A stretch of DNA of 64,000 nt from Thermogladius sp. (GTDB lineage: Archaea; Thermoproteota; Thermoprotei_A; Sulfolobales; Desulfurococcaceae): assembly GCA_022759365.1 (NCBI GenBank), contig JAEMPJ010000001.1, forward strand, positions 1 to 64,000. Reading direction: 5' to 3'. The notes below the pieces were generated by a model. The model was not told the DNA's origin. It made no database searches and was given only the letters and a program-made list of their open reading frames with translations. How positions within the stretch are numbered: the stretch's first letter is position 1; each line of letters starts with the position of its first letter. Below, piece after piece: positions 1 to 64,000 of the stretch. The translations under genes were made by a program, and so were the position numbers.

Positions 1-78
1 AACCATATCTAAGAGAGTAGCGTGCTTCCCTGTAAATGTGTTTATAAAAACCTCCCATAGATAATATACTCCATGGGG

Positions 79-190
79 GCCGCCGTAGCTCAGCTCGGCT
101 AGAGCGCCGGACTCATACGGGGTCTGTGGAACCGGGGTTGAAGGCCCAGGGGAGATCCGGTTGTCCCGGGTTCAAATCCCGGCGGCGGCA
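79..190 (+). tRNA. tRNA-Met (CAT anticodon) with a 37-nt intron at 118-154, canonical position 37/38
   Basis: Acceptor GCCGCCG (79-85) pairs with CGGCGGC (183-189); D stem GCTC/GAGC; anticodon stem CCGGA (107-111) pairs with TCCGG (156-160); T arm CCGGG-TTCAAAT-CCCGG; discriminator A190. The loop closes as CTCATA|A once 118-154 is removed. Confidence 0.93.
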
Positions 191-193
191 TCC

Positions 194-958
194 CTACCCC
201 GAGCACTCCAGTGGTTTCTCAACCGACTTAATGTTTAGTTTCCTTGAAACATCGCGTATAACCCGTTCTAGAGTACTGCATGCTGATTTGACGTCGCCCC
301 CGTATGCCACTATGGTTATTTTAACAGGTTTCTCAGCGTGCGTCTTGACGTAAACGTCCTCAAGCCTCCTGAGATCTCTCACAAGCTCGTCAACCTCGGC
401 TTCAACCATGTGATTTGTCACCACAATCGCTCTCATAGAAATCCTCCCTGTGAGGGATTGCAGGAGGGGCTCGACATACCTCTCGAACATCTCTTTCATC
501 TCAACTGGGACTCCGGGGAGGGCGATTACTTTTTTCCCACGCCACTCAACAATGAATCCAGGTGAGACGCCTACGTGGTTTGGAATAGGCTTAGCGCCTG
601 ACGGCATGTACGCTGCTTTAACGTACTTTACAGCATCCTCCCCGTGCCTCTGCTCGATAAGTTTGTAGGCTTCGTTGTTGAACTCGTAGTTTAGACCAAG
701 CGCTCTAGCAATAGCCTGTGAAGTTATATCGTCTTCAGTGAAGCCGAGTCCCCCGGTCGCCACCACTACATCCGAGCACTCCAGGAGGGCCTTCAAACCC
801 CACTCAATCTCACCCGCCTCATCGGGTACAGCAAGGATTCTAGCGACCTCGAAGCCGATCCCAGTGAGCTTCTTCGCAAGCCAGTTAGAGTTGGTGTCCA
901 GCGTAATACCCTTCAGTATCTCGCTACCTACAACCATGATGGAGGCTCTAACCCTCAA
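194..958 (-). CDS. CinA/MoaB-like molybdopterin-binding domain protein
   Basis: VVGSEILKGITLDTNSNWLAKKL...ATGGLGFTEDDIT motif typical of CinA N-terminal domain. Confidence 0.85.
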   Translation of the reverse strand: MRVRASIMVVGSEILKGITLDTNSNWLAKKLTGIGFEVARILAVPDEAGEIEWGLKALLECSDVVVATGGLGFTEDDITSQAIARALGLNYEFNNEAYKLIEQRHGEDAVKYVKAAYMPSGAKPIPNHVGVSPGFIVEWRGKKVIALPGVPVEMKEMFERYVEPLLQSLTGRISMRAIVVTNHMVEAEVDELVRDLRRLEDVYVKTHAEKPVKITIVAYGGDVKSACSTLERVIRDVSRKLNIKSVEKPLECSG

Positions 959-1487
959 ACCTCTCCCCCCTCATGCTTACGCCAAGCGAGTAGAGGGCTC
1001 TAACCCTCTCGACTCCACCAATACTCTCTATGAATTCCACCACGGGCTCTGGGACAAGCCTCCTCCAATCGCCACCCTCAGCCATAAGCTTTCTCACAAT
1101 GCTCCCGCTCACACCCTCCACGCGGGGCGTCTCATAGGTTTTCAAGCCGTAGTTCTCGAAAAGTAGCCTGACAAACCTGTTGTTGCTGAAGACTGCTTCA
1201 GCCCTGGGAGCATAGTTCAAGACGTGGCGGGGCCACTCGAAGTTGCTTGGAATATTGTCGACAGGTACAATATAAGCCCTCCTATACAACTCCCCCAGCC
1301 CCCTCTTAATCATCTCAACCCTCTCGCCCGCTGTGAAAGGGTTCTCCATTGTGAAACTGTATTGGGCTGCAGCCACGACCACGACGACCTCGTCGAATAA
1401 CCCGAGTATGTGCTCGATACTTTTCAAGTGGCCTATGTGGAATGGCTGGAATCTACCCACAAACAGGGCTCTTCTCAAAGATGGCAC
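948..1487 (-). CDS. nadM: Nicotinamide-nucleotide adenylyltransferase (archaeal NadM)
   Basis: RALFVGRFQPFHIGHL nucleotidyltransferase motif and VSGSIVRKLM. Confidence 0.9.
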   Translation of the reverse strand: MPSLRRALFVGRFQPFHIGHLKSIEHILGLFDEVVVVVAAAQYSFTMENPFTAGERVEMIKRGLGELYRRAYIVPVDNIPSNFEWPRHVLNYAPRAEAVFSNNRFVRLLFENYGLKTYETPRVEGVSGSIVRKLMAEGGDWRRLVPEPVVEFIESIGGVERVRALYSLGVSMRGERFEG

Positions 1488-1683
1488 CTGTTGTCCTTAA
1501 TATTGAATTGAGAGTATTTCAAAGCAACCTCAACATACTAGGAAGGAAGCCTGGTAGTCGGTGGAGGAAAGGTTGTACACAACATAGCATTCCATCCATG
1601 TACTAGGTATCACACGCCCTCGAGGTATAATAGGGTTTGAGCCCTTGTATTAAAGTGTGGAGAGTTAGTGGCTAGGTTAAGCC

Positions 1684-2865
1684 ATGTCTCTTGAAGGGGT
1701 AGCAGAGCTACCGCTCCACGAGGGTTCCGTCCCCGGTTGGCTACTACGGGTCATGGAGAGGCTCTCCTCCGCCATCCTCAAGATCATGGTTGAAGAGTTC
1801 GGCCCAGACAAGGTTGTCGAGAGGTTCAGCAACCCCCTATGGTTCCAGGCGTTCAGCAATGTCATAGGCATGGATTGGGATAGCAGTGGATCCACAACGG
1901 TTTTGACCGGCGTGTTGAAGAGCGTCACGTGGAGGAACCCCCAGCTAGGAGTCTTAGTCCTGGGCGGGAAGGGGGAGAACGCTAGGAGAACCCCTTTCGA
2001 GATAAGGGAGGCCTCGAGGAAATTCGACCTTGGCGAGGAGCTGGCGCGGGGGCTGGAGAAGTCGTCGAGGCTTGTAGCGAAAGTTGACTCAGCCCTCTTC
2101 CAAGCAGGGTACGCCTTATACCACCACGCGATGTTCCTCTCCGAGACAGGCAGGTGGAGTATCGTGCAACAAGGGATGAACATCGATGAGAAGACGGCTA
2201 GGAGATATCATTGGAGACAACCTACAAACTTCTTCAACAACCCGCACGAGGCAGTGGCAGGCGTCGAGGCTGGGAGGGTGTTGAACATGGTTCACCCAGA
2301 TGCGGAGGGGCTTAGGCGGACGCTGGATGATCTGGCGCGAGAGGGGTTGCAGAAGGTAGCTAGCCTGTACAGCCAAGTCTACAATAATATCAAGGGGCAG
2401 ACCACTCTAAGCCAGTTCACGACTCCCACGGGCTCCGGCGTGGTAGCTAGGGTAAAATATAGGGGTGAAGACATCACTGTCTACCAGCCCCTCCCCCACC
2501 CCTTCGAGGTCTACAAGCTGTTTAAAAATATAGACGTCCTTGTCGAAGGGTTTGAAGACCTAGTCCTAGCCCGAGGCGTTGGGGCGAAGACTATGAGGGC
2601 ATTAGCTTTGATAAGCCATTTAATATACGATGAGCCGCCGAGCTTCAAGGACAGAGTTGACACACCCCTGGACCCATTCGTCTACTCATACGCCATCGGC
2701 GGTAAAGACGGCGTCCCATACAGAGTTAAGAGGAGGGATGCGGAGGAGGTTGTAACCACCCTCGAGGACATAATAGACAGGGCCTCCCTAGGGGAAAAAG
2801 AGAAGCTGGTGGCCTTCAGAAAGCTGAGAGAGCTCAAAATTAAAATTGTTGGAAAGTACATTTAG
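1684..2865 (+). CDS. DUF763 family protein
   Basis: GVAELPLHEGSVPGWLLRVM...YRWRQPTNFFNNPHEAV-type DUF763 signature. Confidence 0.8.
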   Translation: MSLEGVAELPLHEGSVPGWLLRVMERLSSAILKIMVEEFGPDKVVERFSNPLWFQAFSNVIGMDWDSSGSTTVLTGVLKSVTWRNPQLGVLVLGGKGENARRTPFEIREASRKFDLGEELARGLEKSSRLVAKVDSALFQAGYALYHHAMFLSETGRWSIVQQGMNIDEKTARRYHWRQPTNFFNNPHEAVAGVEAGRVLNMVHPDAEGLRRTLDDLAREGLQKVASLYSQVYNNIKGQTTLSQFTTPTGSGVVARVKYRGEDITVYQPLPHPFEVYKLFKNIDVLVEGFEDLVLARGVGAKTMRALALISHLIYDEPPSFKDRVDTPLDPFVYSYAIGGKDGVPYRVKRRDAEEVVTTLEDIIDRASLGEKEKLVAFRKLRELKIKIVGKYI

Positions 2866-3109
2866 CAACCACATCCTGCTTGTATGGCGATAACTCGACA
2901 GATCTAACCCATCATCCTCCATCTAAGGCTTAAAACCATCTTGGAAGTAGGTTTGGATGATCTATCTCCGTGAACTACTTCCACGCCACACACCGTAAGA
3001 GGGGCTTGAGCACTGTAGCTGTCGACTACCCAGGGGTTGTCTAGCTCTGCTTGTCTTCCAGCGGCATAGATTCAATCAGATTTAAACGTTTGGTTGAAGG
3101 TACAGCCGC

Positions 3110-3952
3110 CTATTTGATTAAAACACTCGCGATACTCATGGACTTCACGGGTGTCGAACACGATTTTCTAACGCATATAACCTCGGCTAGTATGCTTACA
3201 GCGATCTCCTCCGGCGTGTCGCTACCTATGTCCAAGCCAGCCGGCATGTGCAACCTGTCTTTGTAGTCTGATAGATTGAAGTTCTCCTCTAGGAGTCTCT
3301 TCAGCATCCAGGCACACCTGTTACGGCTACATAAAGCCCAGATGTGCCCTGGGAACTTCAACTCGATAAGCTTCCTGAGAACCCTGTAGTCGGTCTCAAC
3401 CTCGCCGTAGGCTATTACAAACACGTCGGTTTTCACGTACTGGAGTTTGCCGACCTCCTCCTCAAGGTTTCCAACTATAACCTTCTCCGCGTAAGGGTAT
3501 CTCTGCGGGTTCGCCAGCTCCTGTTTATCATCGATCACTATGACCCTGAAGCCGAGTATGTTGGCTATATCCGCTATAGGCTTCCCGACATTGCCCCCAC
3601 CCGCCAGAATCAGGCGCGGGGACGGCTGGATCACGTTTATGAAGGCCTCTACGACGCCCCCGCACAACTGGTTTGTGGGTATAGCGTCTTTCGGTATGTT
3701 ATCCCTCCTGAGAGCCAGCTTCAACAGCCTTGGCTTACCCTCCTTAAGAGCTTTCAAGGCCTCCGAGTATAGAATGGCCTCTAGGCTTCCACCGCCTATG
3801 GTACCGTACTTCAAGCCGTCCTCCGTCACAATCATCTGGGCGCCTAAGTCCCTCGGCCCGCTACCCTCCTTTGAGACAATGGTGACAACCGCGACAACCT
3901 TATTCCTCGATAACTCCTCGACAATTTTATTATAAAGGAATTCAGGCCTCAA
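3110..3952 (-). CDS. XdhC/CoxI family protein
   Basis: EGSGPRDLGAQMIVTEDG...GTIGGGSLE... and Rossmann VILAGGGNVGKPIA. Confidence 0.85.
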   Translation of the reverse strand: MRPEFLYNKIVEELSRNKVVAVVTIVSKEGSGPRDLGAQMIVTEDGLKYGTIGGGSLEAILYSEALKALKEGKPRLLKLALRRDNIPKDAIPTNQLCGGVVEAFINVIQPSPRLILAGGGNVGKPIADIANILGFRVIVIDDKQELANPQRYPYAEKVIVGNLEEEVGKLQYVKTDVFVIAYGEVETDYRVLRKLIELKFPGHIWALCSRNRCAWMLKRLLEENFNLSDYKDRLHMPAGLDIGSDTPEEIAVSILAEVICVRKSCSTPVKSMSIASVLIK

Positions 3953-4289
3953 TCTTCTCCTCCTCTACAACTTTTACCCCGCGCATCGATAGAAGCCTTT
4001 TAATAATCCTTTGATCGCTTTCGTTCAAATCCTTCGAGAGCTTGATGATGACGTGAAAGCCTCCCTGCCCTATAATAGGCGTCCCCTCGAAGAAATACGT
4101 GGGCTGGTAGTCACCTGAGACCAATATCGGGTTAATTTCGTTGAGGATGTCCTGGATATCCCAGTGGGAGTAGGCCTCCTGGATTATCAAGCTCCTCTTA
4201 CTTATTCTCGCGATCATTCCGCTCACTCGCCAGTATTTAAAGGAGTACCCCCTATAAATCCTGATATCCAGTAGAGGCTTCCTATACAA
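3942..4289 (-). CDS. Conserved hypothetical protein
   Basis: 115-aa ORF overlapping the start of the XdhC gene by 11 nt. Confidence 0.6.
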   Translation of the reverse strand: MYRKPLLDIRIYRGYSFKYWRVSGMIARISKRSLIIQEAYSHWDIQDILNEINPILVSGDYQPTYFFEGTPIIGQGGFHVIIKLSKDLNESDQRIIKRLLSMRGVKVVEEEKIEA

Positions 4290-4298
4290 GTGGTTTGA

Positions 4299-5447
4299 AT
4301 GAGGGCTGCTGTGGCATTCCTCGCGTCGATTTCATTAATGGTCGCGATGATGCTTGCAGGCTTTAAACCCTACATTGTTGTACTCGCATCCCTCCTCCTA
4401 TTCTCGGGAGTAGTTTTCGGGCTGAGCTCCCCGTTAGTGTTCTATGGGGCTCTCAACTCGAGTTTTATAACCACGCTGGGCTCGCTTGCCGCAGCCATGT
4501 ACCTTGCCGAGCTTTTCAGGGAGAACATTCATTCGAGGGAGGCTGTTGAGTCCCTTGAGTCAGTCGACCCCAGGCTGGCGGGCGCGTCTATACCTGCTCT
4601 CGTAGGCCTGCTACCAATGCCCGGTGGAGCATATGTCTCCGCCACTCTAGTGGACAGTGTTTACGAGAAGACTAATATGAAGCCGGAGGAGAAGACCTTC
4701 CTGAATTTCTGGTTTAGGCACATTTGGATTACCGTCTGGCCCCTCTACCAGGGCGTGTTAATAGCATCATATATCACAGGGATGGATGTCAGGGATATAG
4801 CCTGGGTGAATATGCCAATTATGCTAGCGAGCATTCTCGCGGGCCTACCTTTCCTGTTCTCCTTCATAGCTAGTAGACGTGAGAGCGAGCGTAAGAGTCT
4901 ACGCAAACTAGTCCACTTATGGCCCTTCGGCTTAATCGCCCTATTAAACCTCGGCTTAAACCTCAACGTCTTCGCCTCGGTTATAGCCACTATAGCAGTC
5001 TACACGGTTGTCTACAAGCCAAGCCCCCGCTCCCATTTGAACGCATTGAAATACAGCTTAAACCCCTCGATACTCACCCTAATAGGAGTCAGTCTCATCT
5101 ACGGCCACGCGATCTCGGTAAGCGGGTTGGCGAGCCAGCTCGGCGCTTTCCTGAGGCCTGTCGAAGCATCCCTCTTCGCTGTGACCGCCCTCATAGTTGT
5201 TGCCACAGGGTTTGAATTCACCTTCAGCGCCATCGCCTTCCCTGTCTTCAAACCATTCTTAAACCCGGGTAACACGTTCTATGGTTTCCTAGGCGGCTTC
5301 ACAGGCAGCATGCTGAGCCCAGTCCACGCGTGCCTAGTGCTCTCAGCAGACTACTTTAAAGCCGATTTGAAAAAAGTCTACAAGTACCTAGCCCCAGCTA
5401 CATTAACCGCGATTGCGATAAGCCTCACCCTGAGAATATTAGTATAA
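4299..5447 (+). CDS. DUF401-like multi-TM membrane protein
   Basis: Hydrophobic polytopic protein; GLLPMPGGAYVSATLVD motif. Confidence 0.75.
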   Translation: MRAAVAFLASISLMVAMMLAGFKPYIVVLASLLLFSGVVFGLSSPLVFYGALNSSFITTLGSLAAAMYLAELFRENIHSREAVESLESVDPRLAGASIPALVGLLPMPGGAYVSATLVDSVYEKTNMKPEEKTFLNFWFRHIWITVWPLYQGVLIASYITGMDVRDIAWVNMPIMLASILAGLPFLFSFIASRRESERKSLRKLVHLWPFGLIALLNLGLNLNVFASVIATIAVYTVVYKPSPRSHLNALKYSLNPSILTLIGVSLIYGHAISVSGLASQLGAFLRPVEASLFAVTALIVVATGFEFTFSAIAFPVFKPFLNPGNTFYGFLGGFTGSMLSPVHACLVLSADYFKADLKKVYKYLAPATLTAIAISLTLRILV

Positions 5448-5613
5448 ACAAGAGTTATGCTGGAAAATAACGCAAAATGCTCCCTTCTAAAGCGTTAAGG
5501 ACGCTGGTTGTCCACATTAGATGAGGAAATTTTCGCTGGGAGGGCACTTTCATGAAGATCCCCAACCCACGGGGAGCGCGGAGGGGACGGTGAGCTTTAT
5601 TAAACGTGCACCC

Positions 5614-5817
5614 TCAGGCTGATGCTAATGCCTCAACCCTCTTCCTAGCTAGACTTGCCTGGAGGGGTGTAGCATCGTTGCAGAGGGTTGAGCCCGCTAG
5701 CCTAAGCCAAATCCAGTAGCTACTCTTGTTTTTGAACCTCCTATACCTCGCCGTGTCTAGTACACCGAGTAGAAAATCCCCATTCGATCTGTTTAAAAGG
5801 AAACGGGTAGAGATAAA
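5614..5817 (-). pseudogene. Open frame without a usable start codon; possible gene remnant or structured element
   Basis: 67 sense codons (FISTRFLLNRSNGDFLLGVLDTARYRRFKNKSSYWIWLRLAGSTLCNDATPLQASLARKRVEALASA*) with no ATG/GTG/TTG in frame; contains an 11-bp inverted repeat. Confidence 0.3.
5632..5692. repeat. Inverted repeat CTCAACCCTCT ... AGAGGGTTGAG (11 bp, 39-nt spacer)
   Basis: 5632-5642 and 5682-5692 are exact reverse complements. Confidence 0.8.
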
Positions 5818-5855
5818 TTAGCCCTCAAATCTATGTTAGGTTAAAGGGGGTTTAA

Positions 5856-6998
5856 GTGAGCAGTGTTCAGCAACTTTTAGAGAAGGCAAGGCTGTTTGTC
5901 AAAGAGCTATCGAAGCCTTTCGTGGGCCGAGAAGAAGAAGCTTTAGTCCTCGGGCTGGCAATACTTACAGGCGAGCACGCCATACTCATAGGGGAGCCGG
6001 GGACAGCGAAGTCCGCGCTAGCCCGGAGGGCTGCGGAGCTGATTAACGCAAGGTTCTTCAAGTACCTTCTAACCAGGTTCACAGAGCCCGACGAGCTGTT
6101 TGGCCCGATAGACATCAACGCCCTGAAGCAGGGGAAGTATGTTAGGATAACCAGCAACAAGCTGCCGGAGGCCGAGATCGCTTTCATAGATGAGATATTC
6201 AACGCTAACTCGGCTATACTCAACACCCTCCTGACACTCATGAACGAGAGGGTAATATACGACGGCTACAGCGAGATCAAAGTCCCGTTGTGGGCCCTCA
6301 TATCCGCTTCAAACAGCGTCCCAGACGAGCCGGAACTCCAGGCTCTCTACGACAGGTTCCTGTTCAGGCATTTCGTTAAACCTGTTGAGGAGGACAAGTG
6401 GAGTAGCCTCTTAGACGCTGCCTGGGAGATTGAAGTAAAAGGGTATAGTGCGGCAAAGCCCATTCTAACAATGGATGAGATAAGGGAGTTAAACAAGTTT
6501 GTCCTCTCGGTCGACGTTAAGAGCATTAAAGACAAGGCCCTGAAGCTATTCGCTATCTTCGAGGATCAAGGCATTCATTTAACAGATAGGAGGAAAGGGA
6601 AGAGCTTGAAGGCGCTGGCCGCAATGGCCGTCCTCAATGGTAGGATGATGGTTGTTGAAGAGGACTTGATGGCTTTAAAGTACGTTGTAGCCAGGGATAA
6701 GGAAGAGTACGATAAAATCTACGGTATTCTCCTGGAGGAGGTGAAGGCAAGCGAGAAATTCATGAAGGAGCTTTCCGAGATCGAGAACAATGTTAGAGAG
6801 GTCTTCAGGTACATCAGCAAGCTCTCAGACCTTGACCCTAGGCTCGTAGACTACTTGAGGAGCTTTGAGTCCGTGAGAGAGCGCGTGAAGAGGCTCTCCG
6901 AGGAGACCGGTGATCAGCAGGTTAGGGAGAAAGCCGCGAGAGTCCTCGAGGAGGTTGACGAGTTGATCGAAGTCATTAAGAGGAAGCTCTCACTGTAG
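5856..6998 (+). CDS. MoxR-family AAA+ ATPase (RavA-like)
   Basis: GEPGTAKSALARRAAELI Walker A; FIDEIFNANSAILNTLLTLMNER. Confidence 0.9.
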   Translation: MSSVQQLLEKARLFVKELSKPFVGREEEALVLGLAILTGEHAILIGEPGTAKSALARRAAELINARFFKYLLTRFTEPDELFGPIDINALKQGKYVRITSNKLPEAEIAFIDEIFNANSAILNTLLTLMNERVIYDGYSEIKVPLWALISASNSVPDEPELQALYDRFLFRHFVKPVEEDKWSSLLDAAWEIEVKGYSAAKPILTMDEIRELNKFVLSVDVKSIKDKALKLFAIFEDQGIHLTDRRKGKSLKALAAMAVLNGRMMVVEEDLMALKYVVARDKEEYDKIYGILLEEVKASEKFMKELSEIENNVREVFRYISKLSDLDPRLVDYLRSFESVRERVKRLSEETGDQQVREKAARVLEEVDELIEVIKRKLSL

Positions 6999-7004
6999 TG
7001 ACCT

Positions 7005-8285
7005 TTGATGAGGAAGGGCGTTTTACTGGGCATAAACTACGATGACCCGGTGGTTAAATATAGGGGTTTGAAGGTAAGCAGGCTTATCACTCTCATCCAC
7101 GGTAAAAAACCGGAGGGGATAAACGAGGTTTTAAGCGCTGATTTATTCTACTCTTTCTATCTCCCAGCCCCCTTAGTGAGGGATGACGTTGAGCCCGGCC
7201 TCGAGACTTTCCTCGCGATTGTGAAAGGCTTATTCAGCTCGCGTAGGTTCAGCGAGATCAGGGGCAAGACTATACTTGACCCCTTCATAAGCTCGATCGC
7301 CGCCTCAGTCTTCGCAGCGGAGCTCGCCAAAGCCAGGGAGGAGGCCAGCAGGGGCTTTACAACCGGGGAGAGAAGTGATGAAAGCGAGGCTGAGATTAAG
7401 AAGAGCGTTGAGAAAGCAGTTGAGGCGACGGCTAGGATCGTGGACAATGTGAAAGCCCTGAAGAAGATAGCTGAAGGAGACCAGCCAGGATCGTCCAGCC
7501 TTTACGAGCTCGAGGAGTACTCGATGGATTTGCTGAGGCTCGCTAAAAACCTAGATGTCGCGAAGATACTCGAGTTGATTAAAGGGTTGAAGCCCTGGAT
7601 GCTCACCGCTGTCCAAGAAAAATACAGGTTCAAGAGGGGGGAGTATGATGGCTACGAGCTTGGAGGCGATGTCGAGAGGCTTGTCTCATCAAACCTCGCG
7701 CTACCTGAGGAATTGTTTGACTTAAGGTACGTGGGGAAGAGACTACTATTGTTCAGGAAAGTGCTAGCAAAGGGTAGGGGGCCGGTGTACGTTCTACTCG
7801 ACAAGAGCGGGAGTATGGAGGGTGTCAAGATGACTTGGGCGAAGGCTGTCGCCATAGCGATGTTCATGAAGGCGAGCAGGGAATTCAGGGACTTCTACCT
7901 GAGGTTTTTCGACAGCATAACATACCCTCTCGTGAAAATAGAAGGCAAGCTTAGAGCAAAAAAAGCTATGAAGATGATCGACTACATTGCGAGCGTTAAG
8001 GGGAGTGGCGGGACAGACATAACGAGGGCGATAATAACCGCGACAGCAGACTTGAAGTCTGATCAAGCCAGAGACGTCTCGGACATAATTTTGATAACAG
8101 ACGGCATAGACAGGATCGCAGAGCAACAGATACAATACGGTTTGAAGAAGGCTAAAGCTAGGCTTATAACAATCATGGTTGGCGGCGAGAACAAGAGTTT
8201 GAGGAAAGTCTCATTCAAGTATTTCAGAGTCGAAAAATTCACCACGAAAGACATGCTCTCTGTGATAGACTCCTTCCCAGGCTAG
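7005..8285 (+). CDS. VWA-domain protein (CoxE/ViaA-like), MoxR partner
   Basis: YVLLDKSGSMEG MIDAS motif and SGGTDITRAI; 6 nt after the MoxR gene. Confidence 0.88.
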   Translation: MMRKGVLLGINYDDPVVKYRGLKVSRLITLIHGKKPEGINEVLSADLFYSFYLPAPLVRDDVEPGLETFLAIVKGLFSSRRFSEIRGKTILDPFISSIAASVFAAELAKAREEASRGFTTGERSDESEAEIKKSVEKAVEATARIVDNVKALKKIAEGDQPGSSSLYELEEYSMDLLRLAKNLDVAKILELIKGLKPWMLTAVQEKYRFKRGEYDGYELGGDVERLVSSNLALPEELFDLRYVGKRLLLFRKVLAKGRGPVYVLLDKSGSMEGVKMTWAKAVAIAMFMKASREFRDFYLRFFDSITYPLVKIEGKLRAKKAMKMIDYIASVKGSGGTDITRAIITATADLKSDQARDVSDIILITDGIDRIAEQQIQYGLKKAKARLITIMVGGENKSLRKVSFKYFRVEKFTTKDMLSVIDSFPG

Positions 8286-8291
8286 GCGAAG

Positions 8292-9182
8292 CTATTTCGA
8301 TCTAAACTGTCCGAGGAGGCTCTTTGAGAAACCTAGTATCACGGAGACCACCATCAACATTGTTGACAATGTAAGGTAGGTTAGACCCTCTAAGCCGGTT
8401 CTCCCTCTCGCGAATTCAATCCTACTATAGTAGACAGTGGAGTTCCACGGCTGTATGAGGACATAGGTTTGCTGTGTTGAGTTAAAGTACTTGGAGAGGT
8501 ACTGTAACCCTTCACTCCCGAGAGAACCCTGCCAGTAAGCTAGGCCTACACCAGGTGTGTAAAAAGCTATGACACTTGCACTAGTCCTGAGGTTTATGAG
8601 GTAGCTTCCGTTGAAGAAGTCGAGAACCCCTAGCTCGCTCCCCACCCCCGTTATGTTGACTTTGTCAAACGGCCTGTCTGCTACTCTAGAGTACCGTCCG
8701 GTGTAGATAGGCGTGCTCTCAACCGCAACAGTGTAGTACATGTAGCTCGCCAGTGATAATATGGTTAGAACCAGCACTGCGACAGCGATCACCCTGTCAG
8801 TAAGTAGGTCTAATCTAACCTTGAGAAGCGTGAGTGATAAAACGCCTAATCCTAGCAGGGATAAAACTATAATGATCCAGTCGAGGCCGTAGCCTCTAAC
8901 AAACACTACATCGCCAGTATTAGCCGGCGTTACGTGGAGAACCGGGATAAACCCTGCCGCTACCACACTGCTCGCACTCGAAGAAGCATCGTTGTAGTAT
9001 GTAATAACGATAGAGAGCCTGCCAACCGGGGTGATGTATATCTCCTCGTTATCTGGGAAAACCCCGTAGAGGACTGAGGGCACCAATATCTGCTGGAGAA
9101 GTATCATCATGACTGCCGCTATCACATATATTACGACAAACAGGTATTTGAGCAACAAGCTTGCTTTACTCAACGGCTTCAA
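8292..9182 (-). CDS. Membrane protein, unknown function
   Basis: Several hydrophobic segments plus an extracellular domain. Confidence 0.65.
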   Translation of the reverse strand: MKPLSKASLLLKYLFVVIYVIAAVMMILLQQILVPSVLYGVFPDNEEIYITPVGRLSIVITYYNDASSSASSVVAAGFIPVLHVTPANTGDVVFVRGYGLDWIIIVLSLLGLGVLSLTLLKVRLDLLTDRVIAVAVLVLTILSLASYMYYTVAVESTPIYTGRYSRVADRPFDKVNITGVGSELGVLDFFNGSYLINLRTSASVIAFYTPGVGLAYWQGSLGSEGLQYLSKYFNSTQQTYVLIQPWNSTVYYSRIEFARGRTGLEGLTYLTLSTMLMVVSVILGFSKSLLGQFRSK

Positions 9183-9220
9183 CTCCGTGAGTATAGGAGA
9201 TACTTAATCCCAGCTGAAAA

Positions 9221-9715
9221 TTAAATGTTTGTCGCCAGAACGAGGGTTAGACCGATCAAACTAGAGTAGAACTCTGGTCTGCCCGCTTCGCCTTCAAAAT
9301 CTTTTAATATACTCGTGTAGTCGACTCCAAGGGATTCAAGGAGTTCAGCCGCCACTTCACGGCAGTATTCCACTATCTCCCCCTCCCCACCGATCAGAGA
9401 AGCAACCTTGCAGTCCCAACCGGCTCTAAGCGCCTCAGAGATCAAATCTGCATCCAAGTCGGCTTCCCATAGTTTTCTAACACCGGCATCAGATAACTTC
9501 TCGATAAGCCCGGGGTAGTAGTTTAAGGGCCCAATTATCTCAAGCCACTTGCTGACGCCTGCGAAGATATACTGGATAGCCTCAGACTTGTATGCCTCAC
9601 CGCCTACCTTATACAAAGCTATGGAGGCGTCCAGGAAGTCTGATAAATAGGTAATCTCGTCCTCTACCTCAACACTCTCCCCAACCTTACTCCAGTCAAC
9701 TGCCTCAACAGACAT
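9221..9715 (-). CDS. Hypothetical protein
   Basis: 164-aa ORF, codon usage consistent with neighbours. Confidence 0.55.
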   Translation of the reverse strand: MSVEAVDWSKVGESVEVEDEITYLSDFLDASIALYKVGGEAYKSEAIQYIFAGVSKWLEIIGPLNYYPGLIEKLSDAGVRKLWEADLDADLISEALRAGWDCKVASLIGGEGEIVEYCREVAAELLESLGVDYTSILKDFEGEAGRPEFYSSLIGLTLVLATNI

Positions 9716-9911
9716 CTAAACACCAGTCTTCAATCCCACCGGGTACGGGTTAAAAGGAGTCGGGTACTCAACCTGCTGTTACATTGGGTTTAAATAAACC
9801 GTGAAAACTGGACTTTGCGTTTATTCTAGAAATAGATGGAGCCCATAAAATAAGCTACACATAAAATAGCCGATAATCTTTCACTAGAGAGCTACTCAAG
9901 CCTCTAGCCAG

Positions 9912-10832
9912 ATGATTAATACACCTCAAGTCTTTCTCATCTACAATAGGGTGAAGCCAGTGTTTCTAAAATGGATAATACCAGGCTCTCTGGCGCAGTC
10001 TCCTAGGCCTACTTTGAGAGACGTTGAGGAGATCTCAGGGGTTTTTACAGGTGTAGTAAACCTGTTATCTGAGGCGGAGAAGCCTTTCGAGGTTATAAAC
10101 GCCCTTAGAGCTCGAGGCGTCGAGGTTTTCCACGCTCCAACCCTTGATTTCCACCCAGTCGAGCTTATACATGTCCTAGGGTCAATCAACTTCATTGAAA
10201 AACACCTGGAAGCCGGGGGGAGGGTTCTAGTCCACTGCTCCGGCGGGGTCGGGAGGAGTAGCCAGGTAACAGCTAGCTACCTTGTATACAAGGGGTACGA
10301 TTTGTTCAGCGCGGTCAAATATATCAGGGGTATAGTAGACGGAGCCCTCGAGGTGAAATGGCAGGTCCAGCTTCTAGAGGATTTCGCAGATCTATTAGAT
10401 GCGATTGGTAGGAGTAGAGTTAGAAGGATTTACTCTGACCTACAGGAAGGTAGAGGGTGGAGAGAACTACTCCACGCATCTAAACTACTCCAATTCACTA
10501 TTGAGCTGGCGAGGATGATAGATTTGGGAAAACAAATTGTAGTGGAGGCTTTGAAAGAGGTAATGGAAAGAAGGGATAGGCCTGAACTACCTGAATTAGA
10601 TGAGCCTAGCAGCATTCTCAGGCTGGCCGAGGAGCTCGACTACGATATGAGCGGCAGAGTTGTCGTCCTAGACGGGGTTCTCGATAACGGGTTGCTTGAA
10701 CTGAGGATCCTATGTGATACACCCTGCGAGGACATTGCCTTGCGAGTTAGAGGCCTGGCCGGTAGAATCTCCTTACCTGGGCTGAGAGGGTTGAATGTCG
10801 AGGTGGGCTCGTACATGGACTATGTGTTTTAA
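9912..10832 (+). CDS. Dual-specificity/tyrosine protein phosphatase-like with C-terminal extension
   Basis: VLVHCSGGVGRS P-loop (CX5R). Confidence 0.85.
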   Translation: MINTPQVFLIYNRVKPVFLKWIIPGSLAQSPRPTLRDVEEISGVFTGVVNLLSEAEKPFEVINALRARGVEVFHAPTLDFHPVELIHVLGSINFIEKHLEAGGRVLVHCSGGVGRSSQVTASYLVYKGYDLFSAVKYIRGIVDGALEVKWQVQLLEDFADLLDAIGRSRVRRIYSDLQEGRGWRELLHASKLLQFTIELARMIDLGKQIVVEALKEVMERRDRPELPELDEPSSILRLAEELDYDMSGRVVVLDGVLDNGLLELRILCDTPCEDIALRVRGLAGRISLPGLRGLNVEVGSYMDYVF

Positions 10833-10908
10833 CCGGCGCAACAGCTTAACATGCGTCTAACCCGTCGGATGAAATAGAATGGACGTTTATTTCATGTAGG
10901 GTTATAAC

Positions 10909-12396
10909 GTGTATCTAGCCAGCAGGGGGAGGAGGGTTATGGACTATCTTATTAGACCCGGTTACGGCCCTGAGTGGGGTAGTGGAGGGGTCTTCGGCCT
11001 AACCTACTACAGGGGTGTACTCTACTACACGCTTTCTATGGAGGCCCGATCATACTTCCACCAGGAGGGCAGGGAGAAAGTCTATGATTTCCACCTGCTA
11101 GGCCCCGGACCAGCCTCAGGGGGAGACACGTACAACGCTGTGGATGTCGTGGATGAATTCATATATTTCGGTGGGTGGGTTCACAACCCGGCTGTATACA
11201 AGACTAGAGAGGGTTTTGCAGGCGAGATCGACTTTAGAAACAAGTACTCGCATGTCCACGAGTATAACATCAACGAGGGGGAGGTCAGGCTTCTGTGGAG
11301 TGAATCCGCGAGGGCTGAAAGAGAGTGGGTTGGGGAGGTCTCGGAGATAATATATGACCGCCTCAACGACAAGCTCCTACTTGGTAGAGCAGACGGGCAT
11401 TACAACCTGGGGATCTACGAGCTGGATCGGAAGAGGGGGGAGTTGAAGCGTTTAAGCGAGATCCCAGGGCTGAAGGGGAGCTTGTTCTTGGAGTTCGCGT
11501 GCTTCGACATGCAGCCAAACTGGAGGAGGGGGGTTGACGGCGTCCAGTGCTATGACCCCTACAGCGGTAGGATGGTTTACCATAAAGTTGAGGACTGGGC
11601 TAAGGTGAGCGTTGATGGTGGAGGGGTTGAGTCAAGGGGTAGCGGGTATGCTACCACAGCTTACGCGAGGTACTGGCATTTCTTCCGGGGCGGGGTGCTC
11701 GTCGGGAACCCTATAGAGCCGGATGTGGAGGAGCCCGCCTTCGTCAGGTTGTTCGACTTCCCCTCTACATCATACTCCCCATCACGTAGCAACGCCCTGG
11801 TTGTAGGGGGAGGGATACTCGCGGTGTTCAACTCGTATTCACATGGAGTCCTCCACCTCCCCCATGCTTCGAAGACTACGGTCAACTACATTGTTGGCCC
11901 ATCTGTCCTGGTCTACATAACACCTCCATATGCTAGGATCGCCATGGCTCTCGGTGCGAGAGTAACAAGCATGACAAAGAAGGGGGATAGAATCCTGCTT
12001 GGCACGAACAACTCACCCAATCTTGGTGGTAGAGATGCAACCCGGCTGGACGTAGGTGTTAGAGAGATAGTCAGCGTACCTGAGGGAGACATACTCAACC
12101 CCCGCAACCCTCCAGTTGTCTTCCGCGTAGAGGGCTCTATGGTGGGCGACAAGTTCTTCGGCGGCATCCCCTTGACAGGCTACAAGACTGCGAGTATCAG
12201 AATGTTTTCCAGCAAGGATAACACCCTGAGAGTCTACGAGTACGATATCGGCCTACCACCGAGGCTTATTGACTCCTGCGATTACAATGTGAGAACTGGA
12301 TGGAACAACATCGATCTTGGAAGCCACTACAACATAGTTTCATTCAAGCTGTCTAGCCCGGATGACAAGGCGGTTATCTATATAATACTAGAGTAA
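10909..12396 (+). CDS. DUF2139 family protein (probable beta-propeller)
   Basis: WGSGGVFGLTYYRGVLYYTLSMEARSYF and repeated propeller-like blades. Confidence 0.75.
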   Translation: MYLASRGRRVMDYLIRPGYGPEWGSGGVFGLTYYRGVLYYTLSMEARSYFHQEGREKVYDFHLLGPGPASGGDTYNAVDVVDEFIYFGGWVHNPAVYKTREGFAGEIDFRNKYSHVHEYNINEGEVRLLWSESARAEREWVGEVSEIIYDRLNDKLLLGRADGHYNLGIYELDRKRGELKRLSEIPGLKGSLFLEFACFDMQPNWRRGVDGVQCYDPYSGRMVYHKVEDWAKVSVDGGGVESRGSGYATTAYARYWHFFRGGVLVGNPIEPDVEEPAFVRLFDFPSTSYSPSRSNALVVGGGILAVFNSYSHGVLHLPHASKTTVNYIVGPSVLVYITPPYARIAMALGARVTSMTKKGDRILLGTNNSPNLGGRDATRLDVGVREIVSVPEGDILNPRNPPVVFRVEGSMVGDKFFGGIPLTGYKTASIRMFSSKDNTLRVYEYDIGLPPRLIDSCDYNVRTGWNNIDLGSHYNIVSFKLSSPDDKAVIYIILE

Positions 12397-12419
12397 GCGG
12401 GTCAGCACCGGTGGGTTCT

Positions 12420-12650
12420 TCAACGCTTACTCTCTACCTGTTTGAGCAGTTCCTCAATAAACTTAGACGCCTCCTCCCTACTAGTGAGTGTGGTTGTTTT
12501 CCTATTGGAGTAGGCGAGAACTACCCTATCGCCCACCTTAAGCCTCACTACATCCGCTTCTTTAAACGAGTATACGTCTAATATCGACACCCCTTTCTTA
12601 ACGGCCTCCTCCCTGAGTATTACAATGGGTCTTTTAGGCATGGCTCCCAC
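12420..12650 (-). CDS. Hypothetical small protein
   Basis: 76-aa charged ORF, divergent from the next gene. Confidence 0.55.
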   Translation of the reverse strand: MGAMPKRPIVILREEAVKKGVSILDVYSFKEADVVRLKVGDRVVLAYSNRKTTTLTSREEASKFIEELLKQVESKR

Positions 12651-12705
12651 CTTGAATCCATGAATTTAAGAATCAGACCCCGGGTTTTAAAACGTAGAGC
12701 GGGGG

Positions 12706-13125
12706 TTGAATGTGCAAAAATGCATTAAGTGGGGTAGCCACGGATTAGACGTCAAGGTCGAGGACGGGACTCTGAGTATCCGGGGGAGCTTCATCATCGA
12801 GGTCAAACCCAGGGGGGTTGTCTTCGAGAGGGCTACGGGTTACAGGGTCGCAGGCGATGCAAGGAAGAAGTATATCTATGTTGAACACGCGGAGCTAAAG
12901 CCCCTTGAGGACGCCGTCGACTGCCCTGACGAGCTGGAGCTGGGTAAACTCGTTTTAAACCGGGTTGACCTTGACTTCGAGGAGTACTTAACTATTGTGA
13001 CATCTGGTGAGAGCTTAATTGACTATATGGTTGTGACGAGAACGTTGACTTGTATAGTGGTTTCACGGAGGAGGGAGGCTTACTTCGACTTTACGGGGAA
13101 CACCCTAGCGGTCTATCTGGTCTAG
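12706..13125 (+). CDS. Hypothetical protein
   Basis: 139-aa ORF, 4-nt convergent overlap with the kinase gene. Confidence 0.55.
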   Translation: MNVQKCIKWGSHGLDVKVEDGTLSIRGSFIIEVKPRGVVFERATGYRVAGDARKKYIYVEHAELKPLEDAVDCPDELELGKLVLNRVDLDFEEYLTIVTSGESLIDYMVVTRTLTCIVVSRRREAYFDFTGNTLAVYLV

Positions 13126-13922
13126 CCGCCCCTCAAGTCCACAACTGTTGCTCTAACACCTGTTAAACCCTTATTGAATATCTTCGTAATATTCTCCACG
13201 TCAAATCCACTAGCTAATACGACGGGTACACGGAACTCCCTCGACAGCTCCACAGCAGACTTCACCTTACCGTAGACCCCTCCCGTCGCATCCGCTCCCT
13301 CAAAGCTCTTCAACATCCCTATTACACTACCATAATTGCTGGAGTCAATTCTCTCGATCAACACGGGATTCTCGCAGACATGCGGGTTGCAGGTGTAGAC
13401 GCCATCTACGTCCATCAGGAATACAAATATCTCTGGCTTAATGTGTTGGGCCATTAGCTTGAAAACCCTTTCCGTTGACAAAACTTCGAAACCCCCCTCG
13501 GTGAAAACGCACTCCCCGTAGACAACAGGAGTAATCCCGAGCCTCAGCGCGTTTATCACTGGCTCTGGGTTTACATAGTATTTGCCATCCTTCCCCACGA
13601 TTATAGCACTTGTCTGAATGGACACGGCTTTAATCCCTTCATCAACCAAATAGTCCACAATGAACTTGTTCAGCCATCGCGTAGTCCTCTGGCACTCTAC
13701 GAGGATTACCCTACTGTCTACTCTGCCCGTCAGCTTTGTCACAACAGTGTGGGCGAAACTCCCCCCGCCATTGGCCAAGACGACCTGTCTTCTCTCTAAA
13801 ACGCTTTTCAGGATCTTGGAGAGTGCTTCAAGAGCGTGGAAGTTTATTGAGAAGGGCTTGTCCTTAAAGGTGAGGAAGCTACCGCCGGCTTTAATGTACA
13901 CTGCTTGTAGCTCTGAAATCAT
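13122..13922 (-). CDS. Isopentenyl phosphate kinase-like amino-acid-kinase family protein
   Basis: YIKAGGSFLTFKDKPFSIN...LANGGGSFAHTVV...VDGVYT. Confidence 0.8.
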   Translation of the reverse strand: MISELQAVYIKAGGSFLTFKDKPFSINFHALEALSKILKSVLERRQVVLANGGGSFAHTVVTKLTGRVDSRVILVECQRTTRWLNKFIVDYLVDEGIKAVSIQTSAIIVGKDGKYYVNPEPVINALRLGITPVVYGECVFTEGGFEVLSTERVFKLMAQHIKPEIFVFLMDVDGVYTCNPHVCENPVLIERIDSSNYGSVIGMLKSFEGADATGGVYGKVKSAVELSREFRVPVVLASGFDVENITKIFNKGLTGVRATVVDLRGG

Positions 13923-14057
13923 GCCCCAAGCCCCACAACACCTTTTTTTATCTTCAACAATTTAATTTACTCACCTGGTCTCTCCGGAAGGTGGTTTCCA
14001 ATAGTTTATGGTAGAGTCCAAAAGTTTATAGCTTGGCTGGAGGAAACGTGGATCCCG

Positions 14058-15347
14058 GTGATCATCGCAAACTTTTTCATCGCGTTGACAGCACCTTTGA
14101 TCACGGCCTACTACGACTACAGGTATTTCGAGCAATGGTATGAAATAGCCTCGAAAAACGGTGTAAGCGAGATATACTTGTATTCCGCGAAGACTGCGTA
14201 CTTTCCCCTAACTGTCTATGTATACTTGTTATTCCATTGGATGGGCCTTAGGCTTGCGAGCCTGCTGAACACGGGGGCGAGCCCTCTCAACCCTTTAGTG
14301 CTTTTAGTTGACAAGATCCCGTACATCGTTAGCTTCAACGTAATCTACTTTATTCTAAGAAAGAGGTATGGCAGTAGAGCCGGCTTCCTCTGGCTTATCA
14401 ATGTAAGCGCCTACTCAACCCTAGCGGGTTTCCAAGTAGATTTGCTTGTAGCCCTTTTGGTCTTAGCCTCCATGGTCTACATGGAGGAGGGTAGAGTTGA
14501 CGTAAGCCTCCTACTCGCCTCCCTGGCGACTTCAGTTAAACAAATATTCGTCTTCACCGGGCTAATCCCCTTCGTAGTTCTATGGAGGAAAAACGGTTTT
14601 AGGGTGGCTTTGAAAAAGCTTCTCATCTACTTTGTTCTACCCATCCTAGCCCTCTCACTACCATTCCTTTTGAGAGACCCCGTGAACTTCGTCTACAAAA
14701 GCCTCTTTTTCCACGGTTACAGGTACCCCCAGGATCTTAGCTTGTGGGCTATACCGATGTACATCGTCGTATTCAATGTACAAGCCTTACCCGGCTTTAT
14801 CACCTGGGGTTGGGTTATACCTTTCATTATATTCATGGCCTTGTTAACGGTTAAACTCGCCCGAGACCCGTTGGTTGAAAGAAACATTTTGTACTATTAC
14901 GTTATCATGGTCGCCGGGATGATAGTGTTGAATAAAGTTGGCGGGTTAAACTACCTAACCTGGCTCACCCCGCTTCTGATAGCCTTCTCCTCGAGGACTT
15001 CCGGCAACTTGAGCATGAAGCTGAAGTGTATCAGTATAGCCCTACCGTTGTTGAGCCTCGTATTATATCCGTTCTTCACCTTTTTCTCAGCCACTATTGT
15101 CGGAGGGGATATCTACATCGTGGAAGACTCGAGCTGGGAGCCGGCTGAGGGGATTTTCTACGCTAGCTACGGGTATTACAACCCGCTAGTTGGTTTGATC
15201 TCGGCGCTTAAATCAAACCCGACCTCCTACTTCATTTTCAAAAGCTTGTACAACGCTATCCCTGCTACTTCTATAGCGGTGACTCTGATCTACAATTTAA
15301 CTATTATCTACGTGATTAGTATAGCATGGAGGCTGACCAGGTATTAA
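14058..15347 (+). CDS. Multi-TM glycosyltransferase-like membrane protein
   Basis: ~10 hydrophobic segments and PMT/DUF2029-like layout; an upstream GTG near 14049 is possible. Confidence 0.6.
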   Translation: MIIANFFIALTAPLITAYYDYRYFEQWYEIASKNGVSEIYLYSAKTAYFPLTVYVYLLFHWMGLRLASLLNTGASPLNPLVLLVDKIPYIVSFNVIYFILRKRYGSRAGFLWLINVSAYSTLAGFQVDLLVALLVLASMVYMEEGRVDVSLLLASLATSVKQIFVFTGLIPFVVLWRKNGFRVALKKLLIYFVLPILALSLPFLLRDPVNFVYKSLFFHGYRYPQDLSLWAIPMYIVVFNVQALPGFITWGWVIPFIIFMALLTVKLARDPLVERNILYYYVIMVAGMIVLNKVGGLNYLTWLTPLLIAFSSRTSGNLSMKLKCISIALPLLSLVLYPFFTFFSATIVGGDIYIVEDSSWEPAEGIFYASYGYYNPLVGLISALKSNPTSYFIFKSLYNAIPATSIAVTLIYNLTIIYVISIAWRLTRY

Positions 15348-15350
15348 ACC

Positions 15351-16136
15351 ATGCTGATTCTAATAGGTCTCGGGATGAAGTTCGAGGATCTGACACTCGA
15401 GGCAGTCGACTACATTAAGGGGGCGGACGTAGTATACATCGACACGTACACGAACATCTACGAGGACTACAACAAGTTGATAGACCTGGTGAAATCGAAA
15501 GAGTATAAGCTCGCCAGTAGGAGCGACCTAGAGGGGGAGGGGATTTCGAGAATAGTTGAGGAGGCCTCGAGGAAAAATGTCGCGATCCTGGTTCCAGGGG
15601 ATCCTCTGATCGCCACCACGCACGAAGCCCTGAGAGTTGAAGCCGCCAGGAAGGGTGTTAAAGTAGTGGTCGTGAACGGTCTTTCAATAGCTACTCTGGC
15701 TTTCAGTAGGACGGGGTTGCACTTCTACAAGCTGGGTAGGACGATAACTCTGACTTACAATAAGGAGTCTGCGGAGTATGTTGTCAACGCGATATACGAC
15801 AATATTTCAAGAGGGCTCCACACACTGGTTCTCCTAGACATCAAGGTGGAGGAGTCGAGGGCCATGAGCATACCTGAGGCTGTGGGAATACTGCTTGAAA
15901 GCGATAAAAGGGGGTTGCTGGGTGAGAGGGTGGCTGTGGGAATAGCCCGCTTGGGTTTCAGAGACGAGTTTATAGTGGCTGATCTCACCAGAAACCTGGG
16001 TAACTACGCTTACCCGCCTCCCCCTCACTCAATAATCATCCCCGGCGACCTACACTTCATGGAGGTCGAAAGCCTGAGATACAACTGCAGGCTACCCATT
16101 GGGGTCTACGAGAAGCTGGCTGGAAGACGTATTTGA
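15351..16136 (+). CDS. dphB: Diphthine synthase
   Basis: ILIGLGMKFEDLTLEAVDYIKGADVVYIDTYT...VPGDPLIATTHEALR. Confidence 0.93.
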   Translation: MLILIGLGMKFEDLTLEAVDYIKGADVVYIDTYTNIYEDYNKLIDLVKSKEYKLASRSDLEGEGISRIVEEASRKNVAILVPGDPLIATTHEALRVEAARKGVKVVVVNGLSIATLAFSRTGLHFYKLGRTITLTYNKESAEYVVNAIYDNISRGLHTLVLLDIKVEESRAMSIPEAVGILLESDKRGLLGERVAVGIARLGFRDEFIVADLTRNLGNYAYPPPPHSIIIPGDLHFMEVESLRYNCRLPIGVYEKLAGRRI

Positions 16137-16195
16137 AGAGGGAATAGTTTTCCTAAGGTTTATAACCGGTTTCACAACTTAAATGGAGGAAGAGG

Positions 16196-17350
16196 TTGGA
16201 CGTTATGTCCAAGCAGATATTAACGCTGATCATCGCTCTAGTAATAGCTTTTTCAACGATTCAACCAGTGAAATTAACTATTGCGTCAGGGCAAACAATA
16301 ACCGTAACCGACGCCCTAGGCAGAGCTGTAAACCTAACCAAAGTCCCGAGCAGAGTCGTCTCGCTCTCACCATCTATCACCGAGCTACTCCTCTCACTCA
16401 ATCTCTCTAGCGTCCTCGTAGGGGTGGACGACTACTCCTACAGAGACTGGTATTTAAACGCCTCCCAGGTGTTCGCCTCGAGGAATATAACAGACGTAGG
16501 GGGCTACTGGTGGAGCGCTATAAAAATAGAGACGATCCTATCACTTCAACCCGACCTAGTTCTAGCTGACGCGGGCGCCCACAAACCACTCCTCAATACC
16601 TTTGCGGAATACAATCTCACAGTCGTGTACTTGAAGGGCGGTAGCGCGACAAGCATTGAGGACATCTACTCGGATATATACCTTGTCGGCAGGATATTCA
16701 ATAAGACAAGCGAGGCTATTACTCTGATAAATGAGATTGAGAAGCACTTGGAGGAGGGCAGGAGCCTGCTGAGCGGCTACAGCGGAGTGAGCGTACTCTA
16801 CGTCGTGGGAATCTATCAGGGGATATGGGTTGCCGGAAAGTCGACATTCACCGACGACCTTATTTCAAGGCTTGGCTTGAGGAACGCCGCTGGATCCTAC
16901 GGTTGGACGCCCGTGGGCATTGAGGAGATCGCCTCCTGGAAGCCTGATGTAATATTAGTAGCCGGGATGGGGATCACGGAAAAAGATGTTGAGGACGCCG
17001 GGCTGACAAAGCTTGGTGCTAGAGTAGTCATCCTGAACAGTACGGAGACGGATGTGCTCAGCAGGCCATCACCCATAATCATGTTAGCGCCGAGCATCAT
17101 CTACGATATTTTAAAGAGTTTCACAACAACCACGCCGCCCGCAACAACCTCCACGATCTCAACAACAACCGCTACCGAGACTCAGACAGTGACCACTACT
17201 TACACAACCACCTATACGACAACTTATACAACCACACTAGTTAAACAAGAGTTCTCCACAAGTGAGGCTCTGCTATATATAACAATATCCGCGGCTCTCG
17301 CACTGATAATAGGTTTCGTCGCCGGTAGGTTTATCTCTAGAAGGAGCTAA
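16196..17350 (+). CDS. btuF: ABC transporter substrate-binding protein, BtuF/FepB type, membrane-anchored
   Basis: TVTDALGRAVNLTKVPSRVVSLSPSITELL; Thr-rich linker and C-terminal TM. Confidence 0.88.
   Translation: MDVMSKQILTLIIALVIAFSTIQPVKLTIASGQTITVTDALGRAVNLTKVPSRVVSLSPSITELLLSLNLSSVLVGVDDYSYRDWYLNASQVFASRNITDVGGYWWSAIKIETILSLQPDLVLADAGAHKPLLNTFAEYNLTVVYLKGGSATSIEDIYSDIYLVGRIFNKTSEAITLINEIEKHLEEGRSLLSGYSGVSVLYVVGIYQGIWVAGKSTFTDDLISRLGLRNAAGSYGWTPVGIEEIASWKPDVILVAGMGITEKDVEDAGLTKLGARVVILNSTETDVLSRPSPIIMLAPSIIYDILKSFTTTTPPATTSTISTTTATETQTVTTTYTTTYTTTYTTTLVKQEFSTSEALLYITISAALALIIGFVAGRFISRRS
17192..17236 (+). repeat. Imperfect tandem repeat encoding (T-T-Y-T)n linker
   Basis: acc act act tac aca acc acc tat acg aca act tat aca acc aca. 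Confidence 0.7.
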
Positions 17351-17355
17351 ACACC

Positions 17356-18318
17356 ATGAGAAGCCTTGACAAAACGTATTTTTTAAAGATACTTCTCCTA
17401 GACGTTCTCTTGCTAGTGACAGCTTTCATCGTAGTCTACGTAGTCGACTTTCACAATGTGAATAGCCGTATAATAGAAGAATACAGATTTTACAGGGACA
17501 CCTATGCCTTCCTCGCTGGTTTGATACTAGGCTTCTCCGGGAGCGTCCTCCAGGCAAGTCTCAGGAACCCGCTTGTAGACCACTATGTTCTCGGGATAGG
17601 TTCTACATCGCTTTTCGCCGCATACCTTGCCATAGCACTCCTAGGCTCCGTCGACTTAGTGCTTATAGCGGTGAGTAGCCTCGCCGGGGGCTTAAGCGGG
17701 CTCGCCCTGTCTCTCAGCCTGGCGAACTACCTCGGGGGTAGTGAGGTAGCGTATGTTCTAGCGGGAGTAGGAGTCGCTAGCTTGTTCTCGGGGCTCTCGT
17801 TCATCTTATCCTACTATATCCTCCAGAAGCAACCTTACGCATGGGCCCTGCTATTAGGGTCGTTTGTGACCCCCTTGAAAGAGTATTTGCCCTACCTTGT
17901 TGCAGCGTCTTTCATCAGCCTGATAGCATACCTACAACTCGCCAGGAAGCTCAACCTCCTTCTCCTAGGCGACATATACTCTAAGCAACTCGGGGTTGAC
18001 CCCAAAACCACTCGGCTGGTGGCGAACCTGGTCGCAGGGGGCTTGTCGAGCATTGTAGTAGGCTTCTTCGGCACTATCGGCTTCCTGGGACTAGTAGCAC
18101 CCAACCTTGCGAGGCTCTTATTCAAGACGAGCGATAACAGGGTGACAGTACTCAACTCCTCCATCCTCTCAGGCATCCTCCTCCTAGCGACAGACCTTGC
18201 AACTAGAAAGGTGCTTGTCACGAAAGTAGGCGAAATCCCCGCGGGAGGTGTAGTCTCAGCCTTCGGCGGGGTCTTCTTCCTCCTAATCCTGCTACGTGAG
18301 GTGAAGAGTATAGGATGA
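17356..18318 (+). CDS. btuC: FecCD/BtuC family ABC permease
   Basis: LAGLILGFSGSVLQASLRNPLVDHYVLGIGSTSLF. Confidence 0.9.
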   Translation: MRSLDKTYFLKILLLDVLLLVTAFIVVYVVDFHNVNSRIIEEYRFYRDTYAFLAGLILGFSGSVLQASLRNPLVDHYVLGIGSTSLFAAYLAIALLGSVDLVLIAVSSLAGGLSGLALSLSLANYLGGSEVAYVLAGVGVASLFSGLSFILSYYILQKQPYAWALLLGSFVTPLKEYLPYLVAASFISLIAYLQLARKLNLLLLGDIYSKQLGVDPKTTRLVANLVAGGLSSIVVGFFGTIGFLGLVAPNLARLLFKTSDNRVTVLNSSILSGILLLATDLATRKVLVTKVGEIPAGGVVSAFGGVFFLLILLREVKSIG

Positions 18319-19085
18319 TTGTCGTGGAGATACGCGACTTAAACGTTGTTTACGGCCGGAACCCCGGGGTCACGGTCGAGAGGCTGACGTTGACGAGTGG
18401 CCGCGTGAACTGTGTCGTGGGCCCAAACGGGGCTGGTAAAAGCAGTCTACTCAAGGCGGTCGCAGGTTTACTCACCTACAGGGGTGAAGTCTCGATCAGG
18501 ATTAACGATGTTGAAGTGGAGAAAAACGAGCTCCACAGGTACGTAAGCTACGTGTCTGATATTCAGCCAAGCTCGATCAAGGTTTCTGTTAGAGAGGCCC
18601 TCCTGTACGCCAGGTACCCTTGCTCACCTGGTTTCTTCTACTCGGACAGGGATTTCAAGTACGTCGAGGAGACCAGTAGGCTCCTCGGCATAAGCCACCT
18701 CATGGAGAAGTCGCTGAGCGAATTGAGTAGCGGGGAGCTCCAGAGGGTTCTAATAGCAATTGGGATCGTCAAAAATCCCGCCCTCCTACTCCTCGACGAA
18801 CCCGATATCCACCTAGATCTCTATAACAAGACACGCCTAATCAAAGTGATAAGGGGTCTTGCCGGCGAGAAGCTAGTCTTCTTATCTACACACGACCCCT
18901 CGGTTGCCTCAACACTCTGCGACAGGCTGATACTCTTGAACAACGGAAGGATGCAGGGAGACTTCGGGATCGAGGAGTTAAACCAGGCTCTAGGCTTATT
19001 TGAAGAGGTCTTCAAGACACGCCTGGCACTAGTGGAGGTGGAGGGTAGGAGAATGCTGATACCCGTCTACTCGGTTTCTACTTGA
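18315..19085 (+). CDS. btuD: ABC transporter ATP-binding protein (BtuD-like)
   Basis: GPNGAGKSSLLK; LSSGELQRV; LLLDEPDIHLDL; 4-nt overlap with permease. Confidence 0.92.
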   Translation: MIVVEIRDLNVVYGRNPGVTVERLTLTSGRVNCVVGPNGAGKSSLLKAVAGLLTYRGEVSIRINDVEVEKNELHRYVSYVSDIQPSSIKVSVREALLYARYPCSPGFFYSDRDFKYVEETSRLLGISHLMEKSLSELSSGELQRVLIAIGIVKNPALLLLDEPDIHLDLYNKTRLIKVIRGLAGEKLVFLSTHDPSVASTLCDRLILLNNGRMQGDFGIEELNQALGLFEEVFKTRLALVEVEGRRMLIPVYSVST

Positions 19086-19677
19086 TATTGGTGCAGACCT
19101 CTCTACACATCCGTGTTAAGCTTGATACAACAGCTACGTCATCTACAACTGGTTCGTACCTAGACCACACCACCACTATCGAGTTGGCTCCAGCCCTAGG
19201 ATCCAAGTTTTCAATGAAGACCCTCGTTAAGTCCTCGGGCGCTAAGGGGAAGCCTAGTCTATCCGACTTCACGCCTATCAAATAGATTTTCCTAAAATCC
19301 TCCAAGGCGACCACAAGGGAGTCCCTGAAGTATATTATACTGTTGGCAAGGCACTCTATTAGCCGGGGACTGAAAGGACTGTATATGGTGGACTCAAACC
19401 CGTTGAAAGAAGCCCTCTCAACTCTCAGACTATTCATGAAGCCCTCTAGGAGGTCTAGCTCTCCTCCACTAAGCTTCCTCAGCTTTTCCAGGATTCCCCT
19501 AACCTGCCTCTCTGTTAGCCCCAGCCTCCTCGAGATATGCATCCTGCCGACTCTCTCCCTGTAAAACAGGAAGGCGACCGATAAAGCCTCCACCGCTCTC
19601 CTCTGGAAGTGTGCTTCAAGTATCCCGGCAACCCTAGTGAAATATTCGCAGTCTAGCCCCCTCTCCTCCCGGAGCAT
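19078..19677 (-). CDS. Predicted HTH DNA-binding protein, unknown ligand domain
   Basis: MHISRRLGLTERQVRGILEKLRK helix-turn-helix. Confidence 0.6.
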   Translation of the reverse strand: MLREERGLDCEYFTRVAGILEAHFQRRAVEALSVAFLFYRERVGRMHISRRLGLTERQVRGILEKLRKLSGGELDLLEGFMNSLRVERASFNGFESTIYSPFSPRLIECLANSIIYFRDSLVVALEDFRKIYLIGVKSDRLGFPLAPEDLTRVFIENLDPRAGANSIVVVWSRYEPVVDDVAVVSSLTRMCREVCTNIK

Positions 19678-20222
19678 ATTACCTCAACAGCCCTCGATGA
19701 ATCAACTATCTCGGCCCCGTAGACGCTTCTCATGTAATCCAGGGCGTACTCGTGGTCTCTCTGGCTGAAAGCCGCCACACCGTCTTTAACGACGTACACT
19801 TTGTACCCGTAGTAGAAAGCGTCGGCAACCGTATGTAGGACGCATATATGAGTATGGATACCGGTTACAACGAGCGTGTCCACGTTCATATCCCTTAACG
19901 CGATATCGAGCCCCGTGTCCCTGAACCCGCTGTAGAACCTCTTAGGGAATACATACTCGCCTTCAATGGGCTTCAGCTCCTCCACGATGTTCGACTCGGG
20001 GCTATTAGCCATCGCGTGCGGCCCCCATAACTTCAGCTCGTGGTCGAAGGGGAGGTGCCTGTCAACCACGTGGATTACAGGTGCACCGCACTCTCTAGCC
20101 TTGTCGATAAGCCTCTTTATAGTGGGTACTATGGACTCAGCCTGAGGGCTCTTCAACCTCCCCCTGACGAACTCGTGAACCATATCCACTACTATTAGGG
20201 CGGGCCTCAACAGCGACACCAT
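19653..20222 (-). CDS. Isochorismatase/nicotinamidase family hydrolase
   Basis: ALIVVDMVHEFV...VVTGIHTHICVLHT. Confidence 0.88.
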   Translation of the reverse strand: MVSLLRPALIVVDMVHEFVRGRLKSPQAESIVPTIKRLIDKARECGAPVIHVVDRHLPFDHELKLWGPHAMANSPESNIVEELKPIEGEYVFPKRFYSGFRDTGLDIALRDMNVDTLVVTGIHTHICVLHTVADAFYYGYKVYVVKDGVAAFSQRDHEYALDYMRSVYGAEIVDSSRAVEVICSGRRGG

Positions 20223-20255
20223 GAATATAAACGTTGATCGACAAATAAACCCTTG

Positions 20256-20305
20256 ATGATGAGCGACTTCGGTTCAGACCTCGTGAAGAACCGTGTGAGG
20301 GCTGA
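20256..20305 (+). ncRNA. Candidate C/D-box guide sRNA
   Basis: C ATGATGA (20256-20262), 12-nt guide, D' CAGA (20275-20278), 4-nt spacer, C' GTGAAGA (20283-20289), 12-nt guide, D CTGA (20302-20305); intergenic; TATA-like tataaac about 25 nt upstream. Confidence 0.7.
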
Positions 20306-20329
20306 ACTATTTTATACAAACTAGTTAAG

Positions 20330-20338
20330 TATTTTTAT
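20330..20338 (+). promoter_or_regulatory. Putative TATA box for gdhA
   Basis: tatttttat about 37 nt upstream of ATG 20375. Confidence 0.4.
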
Positions 20339-20374
20339 GTAATATGACTATAGTCGCCCACGAGGGAACTATAT

Positions 20375-21652
20375 ATGAGCTTGGCCTCTCTATATGAAAA
20401 CGACCCAGTATATCAGCAGGCTGTACAGCAACTAAAACAGGCAGCTGCTATCTTGGGTTTACCAGATGAGGTCGTTGAGGTCCTCAGACACCCTGAGAGG
20501 CTTATCCAAGTAAAGATCGTCGTTAAGAAGGATGACGGGAAGATAGCGACCTTCATCGGATGGAGGAGCCAGCACAACAGTGCTCTGGGCCCCTACAAGG
20601 GAGGCGTGAGGTACAGTGAGAACGCGACGGCTGGCGAGACAGTCGCATTATCCATGTGGATGACATGGAAGAACTCGCTGGCTGGGATACCCTACGGCGG
20701 CGGGAAGGGTTCTGTGAGGGTGAACCCGAAAACCCTCTCGCCGAGAGAGCTCGAGGAGCTGAGCAGGAAGTACTTTGCCGCGATCTCCAGGATGGTCGGG
20801 CCCGACGTGGACATACCGGCGCCAGATGTCTACACGAACCCGCAGACAATGGCCTGGTATTTCGACGAGTACAGTAAGATAGTGGGGTACAACGCGTGGG
20901 GTGTAGTAACAGCTAAACCCCCGGAGCTCGGGGGTCTAACTGCGAGAGTGGTCTCGACAGGCTACGGGGTAGCCTTGGGGGTTAGAGAGGCGGCCAAGAA
21001 GTGGCTTGGAGGCCTGGAGGGTAAGACGGTCGCGATCCACGGCTTCGGGAACGTGGGGAGCTACGCGGCGAAGTACCTTGCCGAGTGGGGTGCTAAAGTA
21101 GTCGCTGTGAGCGATACAAGCGGTGTGGTCTACGATCCAAAAGGCCTGAAAGTTGAGGAGGTCATGGAAGTCAAGGAGAAGACTGGGAAAGTCACAAACT
21201 ACAGGAGTGGTGACGTTAAGGTTTACTCGAGCGATAAAGCCGTCTTCGGGTTACCGGTGGACGTAATCGTGCCAGCAGCGACTGAGAACGTTATAACCAA
21301 GGCTAATGTAAACGAGATAAAAGCCAAGTTGATCGTTGAGGGCGCCAACGGCCCGACGACACCCGAGGCAGACGAGATCCTCCACAAGAAGGGCGTGATT
21401 GTGGTGCCAGATATCCTGGCGAACGCTGGTGGAGTAGTGATGAGCTGGATTGAGTGGAGCAATAACAGAATGGGTTGCTGGCTAACAGACGAGGAGGCTT
21501 TGGCAAGATTGGATAAGATGATGACAAGCAACTTCAACAAAGTGTTCGATGAGTGGGAGAAGAAGTACAAGGAGTACCCGATGAGGATAGCCGCTTACGC
21601 GATCGCCGTTGATAGAGTTGTAAAAGCGATGAAGCTGAGAGGTTGGATCTAA
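20375..21652 (+). CDS. gdhA: Glutamate dehydrogenase
   Basis: GGVRYSENATAGETVALSMWMTWKNSLAGIPYGGGKGSVRV; GFGNVGSYAAKYL. Confidence 0.96.
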   Translation: MSLASLYENDPVYQQAVQQLKQAAAILGLPDEVVEVLRHPERLIQVKIVVKKDDGKIATFIGWRSQHNSALGPYKGGVRYSENATAGETVALSMWMTWKNSLAGIPYGGGKGSVRVNPKTLSPRELEELSRKYFAAISRMVGPDVDIPAPDVYTNPQTMAWYFDEYSKIVGYNAWGVVTAKPPELGGLTARVVSTGYGVALGVREAAKKWLGGLEGKTVAIHGFGNVGSYAAKYLAEWGAKVVAVSDTSGVVYDPKGLKVEEVMEVKEKTGKVTNYRSGDVKVYSSDKAVFGLPVDVIVPAATENVITKANVNEIKAKLIVEGANGPTTPEADEILHKKGVIVVPDILANAGGVVMSWIEWSNNRMGCWLTDEEALARLDKMMTSNFNKVFDEWEKKYKEYPMRIAAYAIAVDRVVKAMKLRGWI

Positions 21653-21930
21653 AGCACTTTTTTCCTCGAGTAAATGATATTTCCTTTCACATCCCTTACT
21701 TCAACCACCCTGTGGAATGGGATTACATTGTCCTTTACGTAGATGTACCCCCCTCTAATGTCGTCGATTGAGGCCGCGGGTATGGGTTTCAAAGCCTCTC
21801 CCTCAGGTGATCTGTCGATGATTAAAACTATGTAGTCCTCTCTCTTACCAGCGAAGAAAATCCTCTTCAACACCTCCTCTATCTCCCCTTTTCTCCTACC
21901 CATTCTCTGACACTCCGCGGAGCCTGCCAA
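21649..21930 (-). CDS. DUF504 family protein (start likely at internal MGRRKGEIEEV)
   Basis: EDYIVLIIDRSPEGEALKPIPAASIDDIRGGYIYVKDNVIPFHRVVEV. Confidence 0.8.
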   Translation of the reverse strand: MAGSAECQRMGRRKGEIEEVLKRIFFAGKREDYIVLIIDRSPEGEALKPIPAASIDDIRGGYIYVKDNVIPFHRVVEVRDVKGNIIYSRKKVL

Positions 21931-21957
21931 CGCTTATTAATTCAGCCCGTATTAACT

Positions 21958-22236
21958 GTGTGGGAGGGGGGCGTTTTGAATAAGCGGGCTCTCCAAGGAT
22001 GGTTTATGATAGTTGTCTCAATGCTTCTGTTTGTTTTCTACACATATTTTTTGTTCCTGGGACCCAGCGACCTGAGGGTTAAAATGGTTGATTTAACCGT
22101 ATACATATTGGTTATCCTCATCCTTGCTTCAGTTGGATATATCGGGTACATCTTCGTTAAGACTCCGACTCTTAAACCCGAGGAGATCTACGAGTTATTG
22201 AAGAAGAAAAAGAATTCTGGGAGCCTGGATAGGTGA
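21958..22236 (+). CDS. Small membrane protein, two to three TM segments
   Basis: WFMIVVSMLLFVFYTYFLFLG...TVYILVILILASVGYIGYIFV. Confidence 0.6.
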   Translation: MWEGGVLNKRALQGWFMIVVSMLLFVFYTYFLFLGPSDLRVKMVDLTVYILVILILASVGYIGYIFVKTPTLKPEEIYELLKKKKNSGSLDR

Positions 22237-22243
22237 AACCGCG

Positions 22244-23332
22244 TTAAAACTCCCGGTAAGCTAGTTTATTCAGCAACCGGGAGAGGAATTCCCTGGCCTC
22301 CGGGCAAGTCTCCTTCATGTTGCGGATCGCTTTCTCGGCTTCACTCACGTAGTGTTCAATCTTCTTCAACGAGTAATCTAGAGCACCCGTCTCCTCGACA
22401 ACTCTCTTAACGAACTCTACATCACCAGGAGTCACGGTTCTCCTCCCGGAGTAGATTTCCTCGAGAAGCCTCCTCCCGTGTTCGCCACTATTCTCATAGG
22501 CTTTCACGACCAGCAGGGTTTTCTTCCTCTGGAGAACGTCGCTTCCAACAGGTTTCCCTGTCACTTCCGGCTTACCGTACAGCCCTATTATGTCGTCCCT
22601 CAGCTGGAACGCTATGCCGGCTGGTATCGCGTACGCTGATAACTCGGCTAACAGCTTCTCATCCCCCTCACGAGAGGCTATAGCGCCCAGGTGGAGGGGT
22701 AGTTCAACAGTGTACGAGGCTGTCTTCAATTTATGCACCAGGATGACTTCTGCCTCCCCGACCCTGCTTAAAGGGAGGCTAGATAAGTATACGTCGAGGA
22801 ACTGGCCGAAGGCCACTTTCATTAACCCTTCCGTATACTTCTGGACTAGACGCCTGGATATGTCGGGCGACGTGGATGCCAGCACCCTGACCGCCATTGA
22901 TTCAAGCAGGTCGCCTGCTGTGATGGCCTGGGAGACACCGTAGTGGAGGCACTCGGTCTCCAAGCCGTCTTTAACGCATTTATCCCTCAGCCAGGCGTAG
23001 GCTGTGGGCCCGCCTCTCCTGATCTCGTCTCTATCCATTATATCGTCGTGGATTAGGAGATAGCTTTGAAGCAACTCTACAGAAGCCATCACCTTCCTAG
23101 CATCCTCGTTGATTTCGCGTGCCCAAACCCTGCTCCAGTAGCCGGCTAGGACTAGAGCGGCTCTAAACCTCTTTCCACCTCTAAGTGTGAAATCGCGGAT
23201 AATCCACGTTAAATCTGAGAGCATGTTTGAAACGCTGCGGGCCTCTCCATCAGCCTCGTCAAAGACTTTCTTCAACTCGTCCTCCACAATACTCTTCGCT
23301 GTCTCCAACGGGTCGACAACCAATTCAGCCAC
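22244..23332 (-). CDS. Polyprenyl (geranylgeranyl) diphosphate synthase
   Basis: GGKRFRAALVL; LLIHDDIMDRDEIRRGGPTAYAW; FQLRDDIIGLYG. Confidence 0.93.
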   Translation of the reverse strand: MAELVVDPLETAKSIVEDELKKVFDEADGEARSVSNMLSDLTWIIRDFTLRGGKRFRAALVLAGYWSRVWAREINEDARKVMASVELLQSYLLIHDDIMDRDEIRRGGPTAYAWLRDKCVKDGLETECLHYGVSQAITAGDLLESMAVRVLASTSPDISRRLVQKYTEGLMKVAFGQFLDVYLSSLPLSRVGEAEVILVHKLKTASYTVELPLHLGAIASREGDEKLLAELSAYAIPAGIAFQLRDDIIGLYGKPEVTGKPVGSDVLQRKKTLLVVKAYENSGEHGRRLLEEIYSGRRTVTPGDVEFVKRVVEETGALDYSLKKIEHYVSEAEKAIRNMKETCPEAREFLSRLLNKLAYREF

Positions 23333-23370
23333 CGGTTGTTTTTAATCGGGTTCAGGCATAAAAACCGTGG

Positions 23371-24027
23371 GTGTACTCGTTGACATACCTCCAAGTAGCC
23401 CTCGACTACACGAGCCTGACGAAAGCGCTTGAGACTGCTTTATCCATAGTGAGGGCGGTTAGGGATGAGAGGGTGTGGATTGAAGCGGGCACCCCTCTCA
23501 TTAAAAGCTGGGGCTTTATTTCCCTCAGGCTTCTAAAAGAGGCTACAAACATGTTTGTAGTAGCAGACACGAAAACTATTGACGCCGCAGAACTTGAGAT
23601 AGGAGAGGCATATAGGAACAGCGCGGACGCCGCCACAGTCCTCGGCTTGTCTGATAATTCAACCATTAAGACGGGAATTGAATTGGCTAGAACTAGTGGG
23701 AGGAAGCTGATCGTAGACTTGATAGGCGTAGCAAACGCCTACGAGAGGGCGGTTCAAGCTTTCGAGATGGGGGCGGACTACGTGTTGTTCCACATAGGTG
23801 TGGACGTCCAGAGAGCTAGGGGTTTAACAGCTGTCGAATTGCTAAGGGAGGCGTACAAGTTCAAGAAGGATACTGGGGGAAAGTATTGTATAGCGGGAGG
23901 CATCAAACTCCAAGACGTTGAGAAGATCCTTGAAGCCGAGCCAGATGTCATCGTTGTCGGCGGGGCTATAACTAGAGCAAGCGACCCTGCGAGGGCGGTT
24001 TTAGATTTTCTTGAGAAGCTGAAATAA
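23371..24027 (+). CDS. 3-hexulose-6-phosphate synthase-like (OMPDC superfamily)
   Basis: LQVALDYTSLTKAL...WIEAGTPLIKSWG...VVADTKTIDA...HIGVDVQ. Confidence 0.82.
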   Translation: MYSLTYLQVALDYTSLTKALETALSIVRAVRDERVWIEAGTPLIKSWGFISLRLLKEATNMFVVADTKTIDAAELEIGEAYRNSADAATVLGLSDNSTIKTGIELARTSGRKLIVDLIGVANAYERAVQAFEMGADYVLFHIGVDVQRARGLTAVELLREAYKFKKDTGGKYCIAGGIKLQDVEKILEAEPDVIVVGGAITRASDPARAVLDFLEKLK

Positions 24028-24047
24028 ACATTGAGATCCAGAAAACT

Positions 24048-25166
24048 TCAGAAGGAGGGTTTCCTCACAATTCTATCTATGGCCAAATTTTCGTTTATCT
24101 CCATGTACCGCTTCTTGTGCTCTCTAATCTTCTCCACTAGTTTCTCAAAGGCAATCTTTTTGCACTCCCCGCAGAGTATCCTGCCTTTCAAGCAATCCTC
24201 TCTTATCTCGTTCAACTCCTTGTCGTCGAGAAGGAAGTAGGTGTAAAGCTCGAACACCATGCACTTCCACGGTTCGCCTCCTAGCCTCCTCTGCTCCTCC
24301 GCAGTAGCCCTACCACCAGTGAGAGCCATAGCGATCTTCTTCCTAATAGTTTCCTCGCTCTCGTCGAGGAATATCGCGAAGTCCGGCCTGCTCTTACTCA
24401 TCTTGTTCCCGTCCAGGCCCCTTAGGAGCTTATGGTAGGTTGAGGAGGGCCTCGTCAAGCCGAGCTCGCCCTCAAACCTGTCAGCTACATCCCGGGCCAG
24501 CCTTAAATGTGGGTCTTGATCCACGCCGACGGGGACGAGGACGTGCTTGAACCCGCCGAACTCCTCGAGCTGTGGGTGGAGTATGTCCGCGACTTGCGTG
24601 AGGGCTGAAACAACTTTAGCCGGCGATAAATCCCCGTAGATAGCCTCCATCTCCGCCATTGTTATTTTCCTCGAAAACATTTGTATAAGCCTATAGTAGG
24701 CCTCTCTCATCGCTGTCTGGAAGTAGAACTCGGTTTTCTCAGGGTTTAAACCCCATGCCAAGGCATGCTTTACGAACTCGAGTCCAAACTTTATCGTTAA
24801 ATCCCTGTCTTCGCGTCTAACAGCGTAGGCTTCAGCGTCGGCTATCACGATTTTAACCTGCGCCCCTATGCTTTGGAAGTACTTCAACTCCTCGAAGACC
24901 ATCGCGGTGCCAAGGTGGGGTGTGCCGGATGGCATGAAGCCCGTTAACACTATTACCTTCTCTCCCTTAACCAGCGCTTCAAGCCACTTGTCGAAGTCCC
25001 TGTGCCCGAAGATTATCCTTCTAGTGAAAAAGTGGTGTTTGAGCAACTCCCGGCGGGGTATATTGTCGATTGGCTGTATCCCGAACACGGTGAAGAGTTT
25101 ATCGTATTCCTGGATAAGCCTATAATCCCAGGGGTCTATTCTTACCTCCATCCCAATCAGCATCAC
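24048..25166 (-). CDS. trpS: Tryptophanyl-tRNA synthetase
   Basis: FMPSGTPHLGTAMV and GNKMSKSRPD signatures. Confidence 0.93.
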   Translation of the reverse strand: MMLIGMEVRIDPWDYRLIQEYDKLFTVFGIQPIDNIPRRELLKHHFFTRRIIFGHRDFDKWLEALVKGEKVIVLTGFMPSGTPHLGTAMVFEELKYFQSIGAQVKIVIADAEAYAVRREDRDLTIKFGLEFVKHALAWGLNPEKTEFYFQTAMREAYYRLIQMFSRKITMAEMEAIYGDLSPAKVVSALTQVADILHPQLEEFGGFKHVLVPVGVDQDPHLRLARDVADRFEGELGLTRPSSTYHKLLRGLDGNKMSKSRPDFAIFLDESEETIRKKIAMALTGGRATAEEQRRLGGEPWKCMVFELYTYFLLDDKELNEIREDCLKGRILCGECKKIAFEKLVEKIREHKKRYMEINENLAIDRIVRKPSF

Positions 25167-25269
25167 CTTTCAACGTCCGTGGAGTGCTGCCGAATAGCTT
25201 TATATGTTGCCGGTGGATTTTAAATCAAGAGCCCGGAATTAACCCGGTCTATTAAAAGGATGAAAGGAG

Positions 25270-25866
25270 ATGCCCAGGATTACACTTATTCATTTGAAGC
25301 ATGGAGGAGAAACCCCATGGGAGTTGACAAGGCTTCTCGAGTCGATTACGGGGGATAAATGCCGGAGTATTGTAAGAGGATGGAATTCCACTTTCATATG
25401 GTTCTCTAATAATAAGCCGAGGGAAAGGCATGAGCAGGTGTACAATGAGCTGAAGACTAGGCTTGGCAACGTGAGCGTCGTATCAGTTGTTAAACCAAAA
25501 CCCCTAGCCGCACAACTATACGCCTGGTTGATTGTAAAGTCGGGTGTGGAGTTCCAATATGAGAGCGGCCCCGAAGACGAGTACGCCTTGGTTTATACGG
25601 CGACAGGAAAGTATGTGGAAAAGATCGCAGGAGAATTCCTCTCCCCGTTCGAATCGTTAAACCTCCTCGAGATATTGAACTTCAACGTGAAGTCCACTAT
25701 TGTTCAACTAGGCGGCATCTACTTCGAGGTAGAGGACGGTGTGGTGGGGGTTCTACCTCGGGATAACGTCGATTACTTCCTTGAAACCACCCGGATACCC
25801 TTCCAGGCTAAGAGCTTGAACGCCGATTTCTGCGAGGCCTTAAAGGGTTTGGCGATTACCGCCTAA
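25270..25866 (+). CDS. Hypothetical protein
   Basis: 198-aa ORF with TATA-like element and short leader upstream. Confidence 0.55.
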   Translation: MPRITLIHLKHGGETPWELTRLLESITGDKCRSIVRGWNSTFIWFSNNKPRERHEQVYNELKTRLGNVSVVSVVKPKPLAAQLYAWLIVKSGVEFQYESGPEDEYALVYTATGKYVEKIAGEFLSPFESLNLLEILNFNVKSTIVQLGGIYFEVEDGVVGVLPRDNVDYFLETTRIPFQAKSLNADFCEALKGLAITA

Positions 25867-25885
25867 AATACCTTGGGAGAGGCTT

Positions 25886-26062
25886 CTAATCGTTTTTGTC
25901 AAACCTGCTTTTCAGCAGTCTGACCGTCCTTACTATCCCAACCGCCGCGAAACCCATTATAGCTGAGATGAAGAGGGCCTCGAGAACCAGGGTGATCCCA
26001 TAGCCGGCGGGGCTGGGAGATATGGTGACGGTAAAGGTGCTCGTCTGGGCCACCTCTAACAC
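25886..26062 (-). CDS. 58-aa single-TM mini-protein (GTG start), not in the ORF track
   Basis: Manual translation VLEVAQTSTFTVTISPSPAGYGITLVLEALFISAIMGFAAVGIVRTVRLLKSRFDKND*; hydrophobic helix then RxxRLLKSR. Confidence 0.55.
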   Translation of the reverse strand: MLEVAQTSTFTVTISPSPAGYGITLVLEALFISAIMGFAAVGIVRTVRLLKSRFDKND

Positions 26063-26065
26063 GGC

Positions 26066-26401
26066 TCACTTTGTGCCCGCTTGGTCAACGGTCTTATCCA
26101 GCCAGCCCAAGTAATCTTCTCCGCCGGCTATAACCGGTAAGGCTATTATCTCCGGGACTTTATAGGAGTGTAGTTCTCTGATCGTCTTCTCAACCGCCTC
26201 CAGTTTATCCTGCCTCGTCTTCGCTATTACCAGAGCCTCAACCGCCTCCTCGATCGCGCCCTGCCACCAGTAGATGCTTTTCACATCCCTAACGATGTTA
26301 ACGCAGGCGACAAGCCTCTTCTCCAAGAGACCTCTAGCTATCCTCTCAGCCTCTTCAACACTTGAGGTAGTGGTCAGTACGATGACCCACCCTCCCTTCA
26401 A
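26066..26401 (-). CDS. cutA: CutA divalent-cation tolerance family protein
   Basis: TTTSSVEEAERIARGLLEKRLVACVNIV...SIYWWQGAIEEAVEALVIAKT. Confidence 0.92.
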   Translation of the reverse strand: MKGGWVIVLTTTSSVEEAERIARGLLEKRLVACVNIVRDVKSIYWWQGAIEEAVEALVIAKTRQDKLEAVEKTIRELHSYKVPEIIALPVIAGGEDYLGWLDKTVDQAGTK

Positions 26402-26406
26402 ATAGA

Positions 26407-26454
26407 TCAGCCCTGGGGGCCGCTCATCAAGTCGCCGGTAATACCATTCATCAC
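26407..26454 (-). ncRNA. Candidate C/D-box guide sRNA; D' guide complementary to 16S 530-loop
   Basis: On minus: C GTGATGA, ATGGTATTACCG guide, weak D' GCGA, C' TTGATGA, 13-nt guide, D CTGA; between cutA and the upstream gene. Confidence 0.72.
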
Positions 26455-26470
26455 TATTTTATAACCCTAT

Positions 26471-26764
26471 TCAATCCACTACTTTTATATTCTCAATAGC
26501 TTTATTCTGCCTGGCAAAACCTATGTATATGTTGATTATCCTTATACTCTGGAAAACCTCTTCATCCAGGAAGCAACCCGATTCAACAATACTCCCATCA
26601 AAGAGCTCTAGCTTAATCTTCTTAAACCTCTTCTTCCCACTACACTCCTCAATCCACGCCTTCACTGCTAAACCCCACATCGCTAGAGACTCCAGGGTGC
26701 GTAGATGGCAATTCTTCCAGCATGTCACATAAGTCTGGACTAGGTCGCTAGGCATATAACACAC
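26471..26764 (-). CDS. Hypothetical protein
   Basis: 97-aa ORF. Confidence 0.5.
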   Translation of the reverse strand: MCYMPSDLVQTYVTCWKNCHLRTLESLAMWGLAVKAWIEECSGKKRFKKIKLELFDGSIVESGCFLDEEVFQSIRIINIYIGFARQNKAIENIKVVD

Positions 26765-26885
26765 CCTTGAGACTTAAACTATCGTTGAAGCATAATAAAA
26801 AGACAGCTTCATGGTGTGATGTCCCTTAATCCCCTTCTTTATAAACTAACCCAAGTCCATTCAGTGTCTGGAACCGGTGAGTTAG

Positions 26886-27530
26886 ATGGGTGCGGGCTGG
26901 AACTGGAATAAAGAGCAGGAGTCTATTGGGGAGAAGTTGAAGAAGTGGTTCAACCCGGATAAGGAGCCTCTTGAGAAGAAGACTATAATGGCGCAATACA
27001 GGTTGAAGACCGCTATATCGAGGATAAGCAACTATGTTGAGAAGCTGAACGAGAGGGATAGAGAGCTATTCAACAATGTCGTTGAAGCACTAATGCAGAG
27101 GGATGAGAGGAGGGCCAAGATCTACGCTAAGGAAGTAGCTGAGATCAGAAAAGTTGCTAAACAGTTGCTCACCGTCCAGTATGCGCTAGAACACGCTGCG
27201 TTAAAGCTCGAGACCTTCCTGATATACGGCGGCGCTGTCAACGAGGTTGGGCCTGTAATAGGCGTCATGAGGCAGGCCCTTGGAATACTCAAGAGCGTTG
27301 CGCCGGACATCTGGATCGACCTGCAATACGCTGTGAGAGAGTTGGAGACCGCTATGGGAAGCTCCATCGTGGATGTTTCAACGGACATTGACAGCGGGCT
27401 GGACAGCGAGGCAAGGAAGATATTCGAGGAGGCTAGAGTTATAGCTGAGCAGAAAGTGAAGGAGAAGTTTGCCGAGCTACCTAAATCGATTGCTACACCA
27501 GAAGCAGAGCAGGGTAAGGCTACTTCCTAA
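26886..27530 (+). CDS. ESCRT-III / Snf7-like (CdvB family) protein
   Basis: LKTAISRISNYVEKLNERDRELFNNVVEALMQRDERRAKIYAKEVAEIRKVAKQLL helical core. Confidence 0.85.
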   Translation: MGAGWNWNKEQESIGEKLKKWFNPDKEPLEKKTIMAQYRLKTAISRISNYVEKLNERDRELFNNVVEALMQRDERRAKIYAKEVAEIRKVAKQLLTVQYALEHAALKLETFLIYGGAVNEVGPVIGVMRQALGILKSVAPDIWIDLQYAVRELETAMGSSIVDVSTDIDSGLDSEARKIFEEARVIAEQKVKEKFAELPKSIATPEAEQGKATS

Positions 27531-27543
27531 AGTTGAGCCCCAG

Positions 27544-28074
27544 TTACTTGATTTTTTGACTTAATACACTTATACAGTCTGATACGCTTTTCTGAATAAT
27601 CCTCCCAGCTACTTTCAGCTCATCGAACTTGCTCCCATACTCGTCTATTGAAGCAGGGTTGAACTTCAGCTCGCCGGCCCTGAACTTGACTGAGACTCCT
27701 TCAGGAGATATCTGTATAATGCTTCCCCGGGCTCTTACTATTAGGCTTGAGGAGCCGGCGTCAAATGATATTATTGTCTGCCTAGGTTTAATCTTCAACA
27801 GTGTAAACTTACTGTCGTGTAATGTAAGATACGTGTTTTGAGCGAGTACAACGATGTTCTTATCCTCTTCTATCCCACCAACCTTGTTCTTTACCGTGTC
27901 GAGGAATTCCTTAAGTCCGTTGAGCGAGCTGTAGAGGCTTGAGGCTATTGAGACTTCTCGGGCATCCAGCTCCTTCGACCTCGACAGCACGTTGGAGTCT
28001 ATCCGCTGGAGGATAGTGTCCAGGAGTTTAATGGATTGATCGAATAAGCGTTGGATTTGGGACATAGTGTTCAC
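27544..28074 (-). CDS. Hypothetical protein, coiled-coil N-terminus plus beta-rich domain
   Basis: 176-aa ORF convergent with the ESCRT-III gene. Confidence 0.6.
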   Translation of the reverse strand: MNTMSQIQRLFDQSIKLLDTILQRIDSNVLSRSKELDAREVSIASSLYSSLNGLKEFLDTVKNKVGGIEEDKNIVVLAQNTYLTLHDSKFTLLKIKPRQTIISFDAGSSSLIVRARGSIIQISPEGVSVKFRAGELKFNPASIDEYGSKFDELKVAGRIIQKSVSDCISVLSQKIK

Positions 28075-28088
28075 TCTAAGCCACGTAA

Positions 28089-29105
28089 TTACCCGAACAG
28101 CTTATAAATCTCATCAACCACGTCTTTGTCAACTCTCTCCACGGGACTACCTCTAGACCTGACCTCGACGACGGGGTTCTCGCTGTAAGCCTCTACTCTC
28201 CCAGCTATACTGTACATTACTCCACGGCCGGCCAGAACTTCCTCCACATCCCTTATCTTCCCGGGCGGAACTGATGCAATGAAGCAACCGCTACTGAGGA
28301 GTTTAAACGGGTTTAAGCCCATGGCCCCAGCTATCGCGGCCACAGTCTCGTCGACACCTACCACGCTTAGGTCTACTGTAACGTTGACACGGCTAGCGAC
28401 AGACAACTCTCTCAGAGCCTGAAGAAGCCCGCCTTCCGTCGCATCATGCATTGAGTTCACGAAGGGGGCTATCGAGAGCGCTGTCTTAACAATGCTTATC
28501 TCCCTGATAAAGCCCCTAGCCTTCTCGATCACGTCCTCGCCGACACCTCTACGAGCGAGCTCCTCGCGGAAGTCCCAGGCTATGAGGCTCGCGCCCTCGC
28601 CTCCAACCCTCCCCACCACCACTATGTAGTCACCGGGCTCAGCCCCGGAGGTCGAGATGAATCTACCTGTCGAGTACCCTATTGCGGTAACCGAGATTAT
28701 AGGTCTCTGAAGGTAGGGTGTGACCTCAGTATGCCCTCCCACAACAACACCGGAGACCTCGCGGGCCGCCTCCCCCATGTCCCTGAAAATCTCCTCGACA
28801 TCGCTCATATCCATACCAGGAGGTAGGAGGACGACGGGTAGGAAGAATCTCGGCTGAACCCCCCTCACGGCGATGTCATTAGCGGCCACGTGAATAGCAT
28901 ACCAGCCTATCCTCCACTTGGCTGTCGTGATCGGGTCGCTGTGAACCACCAGGAACCCGTCTTTGAACCTTATAACCGCGGCGTCCTCCCCCTGTTTAGG
29001 GCCCACGACTAGATCCACATCTTCCACGGGCATTTCCTCTATAAGCCTGCCCAACACGCTCCACGGGAGTTTTCCCCCAGTCGTCTTCGACAAATCCAAC
29101 ACCAT
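28089..29105 (-). CDS. AIR synthase-related / HypE-like ATP-binding protein
   Basis: GPKQGEDAAVIRFKDGFLVVHSDPIT...HVAANDIAVRGVQPRFF...VVGGHTEV. Confidence 0.85.
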   Translation of the reverse strand: MVLDLSKTTGGKLPWSVLGRLIEEMPVEDVDLVVGPKQGEDAAVIRFKDGFLVVHSDPITTAKWRIGWYAIHVAANDIAVRGVQPRFFLPVVLLPPGMDMSDVEEIFRDMGEAAREVSGVVVGGHTEVTPYLQRPIISVTAIGYSTGRFISTSGAEPGDYIVVVGRVGGEGASLIAWDFREELARRGVGEDVIEKARGFIREISIVKTALSIAPFVNSMHDATEGGLLQALRELSVASRVNVTVDLSVVGVDETVAAIAGAMGLNPFKLLSSGCFIASVPPGKIRDVEEVLAGRGVMYSIAGRVEAYSENPVVEVRSRGSPVERVDKDVVDEIYKLFG

Positions 29106-29111
29106 TAATTC

Positions 29112-29420
29112 TCATCGAAGCCTGAATCTTAATTTCTTAGCGGTAACCCCCAGCCCAATTTTACCAGCGCACTCCCTGCAGACATACGATACAGGCGTCT
29201 CCTCTATCAAGCAGTCCTCACAACCAACCCTGCCGCACACCCTGCAGTACCCTATGCCCGGCTTCTCCCCGCAGATCTCGCACATGGTGCTAGAACACAC
29301 AAGGCACATGTTCTTCTCAGAGTCGAAGTCGTCCTCACATACAAACCTACCGCACACCGGGCACTTCACTACAGCCCGGTTCAAGCCGCATATCTCGCAG
29401 ACATGATACTCCTCGTTCAT
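29112..29420 (-). CDS. Small Cys-rich zinc-binding (B-box-like) protein
   Basis: Multiple CxxC pairs: CEICGLNRAVVKCPVCGRFVCEDDFD...CEICGEKPGIGYCRVCGRVGCEDC. Confidence 0.75.
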   Translation of the reverse strand: MNEEYHVCEICGLNRAVVKCPVCGRFVCEDDFDSEKNMCLVCSSTMCEICGEKPGIGYCRVCGRVGCEDCLIEETPVSYVCRECAGKIGLGVTAKKLRFRLR

Positions 29421-29488
29421 TTAATTCAAGCCATATTTGCTTTGGCTTGGAAACTATATTTACAGCCCGGATTTTATGCATCCTAGAA

Positions 29489-29665
29489 ATGGGTGTTGTA
29501 GTGGGCCTGAGGATAAAGATCGTTGGATGCCTAGACGTAGTTGTGGAGGATCCCGAGAAGGCGCTTAAGGTGCTTCTCCTGGGGCTCGACTCCTGTCAAT
29601 CCACCAGGATTTATATTGAGGAAGTAACCCCGCCTGAAGCCTCTCAGGGTGGTTCAACCCCGTAG
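29489..29665 (+). CDS. Hypothetical small protein (start revised to ATG 29489)
   Basis: MGVVVGLRIKIVGCLDVVVEDPEKALKVLLLGLDSC... Confidence 0.5.
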   Translation: MGVVVGLRIKIVGCLDVVVEDPEKALKVLLLGLDSCQSTRIYIEEVTPPEASQGGSTP

Positions 29666-30498
29666 TATTCTACGATATTGTCCACCAAGACCCTGCCCGC
29701 AACCCCCTCCTCTATTACACCCGTTTTAACTAGCCTGGTGAAGACCCTGGCTATTTCCCATGGGTAAGATGAGACTCCAGGCCTCTCATTGTCGTCTATG
29801 TAGTCCGACTCGACGAGGATTAGACCTGGGAGGCGGATTATCTCAGGGATCTCCTGTTTTACTGGTACTGAGATGGGGAGGCCGTATTCGACACAGGGTT
29901 GAGCTGTATGCTTGCTCGCGTGGTGTACTAAAACCAGTTTTCTCTTCACGCCGACCAATTCTGTAATCTTGCTTAACAAGTGACAGGTGGGCCAGCCCGA
30001 CTGGTCTAGGTGGAGGTGGACTACGACGTCTAGATCCCTGGCCAGCTCCAGGGCCCTGATCATAATGCTCTCCGCCACGGATATCCTCGCGTACGATGTC
30101 CCGTAGTGTTGCCTGCCCACTTCCCCTATACCGTCTATTACGCCCTCCCTGATCTTGGATTCTATCAGCTTCAACACGCGTTCAGCCAGGTCATACACCT
30201 CCCTAATCGTCAAACCCATCTTATTGTACTCGTCGACTTCAGCTGGGTGGAAGCCCGCCATGGTCTTCACCTTAATACCCTTATCCCTTAAAGCCCTCGC
30301 CTGGGAGGCAAGTATGTTGATCGCCTTCTCGAAAGACTCTAGCGTGGGCTTATCCAAGCCGTAGTGGTATGGTGGTAGACCCACGAGCCCGGCGAACCAG
30401 AAGCCCTCCCGCGCGAGCTTTTCCCCGACACGCTCGGCACCCAACCCCTTAACTGGGTTTAGGTGCAGGTGCGCGTCGCTGAACAACACTTCCCTCAC
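29644..30498 (-). CDS. TatD-related metal-dependent hydrolase
   Basis: SDAHLHLNPVKG...AGFHPAEVDE...GIGEVG...VVHLHLDQ. Confidence 0.82.
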   Translation of the reverse strand: MREVLFSDAHLHLNPVKGLGAERVGEKLAREGFWFAGLVGLPPYHYGLDKPTLESFEKAINILASQARALRDKGIKVKTMAGFHPAEVDEYNKMGLTIREVYDLAERVLKLIESKIREGVIDGIGEVGRQHYGTSYARISVAESIMIRALELARDLDVVVHLHLDQSGWPTCHLLSKITELVGVKRKLVLVHHASKHTAQPCVEYGLPISVPVKQEIPEIIRLPGLILVESDYIDDNERPGVSSYPWEIARVFTRLVKTGVIEEGVAGRVLVDNIVEYYGVEPP

Positions 30499-30568
30499 CT
30501 GGCATTGTGTTAAAATCCTTGTAAAGCGATATTATAGGTAAACGCGCTTAAAACAGGGGTCTACGTTT

Positions 30569-31243
30569 TTGGGCGAGAAGAAGAGGCCTATCACAATATA
30601 TTTGGATGAAGACCTGTTTAGAGAGCTGACTAGTTTATCCGAGAAGGAGGGCGCGCCCTCGGTCTCGGATTTTATAGTGAAGATAATCAAGGAAAAAATC
30701 AGCGGGGTCGAGAAGCCGGTATTCGATGAAAGCTTGAAATCCAGGATTACTAGGATTGTCCAGGATGAGGTGAACAAGCACCTTCAAGTAGTTGAGATGT
30801 TGAGAAGGCAGATCGCGGAGCTTTATGAGAAGGTTGACGCCCTATCCGCTACAATCGAGGAGCTCAAGTCTAAAACCCCTGAAACCACCGAAGCACGTAG
30901 AGAGAAAAAGAAGACGGGTATGGAAAGGCTGAAGGAGGAGGGGGTTGTCTTCGAGAGTAACTTGCCGAAGAAGTTGAACAGGGACGCGTTCTTCAACTAC
31001 TTGAGACGGGAGGGCGCGATCGTAATTGAGACGTCGAAGGAGAGGATCGCTGTCGACCCCGAGTTTTGGAGAGATTTTGAGGTCAAACTCTTCGAGAAGG
31101 CTAACACTAACAACGAGGAGGATCTGAAGAAGATTTTAGGGGATAAAGGTTTTATGCTTTTCACTAAACTACGTGATGATAACCAGGTCATATTCGATTC
31201 GTCATCCAGGAAGTGGAGGAATCTTATAAACGTAGTGGGGTAG
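30569..31243 (+). CDS. Ribbon-helix-helix N-terminus plus coiled-coil protein
   Basis: KKRPITIYLDEDLFRELTSLSEKEGAPSVSDFIVKIIKEKI; long heptad region. Confidence 0.65.
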   Translation: MGEKKRPITIYLDEDLFRELTSLSEKEGAPSVSDFIVKIIKEKISGVEKPVFDESLKSRITRIVQDEVNKHLQVVEMLRRQIAELYEKVDALSATIEELKSKTPETTEARREKKKTGMERLKEEGVVFESNLPKKLNRDAFFNYLRREGAIVIETSKERIAVDPEFWRDFEVKLFEKANTNNEEDLKKILGDKGFMLFTKLRDDNQVIFDSSSRKWRNLINVVG

Positions 31244-31248
31244 CGTAG

Positions 31249-32313
31249 TTGTCGCAGAGGATGAACGGTCTTGTCGGGTGGCTTTCTAAGAACATCAACA
31301 TTGACAAGACTACGAAGTCGATCTCCATTGGAAGATACTATGCTGTAGATGGGTTTTCGCCTAAACCCATTCGGGTTGTAACGCACATACATAGCGACCA
31401 CTTAATGGGGCTTAAAGACAGTTTGAGGTTCTCCAGCTTTATAGTGGGGACACCTCTAACCCTCGACCTCATAGAAGAGATAGCATTACAGGATAGCGAG
31501 TCACGCGACCTGTTTAAGGCAAAGAAAAAGCCGTTGAACTACGGTGAGAAGCTAGAGTTCTACGACTCCACACTCACGCTATTGGAGAACGACCATACGT
31601 TTGGGGCATGCCAGGTCATGATAGAGGTTGACGGTGTTAGAGTGGGTTATACAGGTGACATAAAACTAGGGGGTAAAACAAGGATCATGAAGGATCTAGA
31701 CGTGTTGATAATAGAATCAACGTACGGGTCGCCAAGGTATAGGAGGCCTTTCAAGCAGAGTGTCCACGAAATACTCCTTGACACTGTAAGGTATGGATTA
31801 AGAAAGTATGGTGTAGTCCACATCTACGGTTACCACGGGAAGCTACAGGAGGTCATGGTCTACCTTAGAAGCAATGGCATTGACGTCCCGTTCCTAATGT
31901 CGGAGAACGTTTTCCGCGCTACTAGGATCCTTGAGAAACACCATATCCTGATCGGCAACTTCTACAGGGAAAGGGAGAAAAATAGCTTCGAGCAATATGT
32001 GCTGTTTAAACATTTCAACCAGGCGAAATATCGTAGGATCGACGGCAGCGTCCTAAACATAATTCTAAGTGGATGGGAGTTCGAGAATCCTGGTAGGAGG
32101 GTTGATGAGCACACTTGGTTGATCGCTCTAAGCGACCACGCCGATTTCGATGACCTGATCACCTACGTTGAAAAATCTAGTCCACAGATCGTCGTCATAG
32201 ATGCGTCGAGGGATGGCGAGCCTTTTGAGCTAGCTGAAGAGCTCGTGAGGAGGGGTTTCATCGCGTTCGTCCTTCCACCTAAAGGTGATGGGAACCATGC
32301 TGGCTTTAGTTAG
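31249..32313 (+). CDS. MBL-fold exonuclease-like RNA-processing protein (COG1236-like)
   Basis: THIHSDHLMG; VGYTGDIKLGG; IESTYGSPRY; SDHADFDDL. Confidence 0.8.
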   Translation: MSQRMNGLVGWLSKNINIDKTTKSISIGRYYAVDGFSPKPIRVVTHIHSDHLMGLKDSLRFSSFIVGTPLTLDLIEEIALQDSESRDLFKAKKKPLNYGEKLEFYDSTLTLLENDHTFGACQVMIEVDGVRVGYTGDIKLGGKTRIMKDLDVLIIESTYGSPRYRRPFKQSVHEILLDTVRYGLRKYGVVHIYGYHGKLQEVMVYLRSNGIDVPFLMSENVFRATRILEKHHILIGNFYREREKNSFEQYVLFKHFNQAKYRRIDGSVLNIILSGWEFENPGRRVDEHTWLIALSDHADFDDLITYVEKSSPQIVVIDASRDGEPFELAEELVRRGFIAFVLPPKGDGNHAGFS

Positions 32314-33397
32314 GCACCACATGATCGGTTCTCTTCTGATGGGGCCCGGGGGCTCGGAATACGTCTCGCTGGAGACGGCTATCGCGTTGAAGAAAGCTGG
32401 TTTCGAAGTCTACCTGGACTCGCTTGGTGTGAGGACTTTTGACAAACTTGTATCGTTGAGCGAATTCTATGGTTTAAGCTACGAAGAAATCTCAGATATA
32501 GGCCTAGGCTACCCTGATGAGAAGGTAGATATTGTGATCAACACAAGCGGGGACGTGCTCTCCGGTAGAAGCCAGGTGGTCTACCTCCACTACCCCTCCT
32601 TCCTCGAGGTCAACACCTACTATCCTGCTGTGAAGGGGTTCGCCAGAGCTTTGGGCAACTTGTACTCTCTACTCAACAGTCTGTTCTTCCCCCTCTACAT
32701 CAAATACACAAGGGTTTTCATAGCAAACTCCAGTTTGACGGCATGGTTCTTCAATAAAGTTTACGGTGTAGAGCCGGTTATAGTGTATCCTCCCGTGAAC
32801 CTAGATGATATAATCGGTGAAGAGCCTCTGGGCTTTAAGGATAGGGATCCCAGGATATTGATCATATCAAGGTTTTCCCCCGAGAAGAATTTGGAGAAAG
32901 CTGTCTCAATAGGAAAAATAGTTAAAGAACGCAAGCTGAACATGGAGATAGTGATAGCCGGCTCATTCTCAGAGATGAATGGATGGTATTTGAAGAAGAT
33001 TATCAATGAAATCGAGGAGAACAACCTAGGTGACATTGTAACATTGAGGCTAAACATCTCGAGGAAAGAGCTTGTAAAGCTATACAAGACATCCCTCCTC
33101 TACGTGCATCTCACACCAATGGAGCACTTCGGGATCTCAATTGTCGAGTCCATGGCCGCGGGGACGCCCACAATAATCCCGAGGAACAGTGGGGCGTGGA
33201 TCGACATAGTTGGCGGAAACCCTGAGATAAGCCTGCCATACTCCGACTTGAATGAACTAATAGAACACGTCGTGAGGATTACGAAGGATGAAGAGTTGTG
33301 GAGGAAAATAAGCTTTAACGCAAGGCTTAAGAGCCTGAGCTTCAGCAGGTACAGGTATCACGAGGAGATATCGAATATAGTGAGGAAACTAGTCTAG
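32285..33397 (+). CDS. Glycosyltransferase family 4 (true start possibly 32297)
   Basis: RILIISRFSPEKNLEKAV...EHFGISIVESMAAGTPTIIPRNSGAW. Confidence 0.88.
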   Translation: MMGTMLALVRHHMIGSLLMGPGGSEYVSLETAIALKKAGFEVYLDSLGVRTFDKLVSLSEFYGLSYEEISDIGLGYPDEKVDIVINTSGDVLSGRSQVVYLHYPSFLEVNTYYPAVKGFARALGNLYSLLNSLFFPLYIKYTRVFIANSSLTAWFFNKVYGVEPVIVYPPVNLDDIIGEEPLGFKDRDPRILIISRFSPEKNLEKAVSIGKIVKERKLNMEIVIAGSFSEMNGWYLKKIINEIEENNLGDIVTLRLNISRKELVKLYKTSLLYVHLTPMEHFGISIVESMAAGTPTIIPRNSGAWIDIVGGNPEISLPYSDLNELIEHVVRITKDEELWRKISFNARLKSLSFSRYRYHEEISNIVRKLV

Positions 33398-33473
33398 AGG
33401 CTTGGACACACCGACGGGTTTTCTCAGGCAGGTGCGCTGAAATTATTAAGCAGGACACCTATACAATATAGTT

Positions 33474-33528
33474 GTGATGAGAGATCGCGGGTCTTAGTGG
33501 CCGGAATGCTGAAAAAGAGTCGAGCTGA
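33474..33528 (+). ncRNA. Candidate C/D-box guide sRNA
   Basis: C GTGATGA (33474-33480), 12 nt, D' CTTA (33493-33496), C' ATGCTGA (33506-33512), 12 nt, D CTGA (33525-33528); TATA-like ctatacaatatag upstream. Confidence 0.5.
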
Positions 33529-33531
33529 GAA

Positions 33532-34062
33532 TCATTTTTTCTTAGCTCTCTCAATGGCGTCCCTAATTCTCTTCAAGGCTTCTTCTCTGCTCTTCCAGGC
33601 TAAAACCTTCACCCATTTACCTTTCTCAAGCTCTTTATAGTGCTGGAAGAAGTGGGCTATCCTCTGCTTCACGATATCCGGGAGGTCTGTGATGTCCTTT
33701 ATATTCTCGAATCTAGCGTCGATCTTCTCGTAGGGTACGGCGACTATCTTCAGATCCCTACCCTTCTCATCCTCTGTCTCCAGAGCCCCTATGGGTCGAA
33801 CCTTAATAACAGAGCCCGGTATCAAGGGGTCCTGCATGTATATTAGAACGTCTACAGGGTCGCCGTCTTCTTCCAGGGTTCCCGGTATGAAACCGTAGTT
33901 GAACGGGTAGACCATGGATGTGAACAGTATTCTGTCGACTTGGAGCACGCCTGTCTCTTTGTCTATCTCGTATTTCACGCCAGTATTCATCGGTATTTCA
34001 ACCACAACATTGACAACCTCAGGTGCCTTATCGCCTGGGCCTATCTTATCGTATATACCCAC
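33532..34062 (-). CDS. ppa: Inorganic pyrophosphatase
   Basis: [55 protein letters not shown]. Confidence 0.96.
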
Positions 34063-34119
34063 AGCAGCTCACCAGACTCAACAGTAGCCTGGACGGGAGA
34101 CTTAAATCTAACGGCGCCC

Positions 34120-34536
34120 TTAGCTACTGAGCCTTATCAGGATGCTCGCGGGGACGCCGTCACGTAGTACTACAGTGATTTTTGCCTCTATATCGAGGTT
34201 TGCAAGCGGCTCAAGGCTTTTCCTTATCGACTGCAGAACCTGGATGTTCTTGTTCAGCCTCTCAACCGCTTCTTCAATGACCTTACTTTCCTCTTCGGCG
34301 GAGGGGTCTATTATCAGCTTTGAGTCCTTCAAGTCTATCACTGTTGATTTCTTGGTCTCGCCTACCCCTAGTGTCTTCAAGAGGTCTTTCAACTTCTTCT
34401 CCTGCTCCGATCTAACCCTGACGTCTTCAAGTCTCCTTAAAAACTCCGCTAGTAGGGCTCTGTAACTGTTAACTTCCTCATCAATAAACTTCACTAACTC
34501 CCCTATGGATTTGAATTCTCTCACAACCATGGACAT
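34120..34536 (-). CDS. Hypothetical coiled-coil protein
   Basis: 138-aa charged helical ORF. Confidence 0.55.
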   Translation of the reverse strand: MSMVVREFKSIGELVKFIDEEVNSYRALLAEFLRRLEDVRVRSEQEKKLKDLLKTLGVGETKKSTVIDLKDSKLIIDPSAEEESKVIEEAVERLNKNIQVLQSIRKSLEPLANLDIEAKITVVLRDGVPASILIRLSS

Positions 34537-34585
34537 GTGTACACCACTAAACTATATTTCTAGAGCCGAAAGTTAAAAATGTTGA

Positions 34586-35455
34586 TTAGACTCCTAAACC
34601 CTTCAGCAACGATGGTATATCGCTAACCTTCCTCGCGACCGGTATGCCGCTCTCCGTCAATGCCTTAACCTTTGATTCATAGTCACCTAGACCCATCGAG
34701 ATTATAGCTCCAGCGTGCCCCATCCTCTTCTCTCTGGGGGCCGATCTGCCGGCTATATAGGCTACGACGGGCTTCTTCTCGGCAAGACCAGAGTAGTATT
34801 TGGCGAACCTCTCCTCCAGGTCTCCACCTATCTCCCCCACCAACACTACATACCTTGTCTTCGGGTCTTCGAGGAACATATTGTATACTTCAATGAAGTC
34901 CAGCCCTGTCACGGGGTCACCCCCGATCCCGATTGCGACTGAGACGCCTAGCCCCGATCTACTTAACTGCCAGGCGACTTCATATGAGAGAGTGCCGCTC
35001 CTCGACATGACGGCCACTACACCCGGCTTATAGTAGTTTGCCGGCATTATGCCAAGCTTGGTTTCCCCTGGTACAATGAGGCCCGGGGTGTTGGGGCCCA
35101 CTATCGTCACGCCTTTCAACTTCGCGTAGTGGACAATCCTCAGCTCCTCTAATAGAGGAATGCCTTCGGTGACCACAACGATCAGCTTGATATCGTTCTC
35201 AACAGCCTCTAACACAGCATCATAGGCTGCTCTAGCTGGGACGAACACTACTGAAGCGTCCACTCCCCCGGTCTCCCTCAAAGCCTCTCTAACAGTGTTG
35301 AAGACCCTAACCCCGTGAACCGTGGAGCCGCCCTTGCCGGGCGTGACGCCGGCGACTATCCTCGTACCATACTCCAACATGAGCTTTGTGTGGAAGCTAC
35401 CCTCTTTCCCAGTTATCCCCTGGACGAGAACCCTCGTATTCTTCCCAGCTATCAA
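34586..35455 (-). CDS. sucD: Succinyl-CoA synthetase alpha subunit
   Basis: [50 protein letters not shown]. Confidence 0.95.
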
Positions 35456-36606
35456 ACCCCACCACCCCGTGAGATCTCAACTGCCCTGCGAACCGCTTCG
35501 TCCACATCCTCATAGACCAATAGCCCTGCCTCCCTAAGGATTCTAACACCCTCCTCCTGGTTTGTGCCCATAAGCCTAACGACCACAGGTTTCTTTGAAC
35601 CCGTCTCCTCGATCGCTTGCTTAACACCCAAGGCTACTTCATCACACCTGGTCATACCCCCGAAGATGTTAACCAGCACAACCCTTACGCGGGGGTTCTC
35701 GAGTAGGAGTCTAACAGCCTCCTTAACCCTGTCCCTCGAGGCCCCTCCGCCTGACCACACGTCGAGGAAGTTAGCCGGCTTCCCGCCATAGTACTCTATT
35801 AGATCCATTGTGGCCATAGTCAACCCGGCTCCGTTGCCTATCACCCCGATGTAGCCATCAAGGGACACGTAGGTGAAGCCTTTCTCCCTAGCACTCCTCT
35901 CCTCACTCGTCAACTCCCTGTATTTCAATTTTTCTAGATCAGGGTGCCTGAACAAGCTGTTGTCGTCGACCAGTATCTTAGCGTCGAGTGCTATGAGAGA
36001 GCCGGAGCAGTCTACCGCGAGTGGATTTATCTCGACGAGCTCGGCGTCGTAGTCCACCATAATCCTGTAGAGGCCGGCCAGGATCCTCTCAACCTCGCCC
36101 CAAGCCTCAGCCGGTAGACCTATGAAAGACGCTATAGTCCTCGCAATATAAGGCGAGAAGCCAATGTACGGGTTGGTGTTCAACTTAACTAATGACTCAG
36201 GGTTCTTCCTCGCTAACTCCTCGATTTCAACGCCCCCGATCTTCGACGCAATGTAGACCAGAGATCTAGACGCCCTGTCGACCGTGAGGGATAAATAGAG
36301 CTCGCGGGACACGCAGACCTTCTTCTCCACTAGGAGGAGTTCAACCCTGGAGCCCTTGATTTCCTTAGAGAGCATCTCGCCGGCGAGACGGTAGGCTTCA
36401 TCAGGGCTCTCAGCAAACTTCACACCACCCGCCAACCCTCTACCACCAACAGGCACCTGCGCTTTTATCACCGAAGAACCTAGCTTGGCGACTGCCTCCC
36501 TAGCCTCCTGGGGCGTTCTGCAAACCACGCCCTCGGGTGTTCTAATACCGTATCTTCTGAAGATCTCTTTAGCCTCATACTCTAGAAGCCTCATTCCACC
36601 GCGCAC
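35452..36606 (-). CDS. sucC: Succinyl-CoA synthetase beta subunit
   Basis: [43 protein letters not shown]; 4-nt overlap with sucD. Confidence 0.95.
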
Positions 36607-36652
36607 CCGTAGTGTTGGTGATAAGCTTACACGATAAAAAAGTATGTTTTAG

Positions 36653-37378
36653 TCAACACAATATTAATTCATACTTGTTCACTATTTTGTTTACAACAAT
36701 AGCCTTCGACTCGTCTCCAATAAACACCACCTTGCTGAACCTCCTCTTCAACTCGTCAGCTACCCCCTTAACCTTGAGCTCATACTCTTTGGGTATCCCC
36801 TTTGATCCCAGCAACCAGGTTAGAGATACCACTTCTACCTCCATAGAGCTGGGCTTGAACCCCTCTTTAATCCAGCTGGCAAGCTTCACTAAACAACCCG
36901 CGTCCCGCTCCACAGGCTCACTGAGAATCTTTATCACCGCGTCAACGAGCTCAGGGTCTTTAACCCAGTGATCGGACAACTCCGCAGTCAACATGTCTAG
37001 CTGAGAGGCGTGTTCAATGTACTTGTCCCGCAACTCCTCCGCTCCCTTGCTAATAGCATCCCTCAAGACTCTCATAGAGCTAGCCAGGTTGTTGATGCGG
37101 TCTACAATTGAAACCAGTCTGCATAAATCAATTAAATCGACCGTTTTCTCCAGCGAGCAAAACACTTTCAAGCACTTCACAGTATCCTCAAGAGTGTCGT
37201 CTATAACCACATACACGTGGCGGTTCACCCTCTGAAGCCTCCTTAACGATTCTTTCAACGCGTGGAGAAGCTTCTTCTCAGGGTCAACTAGAAAAAGAGG
37301 CAGAGTAGCTAGTGCTACACCCTCATCCCTGCTCAAAGCCTCTATGATCTCCTCAACACAAGGGTCTCTCCCGCTCAA
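36653..37378 (-). CDS. Hypothetical protein
   Basis: 241-aa ORF, 4-nt overlap with PfkB gene. Confidence 0.6.
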   Translation of the reverse strand: MSGRDPCVEEIIEALSRDEGVALATLPLFLVDPEKKLLHALKESLRRLQRVNRHVYVVIDDTLEDTVKCLKVFCSLEKTVDLIDLCRLVSIVDRINNLASSMRVLRDAISKGAEELRDKYIEHASQLDMLTAELSDHWVKDPELVDAVIKILSEPVERDAGCLVKLASWIKEGFKPSSMEVEVVSLTWLLGSKGIPKEYELKVKGVADELKRRFSKVVFIGDESKAIVVNKIVNKYELILC

Positions 37379-38346
37379 ATCAACTCTCCTAGCCTAGCCT
37401 CATCAAACTTGCCGAGATCCTCTACGTAGGTTTTCTCTAGCTGCTTATTAAACAAGTTTCTATCCCAGCACAGGATGCTCCCCTTACAGAAGGTCTTGAA
37501 AGTACCTGCCGCGAGACCGTGCAACAAGGCCTTCAACGGGTCGCGGCTGTCAAGGTAGGCGGCGTTGAAGAATGCGGCAAAGGCGTCACCTGCCCCTGTG
37601 GCATTCACTGGTTTCCTAACAGGGTCGGAGAACCCTCTCAAAGCCCTCCCACCACCCGTGAGAACTACAGCGCCCTCCCCGCCTTTCTTCACCACGACGA
37701 GGTCCGCACCTCTCTTCAAAATCTGTGCCAAACCTGCTGGTCTAAGCGTTCTCGCTTCAGGCTTATTCAAGTAGATTATATTGACATAGCGGGCTGCTTT
37801 GACCACGTTTTCAGGTTCCTCAAGTGCGTAGAGGCCTGGGTCGTAGGATAAGATCGTACCATACGTCTTAGCCACCACGCCTAACTCCTCCACAAGCCCG
37901 GGGGCGACGGAGGCCAGGTGTATAACGTTCGCGTCCTTAATCAACTGCCTCGGTATGTCTCCAAGCGTGAGAAACTCGTTAGCACCACGGTACTTGATCA
38001 TGGATCTCTCACCTCCACTGGAGACGAAAACCGCGACGACACCGGGTAGCTCGTCGACGAGCTTAATGTACCTCACGTCAACCCCTATGGCCTTAATCTC
38101 CTCGATGAGCTTCTGGGATAGTGCGTGAGTGGAGGTTGAAGCCACTAGATACGCGTAGTGCCCGTAGTAAGTTGCCGCCACAGCGTAGTTTAAAGCCGCC
38201 CCTCCAGGGCTTATATTGAACTCTCTCGCGTAGACAGACTCATCTTTTCCAGGCATTTTGTCGATGTAAAAAACCATGTCTACGTTGATATTCCCGACAC
38301 TAACGTGGACGGGTTTTTGGCTATTAAGCTCTCTTCCTCTTCTCAA
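37375..38346 (-). CDS. PfkB-family carbohydrate/nucleoside kinase
   Basis: GNINVDMVFYIDKMPGKDESVYAREF...GGAALNYAVA; NATGAGDAFAAFF. Confidence 0.9.
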   Translation of the reverse strand: MRRGRELNSQKPVHVSVGNINVDMVFYIDKMPGKDESVYAREFNISPGGAALNYAVAATYYGHYAYLVASTSTHALSQKLIEEIKAIGVDVRYIKLVDELPGVVAVFVSSGGERSMIKYRGANEFLTLGDIPRQLIKDANVIHLASVAPGLVEELGVVAKTYGTILSYDPGLYALEEPENVVKAARYVNIIYLNKPEARTLRPAGLAQILKRGADLVVVKKGGEGAVVLTGGGRALRGFSDPVRKPVNATGAGDAFAAFFNAAYLDSRDPLKALLHGLAAGTFKTFCKGSILCWDRNLFNKQLEKTYVEDLGKFDEARLGELI

Positions 38347-39190
38347 ACCACTCCCCGATCACGGATGGTGTAATACCCGGCCTACCCTTCTTCAATGCGG
38401 CGTCGTCCCATTCGCTTAGAATCTTAACCGCCTCGTTCGCAACCCTTATAGCGTCTTCCACCCCGGCATCAACCACGAACTCCTCTGTCTCCCTGTTCGC
38501 TATCGCCGCGCAGACGGCGCCAGCCCTCAGCCCGTAGATGTTAGCCAAGGTGAATATTGTAGCGGCCTCCATCTCGAAGTTCAGGACTCGGATAGACCTG
38601 AGAAACTCTATTAAACCCTTCTGGAAGGGGGGCAGATACCCCTTGAAACCGGGCCTCTCCTGCCCCACGTAGAAACTATCGCTACTAGCCGTTAACCCAA
38701 CGTGGTATCTCACACCTAGCTCCTCCGCGGCCTCGATTAAAGCCAATACGACATCATAGGAGGCTACAGCAGGGTACTCTGGTATAACATAGTGCCTGCT
38801 CGTCCCATCCATCCTCACAGCGCCGGTTGATATCACGAGGTCGCCTAATTTGATCTCCCTCGTCAAAGCCCCCGTAGTCCCGACTCTTATAAATGTGTCT
38901 GCACCAACCCTGGCTAGCTCCTCGACAGCTATTGCCGTAGCAGGCCCGCCGATCCCCGTGCTAGTGGCGCTTATGAAAACACCCTTGTAGTAGCCGCTGT
39001 ACGTAACGTACTCGCGGTGGGAGGCGACCTGCCAGCTTCTATCCCAGTACCTAGCTATCCGGGGCACTCTCTCAGGGTCGCCTGGAAGGAGGACATACCT
39101 GGAGACATCGCCTGGTTTAACAGCGAGGTGGTAGACCCTGCCTTCAGCGCTGACAGGCTGACTAGCCGACTTCAACTTCTCTTCAACCAA
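38324..39190 (-). CDS. udp: Uridine/purine nucleoside phosphorylase
   Basis: YVLLPGDPERVPRIARYWD; ATSTGIGGPATAIAVEELARVGADTFIRVGTTGAL. Confidence 0.92.
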   Translation of the reverse strand: MVEEKLKSASQPVSAEGRVYHLAVKPGDVSRYVLLPGDPERVPRIARYWDRSWQVASHREYVTYSGYYKGVFISATSTGIGGPATAIAVEELARVGADTFIRVGTTGALTREIKLGDLVISTGAVRMDGTSRHYVIPEYPAVASYDVVLALIEAAEELGVRYHVGLTASSDSFYVGQERPGFKGYLPPFQKGLIEFLRSIRVLNFEMEAATIFTLANIYGLRAGAVCAAIANRETEEFVVDAGVEDAIRVANEAVKILSEWDDAALKKGRPGITPSVIGEWFEKRKRA

Positions 39191-39719
39191 CTCGGCCGAC
39201 CTCTAATATGGAAACCTCGAGGGTGCTTAAATCCACTATAGCGAATGTGGCTTTATTAGTTAAATACCCGCAGGCCTCCCCGGGGTTTAGGATAAGCCTG
39301 CCGCCGGTTTTCTCGACCAACGGCCTATGGGTGTGGCCGAACATGACGGCATCTACATCCAGGCTCCTAGCAAGGTTTCTGGCAAGCGACTCGGTCTCAG
39401 AGACACTCCCATACCCGTGGAGGAGGGCAATCCGCCTACCCGATAATTCAATGGTCTTTACCCCACTATACAGCTCCCAACCAGCTTCGGCGAAAAGCTT
39501 GGTTAACTGGAGTATGTCGCCGTCGTTGTTGCCTAAAATGCCTATTACCCTAGCATTTTTTAATTCTTCGCGCATCAGCCTTACAGTAAAAGGTGATATA
39601 AAGTCGCCTAGATGTATGACAGTTTTTACGCCTAACTCATTGAATTCCCCGAGAATCTTCCTCAAGTTAGGCAAATTATCATGAGTATCGCTGAGAACCC
39701 CTATGATCAAACCGGGCAC
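39183..39719 (-). CDS. YfcE/MJ0936-type metallophosphoesterase
   Basis: GVLSDTHDNLPNL; HLGDF; GILGNNDGD; LLHGYGS; FGHTHRP. Confidence 0.92.
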   Translation of the reverse strand: MPGLIIGVLSDTHDNLPNLRKILGEFNELGVKTVIHLGDFISPFTVRLMREELKNARVIGILGNNDGDILQLTKLFAEAGWELYSGVKTIELSGRRIALLHGYGSVSETESLARNLARSLDVDAVMFGHTHRPLVEKTGGRLILNPGEACGYLTNKATFAIVDLSTLEVSILEVGRVG

Positions 39720-39749
39720 CAGGAAACCTCTTTGATTATAGGGGAAAAA

Positions 39750-40328
39750 TCACTCTATTTTGATGGAATACCCTTTCTTCTCGGACTTTGTCTTCTTGAG
39801 TTTAACTTCCAAGATGCCGTTCTTGTATGAGGCTTTCGCCGACTGAGGGTCAACTTCGGAGGGTAGTTCGACCTCTTTGTAGTACTTCCTATTAGTATCG
39901 CTTGCCTTGATGATAAGAGTCCTCTTGTCCTCCCCAACCTCAACGTTGATCTTCTCCTTGTCGACACCCGGCAGCTCACAGACAACGGTTATCTCTTCAT
40001 CACCCTCTATTACGTCTACAAGCGGTTCTCTCTCCTCTGTTATGACGGGTCTTCCTCTCACACGTCTAACGTTGCCGAATTCTTCGAAGACAGGCCTACC
40101 ATCTGGCCCAATCGTCAGCCTAAACCCGTATACGTATGGCCCGTAGACTTTAACTCCTCTTCTCTCAAGCTCCTTCTCGTCTATGGGCACCCTCTCGAAC
40201 TCCCTGAACATCCTCTCCATGTCCTCAAGCATATCGTTGATCATGTCCTCGATGTACCTAAACGGGTCTATGAAGGACCTCCGCCTCCTACGCCAGTAAT
40301 CCCACTCGTCGCTCATGTCTACCACCAC
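39750..40328 (-). CDS. Hsp20/alpha-crystallin small heat shock protein
   Basis: EREPLVDVIEGDEEITVVCELPGVDKEKINVEV...YKNGILEVKLKK. Confidence 0.93.
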   Translation of the reverse strand: MVVDMSDEWDYWRRRRRSFIDPFRYIEDMINDMLEDMERMFREFERVPIDEKELERRGVKVYGPYVYGFRLTIGPDGRPVFEEFGNVRRVRGRPVITEEREPLVDVIEGDEEITVVCELPGVDKEKINVEVGEDKRTLIIKASDTNRKYYKEVELPSEVDPQSAKASYKNGILEVKLKKTKSEKKGYSIKIE

Positions 40329-40365
40329 TATATAGATATGATGCTAGAGACCTTTATACCTAAGC

Positions 40366-40839
40366 ATGGTTGAACGAATATATTATAAGCGTGGACACCA
40401 ATATGGCTTGAAGGGGGTTGCTTTGAAGATCCTTACGAGGGAACTGAAGATTTCTACGTCAAGTAGGTTTCAGCTAATCGATATCACTGAGAGCGTTGAA
40501 AAAATTGTGGAAGAGAGCGGCGTTCGGAACGGCCTTGTCCTCGTTTTCGCCCCTCACGCCACAGCGTCGATCGTTTTAAACGAGCATGAGAGCGGGTTAA
40601 TGGAGGATATGATACAGAAGCTCGTCGAATTCACAGAGCCCGGTAGCAGTAAGTGGAGGCATAATGCTATAGACGATAACGCCCACGCCCACCTAGGCTC
40701 AGCGTTCTTCGGTCAGGAGAGAGTGCTACCGGTTGTAGACGGTAGGGTTGTCAGAGGGACATGGCAGAACATATTCCTGGTGGAGATGGATGGCCCACGT
40801 AGGAGTAGAAGCGTTATCGTGACTGTTATGGGTGAGTAA
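40366..40839 (+). CDS. YjbQ/UPF0047 family protein
   Basis: [23 protein letters not shown]...[36 protein letters not shown]. Confidence 0.92.
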
Positions 40840-42020
40840 TGTTGAGGCTGTACGTGGCGTCCCCAGAGGAGATTTCAGCGGGGGAGATCACAGATATATA
40901 CTTTGTTAGGAGCAAGCAGATACTTGAAGCCAAAAAGCTAGAGAAGAAGGTCAGGGTAGAGCTCCACGTTGTTAAACTACCTAGAGGCTACGAGTGGGCG
41001 GTGTTTACAGGGCTTGAAGAGGCCCTCTGGCTCCTCAAGGACAAGCCTGTGACAGTCTACAGCCTGCCTGAGGGCACTCTCTTCAAAGCAGGCGAGCCCC
41101 TGATGATTATTGAAGGCTACCTCCACGATCTAATCTTGTACGAGACGGCTCTACTCGGTATCCTAAGACACTACACCAGCATATCGAGCAAGGCGGCTAG
41201 GCTGAAAAGGCTGGCCATGGACAAGACCCTCCTATTCTTCGGCCTGAGGGCAGCCCACCCAGCTATCGCGCCAATGATGGATAGAGCCGCATACATAGGG
41301 GGCTTCGATGCGGTGTCGGGGGCTATGAGCAAGAAATACCTCGGGGTCGAGCCCCAGGGGACGATGCCCCACGCCCTCATTATAGCATTCGGCGACCAGA
41401 AAGCCGCCTGGAGAGCCTTCGATGAAGTAGTGGATAGTAGAGTACCCAGGATCATGCTTGTAGACACATTCTACGATGAGAGAATGGAGGCTCTCGAGGC
41501 AGCTAAACTACTGGGGGAGAGGTTATCGGGTGTTAGGCTTGATACGCCGAGCTCGAGGAGAGGCAACATGAGGGCTATTGTAGAGGAGGTTAGGTGGACG
41601 CTCGACATACACGGCTTCAAACACGTTAAGATAGTTGTAAGCGGCGGCATAGATGAGAAGGAGATCGTGGCTTTAAGAGACATAGTGGATGCTTTCGGCA
41701 TAGGAACCAGCGTCGCTTCACCTCCAAACGTAGATATCAGCGCCGATATTGTCGAGGTTTACGAGGGCGGTTCGTGGAGGCCGGTGGCTAAGAGAGGGAA
41801 GTTCCCGGGGGCTAAACAGCTGTACAGGAAGAGGCCTGGGTTGAACGATGTTGTAACGTTATTTGAGTCTAGCGACAAGCCTGAAGGCTACACGCCGATG
41901 CTCAAGAAGTATATTGAGAACGGTAGGCTCCTCGTAGAGAAACTCCCGTCGCCGCAGGAGATCAGGGCTTACGTGCTCGAGCAATTGAAAGAAGTGCCGG
42001 AGCCCTCTATCAATCCATAG
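40839..42020 (+). CDS. pncB: Nicotinate phosphoribosyltransferase
   Basis: [44 protein letters not shown]. Confidence 0.9.
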
Positions 42021-42114
42021 TCTACAGCTTGTTTTGCTTCCACGTCTGTAAAAGAGGCGGTCTTTTCCCTTTCCTGAAGGGCTATGGCTTTCAGTTGTAG
42101 GAGCCTGGAAGCGA

Positions 42115-42804
42115 TTACTTCACATCTCTCAGAATGAACCGGATTACCTCGCTGAGATTCCTAAATTCCATGAAGAGGCCGGACGGCGTCTTCCACGGGA
42201 AGTCCCAGAGCGAGGAGAAGGATATCTTGAAGAGCTCAACGCTAGGCGGGAGCCTCTTACTCATAACGTACAGGTTCTGGGCCTTATCGTCAACGTAGAC
42301 TATCCTCGTGGGCCGGTGCTTTTCAATTAAGAGTTGGATAGCATCATGCCTTGTCGGGGCGTCTTCTCCTACGACGATTATTTCGTCGAAGAACCCTGCT
42401 AGCCCGTCGTATTCTAATCTCTCTCTTTTCAAACCGTATATATCGTCCCTGTAGCCTACATGTGCTATCAACATATTTTTACTCCTGGCTAGTTTAAGGG
42501 CCTCGACCACGCCTGGTAAAACCACTGTCTCCTCTATCCTTCTCTCCCAGTATCTGGTTATCAGCTCGTCGAACTTCTCCTCTGTTAAACCCGGGATGAA
42601 TTTAAACCACCAGTCTTCTCTCATCAAGCCTATGCCTTCACTCAAATACTCCATGTAAAGCAGGAAGTCGGCTTCCTCTTTCGAGACACCCATCAACTCC
42701 CTTAGATCTCTCCTGTAGAAGTCCGCTATACCCCTGTAACTGTCGACCAACACACCGTCATAGTCTAAAGCCAGAATGATAATCCCTGAGTTCATGGCGG
42801 TCAC
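42115..42804 (-). CDS. HAD-superfamily hydrolase
   Basis: LALDYDGVLVDSYRG; IVYVDDKAQNL. Confidence 0.8.
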   Translation of the reverse strand: MTAMNSGIIILALDYDGVLVDSYRGIADFYRRDLRELMGVSKEEADFLLYMEYLSEGIGLMREDWWFKFIPGLTEEKFDELITRYWERRIEETVVLPGVVEALKLARSKNMLIAHVGYRDDIYGLKRERLEYDGLAGFFDEIIVVGEDAPTRHDAIQLLIEKHRPTRIVYVDDKAQNLYVMSKRLPPSVELFKISFSSLWDFPWKTPSGLFMEFRNLSEVIRFILRDVK

Positions 42805-42806
42805 GC

Positions 42807-43796
42807 TTGCTTCACACCATCGTATTAGACCATTATTATTTAAGGCTTAGAAACGGTTGCTACGCAGTTGTAGTGGGAAACTACCATGAGTACCACATGA
42901 TTTTATCATACATTAAGTATTGTCCATCGAGAACACCCTCTGTTTGGAGGGATCGTAGTGGTTTCCTAGAGAGGGTTGTCTCCAAATACGATGCGAGCGA
43001 GGTCAGGAAGACCTCTCTAAAGCAGGCGTATATTCCTTTCTACGATTCGAATATACCTTACGTCGCATCCAGCGATGTAGTTGAGATCTACAACCCTGTT
43101 AAGAGAGCCGGGGAGATCATCATGAGGGTTAATGATGAGCTGGAGGCTACCGCACTGGGTATGATAGGCACCCTACTGGAAGCAGTAAAGCCCCTCACTA
43201 TTGGTGTCACGGGCTCACTCCTACCCTCAATCCACAACCCGAAGGTCAGCGATATCGACTTGATACTTTACGGGTGGGACAGCTCCCCCTCTGCTATAGA
43301 GTTCGTCTCGGAGAACAAAGACTTGTTCCCCGGTTTCACGGGGGGAAGGCTTGAGGCTTGGGCTGAAGCAAACGCCTCGGCGACAGGTTTGACTAGACGG
43401 GAAGTTATGAAGTTCTACAGGACGTACCGTAGAGGCGTCTACTCGGGGAGGGAGTATTCAATAATGTATAGCTCGGGCCTCCCCAGCAGTTTACTTAACA
43501 AGCCCTACTACAAAACCCTCGGCGTGTCAACCATTCAAACAGAGTTCGAGGGGGGTGTCCACGCGTTAGACTACCCGGCTAGGGGATTGGTCTCGGGTTG
43601 GAGGCTCCTGGAAGGGGTTCAACCCCCAATGGATATATGCGAGGTACTCTCCTTTGAAGCCCTCTACATCCCGTTGTTCTATGAAGGGGGCAGAGCGATT
43701 GTAAAAGGGTTGCTACAATGTAGCGTTGCAGAGGGGTGTTGCAGAATATTGGTAGGAGGGTACGAGTACAAGGGTTTCGCTAAATGGGCTGAGTGA
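42807..43796 (+). CDS. Predicted nucleotidyltransferase (pol-beta fold)
   Basis: GVTGSLLPSIHNPKVSDIDLILYG (GS...DxD). Confidence 0.75.
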   Translation: MLHTIVLDHYYLRLRNGCYAVVVGNYHEYHMILSYIKYCPSRTPSVWRDRSGFLERVVSKYDASEVRKTSLKQAYIPFYDSNIPYVASSDVVEIYNPVKRAGEIIMRVNDELEATALGMIGTLLEAVKPLTIGVTGSLLPSIHNPKVSDIDLILYGWDSSPSAIEFVSENKDLFPGFTGGRLEAWAEANASATGLTRREVMKFYRTYRRGVYSGREYSIMYSSGLPSSLLNKPYYKTLGVSTIQTEFEGGVHALDYPARGLVSGWRLLEGVQPPMDICEVLSFEALYIPLFYEGGRAIVKGLLQCSVAEGCCRILVGGYEYKGFAKWAE

Positions 43797-43797
43797 A

Positions 43798-44376
43798 TTG
43801 AGGATGATCATAGCACACGGCTTCAAGGGTCTCCCCCACACCGCACGAGACATATGCCTGGAGGCGATTAGAGTTGAAGCCGATGTAGTACACCTTGGGG
43901 GCGATGTCAAGAGTCCGAGGATAATAGAATACTTGGCGAGGGCCTGCGGGTTGAAGGTTCTGGGTTTCACGGGGCGGCTTGACAGCGGGCTTATTGTAAA
44001 AGCCTTGAAAGACTCCGGGGGTTACGTTGAGTCGACTCTCATAGAGTTCAAAGGCATAAGCGTGCTCAGCATCGGCTACAACCTTCAGCAGGAGAGGGTG
44101 AAAGGGGTGGAGAGGGCGGACCTGATCATAACCTACTTCAGCCCTATGGGGCTTAGAGTAGAGGGGGAAGATGCTCCTGGGAGCCCTATCATAGACTACC
44201 TCATCGAAAAGTGTAAACCACAGTATGTTATTGTGACGAGTTGCAGAACCACTTCTATTAGCGGTAGAATAATCTGCCTGGGCGAGGTAAGTCTAGGCTA
44301 CTACGTCATCGCTGACTTGGAGAAAGGCCGCCTGAACATAACCGCCCGGAGGATCATGGAGTATTTGCCTAGTTAA
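43798..44376 (+). CDS. Metallophosphoesterase-fold-like protein with degenerate motifs
   Basis: HLGGD / GFTGRLDS / YFSPMG / CLGEVSLGYYVIADL parallel the canonical YfcE layout. Confidence 0.55.
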   Translation: MRMIIAHGFKGLPHTARDICLEAIRVEADVVHLGGDVKSPRIIEYLARACGLKVLGFTGRLDSGLIVKALKDSGGYVESTLIEFKGISVLSIGYNLQQERVKGVERADLIITYFSPMGLRVEGEDAPGSPIIDYLIEKCKPQYVIVTSCRTTSISGRIICLGEVSLGYYVIADLEKGRLNITARRIMEYLPS

Positions 44377-44440
44377 ATAAAGTTATATATACCTCTATGG
44401 ATAGGTGAAGCATGAAATGTAATAGCGAGGTGCTTACGGT

Positions 44441-45817
44441 TTGAGCTTGAGCAGGCTCTTCAACCCCAGAAGCATAGCTGTAATAGGGGCAAGCAGGAAC
44501 CCAGATAAAATCGGGCACGTCATACTGAGAAACCTAGTCGAATACGGCTACAAGGGCAAGATATACCCTGTCAACCCATCCGCGAATGAAATATTGGGTT
44601 TGAAAGCATACAAGAGCGTCCTGGAGATCGACGATGAAGTCGATGTAGCGATCATAGCGATACCCGCAGACAAGGTTCTAGAGGCTGCGGAGGAGTGCGG
44701 GAGGAAGGGTGTTAAATTCCTAGTCGTTATCACATCCGGCTTCTCAGAGGCTGGGAACGAGGAGGGTGAGAAGAAGCTGGTTGAAGTAGCTAGGAAGTAC
44801 GGTATGAGGGTGCTGGGGCCTAACATATTTGGTTACGCGTACACGCCCAGCAGGATCAACGCCACGTTCGGGACGAAGGACATTGCGGTGGGAGGAATAT
44901 CATTCTTGACGCAGAGCGGTGCCCTCGGGATCGCCCTAATGGGCTGGACGCTCATGGAGGAGCTGGGGATGGCTGCGCTTGTCAGCCTAGGCAACATGAG
45001 CGACCTTGATGCAACCGAGATATCGGATTACTTAGCAGACGATGAGAACACCAAGGTTATAACCATCTACTTGGAGGGGCTGAAGCCAGGTACCGGGAAG
45101 GCTTTTATTGAAAAAATGAGGAGGGTTGTGGCGAGGAAGCCCGTGATAGTTATTAAAGCGGGTAAATCCACAAGAGGGTCGATGGCCGCGGCAAGCCACA
45201 CTGGGAGTCTAGCCGGGAGTAGTAGGATCTATGAGGCGGCTTTCAAGCAAGCCGGCGTGCTAGAGGCGAGCACTGTCGAGGAGATGTTCGACTGGGCTAG
45301 GGCGTTCTCCCTACTCGAGATCCCGAGGGGGGATAAAACCGTCATCCTAACCAACGGCGGTGGTGTCGGCGTTCTGGCCACGGACGCGGCTGAAAAATAC
45401 AATATACCCCTAATCGACCCCAGCAACGAGCTGAAGAATAAGCTTAGGAAAGTGATGCCGTGGTATGGGAGCGTGAGGAACCCGATAGACTTGACGGGTG
45501 GGGCCCTCGTCGACAACTATGTTAAAGCGCTCGAAATACTAGAGGAGTCGGATGAAGTCGACAACATCATCCTACTCTACTGCAGGACAGCTGTCTTAGA
45601 CCCAATAGAGCTAGCTAAGACCCTCGCCGAGTTTAAAAAGAAGCTATCGAAGCCTATAGTCGCCGGTTTCGTCGGGGGCGCTGACGTACGGGAGGCTATA
45701 AGAATACTTAATAAGAATGGGATACCCACCTACCCGAGCCCCGAGAGAGCTGTCAGTAGCCTGGCAGCGATGCTAGAGTACAGGAGGATAAGAAGCAGGC
45801 TCGGGGGAGTCGCTTAG
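44441..45817 (+). CDS. acdA: ADP-forming acyl-CoA synthetase alpha subunit
   Basis: LFNPRSIAVIGASRNPDKIGHVILRNLVEYGYKGKIYPVNP; AASHTGSLAGSS. Confidence 0.93.
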   Translation: MSLSRLFNPRSIAVIGASRNPDKIGHVILRNLVEYGYKGKIYPVNPSANEILGLKAYKSVLEIDDEVDVAIIAIPADKVLEAAEECGRKGVKFLVVITSGFSEAGNEEGEKKLVEVARKYGMRVLGPNIFGYAYTPSRINATFGTKDIAVGGISFLTQSGALGIALMGWTLMEELGMAALVSLGNMSDLDATEISDYLADDENTKVITIYLEGLKPGTGKAFIEKMRRVVARKPVIVIKAGKSTRGSMAAASHTGSLAGSSRIYEAAFKQAGVLEASTVEEMFDWARAFSLLEIPRGDKTVILTNGGGVGVLATDAAEKYNIPLIDPSNELKNKLRKVMPWYGSVRNPIDLTGGALVDNYVKALEILEESDEVDNIILLYCRTAVLDPIELAKTLAEFKKKLSKPIVAGFVGGADVREAIRILNKNGIPTYPSPERAVSSLAAMLEYRRIRSRLGGVA

Positions 45818-45844
45818 TCTTAAGCTGGTCGGATGGAGCGATAC

Positions 45845-46627
45845 TTAAGACGACTCCTCGAGGCAACAGCTCAAGTCCACAGGTAACTCGAGGCTTCCGG
45901 CGACAACACTCCTCGAGGCGGGTTCCAGGAATATGTTGACCGCTTTGAACACGACGTTAGACCTGTAGGCTTCGACAACTGCTTTGCAGATTTTTTTGTC
46001 GACCCCGCAGTAGAACCTGAAACCAGTTGCCAACGGTATCCCCGCGATGAAGACAACCACTGCTCTCAGACCGCTTGAAGCCGCGTGCGCAAGTGCTAGT
46101 AACTGGCGCGCCCCACGGCTGGTGGGGGCATCAGGGTAGCCAGCTATCCTACCTCCGAGATCCATGACAGCGCTCTTTAATTCAACCAGGGTCTCAACAC
46201 CCCGGCATTCTACCAGGTAATCTATCACGCTATCCCCCAGCCTAACGTTCCTCTTAGCGAGCCGGCACCCATCCAGCCAGGGTATTAGACCCCTCTCGAC
46301 AAGCAACTCAAAACCCTTCTCCTGCAACCTCGTGTTGATTAGAGCGGCGTATAGGCCCTCTTCGACGCCAATAAGCTTAAGCCCTAGCCTACCACTCTCC
46401 GCGGGTATACAATACCCTTTCCTACCTTTCACAAGGTAGTCCTGTAGCCTCCCAGTGTTCCCCAGGTGGACTTCTCTCTCCACTCCGTCCACGAGAACCC
46501 TAACAGTGAACCTCGACTCCCTCCGGATAATAAGACAGCTTGTCAGCTCCCCTAATTCCATCAGCTGTATCAATGTACCACCGTTTAGGCATCGTAGTAA
46601 TTCCGTGCTAACGAGCATCCGCGCCAA
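45845..46627 (-). CDS. sfsA: SfsA family protein
   Basis: RRESRFTVRVLVDGVEREVHLGNTGRLQDYLVKG; VELKSAVMD; FPDAPTSRGARQL-like GYPDAPTSRGARQL. Confidence 0.92.
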   Translation of the reverse strand: MARMLVSTELLRCLNGGTLIQLMELGELTSCLIIRRESRFTVRVLVDGVEREVHLGNTGRLQDYLVKGRKGYCIPAESGRLGLKLIGVEEGLYAALINTRLQEKGFELLVERGLIPWLDGCRLAKRNVRLGDSVIDYLVECRGVETLVELKSAVMDLGGRIAGYPDAPTSRGARQLLALAHAASSGLRAVVVFIAGIPLATGFRFYCGVDKKICKAVVEAYRSNVVFKAVNIFLEPASRSVVAGSLELPVDLSCCLEESS

Positions 46628-46630
46628 GCA

Positions 46631-47011
46631 TTACTTTATTTTACTCCCTGGGGCAACGGGCTTCTCCACAGTCAGTAAGACAGGTGGGTTTGTGTCTGTT
46701 GCGAGGAGCATGCCCTGGCTCTCTAATCCGAAGATTTTTCTCGGTTTAAGGTTTGCTACAACCACCACGTGCTTATTCAAAAACTCCTCGGGTTTAAAGT
46801 ATTCAGCTAGCCCCGCGATTATCTGCCTTTCCCCCAGCTCACCTAGGTCGACTATCAACTTAACTAGTTTCCTACTACCCTGAACCCTCTCAGCGTGTTT
46901 GACTACCCCGACCCTCAGATCCAGTTTAGCGAATTCATCGTATTCGACAATACCGCTCAAGCCTGGCACCAGGAGAAGATATACGGTAAGCGTTAAAATA
47001 TTCTCCCTCAA
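46631..47011 (-). CDS. tRNA-binding (MetRS beta/CsaA-like) OB-fold protein
   Basis: FAKLDLRVGVVKHAERVQGSRKLVKLIVDLGE...VVVVANLKPRKIFGLESQGMLLA. Confidence 0.92.
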   Translation of the reverse strand: MRENILTLTVYLLLVPGLSGIVEYDEFAKLDLRVGVVKHAERVQGSRKLVKLIVDLGELGERQIIAGLAEYFKPEEFLNKHVVVVANLKPRKIFGLESQGMLLATDTNPPVLLTVEKPVAPGSKIK

Positions 47012-47017
47012 GCGATG

Positions 47018-47767
47018 CTAACGTAGTTCAGTCATCTTCTCGATCCTATCCACGAAATCCCCTAGACCTTTCTCCCTTGCCATCTCGGCAAAAATTTCGA
47101 TAGGCTTCTTCTTAAGCAATCCTTCGCGTTGCCTAACATCATTTAAGACCTCCTCGTCTACGGAGCGAGGGAGATATTTGCTGGCCACCTCGTACAGCCT
47201 GTTCAACATCAGTTTACCGTACAGGAGTATCTCGTTAGCTTTCTCAACCAGCAAACCGATATCCCTGGTCTCAAGGATGTTAGTAGCGTCCCCTATGAAA
47301 GTGCTGAACCTTACGCCTGTCGTCAACTCTATTATCACCCCCTTATACTTGTTCAAGCTCAGTATCCCGCTATGCTTGTAGCCTGACATCCTCGCTACCT
47401 TAAGCAAGTAAGTTGCTGTCCGAATATTCCTCGCAGACAAGTGTACTATGGGGCCCGTTGCGTTAAGCCACAGCCTCCTCACAACCGGTTTCTTGAGCAA
47501 GAGGGCTAGCTCGCCTGGTTTCACAGGGACGTGGGTTTTCAACACTATACTACCCTCATCTCTACTCCACGGGTAGACTGAGTCGCTCACCACTATTCTA
47601 CCGCTACAGCTACTCAAGGTGTAGACATCTCTATCAAGGTTGAACAAGATGAGGACTGGCAGGAGGTCTTTATCTAGATACCCTATCTCCAAATCCTCCC
47701 ACAACCTAGACCATAACCGTCTCTTAAACATCAACCACGATTTTTCGTCCACAACCAACTTGATCAC
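47018..47767 (-). CDS. taw3: Tyw3/Taw3 wybutosine-biosynthesis methyltransferase
   Basis: YTLSSCSGRIVV; LWLNATGPIVHLSARNIRTATYLLKVARMSGYKHSGI. Confidence 0.9.
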   Translation of the reverse strand: MIKLVVDEKSWLMFKRRLWSRLWEDLEIGYLDKDLLPVLILFNLDRDVYTLSSCSGRIVVSDSVYPWSRDEGSIVLKTHVPVKPGELALLLKKPVVRRLWLNATGPIVHLSARNIRTATYLLKVARMSGYKHSGILSLNKYKGVIIELTTGVRFSTFIGDATNILETRDIGLLVEKANEILLYGKLMLNRLYEVASKYLPRSVDEEVLNDVRQREGLLKKKPIEIFAEMAREKGLGDFVDRIEKMTELR

Positions 47768-47823
47768 TTTATTTAAAAACTCAATTCTTGTTTAAGGATA
47801 TTAATTAAACCCGTGGTGTCCTC

Positions 47824-48636
47824 TTGATAGGGATAGTCTACAGCCTGGTTGACCCTGCGGGGAGAGGAGCCGCTAGAATACTCGCTGAAAACGGCTTCTC
47901 ACCATCGAATTGCGGTGGGGTGGAGTGCTGGTCGAGACCAGGTGTACTTCTAGCAGGGTTTAGGGAGGATGTAATAGAGTTCGACTTCTTGGATAACCTC
48001 CTGCGCGATGTAGAATACTACGTGGTTCTATCGAGGCACACCTCCCAGGCGGGGGTGAAAAGCTATACTGTCCACCACACAGGCAACTTCGGTAGAGAGG
48101 CGTTGTATGGCGGTAAACCCGGTGAGCTGGGGATAGCGAACCCGAGGGTAGCGTTCACCCTGCTGAAAGAGCTTGTGAGGCAGGCGGAAGCCAAGGGGAG
48201 GCTAGGGGAATTCAAGGTGAGCTACGAGGCAACACACCACGGGCCTACTAGTCTAAGCAAGCCAATTACCTTTATAGAGATCGGTAGTTCGATGAGCGAG
48301 TGGGTTGACGATGTAAACCACCGGGTCTTAGCTGAGAGTGTCCTCCATCTAATCAACGAGGGTGTTTCAGACTGTAAACCCGCGATAGGTGTTGGTGGAG
48401 GCCATTATCCATGGAAGCTTACAGAATACGCGCTTAGAGAGAATGTCTGCTTCGGGCATATAATCCCGAAGTACGCGCTCGACCTATTAGACCAGGGTAC
48501 CCTCAGACAAATGGTTGAGAGAACATATGGCGGTGTTGAATTGATTGTCGTCGAGAAGAAGGGTACAAGGATCGAGCACAGAGAGATAATCGAGGAGTTT
48601 GCCAGGGAGAACGGGCTAGCCGTCCGCTACATTTAG
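47824..48636 (+). CDS. dtdA: D-aminoacyl-tRNA deacylase (archaeal DtdA)
   Basis: SRHTSQAGVKSYTVHHTGNFG; SYEATHHGPTSLSKP; GVGGGHYPWKLT. Confidence 0.93.
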   Translation: MIGIVYSLVDPAGRGAARILAENGFSPSNCGGVECWSRPGVLLAGFREDVIEFDFLDNLLRDVEYYVVLSRHTSQAGVKSYTVHHTGNFGREALYGGKPGELGIANPRVAFTLLKELVRQAEAKGRLGEFKVSYEATHHGPTSLSKPITFIEIGSSMSEWVDDVNHRVLAESVLHLINEGVSDCKPAIGVGGGHYPWKLTEYALRENVCFGHIIPKYALDLLDQGTLRQMVERTYGGVELIVVEKKGTRIEHREIIEEFARENGLAVRYI

Positions 48637-48667
48637 AAACGGTTTTCTAAAGCCACCACTGCTAAAA

Positions 48668-49714
48668 CTAGACCGGGGGCAGCTTAACGGGTATATCCTC
48701 GAACTGCGTTCTCGCAAGTTTCTTCCACACCAGCCTCAGCGTCACCCCTTCAGGCATGAGATTGAGGGGGATCTTAATGGATTCCTCAACTATCTCCCCT
48801 GGAGAAGGCGGCTTAATCTTCTTAACGCTCTTAACGAAGCCTTTATCGAGAACCACGAGCATCGCTTCATCAGGGGTGGCATCGCCTTCATTAGTTATCT
48901 TCAGCGATATGTTTACTTCGTTACCTGATCTCATAGGGGTTATGCTCGCTAGCTTTAAAGTAGGCTTTCTCAAACTAAGCTTTTTCGATAACAAGCCCAA
49001 GACAAAGAAGGGGTTGCCGCCTCCTGAATTGGATCCCTCGCGGCTTATTTCGAGGTACCCGCAATACGAGTTATCCAATTGGATGTTCGCTAATCCTTTA
49101 ACGAGTATCCTTCTCTGATTAGAACCGTTAGATAGGGTGACTGGGACTGGTGCTGGCGAGAAAGAGATCAGGTCTACTAGTGAATCCTCGTCTACGCAAA
49201 CATCGGTCATAGAATACCTCTCACCTTCACCGACGAGGAGGAGCCCGGTGTAGTATTTCATCCTCGTGTAAGCGTCGAAGTGGGAGTACGCTACAATGAA
49301 GCCCACCGCTCTCAGGTTTATGCTTCCCCCGCCTTCATGCCTAATGGTCATATGTATGCGTGCTTTATTCATTGATTCCGGCGTGTTCAAAATGCTTTTG
49401 ACATCGTAGATCAATTTATGGAGGTAGTTTTCACCTACTCTCACCGTGACGGCCGGCTTAAACTCCTTCGACACACTCACGCCGTTGACTCTGACTTTCC
49501 AGTCGATGTGTCTATCACGCGACTCTACAAGTAGCTCTAGCACTGCCTGCTCCGTTGGAACGCCCAACGGCCTAGGTACATCCAGCGTATAACTCAACTT
49601 GGAGGACTCCGAGTGAGTTAACGTTTTGCTTATTTCTGCGAAAGTGTAGTAGAGGTCTGCGTTAAAACTCCCTTTGTAGACCTCGCTGAGAATGCCGGCT
49701 GGCAATAACCCCAC
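48668..49714 (-). CDS. Hypothetical protein with C-terminal CARDB-like Ig fold
   Basis: ANEVNISLKITNEGDATPDEAMLVVLDKGFVKSVKKIKPPSPGE-type CARDB region. Confidence 0.6.
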   Translation of the reverse strand: MGLLPAGILSEVYKGSFNADLYYTFAEISKTLTHSESSKLSYTLDVPRPLGVPTEQAVLELLVESRDRHIDWKVRVNGVSVSKEFKPAVTVRVGENYLHKLIYDVKSILNTPESMNKARIHMTIRHEGGGSINLRAVGFIVAYSHFDAYTRMKYYTGLLLVGEGERYSMTDVCVDEDSLVDLISFSPAPVPVTLSNGSNQRRILVKGLANIQLDNSYCGYLEISREGSNSGGGNPFFVLGLLSKKLSLRKPTLKLASITPMRSGNEVNISLKITNEGDATPDEAMLVVLDKGFVKSVKKIKPPSPGEIVEESIKIPLNLMPEGVTLRLVWKKLARTQFEDIPVKLPPV

Positions 49715-49797
49715 CTAGAGCACTATTAAAGCAGGCTTAGTTAATAGCTTTCAACCAAATATAGTTAAACCAGGTGAGGAGCGTTCTCTTTCAAGCG

Positions 49798-49856
49798 ATG
49801 ATGACGCCCTGCCGCTAAGGAGCTTAGGCGATGCTGTGAATTGAACCCCTGGCTGA
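49798..49856 (+). ncRNA. Candidate C/D-box guide sRNA with tRNA T-arm complementarity
   Basis: C ATGATGA (49798-49804), D' CTAA, C' ATGCTGT, guide ttgaacccctgg, D CTGA (49853-49856); intergenic. Confidence 0.58.
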
Positions 49857-49857
49857 T

Positions 49858-50433
49858 TCACCAAACTTTCTCCAAGGCCTCTAAATCCCAATGCCAACTC
49901 TCACCGTTCTCACATACCTCGTCGAGAGCTTTCTCAAGTGCTTCAACCGGCTCATAGCCCTCTTCCATTATCAGCCTTGTTAACACTCTATAACTCTCTT
50001 TGACCTCCTCGTAGTAGAGTTTAAGTAAGTTCCAAGGCGGGTCGATCAAAGGTCCTCTCCCCACACTAGGGCATATACTTGAAACCGAGACTCTACTAGG
50101 ATCCCCAGGTGATACAGGTAGGAATGGGAATAGCCTGCATCTCATAGGTCTCGCCGGGTAGATCGAGCAGGTTGGTAGCTTACCCTTAAACTCTAGGAAG
50201 ACGCACTTGTTATCTATCCCCCTTAGAACCGGTATCGGGAGGTAGTCGGCTACAACCACGTATATGTACCTGCCCGCCAGCTCCCTCCAGCTCACACCTT
50301 TAAACTTGGCTATCCGGCAGACGTCGAAGATCGTTAGAGAGACATTTGGGCCGCTTGAGCAACAGACCCCGCTTCTACCACACTTGAACCTAACCTTGTC
50401 ACCCGGCTTAAGGATCATGTTACCCAAGTCCAC
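49858..50433 (-). CDS. YkgJ-type cysteine-cluster (metal-chelating) protein
   Basis: FKCGRSGVCCSSGPNVSLT...NKCVFLEFKGKLPTCSIYPARPMRCRLFPF. Confidence 0.9.
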   Translation of the reverse strand: MDLGNMILKPGDKVRFKCGRSGVCCSSGPNVSLTIFDVCRIAKFKGVSWRELAGRYIYVVVADYLPIPVLRGIDNKCVFLEFKGKLPTCSIYPARPMRCRLFPFLPVSPGDPSRVSVSSICPSVGRGPLIDPPWNLLKLYYEEVKESYRVLTRLIMEEGYEPVEALEKALDEVCENGESWHWDLEALEKVW

Positions 50434-50443
50434 TACCCCGTTT

Positions 50444-50599
50444 TCACGGTTTCTTAACCTTCCTCAACGGGCAGAAGCCTCTAAGCGGGCAAGTGGAACA
50501 CGAGCATTCGCTGAGAGAGTTTAAGGTGTATTGAATTATAATGTCGTCGTCAACGATCAGCCCTTTGACATCCTTCTTATCCTTACCTTTTGACGCCAA
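50444..50599 (-). CDS. 51-aa Cys-rich mini-protein (TTG start), not in the ORF track
   Basis: Manual translation MASKGKDKKDVKGLIVDDDIIIQYTLNSLSECSCSTCPLRGFCPLRKVKKP*; 10-nt gap to the YkgJ gene. Confidence 0.65.
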   Translation of the reverse strand: MASKGKDKKDVKGLIVDDDIIIQYTLNSLSECSCSTCPLRGFCPLRKVKKP

Positions 50600-50638
50600 T
50601 GAAACCGCCTTCCCAAGTCATTTAATTGTCTACGCCGG

Positions 50639-52258
50639 TTATAGTTCTATTGGAAAATACTTCTCTACAACATATCCTGGGTTGCCCCTGATTATCCTCA
50701 TAGCATAGGGGAGATTCTCCAGGACTAGGTCAGGCGTGACTCCGTCTTCACCTATAGTCTCTGCGGCGAGGTCCCCTGCCAACCCATGCACTAGGACACC
50801 CATCCTCAATGAGGCGCCTGGATCTCTTAACCCCACCCCGTAGACCCCTGCTATCACACCGACTAAGACGTCGCCCATACCGGCCTTGGCCATCCCTGGG
50901 TTACCTGTGAGATTGACGTACGTCCTCCCATCAGGGTAGGCTATTATGCTCCGCGCGGTTTTCAAGACGAGGTAAGTGTTGAAACCCTTTGCAAACTCCT
51001 GGACAACCCTGATCGGGTTCTCCTCGATCTCTTTAAGCGACATGCCTGTCAGCCTTGAGAACTCCCCTGGGTGGGGTGTTAGTATGGTCGGGTAAAGCCT
51101 CTTCTTCAAAACCTCTATGTTCCCCGATAGAGCTGTTAAACCGTCCCCGTCGACGATAACAGGGGTCTTAACGCTCTCCACCACCTTCACGACGAGCTCC
51201 ATTGTTTCCCGGTTGGTCGACAGACCCGGGCCCACCGCGACTATGTCTATCCCCGCTTCCTCTACTAAACCCAGGATGTTTTCTAGGTTGGAATACGAGA
51301 TAGAGCCTTCGCTCGTCTCCTCCATCGGAATGTACACCACCTCGCTCGACTTGCTCGCTAGAGCGGGAATAATCGACTTGGGGGCTGCTAGCCGTGCGTA
51401 TCCGCCTCCGACGGCTAGGAAGGATTGGGATGCATAATAGGGTGCCCCGTAGTAGTATCTAGACCCAGCTATCAGCAGGTATTTGCCGAAAACCCCTTTG
51501 TGACCCCACTTAACTCTCTCAGGGAGTTGTAGCGGGTAATTAAGCTCCACCCTAATATCGTTGGAGTCGAGTAGGCTAGGCGGGTAGGAGAGCCTCGAGA
51601 CATATAGCTTCCCGCAGTAGTATGCCCCCGGGTAAAGGATATTCCCGTACTTGGGTAGCCCAAATGTCACTGTCACACTACTCCTGACAGCGACACCCTC
51701 GACACGCCCGTTGTCGGGGTTGACCCCCGAGGCTATGTCCACGCTTACAACGGGTTTCCCAGAGCTATTGATCAGCTCCACAACCCTCCTCCGGTAGTCC
51801 TTGATCTCCCCTTTCAAACCTATCCCGAAGAGCCCGACTATCAGGACATCCGCGGTTTGGATCAGATCCTCCAATACTCGGGTAGATGCTTCGTCGGCAA
51901 CATAGCTTATGCTCACCCCCATGTTCTTCAGCAACTCCAGGTTTCTCGCCGCTAGTGGTGTGGCCTTCGCCAGTTCGCCGACGACGACAACACCCACTTT
52001 TGCCCCAGCGGAATAAAGCCTTCTAGCCGCGACTAGCGCATCCCCTCCATTGTTCCCAGTTCCAGCAACCACCAGGTAGTTTTTGTCGAGACCGTACTCC
52101 CTCCTAGCAACCTCGTAGACAGCTGAACCAGCATCCTCCATTAGAAGCTCGGGGTTTACACCATACTCCCTGGAAGCCTTCTCATCCATCTCCCTAGCTT
52201 GCTCCGCGCTCACGATTTTAAGGAATCTTCTCAAGGCCGCACACTGTGTTAAAAACAA
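50639..52258 (-). CDS. nnr: Bifunctional NAD(P)HX epimerase/dehydratase
   Basis: VAGTGNNGGDALVAARRL; LTPHPGEFSRLTG; LTGNPGMAKAGMGDVLVGVIAG. Confidence 0.94.
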   Translation of the reverse strand: MFLTQCAALRRFLKIVSAEQAREMDEKASREYGVNPELLMEDAGSAVYEVARREYGLDKNYLVVAGTGNNGGDALVAARRLYSAGAKVGVVVVGELAKATPLAARNLELLKNMGVSISYVADEASTRVLEDLIQTADVLIVGLFGIGLKGEIKDYRRRVVELINSSGKPVVSVDIASGVNPDNGRVEGVAVRSSVTVTFGLPKYGNILYPGAYYCGKLYVSRLSYPPSLLDSNDIRVELNYPLQLPERVKWGHKGVFGKYLLIAGSRYYYGAPYYASQSFLAVGGGYARLAAPKSIIPALASKSSEVVYIPMEETSEGSISYSNLENILGLVEEAGIDIVAVGPGLSTNRETMELVVKVVESVKTPVIVDGDGLTALSGNIEVLKKRLYPTILTPHPGEFSRLTGMSLKEIEENPIRVVQEFAKGFNTYLVLKTARSIIAYPDGRTYVNLTGNPGMAKAGMGDVLVGVIAGVYGVGLRDPGASLRMGVLVHGLAGDLAAETIGEDGVTPDLVLENLPYAMRIIRGNPGYVVEKYFPIEL

Positions 52259-52260
52259 TT

Positions 52261-52884
52261 CTAACCCGGGATTTTAACCACGTGACGCATAGGCGTGTTG
52301 TCGGCCACTATTCTAAGGTAGCCCGGGATGTTGATTTCCTTGTATGAGACCACGATCTCACCCCTCGAGCCGCAAACCCTGTAGACGCCGTTGCCACACT
52401 CGATCTCGCCACCGCACAACCCTTGTATGAGGCTACTAGCCTTCGACCTCAAGAAGACCCCGAATCTAACCCAGGTCTCCAATCCTAGGCTCCCACACCC
52501 AGCCGGCCTGTAGTATAGGTGTAGGCTTGGCGAAACCATTTCAAGCATAAACGGGATTGTCTCTCCCTCAACCGTGTCAACCATTATGGTGAAACCACCG
52601 TAGAAGAAGGAGTGTGCTATAGCCCTGAGCAGAGGCCCCTCCAGCCTCCGCGGATCCACCCCACGTGATACAGCCCTACAGGCTTCCACGACATGCGTGG
52701 CATCCAGGTCTCCAGGTATGTTCGAGACCTCCCTAAACACGTTGCCACGCCTTAGAATGCTTATCCTGTAGTTAAGGGCCGGTAGCAGAACGTAGGCTCT
52801 GCTCCCTGAAATCGAGATCTCGTCTAGGAGGAGAGTGTGCGGGCAACTGTAGAGCTCGTCGTAATCCCATGTCAATTCAACCAA
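52261..52884 (-). CDS. Hypothetical protein
   Basis: 207-aa ORF immediately upstream of nnr. Confidence 0.6.
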   Translation of the reverse strand: MVELTWDYDELYSCPHTLLLDEISISGSRAYVLLPALNYRISILRRGNVFREVSNIPGDLDATHVVEACRAVSRGVDPRRLEGPLLRAIAHSFFYGGFTIMVDTVEGETIPFMLEMVSPSLHLYYRPAGCGSLGLETWVRFGVFLRSKASSLIQGLCGGEIECGNGVYRVCGSRGEIVVSYKEINIPGYLRIVADNTPMRHVVKIPG

Positions 52885-52965
52885 CCGTTCCAGCCAAGTG
52901 GAACTGTCCCAATTAACTTTTGGGCGTAGGGGTTATTTAAAACGGTCTGCTAAAGTAGAGCCCAG

Positions 52966-54213
52966 GTGAGTGGTGTGAAAGCCTGGCTGTCAACCATATC
53001 CGCCTTACTAATCGTGGCAGGACTAGTGGTAAGCCTGTCCGCGATCCCATTAGCAAGTAAAGGAATCCAGGACGTCGCTGCAAACGCTGAATCCGAGGAT
53101 GAGGTCGATATAGCCAACAACACTGTCGCTGTGAGGCCAGCTTTCGACTTAGCCTTTGAAAACGCGTTGAAGCTTGCCTACGATGTCAGGAACGTGACTT
53201 ACCCGCTATTCCAGTGGGAGATATCGCATAATGTTACGGCTGCAAACGTGACTCTAAACCTGGGCGACAAGTTCCTCGATAAGGCTCTCAACCTCAGCAG
53301 CTCGAACCAGACTAGGAGAGCTACTGCTATGGCTATCACCGCAGCCCTCCACTACAGCCACGCCGTACCACTAGCATACAATGTGGTGGGGAAGACTATA
53401 GACAGCCTCTTCAACGCTAACGCCACGTCAGGCGAGATAACCAGTGCAGTAATCAACCTAGCCCAGGAGCTGAAGCCCATCCTCCTAAACGCTGTCTCGA
53501 CAGCTGAGGCGAGGAACCTAACAATCCCGGCTTCACTAAACAACATTACGGCAATAGGCGACATGCTGATAGCGAACGCGCAGTCAAACCTATCGGCAGG
53601 CAATATCACGCTAGCCTTCAGGCTCGCCATGCATGGGTACCACACTTACGTGAAGGCCTACGGCCTCTTGGTGACCTGCATATTCGTCCAGGACTTGAAG
53701 CTACCCGCTAGACACGATATCGGGGTGTTCTTCCTCCATGGTAAGATAAGTAGGGACACGCTTGTTAAAGTGTTCGAGAGGCTCCCCGCGGGCTTGAAAG
53801 AGGTTGTGATCGCCAAGATCGCGAAGGGCGAGCTAAATGAGACAGGGGACGTAGTAGGGTATGTTAGGGAAGTCGCCGTAATGTGGAGCCCTAAAGCTAG
53901 GGAGCTTGCCAACGACTACATTAGGTCTCTCCTGGAGAACTTAGCGTTGAAAACTGTCAACGAGAACGAGACAGCTAGAGTGGCTATCTTCATGAAGTTC
54001 AAGAGCGAGGATGAGTTTAGAAATGATATTAGACAAATAATCCTCAGCGGGCTAAGCCAGAATAAGACTTTAAGCCAAATACTAGACGACCTCTCAGGGC
54101 ATTTAGGTAGCTTGGCAAACGGTAAATTCGACTTCAAAGCGATCTTAAACAACAAGATACAACACGTTAGTATTAAAGTTGAGAGCCAAAATGAGTTAGG
54201 GAACGAGGCTTAA
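52966..54213 (+). CDS. Secreted, Asn-glycosylation-sequon-rich helical protein
   Basis: N-terminal hydrophobic signal (WLSTISALLIVAGLVVSLSAIPLA), many N-x-S/T. Confidence 0.65.
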   Translation: MSGVKAWLSTISALLIVAGLVVSLSAIPLASKGIQDVAANAESEDEVDIANNTVAVRPAFDLAFENALKLAYDVRNVTYPLFQWEISHNVTAANVTLNLGDKFLDKALNLSSSNQTRRATAMAITAALHYSHAVPLAYNVVGKTIDSLFNANATSGEITSAVINLAQELKPILLNAVSTAEARNLTIPASLNNITAIGDMLIANAQSNLSAGNITLAFRLAMHGYHTYVKAYGLLVTCIFVQDLKLPARHDIGVFFLHGKISRDTLVKVFERLPAGLKEVVIAKIAKGELNETGDVVGYVREVAVMWSPKARELANDYIRSLLENLALKTVNENETARVAIFMKFKSEDEFRNDIRQIILSGLSQNKTLSQILDDLSGHLGSLANGKFDFKAILNNKIQHVSIKVESQNELGNEA

Positions 54214-54285
54214 GATTAGGCCCCTTATAACACCTGTTTTTTTAACTCCATTTAACATTTTTAGCTCTCAAGAGGTGTATATGGA

Positions 54286-55071
54286 ATGAGGTTCTACCTC
54301 CCCCTGCTAATCCTTTTAGCCACCGTTTTATTCGCCAGCACTACTCCAGTGAAATCGCAACAAGTCTCGTCAACCAATATACAAATCACATACGACCCTC
54401 TGGCCGAGAGCGGTATAGTCGTATATAATATCTCCTTCGACCAGCCTGCTACCACACCTATCAATCTCACCGTAATGCTCCTACCTGGAAGCAATATGAC
54501 GATCTTAAACGTAACAAGCCTTGAGGGGGCACCGCTACCCTACTACTACGATAATCAGTCAAATACGCTTTCAATACTCCTGAACGGGACATCCGGCGTC
54601 ATAATAACATACTCTGCCGACGACCTGATGACAACGCTTGTGCCCGGAAGCTACTATATAACCCTTGACACAACGTCGATCCCCGGGGCAGTATCCATCG
54701 ATTTCAATATCCCCGGTTTATACAATGCTAGCTGTATCGGCCTCAAGTGTTCTACAACCCTAGATTTCTCAAGCAACATAACGGAAATACACGTTGAAGG
54801 TAAGGGGACTCTAATAATGACGCTCGCACTCTACACCCCACCTACTCCACCAGTGGAAATTGAAACCCCCACAACAACGTCGACGGCAACTACTACATCA
54901 ATTGGATCAACTACTCCACAGTACACGACGAGCCCAACGCAGGTTCCGGGCACACCTCAATCTCCAGGGGGTCAAACGTCAACATCGTCGGGAAGCCTCT
55001 TAATAGCAATAGTAGCTGTCTTGGTAGTTGGTGTGGTTTTAATTCTGCTTTTCGCGAGAAAAAGAGCTTAA
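54286..55071 (+). CDS. Secreted protein with Thr-rich linker and C-terminal TM anchor
   Basis: Signal peptide; TTTSTATTTSIGSTT linker; LLIAIVAVLVVGVVLILLFARKRA. Confidence 0.75.
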   Translation: MRFYLPLLILLATVLFASTTPVKSQQVSSTNIQITYDPLAESGIVVYNISFDQPATTPINLTVMLLPGSNMTILNVTSLEGAPLPYYYDNQSNTLSILLNGTSGVIITYSADDLMTTLVPGSYYITLDTTSIPGAVSIDFNIPGLYNASCIGLKCSTTLDFSSNITEIHVEGKGTLIMTLALYTPPTPPVEIETPTTTSTATTTSIGSTTPQYTTSPTQVPGTPQSPGGQTSTSSGSLLIAIVAVLVVGVVLILLFARKRA

Positions 55072-55078
55072 ATCTAAT

Positions 55079-56107
55079 GTGAGCATTTTTTATATAAAGC
55101 TAATAGTGATATTAATGCCCATGAAGAGATGTAGAGAGCTGAGAGAATTCGCCTTAATATTTATGTTGCTGCCAGCTCTAGTCTACAGTATATCTCTTTC
55201 GAATACGGTAGACCAAGTAGCCTACTACATAGCATACGACCCGTTATCTCGCACCGGCTATGAAACCATTACGCTTCAAGTCAGCGCGAATGGGATAACG
55301 GACTTCTCCATTCAACTGATCAACCCCTTATACGGGTGCAACGCGACTTTAATCAACGCTACCTTCGCGAACCCGGACGCTGTGGTGGTTCCCCCGTCTT
55401 TCAACTCTTCAACCTGTGAAGTTGATTTCGTGGTGAACTCCTCTACAACAGTAACAGTATACTTGCTGGTAACCGACTTGTTCCAAGAGCTGGCACCGGG
55501 CTCCTACGAGGGTGTGCTAGATTTCACCATGTTCCGCAACGCCTCTTTTACATCGATCGTCACGATCCCTGGGGTATACCAGGTGATAGCCAGGAGGTTC
55601 GACTCGCCCTCAGGCGACCCTGCGGTCTCCTACACTTCTAACACCACCGTGATATCCTTCTCATCGCCAGGACTATACCATGTGATATTGATGGCCTCGG
55701 GTGGTGAAGAGGTGCCTCAGCCAACGGGTTCAGGCGGCGGGGGCTTCGTAAGTGCATCCATTGTTATTTGGTTAATCCCAGTGACCGTAATAGCTGTGCT
55801 TGCTGTAGCGATATTGTTATTGTGGAGAAGGAGGGAGAGAGTAGTCGTTGAGACGCTCCCGCCTAGAAGTCTCGAAGAGGACGAGATCGTTAAAGAAATA
55901 ATCCTAGCCCTTGGCGACGCTGGGGAGAAAGGTTTGAGGCAGAGCGATATAGTCGCGGCCACCAAGAGACCTAAGTCAAGTATTAGCAGGAGAGTGAAGA
56001 GACTACTAGAGGAGGGGTACATAGAGGTTGAAAGAGTCGGAAAATACAATGTGTTGAAGCTAACTGAGAAGGGCCTTAAGTTCTACAGAGGTTTAAAGAA
56101 GAGATGA
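55079..56107 (+). CDS. Transmembrane protein with ectodomain and cytoplasmic winged-HTH
   Basis: Ectodomain, TM IVIWLIPVTVIAVLAVAILLLW, then GLRQSDIVAATKRPKSSISRRVKRLLEEGYIEVERVGKYNVLKLTEKG. Confidence 0.82.
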   Translation: MSIFYIKLIVILMPMKRCRELREFALIFMLLPALVYSISLSNTVDQVAYYIAYDPLSRTGYETITLQVSANGITDFSIQLINPLYGCNATLINATFANPDAVVVPPSFNSSTCEVDFVVNSSTTVTVYLLVTDLFQELAPGSYEGVLDFTMFRNASFTSIVTIPGVYQVIARRFDSPSGDPAVSYTSNTTVISFSSPGLYHVILMASGGEEVPQPTGSGGGGFVSASIVIWLIPVTVIAVLAVAILLLWRRRERVVVETLPPRSLEEDEIVKEIILALGDAGEKGLRQSDIVAATKRPKSSISRRVKRLLEEGYIEVERVGKYNVLKLTEKGLKFYRGLKKR

Positions 56108-56628
56108 GCGAGCTCAAGCCTATTTACGGCTACGGGTTCTTTAACGTTAGAGAAAGCGGCTTGGTCGACGAGACAATTGTATTCCTGTACTCGGATCCAG
56201 AAGCGTACTATAAGAGGATAATGAGAGACCGATCCAAATACGCCCGGGAGATAGAGATGCTCAGCAGGAACATGCAGTACTTTCTCGACGAGGAGAAGGT
56301 CTACATCAACAACGAGAGAGTCTACCCCATCCTAGGCCGAGTAGACATAGGTGTAGCAGGACTCGACAACATCGCTTACATAATATTCAGCATTTACTTC
56401 AAAGGGGTCTTGAAGAAAGGTTTAAACACGTATGTAAATGAGTACGAGCAGGAGACATCTGAATACGACTACACTGTCTACTGGCTTTTCCCCGAAAACG
56501 CCCGAATTGTAAAAGCCGTGTTGAACGTACCCTACGAAGTGGTACTCTACGGGAGGGGGTTGAGGTTCACCGTGTACAGGGGGACAAGACTTCCTGGCCG
56601 TGAGGAAATAATCTTCGAAATCAACTAA
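56104..56628 (+). CDS. Hypothetical protein, translationally coupled to the TM-HTH gene
   Basis: ATGA overlap at 56104-56107. Confidence 0.6.
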   Translation: MSELKPIYGYGFFNVRESGLVDETIVFLYSDPEAYYKRIMRDRSKYAREIEMLSRNMQYFLDEEKVYINNERVYPILGRVDIGVAGLDNIAYIIFSIYFKGVLKKGLNTYVNEYEQETSEYDYTVYWLFPENARIVKAVLNVPYEVVLYGRGLRFTVYRGTRLPGREEIIFEIN

Positions 56629-56722
56629 GGGACAGCAGGGTCTCTTCAAGCCTTGGAAGCACTTTAGTTTCTTGCTACACCCTCTAACCCTTTAAACCCC
56701 TTCTCACATGAGTGATATAGGG

Positions 56723-56783
56723 ATGATGTTAGGGGACCTCACTTGAGGTCTTTCTGAACTGTGATGTGGGGCCAAAGCGCTGA
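56723..56783 (+). ncRNA. Candidate C/D-box guide sRNA upstream of priL
   Basis: C ATGATGT (56723-56729), D' CTGA (56754-56757), C' GTGATGT (56761-56767), 12-nt guide ggggccaaagcg, D CTGA (56780-56783). Confidence 0.58.
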
Positions 56784-56810
56784 ACCTTAGTCAAAAGGTC
56801 GGGGCGAGTT

Positions 56811-57974
56811 ATGTCTAAAAGACAGGTTTTGGACTACAGGCTTCTGCCATTCCTTTTCACCATAGAGGAGGTAAGGGAGTTTCTGAAGGGTGCGCCGTTA
56901 GAGCAGGTCATATCCTCAAGCGAGTCCCCTATACGTTTGAGGGCCCTGAACAACCTGCGGAAGATATTGTCCGAAGGCGTGCCAGGAGACCCCGAGCTAC
57001 CGCTCGAATACGAGGTAGCCTCCTACTACGCCCTGATAATGATCGCGAAAAGCCTAGCCGAGAGGAGACTCTACACCAGGATATCGGTTGCTTACTCTAA
57101 GAGAGCTAGAGATGTTTTCAACGGGTTAGATGAGAAAATTCTAGCAGGGTTGGGCAGAAAGCTTGGATTAGATGTCGAATTAGAAAAAAGCCCTATCAAA
57201 ATTCCTGTCTCAGTGAAAAAAGGCGTGGTAGTCTACAACACGCTTTCTTTCTCCATGGGTGTTAAATCTTATTTAAGCGTGGTGTCTCAAAGACTCATAC
57301 AAGACAAAAAGTATCACATATCGAGTACTATACTGGATAAAGGAAGGGTCTTCCTAGACCGGGAGACCTTCATAAGAGTTCTCGAAGAGGCGGTCTACCA
57401 GTACATTCTGAAGTCATTTGACTCGATTGAACCAGTTGGAATTGACAGCGGTCTGCTCAACGAGAGCAGGAGGATCCTCGAGGAACTAGGGCTGAGGACG
57501 GGCGGCCAGAGCCTCGAGGAACATCCAAAAGAAGTAAGAGAGGGGGCTTTCCCGCCCTGCGTGAAGAAGGTGATTGAGAGACTTAGGTCGGGCGAGAATA
57601 TTTCCCACCCGGAAAGGTTCTTGTTAGCTACTTTTCTCATTAATATAGGTGTGGACATAGATTCGATCGTGGAGTTGTTCAGGAACGCGCCTGACTTCAA
57701 CGAGAGGATCACGAGATACCAAGTTGAACACCTTGCAGGGCTTAGGGGAGGGAAAAAGAAATATCTACCCTATAGTTGCGATAAGTTAAAGTCTCTCGGA
57801 ATATGCCCTATCACAGACAAATGCCCAGGCGACAACCCCTTATCTGTCTACTACAAGAATCTTAAAGGCGCGTTAAAGGGGCAGTCAAACGACCGCGGCA
57901 ACCTTTCTAGCGAAAACATAGATAGCGTAGACGAGGATGGAGAGGAGGAAAAGAGCGAAGATGACGTCGCCTAA
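56811..57974 (+). CDS. priL: DNA primase large subunit
   Basis: Four-Cys Fe-S type C-terminus: PPCVKKVI...YSCDKLKSLGICPITDKCPGDNPLSVYY. Confidence 0.9.
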   Translation: MSKRQVLDYRLLPFLFTIEEVREFLKGAPLEQVISSSESPIRLRALNNLRKILSEGVPGDPELPLEYEVASYYALIMIAKSLAERRLYTRISVAYSKRARDVFNGLDEKILAGLGRKLGLDVELEKSPIKIPVSVKKGVVVYNTLSFSMGVKSYLSVVSQRLIQDKKYHISSTILDKGRVFLDRETFIRVLEEAVYQYILKSFDSIEPVGIDSGLLNESRRILEELGLRTGGQSLEEHPKEVREGAFPPCVKKVIERLRSGENISHPERFLLATFLINIGVDIDSIVELFRNAPDFNERITRYQVEHLAGLRGGKKKYLPYSCDKLKSLGICPITDKCPGDNPLSVYYKNLKGALKGQSNDRGNLSSENIDSVDEDGEEEKSEDDVA

Positions 57975-58973
57975 GTTAACTGTCATAGAGTAGCCTAAAC
58001 CCAATTGAATAGGTGTAATTGAACTCTTGTTCACCATGTCTACGCTGGTATTGAAGTTTATTATTAGTTCACCTGGAGCAAAGCCCTCATAGATATGGTA
58101 GGATGAAATACTGTCGGGTAATCTAGTGAAGACTACGTTAGATTGGAATTTCACCCAGGGCGGTGTCTCCACAGATATGAAGACGGGTGTGATGTTTCCG
58201 AAGACAAGCTTGATACAGGTATCGTTCACCTGGAGTAGGGTGAAACCCGAGTTCTTGAACTTCCCAATTCTTATTACAGCTGTAGATTCATTCCCTGTGG
58301 TTAGCGTAACAACGCTTCGATCAATAATACCCGTTAGGTTTAGAGAAGAGTACAGCCCGTTTAAGCTAACCCTAACCGTTAGGCTCCCGTTCGTCGACTG
58401 GCGGGATTCCATGTAGGAATAGAAGAGAGGTAGCCTGGCTACCGGGTCATAGTATAGGTCTTTGATTAGCATGTAATTTGTATTCTCAACGCTTTCAACT
58501 TGTTTATAACCCACGTGAATCAGGTCAACGTCGAATAAAACAATGTTCTCTTTGTACCCAGTCCAGTCTATTCCACTCCAGTTCAAGTTACCCGTGTATA
58601 ATAGAACTATGGGTGGGCTGAAGATATTAATGGAAGTGTAAGTAAAATTGTCTTCCACCATTGTGGTATTAGCGAGATAACCTGCCGGCGAGGAATATAC
58701 AGAGTCTACGCGTCTATCTACGAGAGCACTGTAGACCAGCATACCCTGGGCAACCCAGATCTTCAAATCAACCTTGACAACGTACGTGACCCTTAAATAG
58801 AGCGAGCTAACCCCTTCTCTCATGAGAGCCTCGGGTAGATACCCTCCGCTCTCAGACACCTCTAGAAGCCCTGTGTAATAGATTGTTGTGGTCAGGGGTT
58901 CAAACTCTTCTCCTAAAACATTCACCTGGGGTAGCGTTGTTAAAATTAGTGCTACGAGAACAAGCCATCTCAT
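57885..58973 (-). CDS. Secreted/membrane-anchored protein of unknown function
   Basis: Signal peptide MRWLVLVALILTTLPQVNVLG; C-terminal TM VIFALFLLSILVYAIYVFARK. Confidence 0.7.
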   Translation of the reverse strand: MRWLVLVALILTTLPQVNVLGEEFEPLTTTIYYTGLLEVSESGGYLPEALMREGVSSLYLRVTYVVKVDLKIWVAQGMLVYSALVDRRVDSVYSSPAGYLANTTMVEDNFTYTSINIFSPPIVLLYTGNLNWSGIDWTGYKENIVLFDVDLIHVGYKQVESVENTNYMLIKDLYYDPVARLPLFYSYMESRQSTNGSLTVRVSLNGLYSSLNLTGIIDRSVVTLTTGNESTAVIRIGKFKNSGFTLLQVNDTCIKLVFGNITPVFISVETPPWVKFQSNVVFTRLPDSISSYHIYEGFAPGELIINFNTSVDMVNKSSITPIQLGLGYSMTVNLGDVIFALFLLSILVYAIYVFARKVAAVV

Positions 58974-59113
58974 AACTTCAACCGTCTATCTGAACACTAG
59001 AGCCACAAATAAAAATTTCACTGCCCGCAAAGGTAAAGTTCTCCAGCCACATGGTCGTCCAGGCTCTCAAGTTTATTACTGTATTTTAGATCCATGTTTC
59101 CAGGGTGCTCTGA

Positions 59114-59467
59114 GTGGAGGAGATTAGACATACAAGCACTATCATTTACATGACTCTACCAGATAACACGAAGGCTTTCATCAAGTACAAGGTTGAAGGG
59201 AACATTATGAAAATACTTGAAACCTACACTCCACCACAATACAGAGGCAGGGGGATAGCTGGGAGGCTGATGGAGTACGCTATTAACATGGCAAGAGAGA
59301 GGGGGTTGGTGATAGAGCCGGTGTGTAGCTATTCCGTATACTACTTTTTGAAAAACAGGGAGGCCCGGGGGGTCTTAGCCGAGCCTTTCAGGAGTATGAG
59401 CGATGAAGAGTTGAAACAGCTGTTCGAGAAGAGAGTGGAAGAGGAGAAGTCTAAAGAGGGTGGTTAG
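59114..59467 (+). CDS. GNAT-like N-acetyltransferase (YjdJ type)
   Basis: YTPPQYRGRGIAGRLMEYAINMARERGLVIEPVCSY. Confidence 0.88.
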   Translation: MEEIRHTSTIIYMTLPDNTKAFIKYKVEGNIMKILETYTPPQYRGRGIAGRLMEYAINMARERGLVIEPVCSYSVYYFLKNREARGVLAEPFRSMSDEELKQLFEKRVEEEKSKEGG

Positions 59468-59712
59468 TGGCTAGGGTCAAATACCTTTTGTGGCTCAGGG
59501 ATAGAATAGGAGTTGGAGAAGAGCATGTTGAATCCAAGACCTTAAGGGAGCTACTTGAAATCCTAGCGAGTAAACACAGTGAGTTGAAAGAGTTAGAGAG
59601 AAGGGGAGGCCTCGTAGTTCTGGTTAACGGTCTTGCCGTCAATCCCGGAAGAAACGTTGAGCTGAGTGATGAGGATGAAGTGGTATTACTCCCAGAAGTA
59701 TCTGGCGGCTAA
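59467..59712 (+). CDS. MoaD/ThiS-like ubiquitin-fold protein
   Basis: KYLLWLRDRIG...DEDEVVLLPEVSGG with C-terminal GG. Confidence 0.88.
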   Translation: MARVKYLLWLRDRIGVGEEHVESKTLRELLEILASKHSELKELERRGGLVVLVNGLAVNPGRNVELSDEDEVVLLPEVSGG

Positions 59713-60413
59713 CTACAGTGTTTGTACACGTCGTCTATCGCTCTCTGGAGGTCGAGAGGAGAGGAAAAGACTGCTCCGTCAACACGACTGCTCAACCAGG
59801 CACATTTTTCCTTTAACTCCAATGGCTCGATAAAGGGTTGGTTTAATTGCGTGAACACTTCCCTGCTCTTCTCGTAACCTATCAGCACGAATGGGTATAC
59901 TTTCACCCCTATCCTCCTCGCTATCTGTGCTACCTGCTCTAGCTTATCCGCAGTTTTCGAACCGTAGTGGATTACCATGATGTAGTCGGGGCGTTTCATC
60001 AGCCTCCGGGATATCTCCTCGACGGGGTAACGCAAGCTAACTACTAATCCGAGGTTCACACCCTCTATTTTGCTCTTCAGGAACGTAAGCGTCTCCTCAG
60101 AGTCTGCTTTCAGGTTTTCGCCAAAAACCGGTTTATCGCCTTTCAAAATCGTCACGCCTTTAATCCCGAACTCCCTAGCCGTCACTACAGCCGAGTAGGC
60201 GTGGAGCAAGTTGACATCCAGGAGTCTCAGGCTGACGTATACGCCCAGCCCATACCTCGTTCGAAGATAGGCGCCGGTGACTGCCGCAAGTAATGCTGGT
60301 CTCCCAGCCGGGTTTTCCGGCACAAACACATCGAAGCTCCTCTCTTTTAATTTCTCCGCTAATTTATCGATGGTTTTCCTTGAGAAAGCGGGCAATTCAA
60401 TTATAAACTCCAC
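59709..60413 (-). CDS. Methylenetetrahydrofolate reductase (MetF)-like TIM-barrel protein
   Basis: VPENPAGRPALLAAVTGAYL...VYVSLRLLDVNLLHAYSAVVTAREFGIKGVTILKGD. Confidence 0.7.
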   Translation of the reverse strand: MEFIIELPAFSRKTIDKLAEKLKERSFDVFVPENPAGRPALLAAVTGAYLRTRYGLGVYVSLRLLDVNLLHAYSAVVTAREFGIKGVTILKGDKPVFGENLKADSEETLTFLKSKIEGVNLGLVVSLRYPVEEISRRLMKRPDYIMVIHYGSKTADKLEQVAQIARRIGVKVYPFVLIGYEKSREVFTQLNQPFIEPLELKEKCAWLSSRVDGAVFSSPLDLQRAIDDVYKHCS

Positions 60414-60470
60414 TCCAACACACCTGAGGGTACAGCCTCCAGCTTAATTGTCATCTATGTTAGAGGAGAG

Positions 60471-60481
60471 TGTTTAAATAA
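60471..60481 (+). promoter_or_regulatory. A/T-rich TATA-like element in the divergent MetF-like/MtrH-like intergenic region
   Basis: gtttaaataaa in the 140-bp divergent spacer; exact orientation uncertain. Confidence 0.35.
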
Positions 60482-60553
60482 ATAGTCTAAATTCTCGAAT
60501 CAATGAAAAATGTTTCCCTTTTAAAATCGGTGGGGTTTACTAGTCTCTGAGAG

Positions 60554-61480
60554 GTGGTGGAGACGATCAAACTAGAATCAGCTAAATATCGTATAGGAGA
60601 CTATTGCATCGGCGGAGTCCTAGGCGAATGCCCCACATGGTTAGTTGGATCTATTTTCTACCTGGGTGACAAGCTCCTATCAAGCAGTGGTATTGATAAG
60701 ACAGCTGCTAGGCAAAAAATAGAGGAGGCTCTGAGCCAGTGCGACAAGTACGGGTTGGTGCTAGCCTTGGACGTGATTTTCCCATCGGAAAATCTCATTG
60801 AAGAAATATTGAGTTTCATAGGCGAGTTCAGCATACCTGTCTTCCTCGACTCCCCTGACCCCGGCATTAGGGCCAGAACGTATCTTAAAGCCTCCGAGCT
60901 TGGTTTAACAAAATACTCTATAGCGAACGGTTTATTCGTGGACAGCCCTCCCGAAGAGGTTGAGGCACTGAGAGAGAGCGGGATCGAGTCAGCTGTGTTA
61001 ATGGCCTTCGACCCGAAAGACCCCTACACCTCTATTGAGCCTGCCGCAAGGATGACGATAGTGAGGAAACTACTCGAAGGGGTGAAGGGGCTCGGGGTAA
61101 GAAACATCATGGTGGATACAGTAGTGCTAGACCCCTCCTCGATATACCTGAGCGGTGAAGCCGTTTACATGGTTAAAACAGAGCTTAAACTCCCTGTCGG
61201 TAGCGCACCAGCCAACGCTCTAGGCAATGTCACCAAAGAGAAGGTTGGGGTAGAAGCCATGGTCGGTGTCCACGGGGGGTCGGCCGCCTTCCTCAGGATG
61301 ATGGGGGCTGATTACATAATGTACGGCCCTATCTCCAGGGTGAAGTACGTTGCGCCGGTTGTCTCAACAATAGACAGCCTGCTCGGCTACGGGTTGAGGA
61401 GGACAGGTGTGAGAATCGAGGGCAAGCACCCGTATAAGACCCTGTTGAGGGAGCTCCAACAGTTCTTCACAAAGGGGTGA
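60554..61480 (+). CDS. MtrH-like pterin:corrinoid methyltransferase
   Basis: YRIGDYCIGGVLGECPTWLVGSIFYLGDKLL; GVHGGSAAFLRMMGADYIMYGPI. Confidence 0.88.
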   Translation: MVETIKLESAKYRIGDYCIGGVLGECPTWLVGSIFYLGDKLLSSSGIDKTAARQKIEEALSQCDKYGLVLALDVIFPSENLIEEILSFIGEFSIPVFLDSPDPGIRARTYLKASELGLTKYSIANGLFVDSPPEEVEALRESGIESAVLMAFDPKDPYTSIEPAARMTIVRKLLEGVKGLGVRNIMVDTVVLDPSSIYLSGEAVYMVKTELKLPVGSAPANALGNVTKEKVGVEAMVGVHGGSAAFLRMMGADYIMYGPISRVKYVAPVVSTIDSLLGYGLRRTGVRIEGKHPYKTLLRELQQFFTKG

Positions 61481-63023
61481 GGCGGAGGCTGTCGACCCAT
61501 ATATCCATGTAGCCGGGTGTCTTGGGAAGCTCCACCGTCTTTATCTTCTCCAATATCGTCTTGGAGTTCAACAGGTACTCCCTATCTAGGAGGGCTACTC
61601 TTAGCCCGGGGAGGACGAGGTTCCCCGTAGCTACTACAATGTCTTTCTCGACGCTAGGGATCAAGCCCAGGGTCATAGCGTCCTCTACATCAAGGTTTAC
61701 ACCGAAGTTGCCGGCTATGATCAGCCCTTTCAAGGAGTCTTTCGAGACACCGGCCTCCCTCATGAGGATTCTAACACCCGATTTAACGGCGGCGATGGCT
61801 TTTTGAATATTCCTGACATCAACCTGGGAGACGTAGAGGTCTCTAGACTCGTCTATATACAGGATCTTCATGCCGTTGAGAGTCTTGTATCCTCTAACAA
61901 TCCTCCCTCCCTCGTCGATGAAACCCCCTCTCCTCAAGTCCGCGAGTATGGAGATGAGAGCCGGGCCCAATATACCGGTTGGGGCTACAAAGTAGCTGTA
62001 CTGGAAAACTGGGTTCTCATCCTTTACCCCTGTCATCCTAGCTCTGTAGACGCCGCCCTGGAATACCGTCGAGCCTCTTGAAATACCTGTCTCGAACGCT
62101 GGTCCACTGGGTGTAGTAGTCGCGTACACCTCCTCGTCTTTTACGAGGAAGATTTCCGTGTTTGTGCCCAAGTCTATGAGTAGATACGGTTTGTCTATAT
62201 TCAGTTGAAACGAGGCTATTAGATCAGCATATGCGTCCCCGCCGAGGAACCCAGCTATCATTGGCGCCCCTATAGCAAGTCTGTCCCCCACCTTGTCGAC
62301 GACTACCTCGTTTGTGGCAGGCTTAAACGGGTACTCAGCCAACCCCTTCAAGTCTAGGTTGAAAAAGAAGGACTCCATTACGCTGTTGCCGGCGAGCAGG
62401 ATCAAGTGGGTTGAGTGGTTGGCCGATATCTCATAGACTATTGACCTAAGCCTGGAGTATATTTCATCCCTAGCCCGCTTGTCTTCGAGGGCCCTCGCTA
62501 ACCTGGATATGATGTCGAGGCCGAAGTCCGATAGAGGCGTGAACACGCTGTCCTCATACAAGACGTCGCCCCCCGGGGTTACAACTTGGTAAGCGATTTT
62601 AGTCGTGCCTAAATCTACCAGTAGTATCCTCGCGTCCTCGCCGACATTGATTTTGTGGCCAAACAACTCCTGGACGCCCCCGCCTTGAGCGCTGATTAAA
62701 GGGTTGATCCTCCTCGGGTTAACTATTAGCGTGCTCAACCTAACAGGCTTGGGTAACCCTGGTGAGAGCTCTACTCTTAAATCACCCAGGATTGTGGTTT
62801 GGCATGCCAGCCTCAATGAACCAGTGTAGCCTAGAAGCCTCTCGTACTTGGTGGGGGGTGTTACAGGGCCTTCCCTAATTTTAACTCTGCAGAGCCCGCA
62901 GATGCCTTGCCCGCCGCATGGTAGCGATATAAGGTTGTGCCTAGCCAGCAGGGCCCCGAGGTTATCGCCTACGCGAGCTGTGAGGACAAGCCTGTCCCCG
63001 ACCAATACTTTTACTTCACTCAT
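61467..63023 (-). CDS. RACo-type corrinoid activation protein (2Fe-2S ferredoxin domain plus ASKHA domain)
   Basis: LPCGGQGICGLCRVKI...LACQT; LVDLGTTKIAYQVV; LLIDLGTNTEIFL. Confidence 0.9.
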   Translation of the reverse strand: MSEVKVLVGDRLVLTARVGDNLGALLARHNLISLPCGGQGICGLCRVKIREGPVTPPTKYERLLGYTGSLRLACQTTILGDLRVELSPGLPKPVRLSTLIVNPRRINPLISAQGGGVQELFGHKINVGEDARILLVDLGTTKIAYQVVTPGGDVLYEDSVFTPLSDFGLDIISRLARALEDKRARDEIYSRLRSIVYEISANHSTHLILLAGNSVMESFFFNLDLKGLAEYPFKPATNEVVVDKVGDRLAIGAPMIAGFLGGDAYADLIASFQLNIDKPYLLIDLGTNTEIFLVKDEEVYATTTPSGPAFETGISRGSTVFQGGVYRARMTGVKDENPVFQYSYFVAPTGILGPALISILADLRRGGFIDEGGRIVRGYKTLNGMKILYIDESRDLYVSQVDVRNIQKAIAAVKSGVRILMREAGVSKDSLKGLIIAGNFGVNLDVEDAMTLGLIPSVEKDIVVATGNLVLPGLRVALLDREYLLNSKTILEKIKTVELPKTPGYMDIWVDSLRLTPL

Positions 63024-63672
63024 CCCGGATACCCATTAACCTCTCGACTAGTTTAACGGCTTCTATAGCGTTGGGGGCCCACCCATCCGCCCCGATCTCG
63101 CGAGCGAATTCCGGTGTGGTCGCCGCCCCTCCTATTATTATCTTTAAGCCCTTCCTCAACCCCTTTCTCTCCAGCTCTTCTATCACAGTCTTCATATACC
63201 TAGCTGTCGTAGTCAGGAGGGCGCTCATGCCAACTATATCCGGGTGGTATTTCTCAACGGCCTCCACGAATTTCTCAGCCGGTACGTCCACACCTAGGTC
63301 TATTACCTCGTGCCCCGCGGCCTGCAACATTATGGCTACTAGCGTCTTACCTATATCGTGGACATCCCCTTTAACCGTCCCGATCACGATTCTGGCTCTC
63401 CGTGTTGTCTTCAAGCGTGAAGCCTCCTCTTTCAACCTTGGTTCAAGTATCTTCATCGCCTCCTTGAAGATGCTGGCCGCTTCTATGAGCTCAGCTATGA
63501 AATAGTCGCCGTTTTCGTAAAGTCTCCCGATCTCCTCCATAGCTTTACTCAGTGATCCAAGCACTATCTCGGTGGCGGGCACGCCGGATTCTATAGCCGC
63601 TTTCACGCTCTCCAGGACGCAGTTCCTTTCAAGGTTTACAAGGCATATCCTCGCTTTCTCAACAGCCAACAA
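63016..63672 (-). CDS. Corrinoid (B12)-binding methyltransferase protein
   Basis: VIGTVKGDVHDIGKTLVAIMLQAAGHEVIDLGVDVPAEKFVEAV; GGAATTPEFAREIGADGWAPNA. Confidence 0.93.
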   Translation of the reverse strand: MLAVEKARICLVNLERNCVLESVKAAIESGVPATEIVLGSLSKAMEEIGRLYENGDYFIAELIEAASIFKEAMKILEPRLKEEASRLKTTRRARIVIGTVKGDVHDIGKTLVAIMLQAAGHEVIDLGVDVPAEKFVEAVEKYHPDIVGMSALLTTTARYMKTVIEELERKGLRKGLKIIIGGAATTPEFAREIGADGWAPNAIEAVKLVERLMGIRDE

Positions 63673-63749
63673 GCTTCCCCGTTAGCCGTGAACCATATTG
63701 TTAATTACACCACTTGAGAAATATCTATTAAGCATTAAGGGGTGTTTTA

Positions 63750-64000
63750 ATGAAGACGAGCCACGTGGGTAGCTTCCCACTAGAGTATACCATGGAGAAC
63801 GTGAGGCGTGTCGCCTTAGACCTACGTGAAATAGGTTTGGACGTACCACCGTACCCCCAGTTAAGGAATTTCGTCGACATCTACATGGAGCCCCTGGTAA
63901 AGAGAAATCTTGTATCCGCCAAGAATGGGGAGTATCATATTACGACCTGGCCCACCAACGTAGACTTCTTCTTCGAGGGCAACATCGTTGAAGCCGAGTT
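63750..64000 (+). CDS. MetE-core methionine synthase-like protein (truncated by window end)
   Basis: Manual translation MKTSHVGSFPLEYTMENVRRVALDLREIGLDVPPYPQLRNFVDIYMEPLV... Confidence 0.7.
   Translation, partial: MKTSHVGSFPLEYTMENVRRVALDLREIGLDVPPYPQLRNFVDIYMEPLVKRNLVSAKNGEYHITTWPTNVDFFFEGNIVEAE

Follow-up and report, generated by a model that had tools for sequence, protein, structure and literature searches.

The right-hand end of the window (the whole 64,000-nt stretch of DNA analysed) contains five genes, separated in two places by divergent intergenic regions. Their layout is as follows.

59709–60413, minus strand: MetF-like gene, encoding a 234-amino acid protein of divergent MTHFR fold, as judged from predicted structure and motifs
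60414–60553, no strand: 140 bp of intergenic DNA, from which the MetF-like and MtrH-like genes diverge
60554–61480, plus strand: gene for an MtrH-family methyltransferase, assigned by PF02007
61467–63023, minus strand: gene for a RACo/RamA-type reductive activase, with 2Fe-2S and ASKHA domains
63016–63672, minus strand: gene for a corrinoid (B12-binding) protein of MtgC/MtbC/MetH-module type, assigned by PF02310 and PF02607
63673–63749, no strand: divergent intergenic region between the corrinoid-protein and core-MetE genes, 77 bp
63750–64000, plus strand: core-MetE gene, starting inside the window; the whole gene is contig 63750–64712

All five reading frames lie where the earlier note had placed them, with an overlap of 14 nt between the MtrH-like and activase genes (3′ to 3′) and of 8 nt between the activase and corrinoid-protein genes (on the same strand). 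The core-MetE gene is complete beyond the edge of the window (L002:7751–8713) and encodes 320 amino acids. The host is a Thermogladius species with a genome of 1.15 Mb that is 99.5% complete, and the closest named records to the core-MetE protein come from Thermogladius sp. MAGs, with 93 and 64% identity. An identical five-gene arrangement is found in a single-contig genome of 1.36 Mb from the same genus (G092, locus L036), and the genes are found rearranged in many other genera; this rules out an artefact of assembly. Each divergent pair of genes may be under common control. An Rfam scan of both intergenic regions returned no family and no riboswitch, and they have no identified regulatory motif.

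The product of the gene at 63750 is predicted to be the catalytic core of MetE, complete with its zinc ligands. The match to Pfam Meth_synt_2 is weak (E 4e-4), and the scores against the NCBIfam models of the MesA type (NF002119/PRK00957, 66.5 bits) and the MesC type (NF004712, 61 bits) are below the curated cut-offs of 258 and 387 respectively; NF004712 serves here as a proxy for MesC, and finds the M. acetivorans protein. An AF2 model has a pLDDT of 96.2, and the top PDB matches to it in Foldseek are all MetE or MesD (best 1xpg, E 2e-13). Model and search place the C-terminal fold of MetE in the protein, with the folate domain absent. The zinc ligands had been set as a test of this gene, and the full-length product keeps all four of them. 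H195, C197, E220 and C283 line up with the residues that bind zinc in T. maritima MetE; the first three are present in 35 of 35 homologues and C283 in 34. Also invariant in these 35 sequences are S8, Q37 and D155, for which the MetE counterparts in question are Ser433, Glu/Gln484 and Asp599. On alignment with MetE using hhalign, D155 falls clearly on the homocysteine-binding aspartate, while Q37 falls on the region of Glu484, only to within one column. Glutamine is found at the Glu484 position in MesA and MesC too (PMC7857596).

The MtrH-like protein, the activase and the corrinoid protein each have the domains expected from the identities first given to them. The MtrH-like protein contains the PF02007 domain (E 4e-34), matches MtrH (8z9u, E 3e-31) and MtgA (6sj8, E 7e-31) in the PDB, and has six acidic and asparagine residues that are invariant in 17 homologues (D72, D98, N124, D187, D192 and N220). 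Against the Mtr-complex equivalog TIGR01114 it scores 102 bits, below the cut-off of 271, and a genome search found no other MtrH gene in the host. In the activase Pfam identifies RACo_C_ter (PF14574, E 8e-48), Raco_middle (PF17651, E 1e-16) and a Fer2 (2Fe-2S) domain (E 7e-7), with no RACo_linker match in the domain scan; the PDB match is RACo itself (3zyy, E 1e-43). The corrinoid protein comprises a B12-binding domain (PF02310, E 3e-31) and a cap domain (B12-binding_2, PF02607, E 8e-15), and the sequence DVHDIG provides its DxHxxG motif. It matches PDB 1y80 (E 2e-46), and scores 186 bits against NCBIfam MtgC (below the cut-off of 370) and 153 bits against the MetH model TIGR02082.

The 234-amino acid protein has no match above cut-off in Pfam (PF02219 included), in NCBIfam, or in a single-sequence search of the PDB, and a profile search gave one weak match to MTHFR (E 0.14). 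The MetF-like identity proposed from the start is nevertheless upheld by the predicted fold. An AF2 model built from 18 relatives has a pLDDT of 90.8, and every one of its top 40 PDB matches in Foldseek is an MTHFR (best E 6e-9, TMq ~0.73). Within the family E6 is invariant and D93, part of an RGDKP motif, is nearly so. These two occupy the motif positions of the catalytic acidic residues E28 and D120 of E. coli MetF, both of which are kept. In the clusters L048, L050 and L071 the place of this gene is taken by a MetV–MetF-like fusion, and PF02219 and PF12225 domains are clear in the one fusion that was scanned; its occurrence at the same cluster position lends independent support to the MetF-like identity. 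The protein is therefore proposed to be a divergent MTHFR (MetF)-fold methylene-pterin reductase.

A check of the rest of the genome for MetH, MetE and CODH/ACS, suggested in the earlier note, detected none of them. PF01717 (MetE) gave no match at E ≤ 1e-3, no CdhD/CdhE (PF03599) was found, and the homocysteine domain of MetH is present in none of 229 genomes of the class, this one included. No canonical MetF (PF02219) was found in the genome either. As far as can be recognised from sequence, the five-gene cluster is the only methionine synthase of its genome. The genome encodes S-adenosylhomocysteine hydrolase (AhcY), which makes homocysteine. It also encodes a β-RFAP synthase scoring 109.8 bits, just under the cut-off of 113.5, which points to a pterin that is probably of the methanopterin type. 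A search for CobS found none, so that cobamide is presumably imported, which weighs against the reading given below.

We consider it very probable that the cluster is a split corrinoid-dependent methionine synthase of a non-methanogenic hyperthermophile. The MTHFR-fold protein would reduce a methylene-tetrahydropterin, probably of methanopterin type, to the methyl-pterin, and the MtrH-family enzyme would use this as donor to methylate the cob(I)amide carried by the small corrinoid protein. The core-MetE protein would hold homocysteine as a zinc thiolate and methylate it at the expense of the methyl-corrinoid protein, giving methionine. Corrinoid oxidised to Co(II) would be brought back to Co(I) by the RACo-type ATPase, which has a 2Fe-2S domain, and the source of homocysteine can be S-adenosylhomocysteine hydrolase. 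The basis of the relay is the gene content, the folds, the active-site residues, the lack of any other recognisable synthase, conservation and co-occurrence, from which we infer all of the enzymatic steps, which way the methyl group moves, the type of pterin and the protein partners. On this footing the relay outlined in the earlier note is supported and appears largely right.

The co-occurrence was examined in the 229 genomes of the class, counting strong matches to the core-MetE protein, which is present in 57 of them. MtrH is found in 48 of these 57 genomes and in 1 of the 172 others. Ordinary MetE has the opposite distribution, being present in 4 of the 57 and in 122 of the 172. CdhD/CdhE (PF03599) is found in 16 of the core-bearing genomes and in none outside that set, and is thus lacking in 41 of the 57. 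These counts span many genera and families and are uncorrected for shared ancestry. The phylogenetic co-occurrence on which the proposal had been made to depend is very strong, and the core-MetE family spans the phylum, a feature that the earlier note had missed. Some relatives are without any known methionine synthase, so that methionine auxotrophy is possible in the family, which also weighs against the relay.

In the loci that were read, the genes for MtrH, RACo, the corrinoid protein, core-MetE and the MetF-like protein form clusters whose order and orientation take many forms; the clustering thus persists among relatives through many rearrangements. The presence of CODH/ACS follows the neighbourhood of the core gene. 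It is found in 2 of the 35 genomes where the core gene lies beside the corrinoid protein and/or the activase, compared with 12 of the 16 where the core gene is alone (Fisher p 8.5e-7; one locus, in G002, is counted as neighbour-bearing on the activase, the sole partner detected there). This is the pattern expected if the core enzyme accepts methyl groups from any corrinoid protein supplied, whether its own or that of the Wood–Ljungdahl pathway. Four genomes count against it, having a solitary core gene and no detected CODH/ACS (G123, G130, G001 and G227); two of the four have MetE.

The gene charging the corrinoid protein also differs between loci. Zestosphaera (L060 and L105) and its relatives have a cassette with an MttB-family methyltransferase, the genes for which contain no in-frame stops, so that the enzyme is probably not pyrrolysine-dependent. 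Other cassettes have a UroD-family protein. The methyl-charging enzyme (MtrH, MttB-type or UroD-type) varies by lineage while the core is constant, which had likewise been missed before. On the core-MetE tree the donor labels are clustered and require 5 changes for MtrH, 4 for MttB, 2 for UroD and 6 for CODH-only, indicating that the donor side has been swapped more than once.

These sister cassettes with MttB-type or UroD-type enzymes could also be read in favour of a catabolic direction, in which a methyl group from outside passes from the corrinoid protein through MtrH to the MetF-like protein for oxidation, and core-MetE is a side branch. The reactions of MtgA and MtrH are reversible, which counts on the same side. 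Such a role has been weighed for corrinoid–MtrH pairs by Loh et al. 2021 (PMC7886697). In the MtrH-type clusters that were read, however, no substrate-specific methyltransferase adjoins the set, and what stays constant is the core gene, the genome's only recognisable methionine synthase. We regard the catabolic direction as unlikely.

A little less likely still is that core-MetE methylates a thiol other than homocysteine, with the cluster making some other methylated product. The CoM methyltransferases belong to the MetE/UroD superfamily, and Foldseek also returns a methyltransferase of M. mazei (4ay7, E 4e-9) and UroD. MetE and MesD rank ahead of these, however, and the proposed homocysteine ligands Ser8, Gln37 and Asp155 are invariant in the 35 sequences. 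The near-exclusion with MetE suits a methionine synthase, as does the homocysteine-making AhcY in the genome.

The overall chemistry of MetH is the same as that of the split synthase proposed here, and its B12 module resembles the Thermogladius corrinoid protein. The Thermogladius parts differ in being encoded by separate genes, with a homocysteine site of MetE fold. The core methionine synthases MesA to MesD were defined by Price et al. 2021 (PMC7857596), and MesA, MesB and MesC (PMC7857596; Deobald et al. 2020, PMC7005905) share with the present family a MetE core lacking the folate domain, the zinc ligands, and an expected corrinoid-protein donor. The present family differs in being mainly without CODH/ACS and in coming with a corrinoid protein of its own, together with an activase, MtrH and a MetF-like gene. 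MesC, whose published definition is a phmmer search from Q8TUL3 at a score of at least 38 bits, is predicted to use the corrinoid protein of CODH/ACS (Price et al. 2021, PMC7857596). That the core protein is simply this MesC, methylated by the CODH/ACS corrinoid iron-sulfur protein, is very improbable: size and zinc ligands are the same, the glutamine of MesA and MesC tentatively so, and NF004712 is matched weakly, but the score of 61 bits is set against a cut-off of 387, CdhD/CdhE is absent from this and 40 other core-bearing genomes, and MesC is reported only from Wood–Ljungdahl archaea and MSBL-1, with no Thermoproteota among the lineages (PMC7857596). Assignment of the protein to MesC or to MesA was rejected on the cut-offs (66 versus 258 bits for MesA, in addition to the MesC figures) and on the lack of CODH/ACS. 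Going by its sequence, the putative Thermogladius core synthase is a variant of the known MesA–MesD type that falls outside the models for MesA and MesC at their curated cut-offs, a further point that the earlier note had missed.

In Ca. Methanomethylicus mesodigestum, mtrH and a corrinoid gene adjoin a metE homologue, and an anabolic role is one possibility raised for the related Bathy-6 corrinoid–MtrH pair (Loh et al. 2021, PMC7886697). MtrH, a corrinoid protein and a MetE homologue are thus together there as in Thermogladius. Loci L198 to L200 have a linkage of this type, probably the published one. It differs from the Thermogladius set in that no activase or MetF-like gene was detected at these loci and in the core subfamily, the one scored (L199) being a MesA-type core that passes the MesA-type cut-off at 265 bits. 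A small corrinoid-protein relay with RamA-type activation is also found in the MtgA/MtgB/MtgC glycine betaine system, of which MtgA is a relative of MtrH, and in the marine MtgC/MtgD system (PMC12478193). The latter is likewise a split methionine synthase of separate subunits (PNAS 2025), but is set apart from core-MetE by its own paper, and its hosts are aerobic bacteria (PMC12478193). In literature available outside subscription we did not find a core-MetE family with MetF-like protein and activase described for non-methanogens lacking CODH/ACS, and a search on methionine synthesis in Staphylothermus, Desulfurococc- or Thermogladius found nothing relevant.

A broader reading, which we hold to be evenly balanced, is that the core-MetE proteins of Thermoproteota are one more family of core methionine synthases, not described so far, acting as the common outlet for exchangeable corrinoid donor cassettes. 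The donors would be pterin-fed (MtrH with the MetF-like protein), quaternary-amine-fed (MttB-type), fed by a UroD-type enzyme, or CODH/ACS itself. If this is true, some lineages would methylate methionine from environmental methyl compounds, bypassing the pterin. Donor-cassette exchange around a constant acceptor bears on the origin of MetH and MetE. The comparative genomics indicates that a core methionine synthase can own its corrinoid donor, and with five proteins from a hyperthermophile it becomes directly testable what donates the methyl group to core-MetE enzymes in vivo. Many hyperthermophilic archaea are without MetE and MetH, and the cluster explains how their methionine/S-adenosylmethionine cycle could close.

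The linkage of mtrH, a corrinoid-protein gene and core-MetE (the MetE catalytic core lacking the folate domain) is found in an independent version at three loci, L198, L199 and L200. There a core-MetE of a different subfamily is flanked by the corrinoid-protein and mtrH genes, and that of L199 scores 265 bits, above the MesA-type cut-off of 258 bits.

The most divergent core-MetE among the MtrH-type clusters is that of L072 (genome G105), where the zinc ligand Cys283 is replaced by Asp and no RACo gene is adjacent to core-MetE. This protein is possibly altered or decaying.

Related genes also occur in other settings. Genome G123 carries MetE as well as a core-MetE that stands alone; in it a distant MetF-like gene adjoins an MtrH-family gene (L146:8070-10130), with no corrinoid protein there. 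In G005 a distant core-MetE homologue directly overlaps a CdhD/CdhE-family gene (L145:2282-4667), and a second core-MetE lies inside an MttB-type cassette (L073). About 50 of the 229 genomes compared in the class have neither core-MetE nor MetE. Both are absent from G070, G071 and G095–G097, which belong to the same family and are assembled into one or a few contigs; genomes lacking both are therefore auxotrophic or use something else.

The MetF-like gene of the window is overlapped by 4 nt by a further gene:

59467-59712, + strand, MoaD/ThiS-family small protein with GG at its C-terminal end

Homologues lie near the cluster in three further genera (L039, L041 and L045). Common ABC ATPases aside, this was the only neighbour from outside the module found at three or more of the 15 loci compared. 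HcyS of Wolinella is a sulfur carrier in homocysteine synthesis; by analogy, the MoaD/ThiS-family protein might be a sulfur carrier for the same synthesis.
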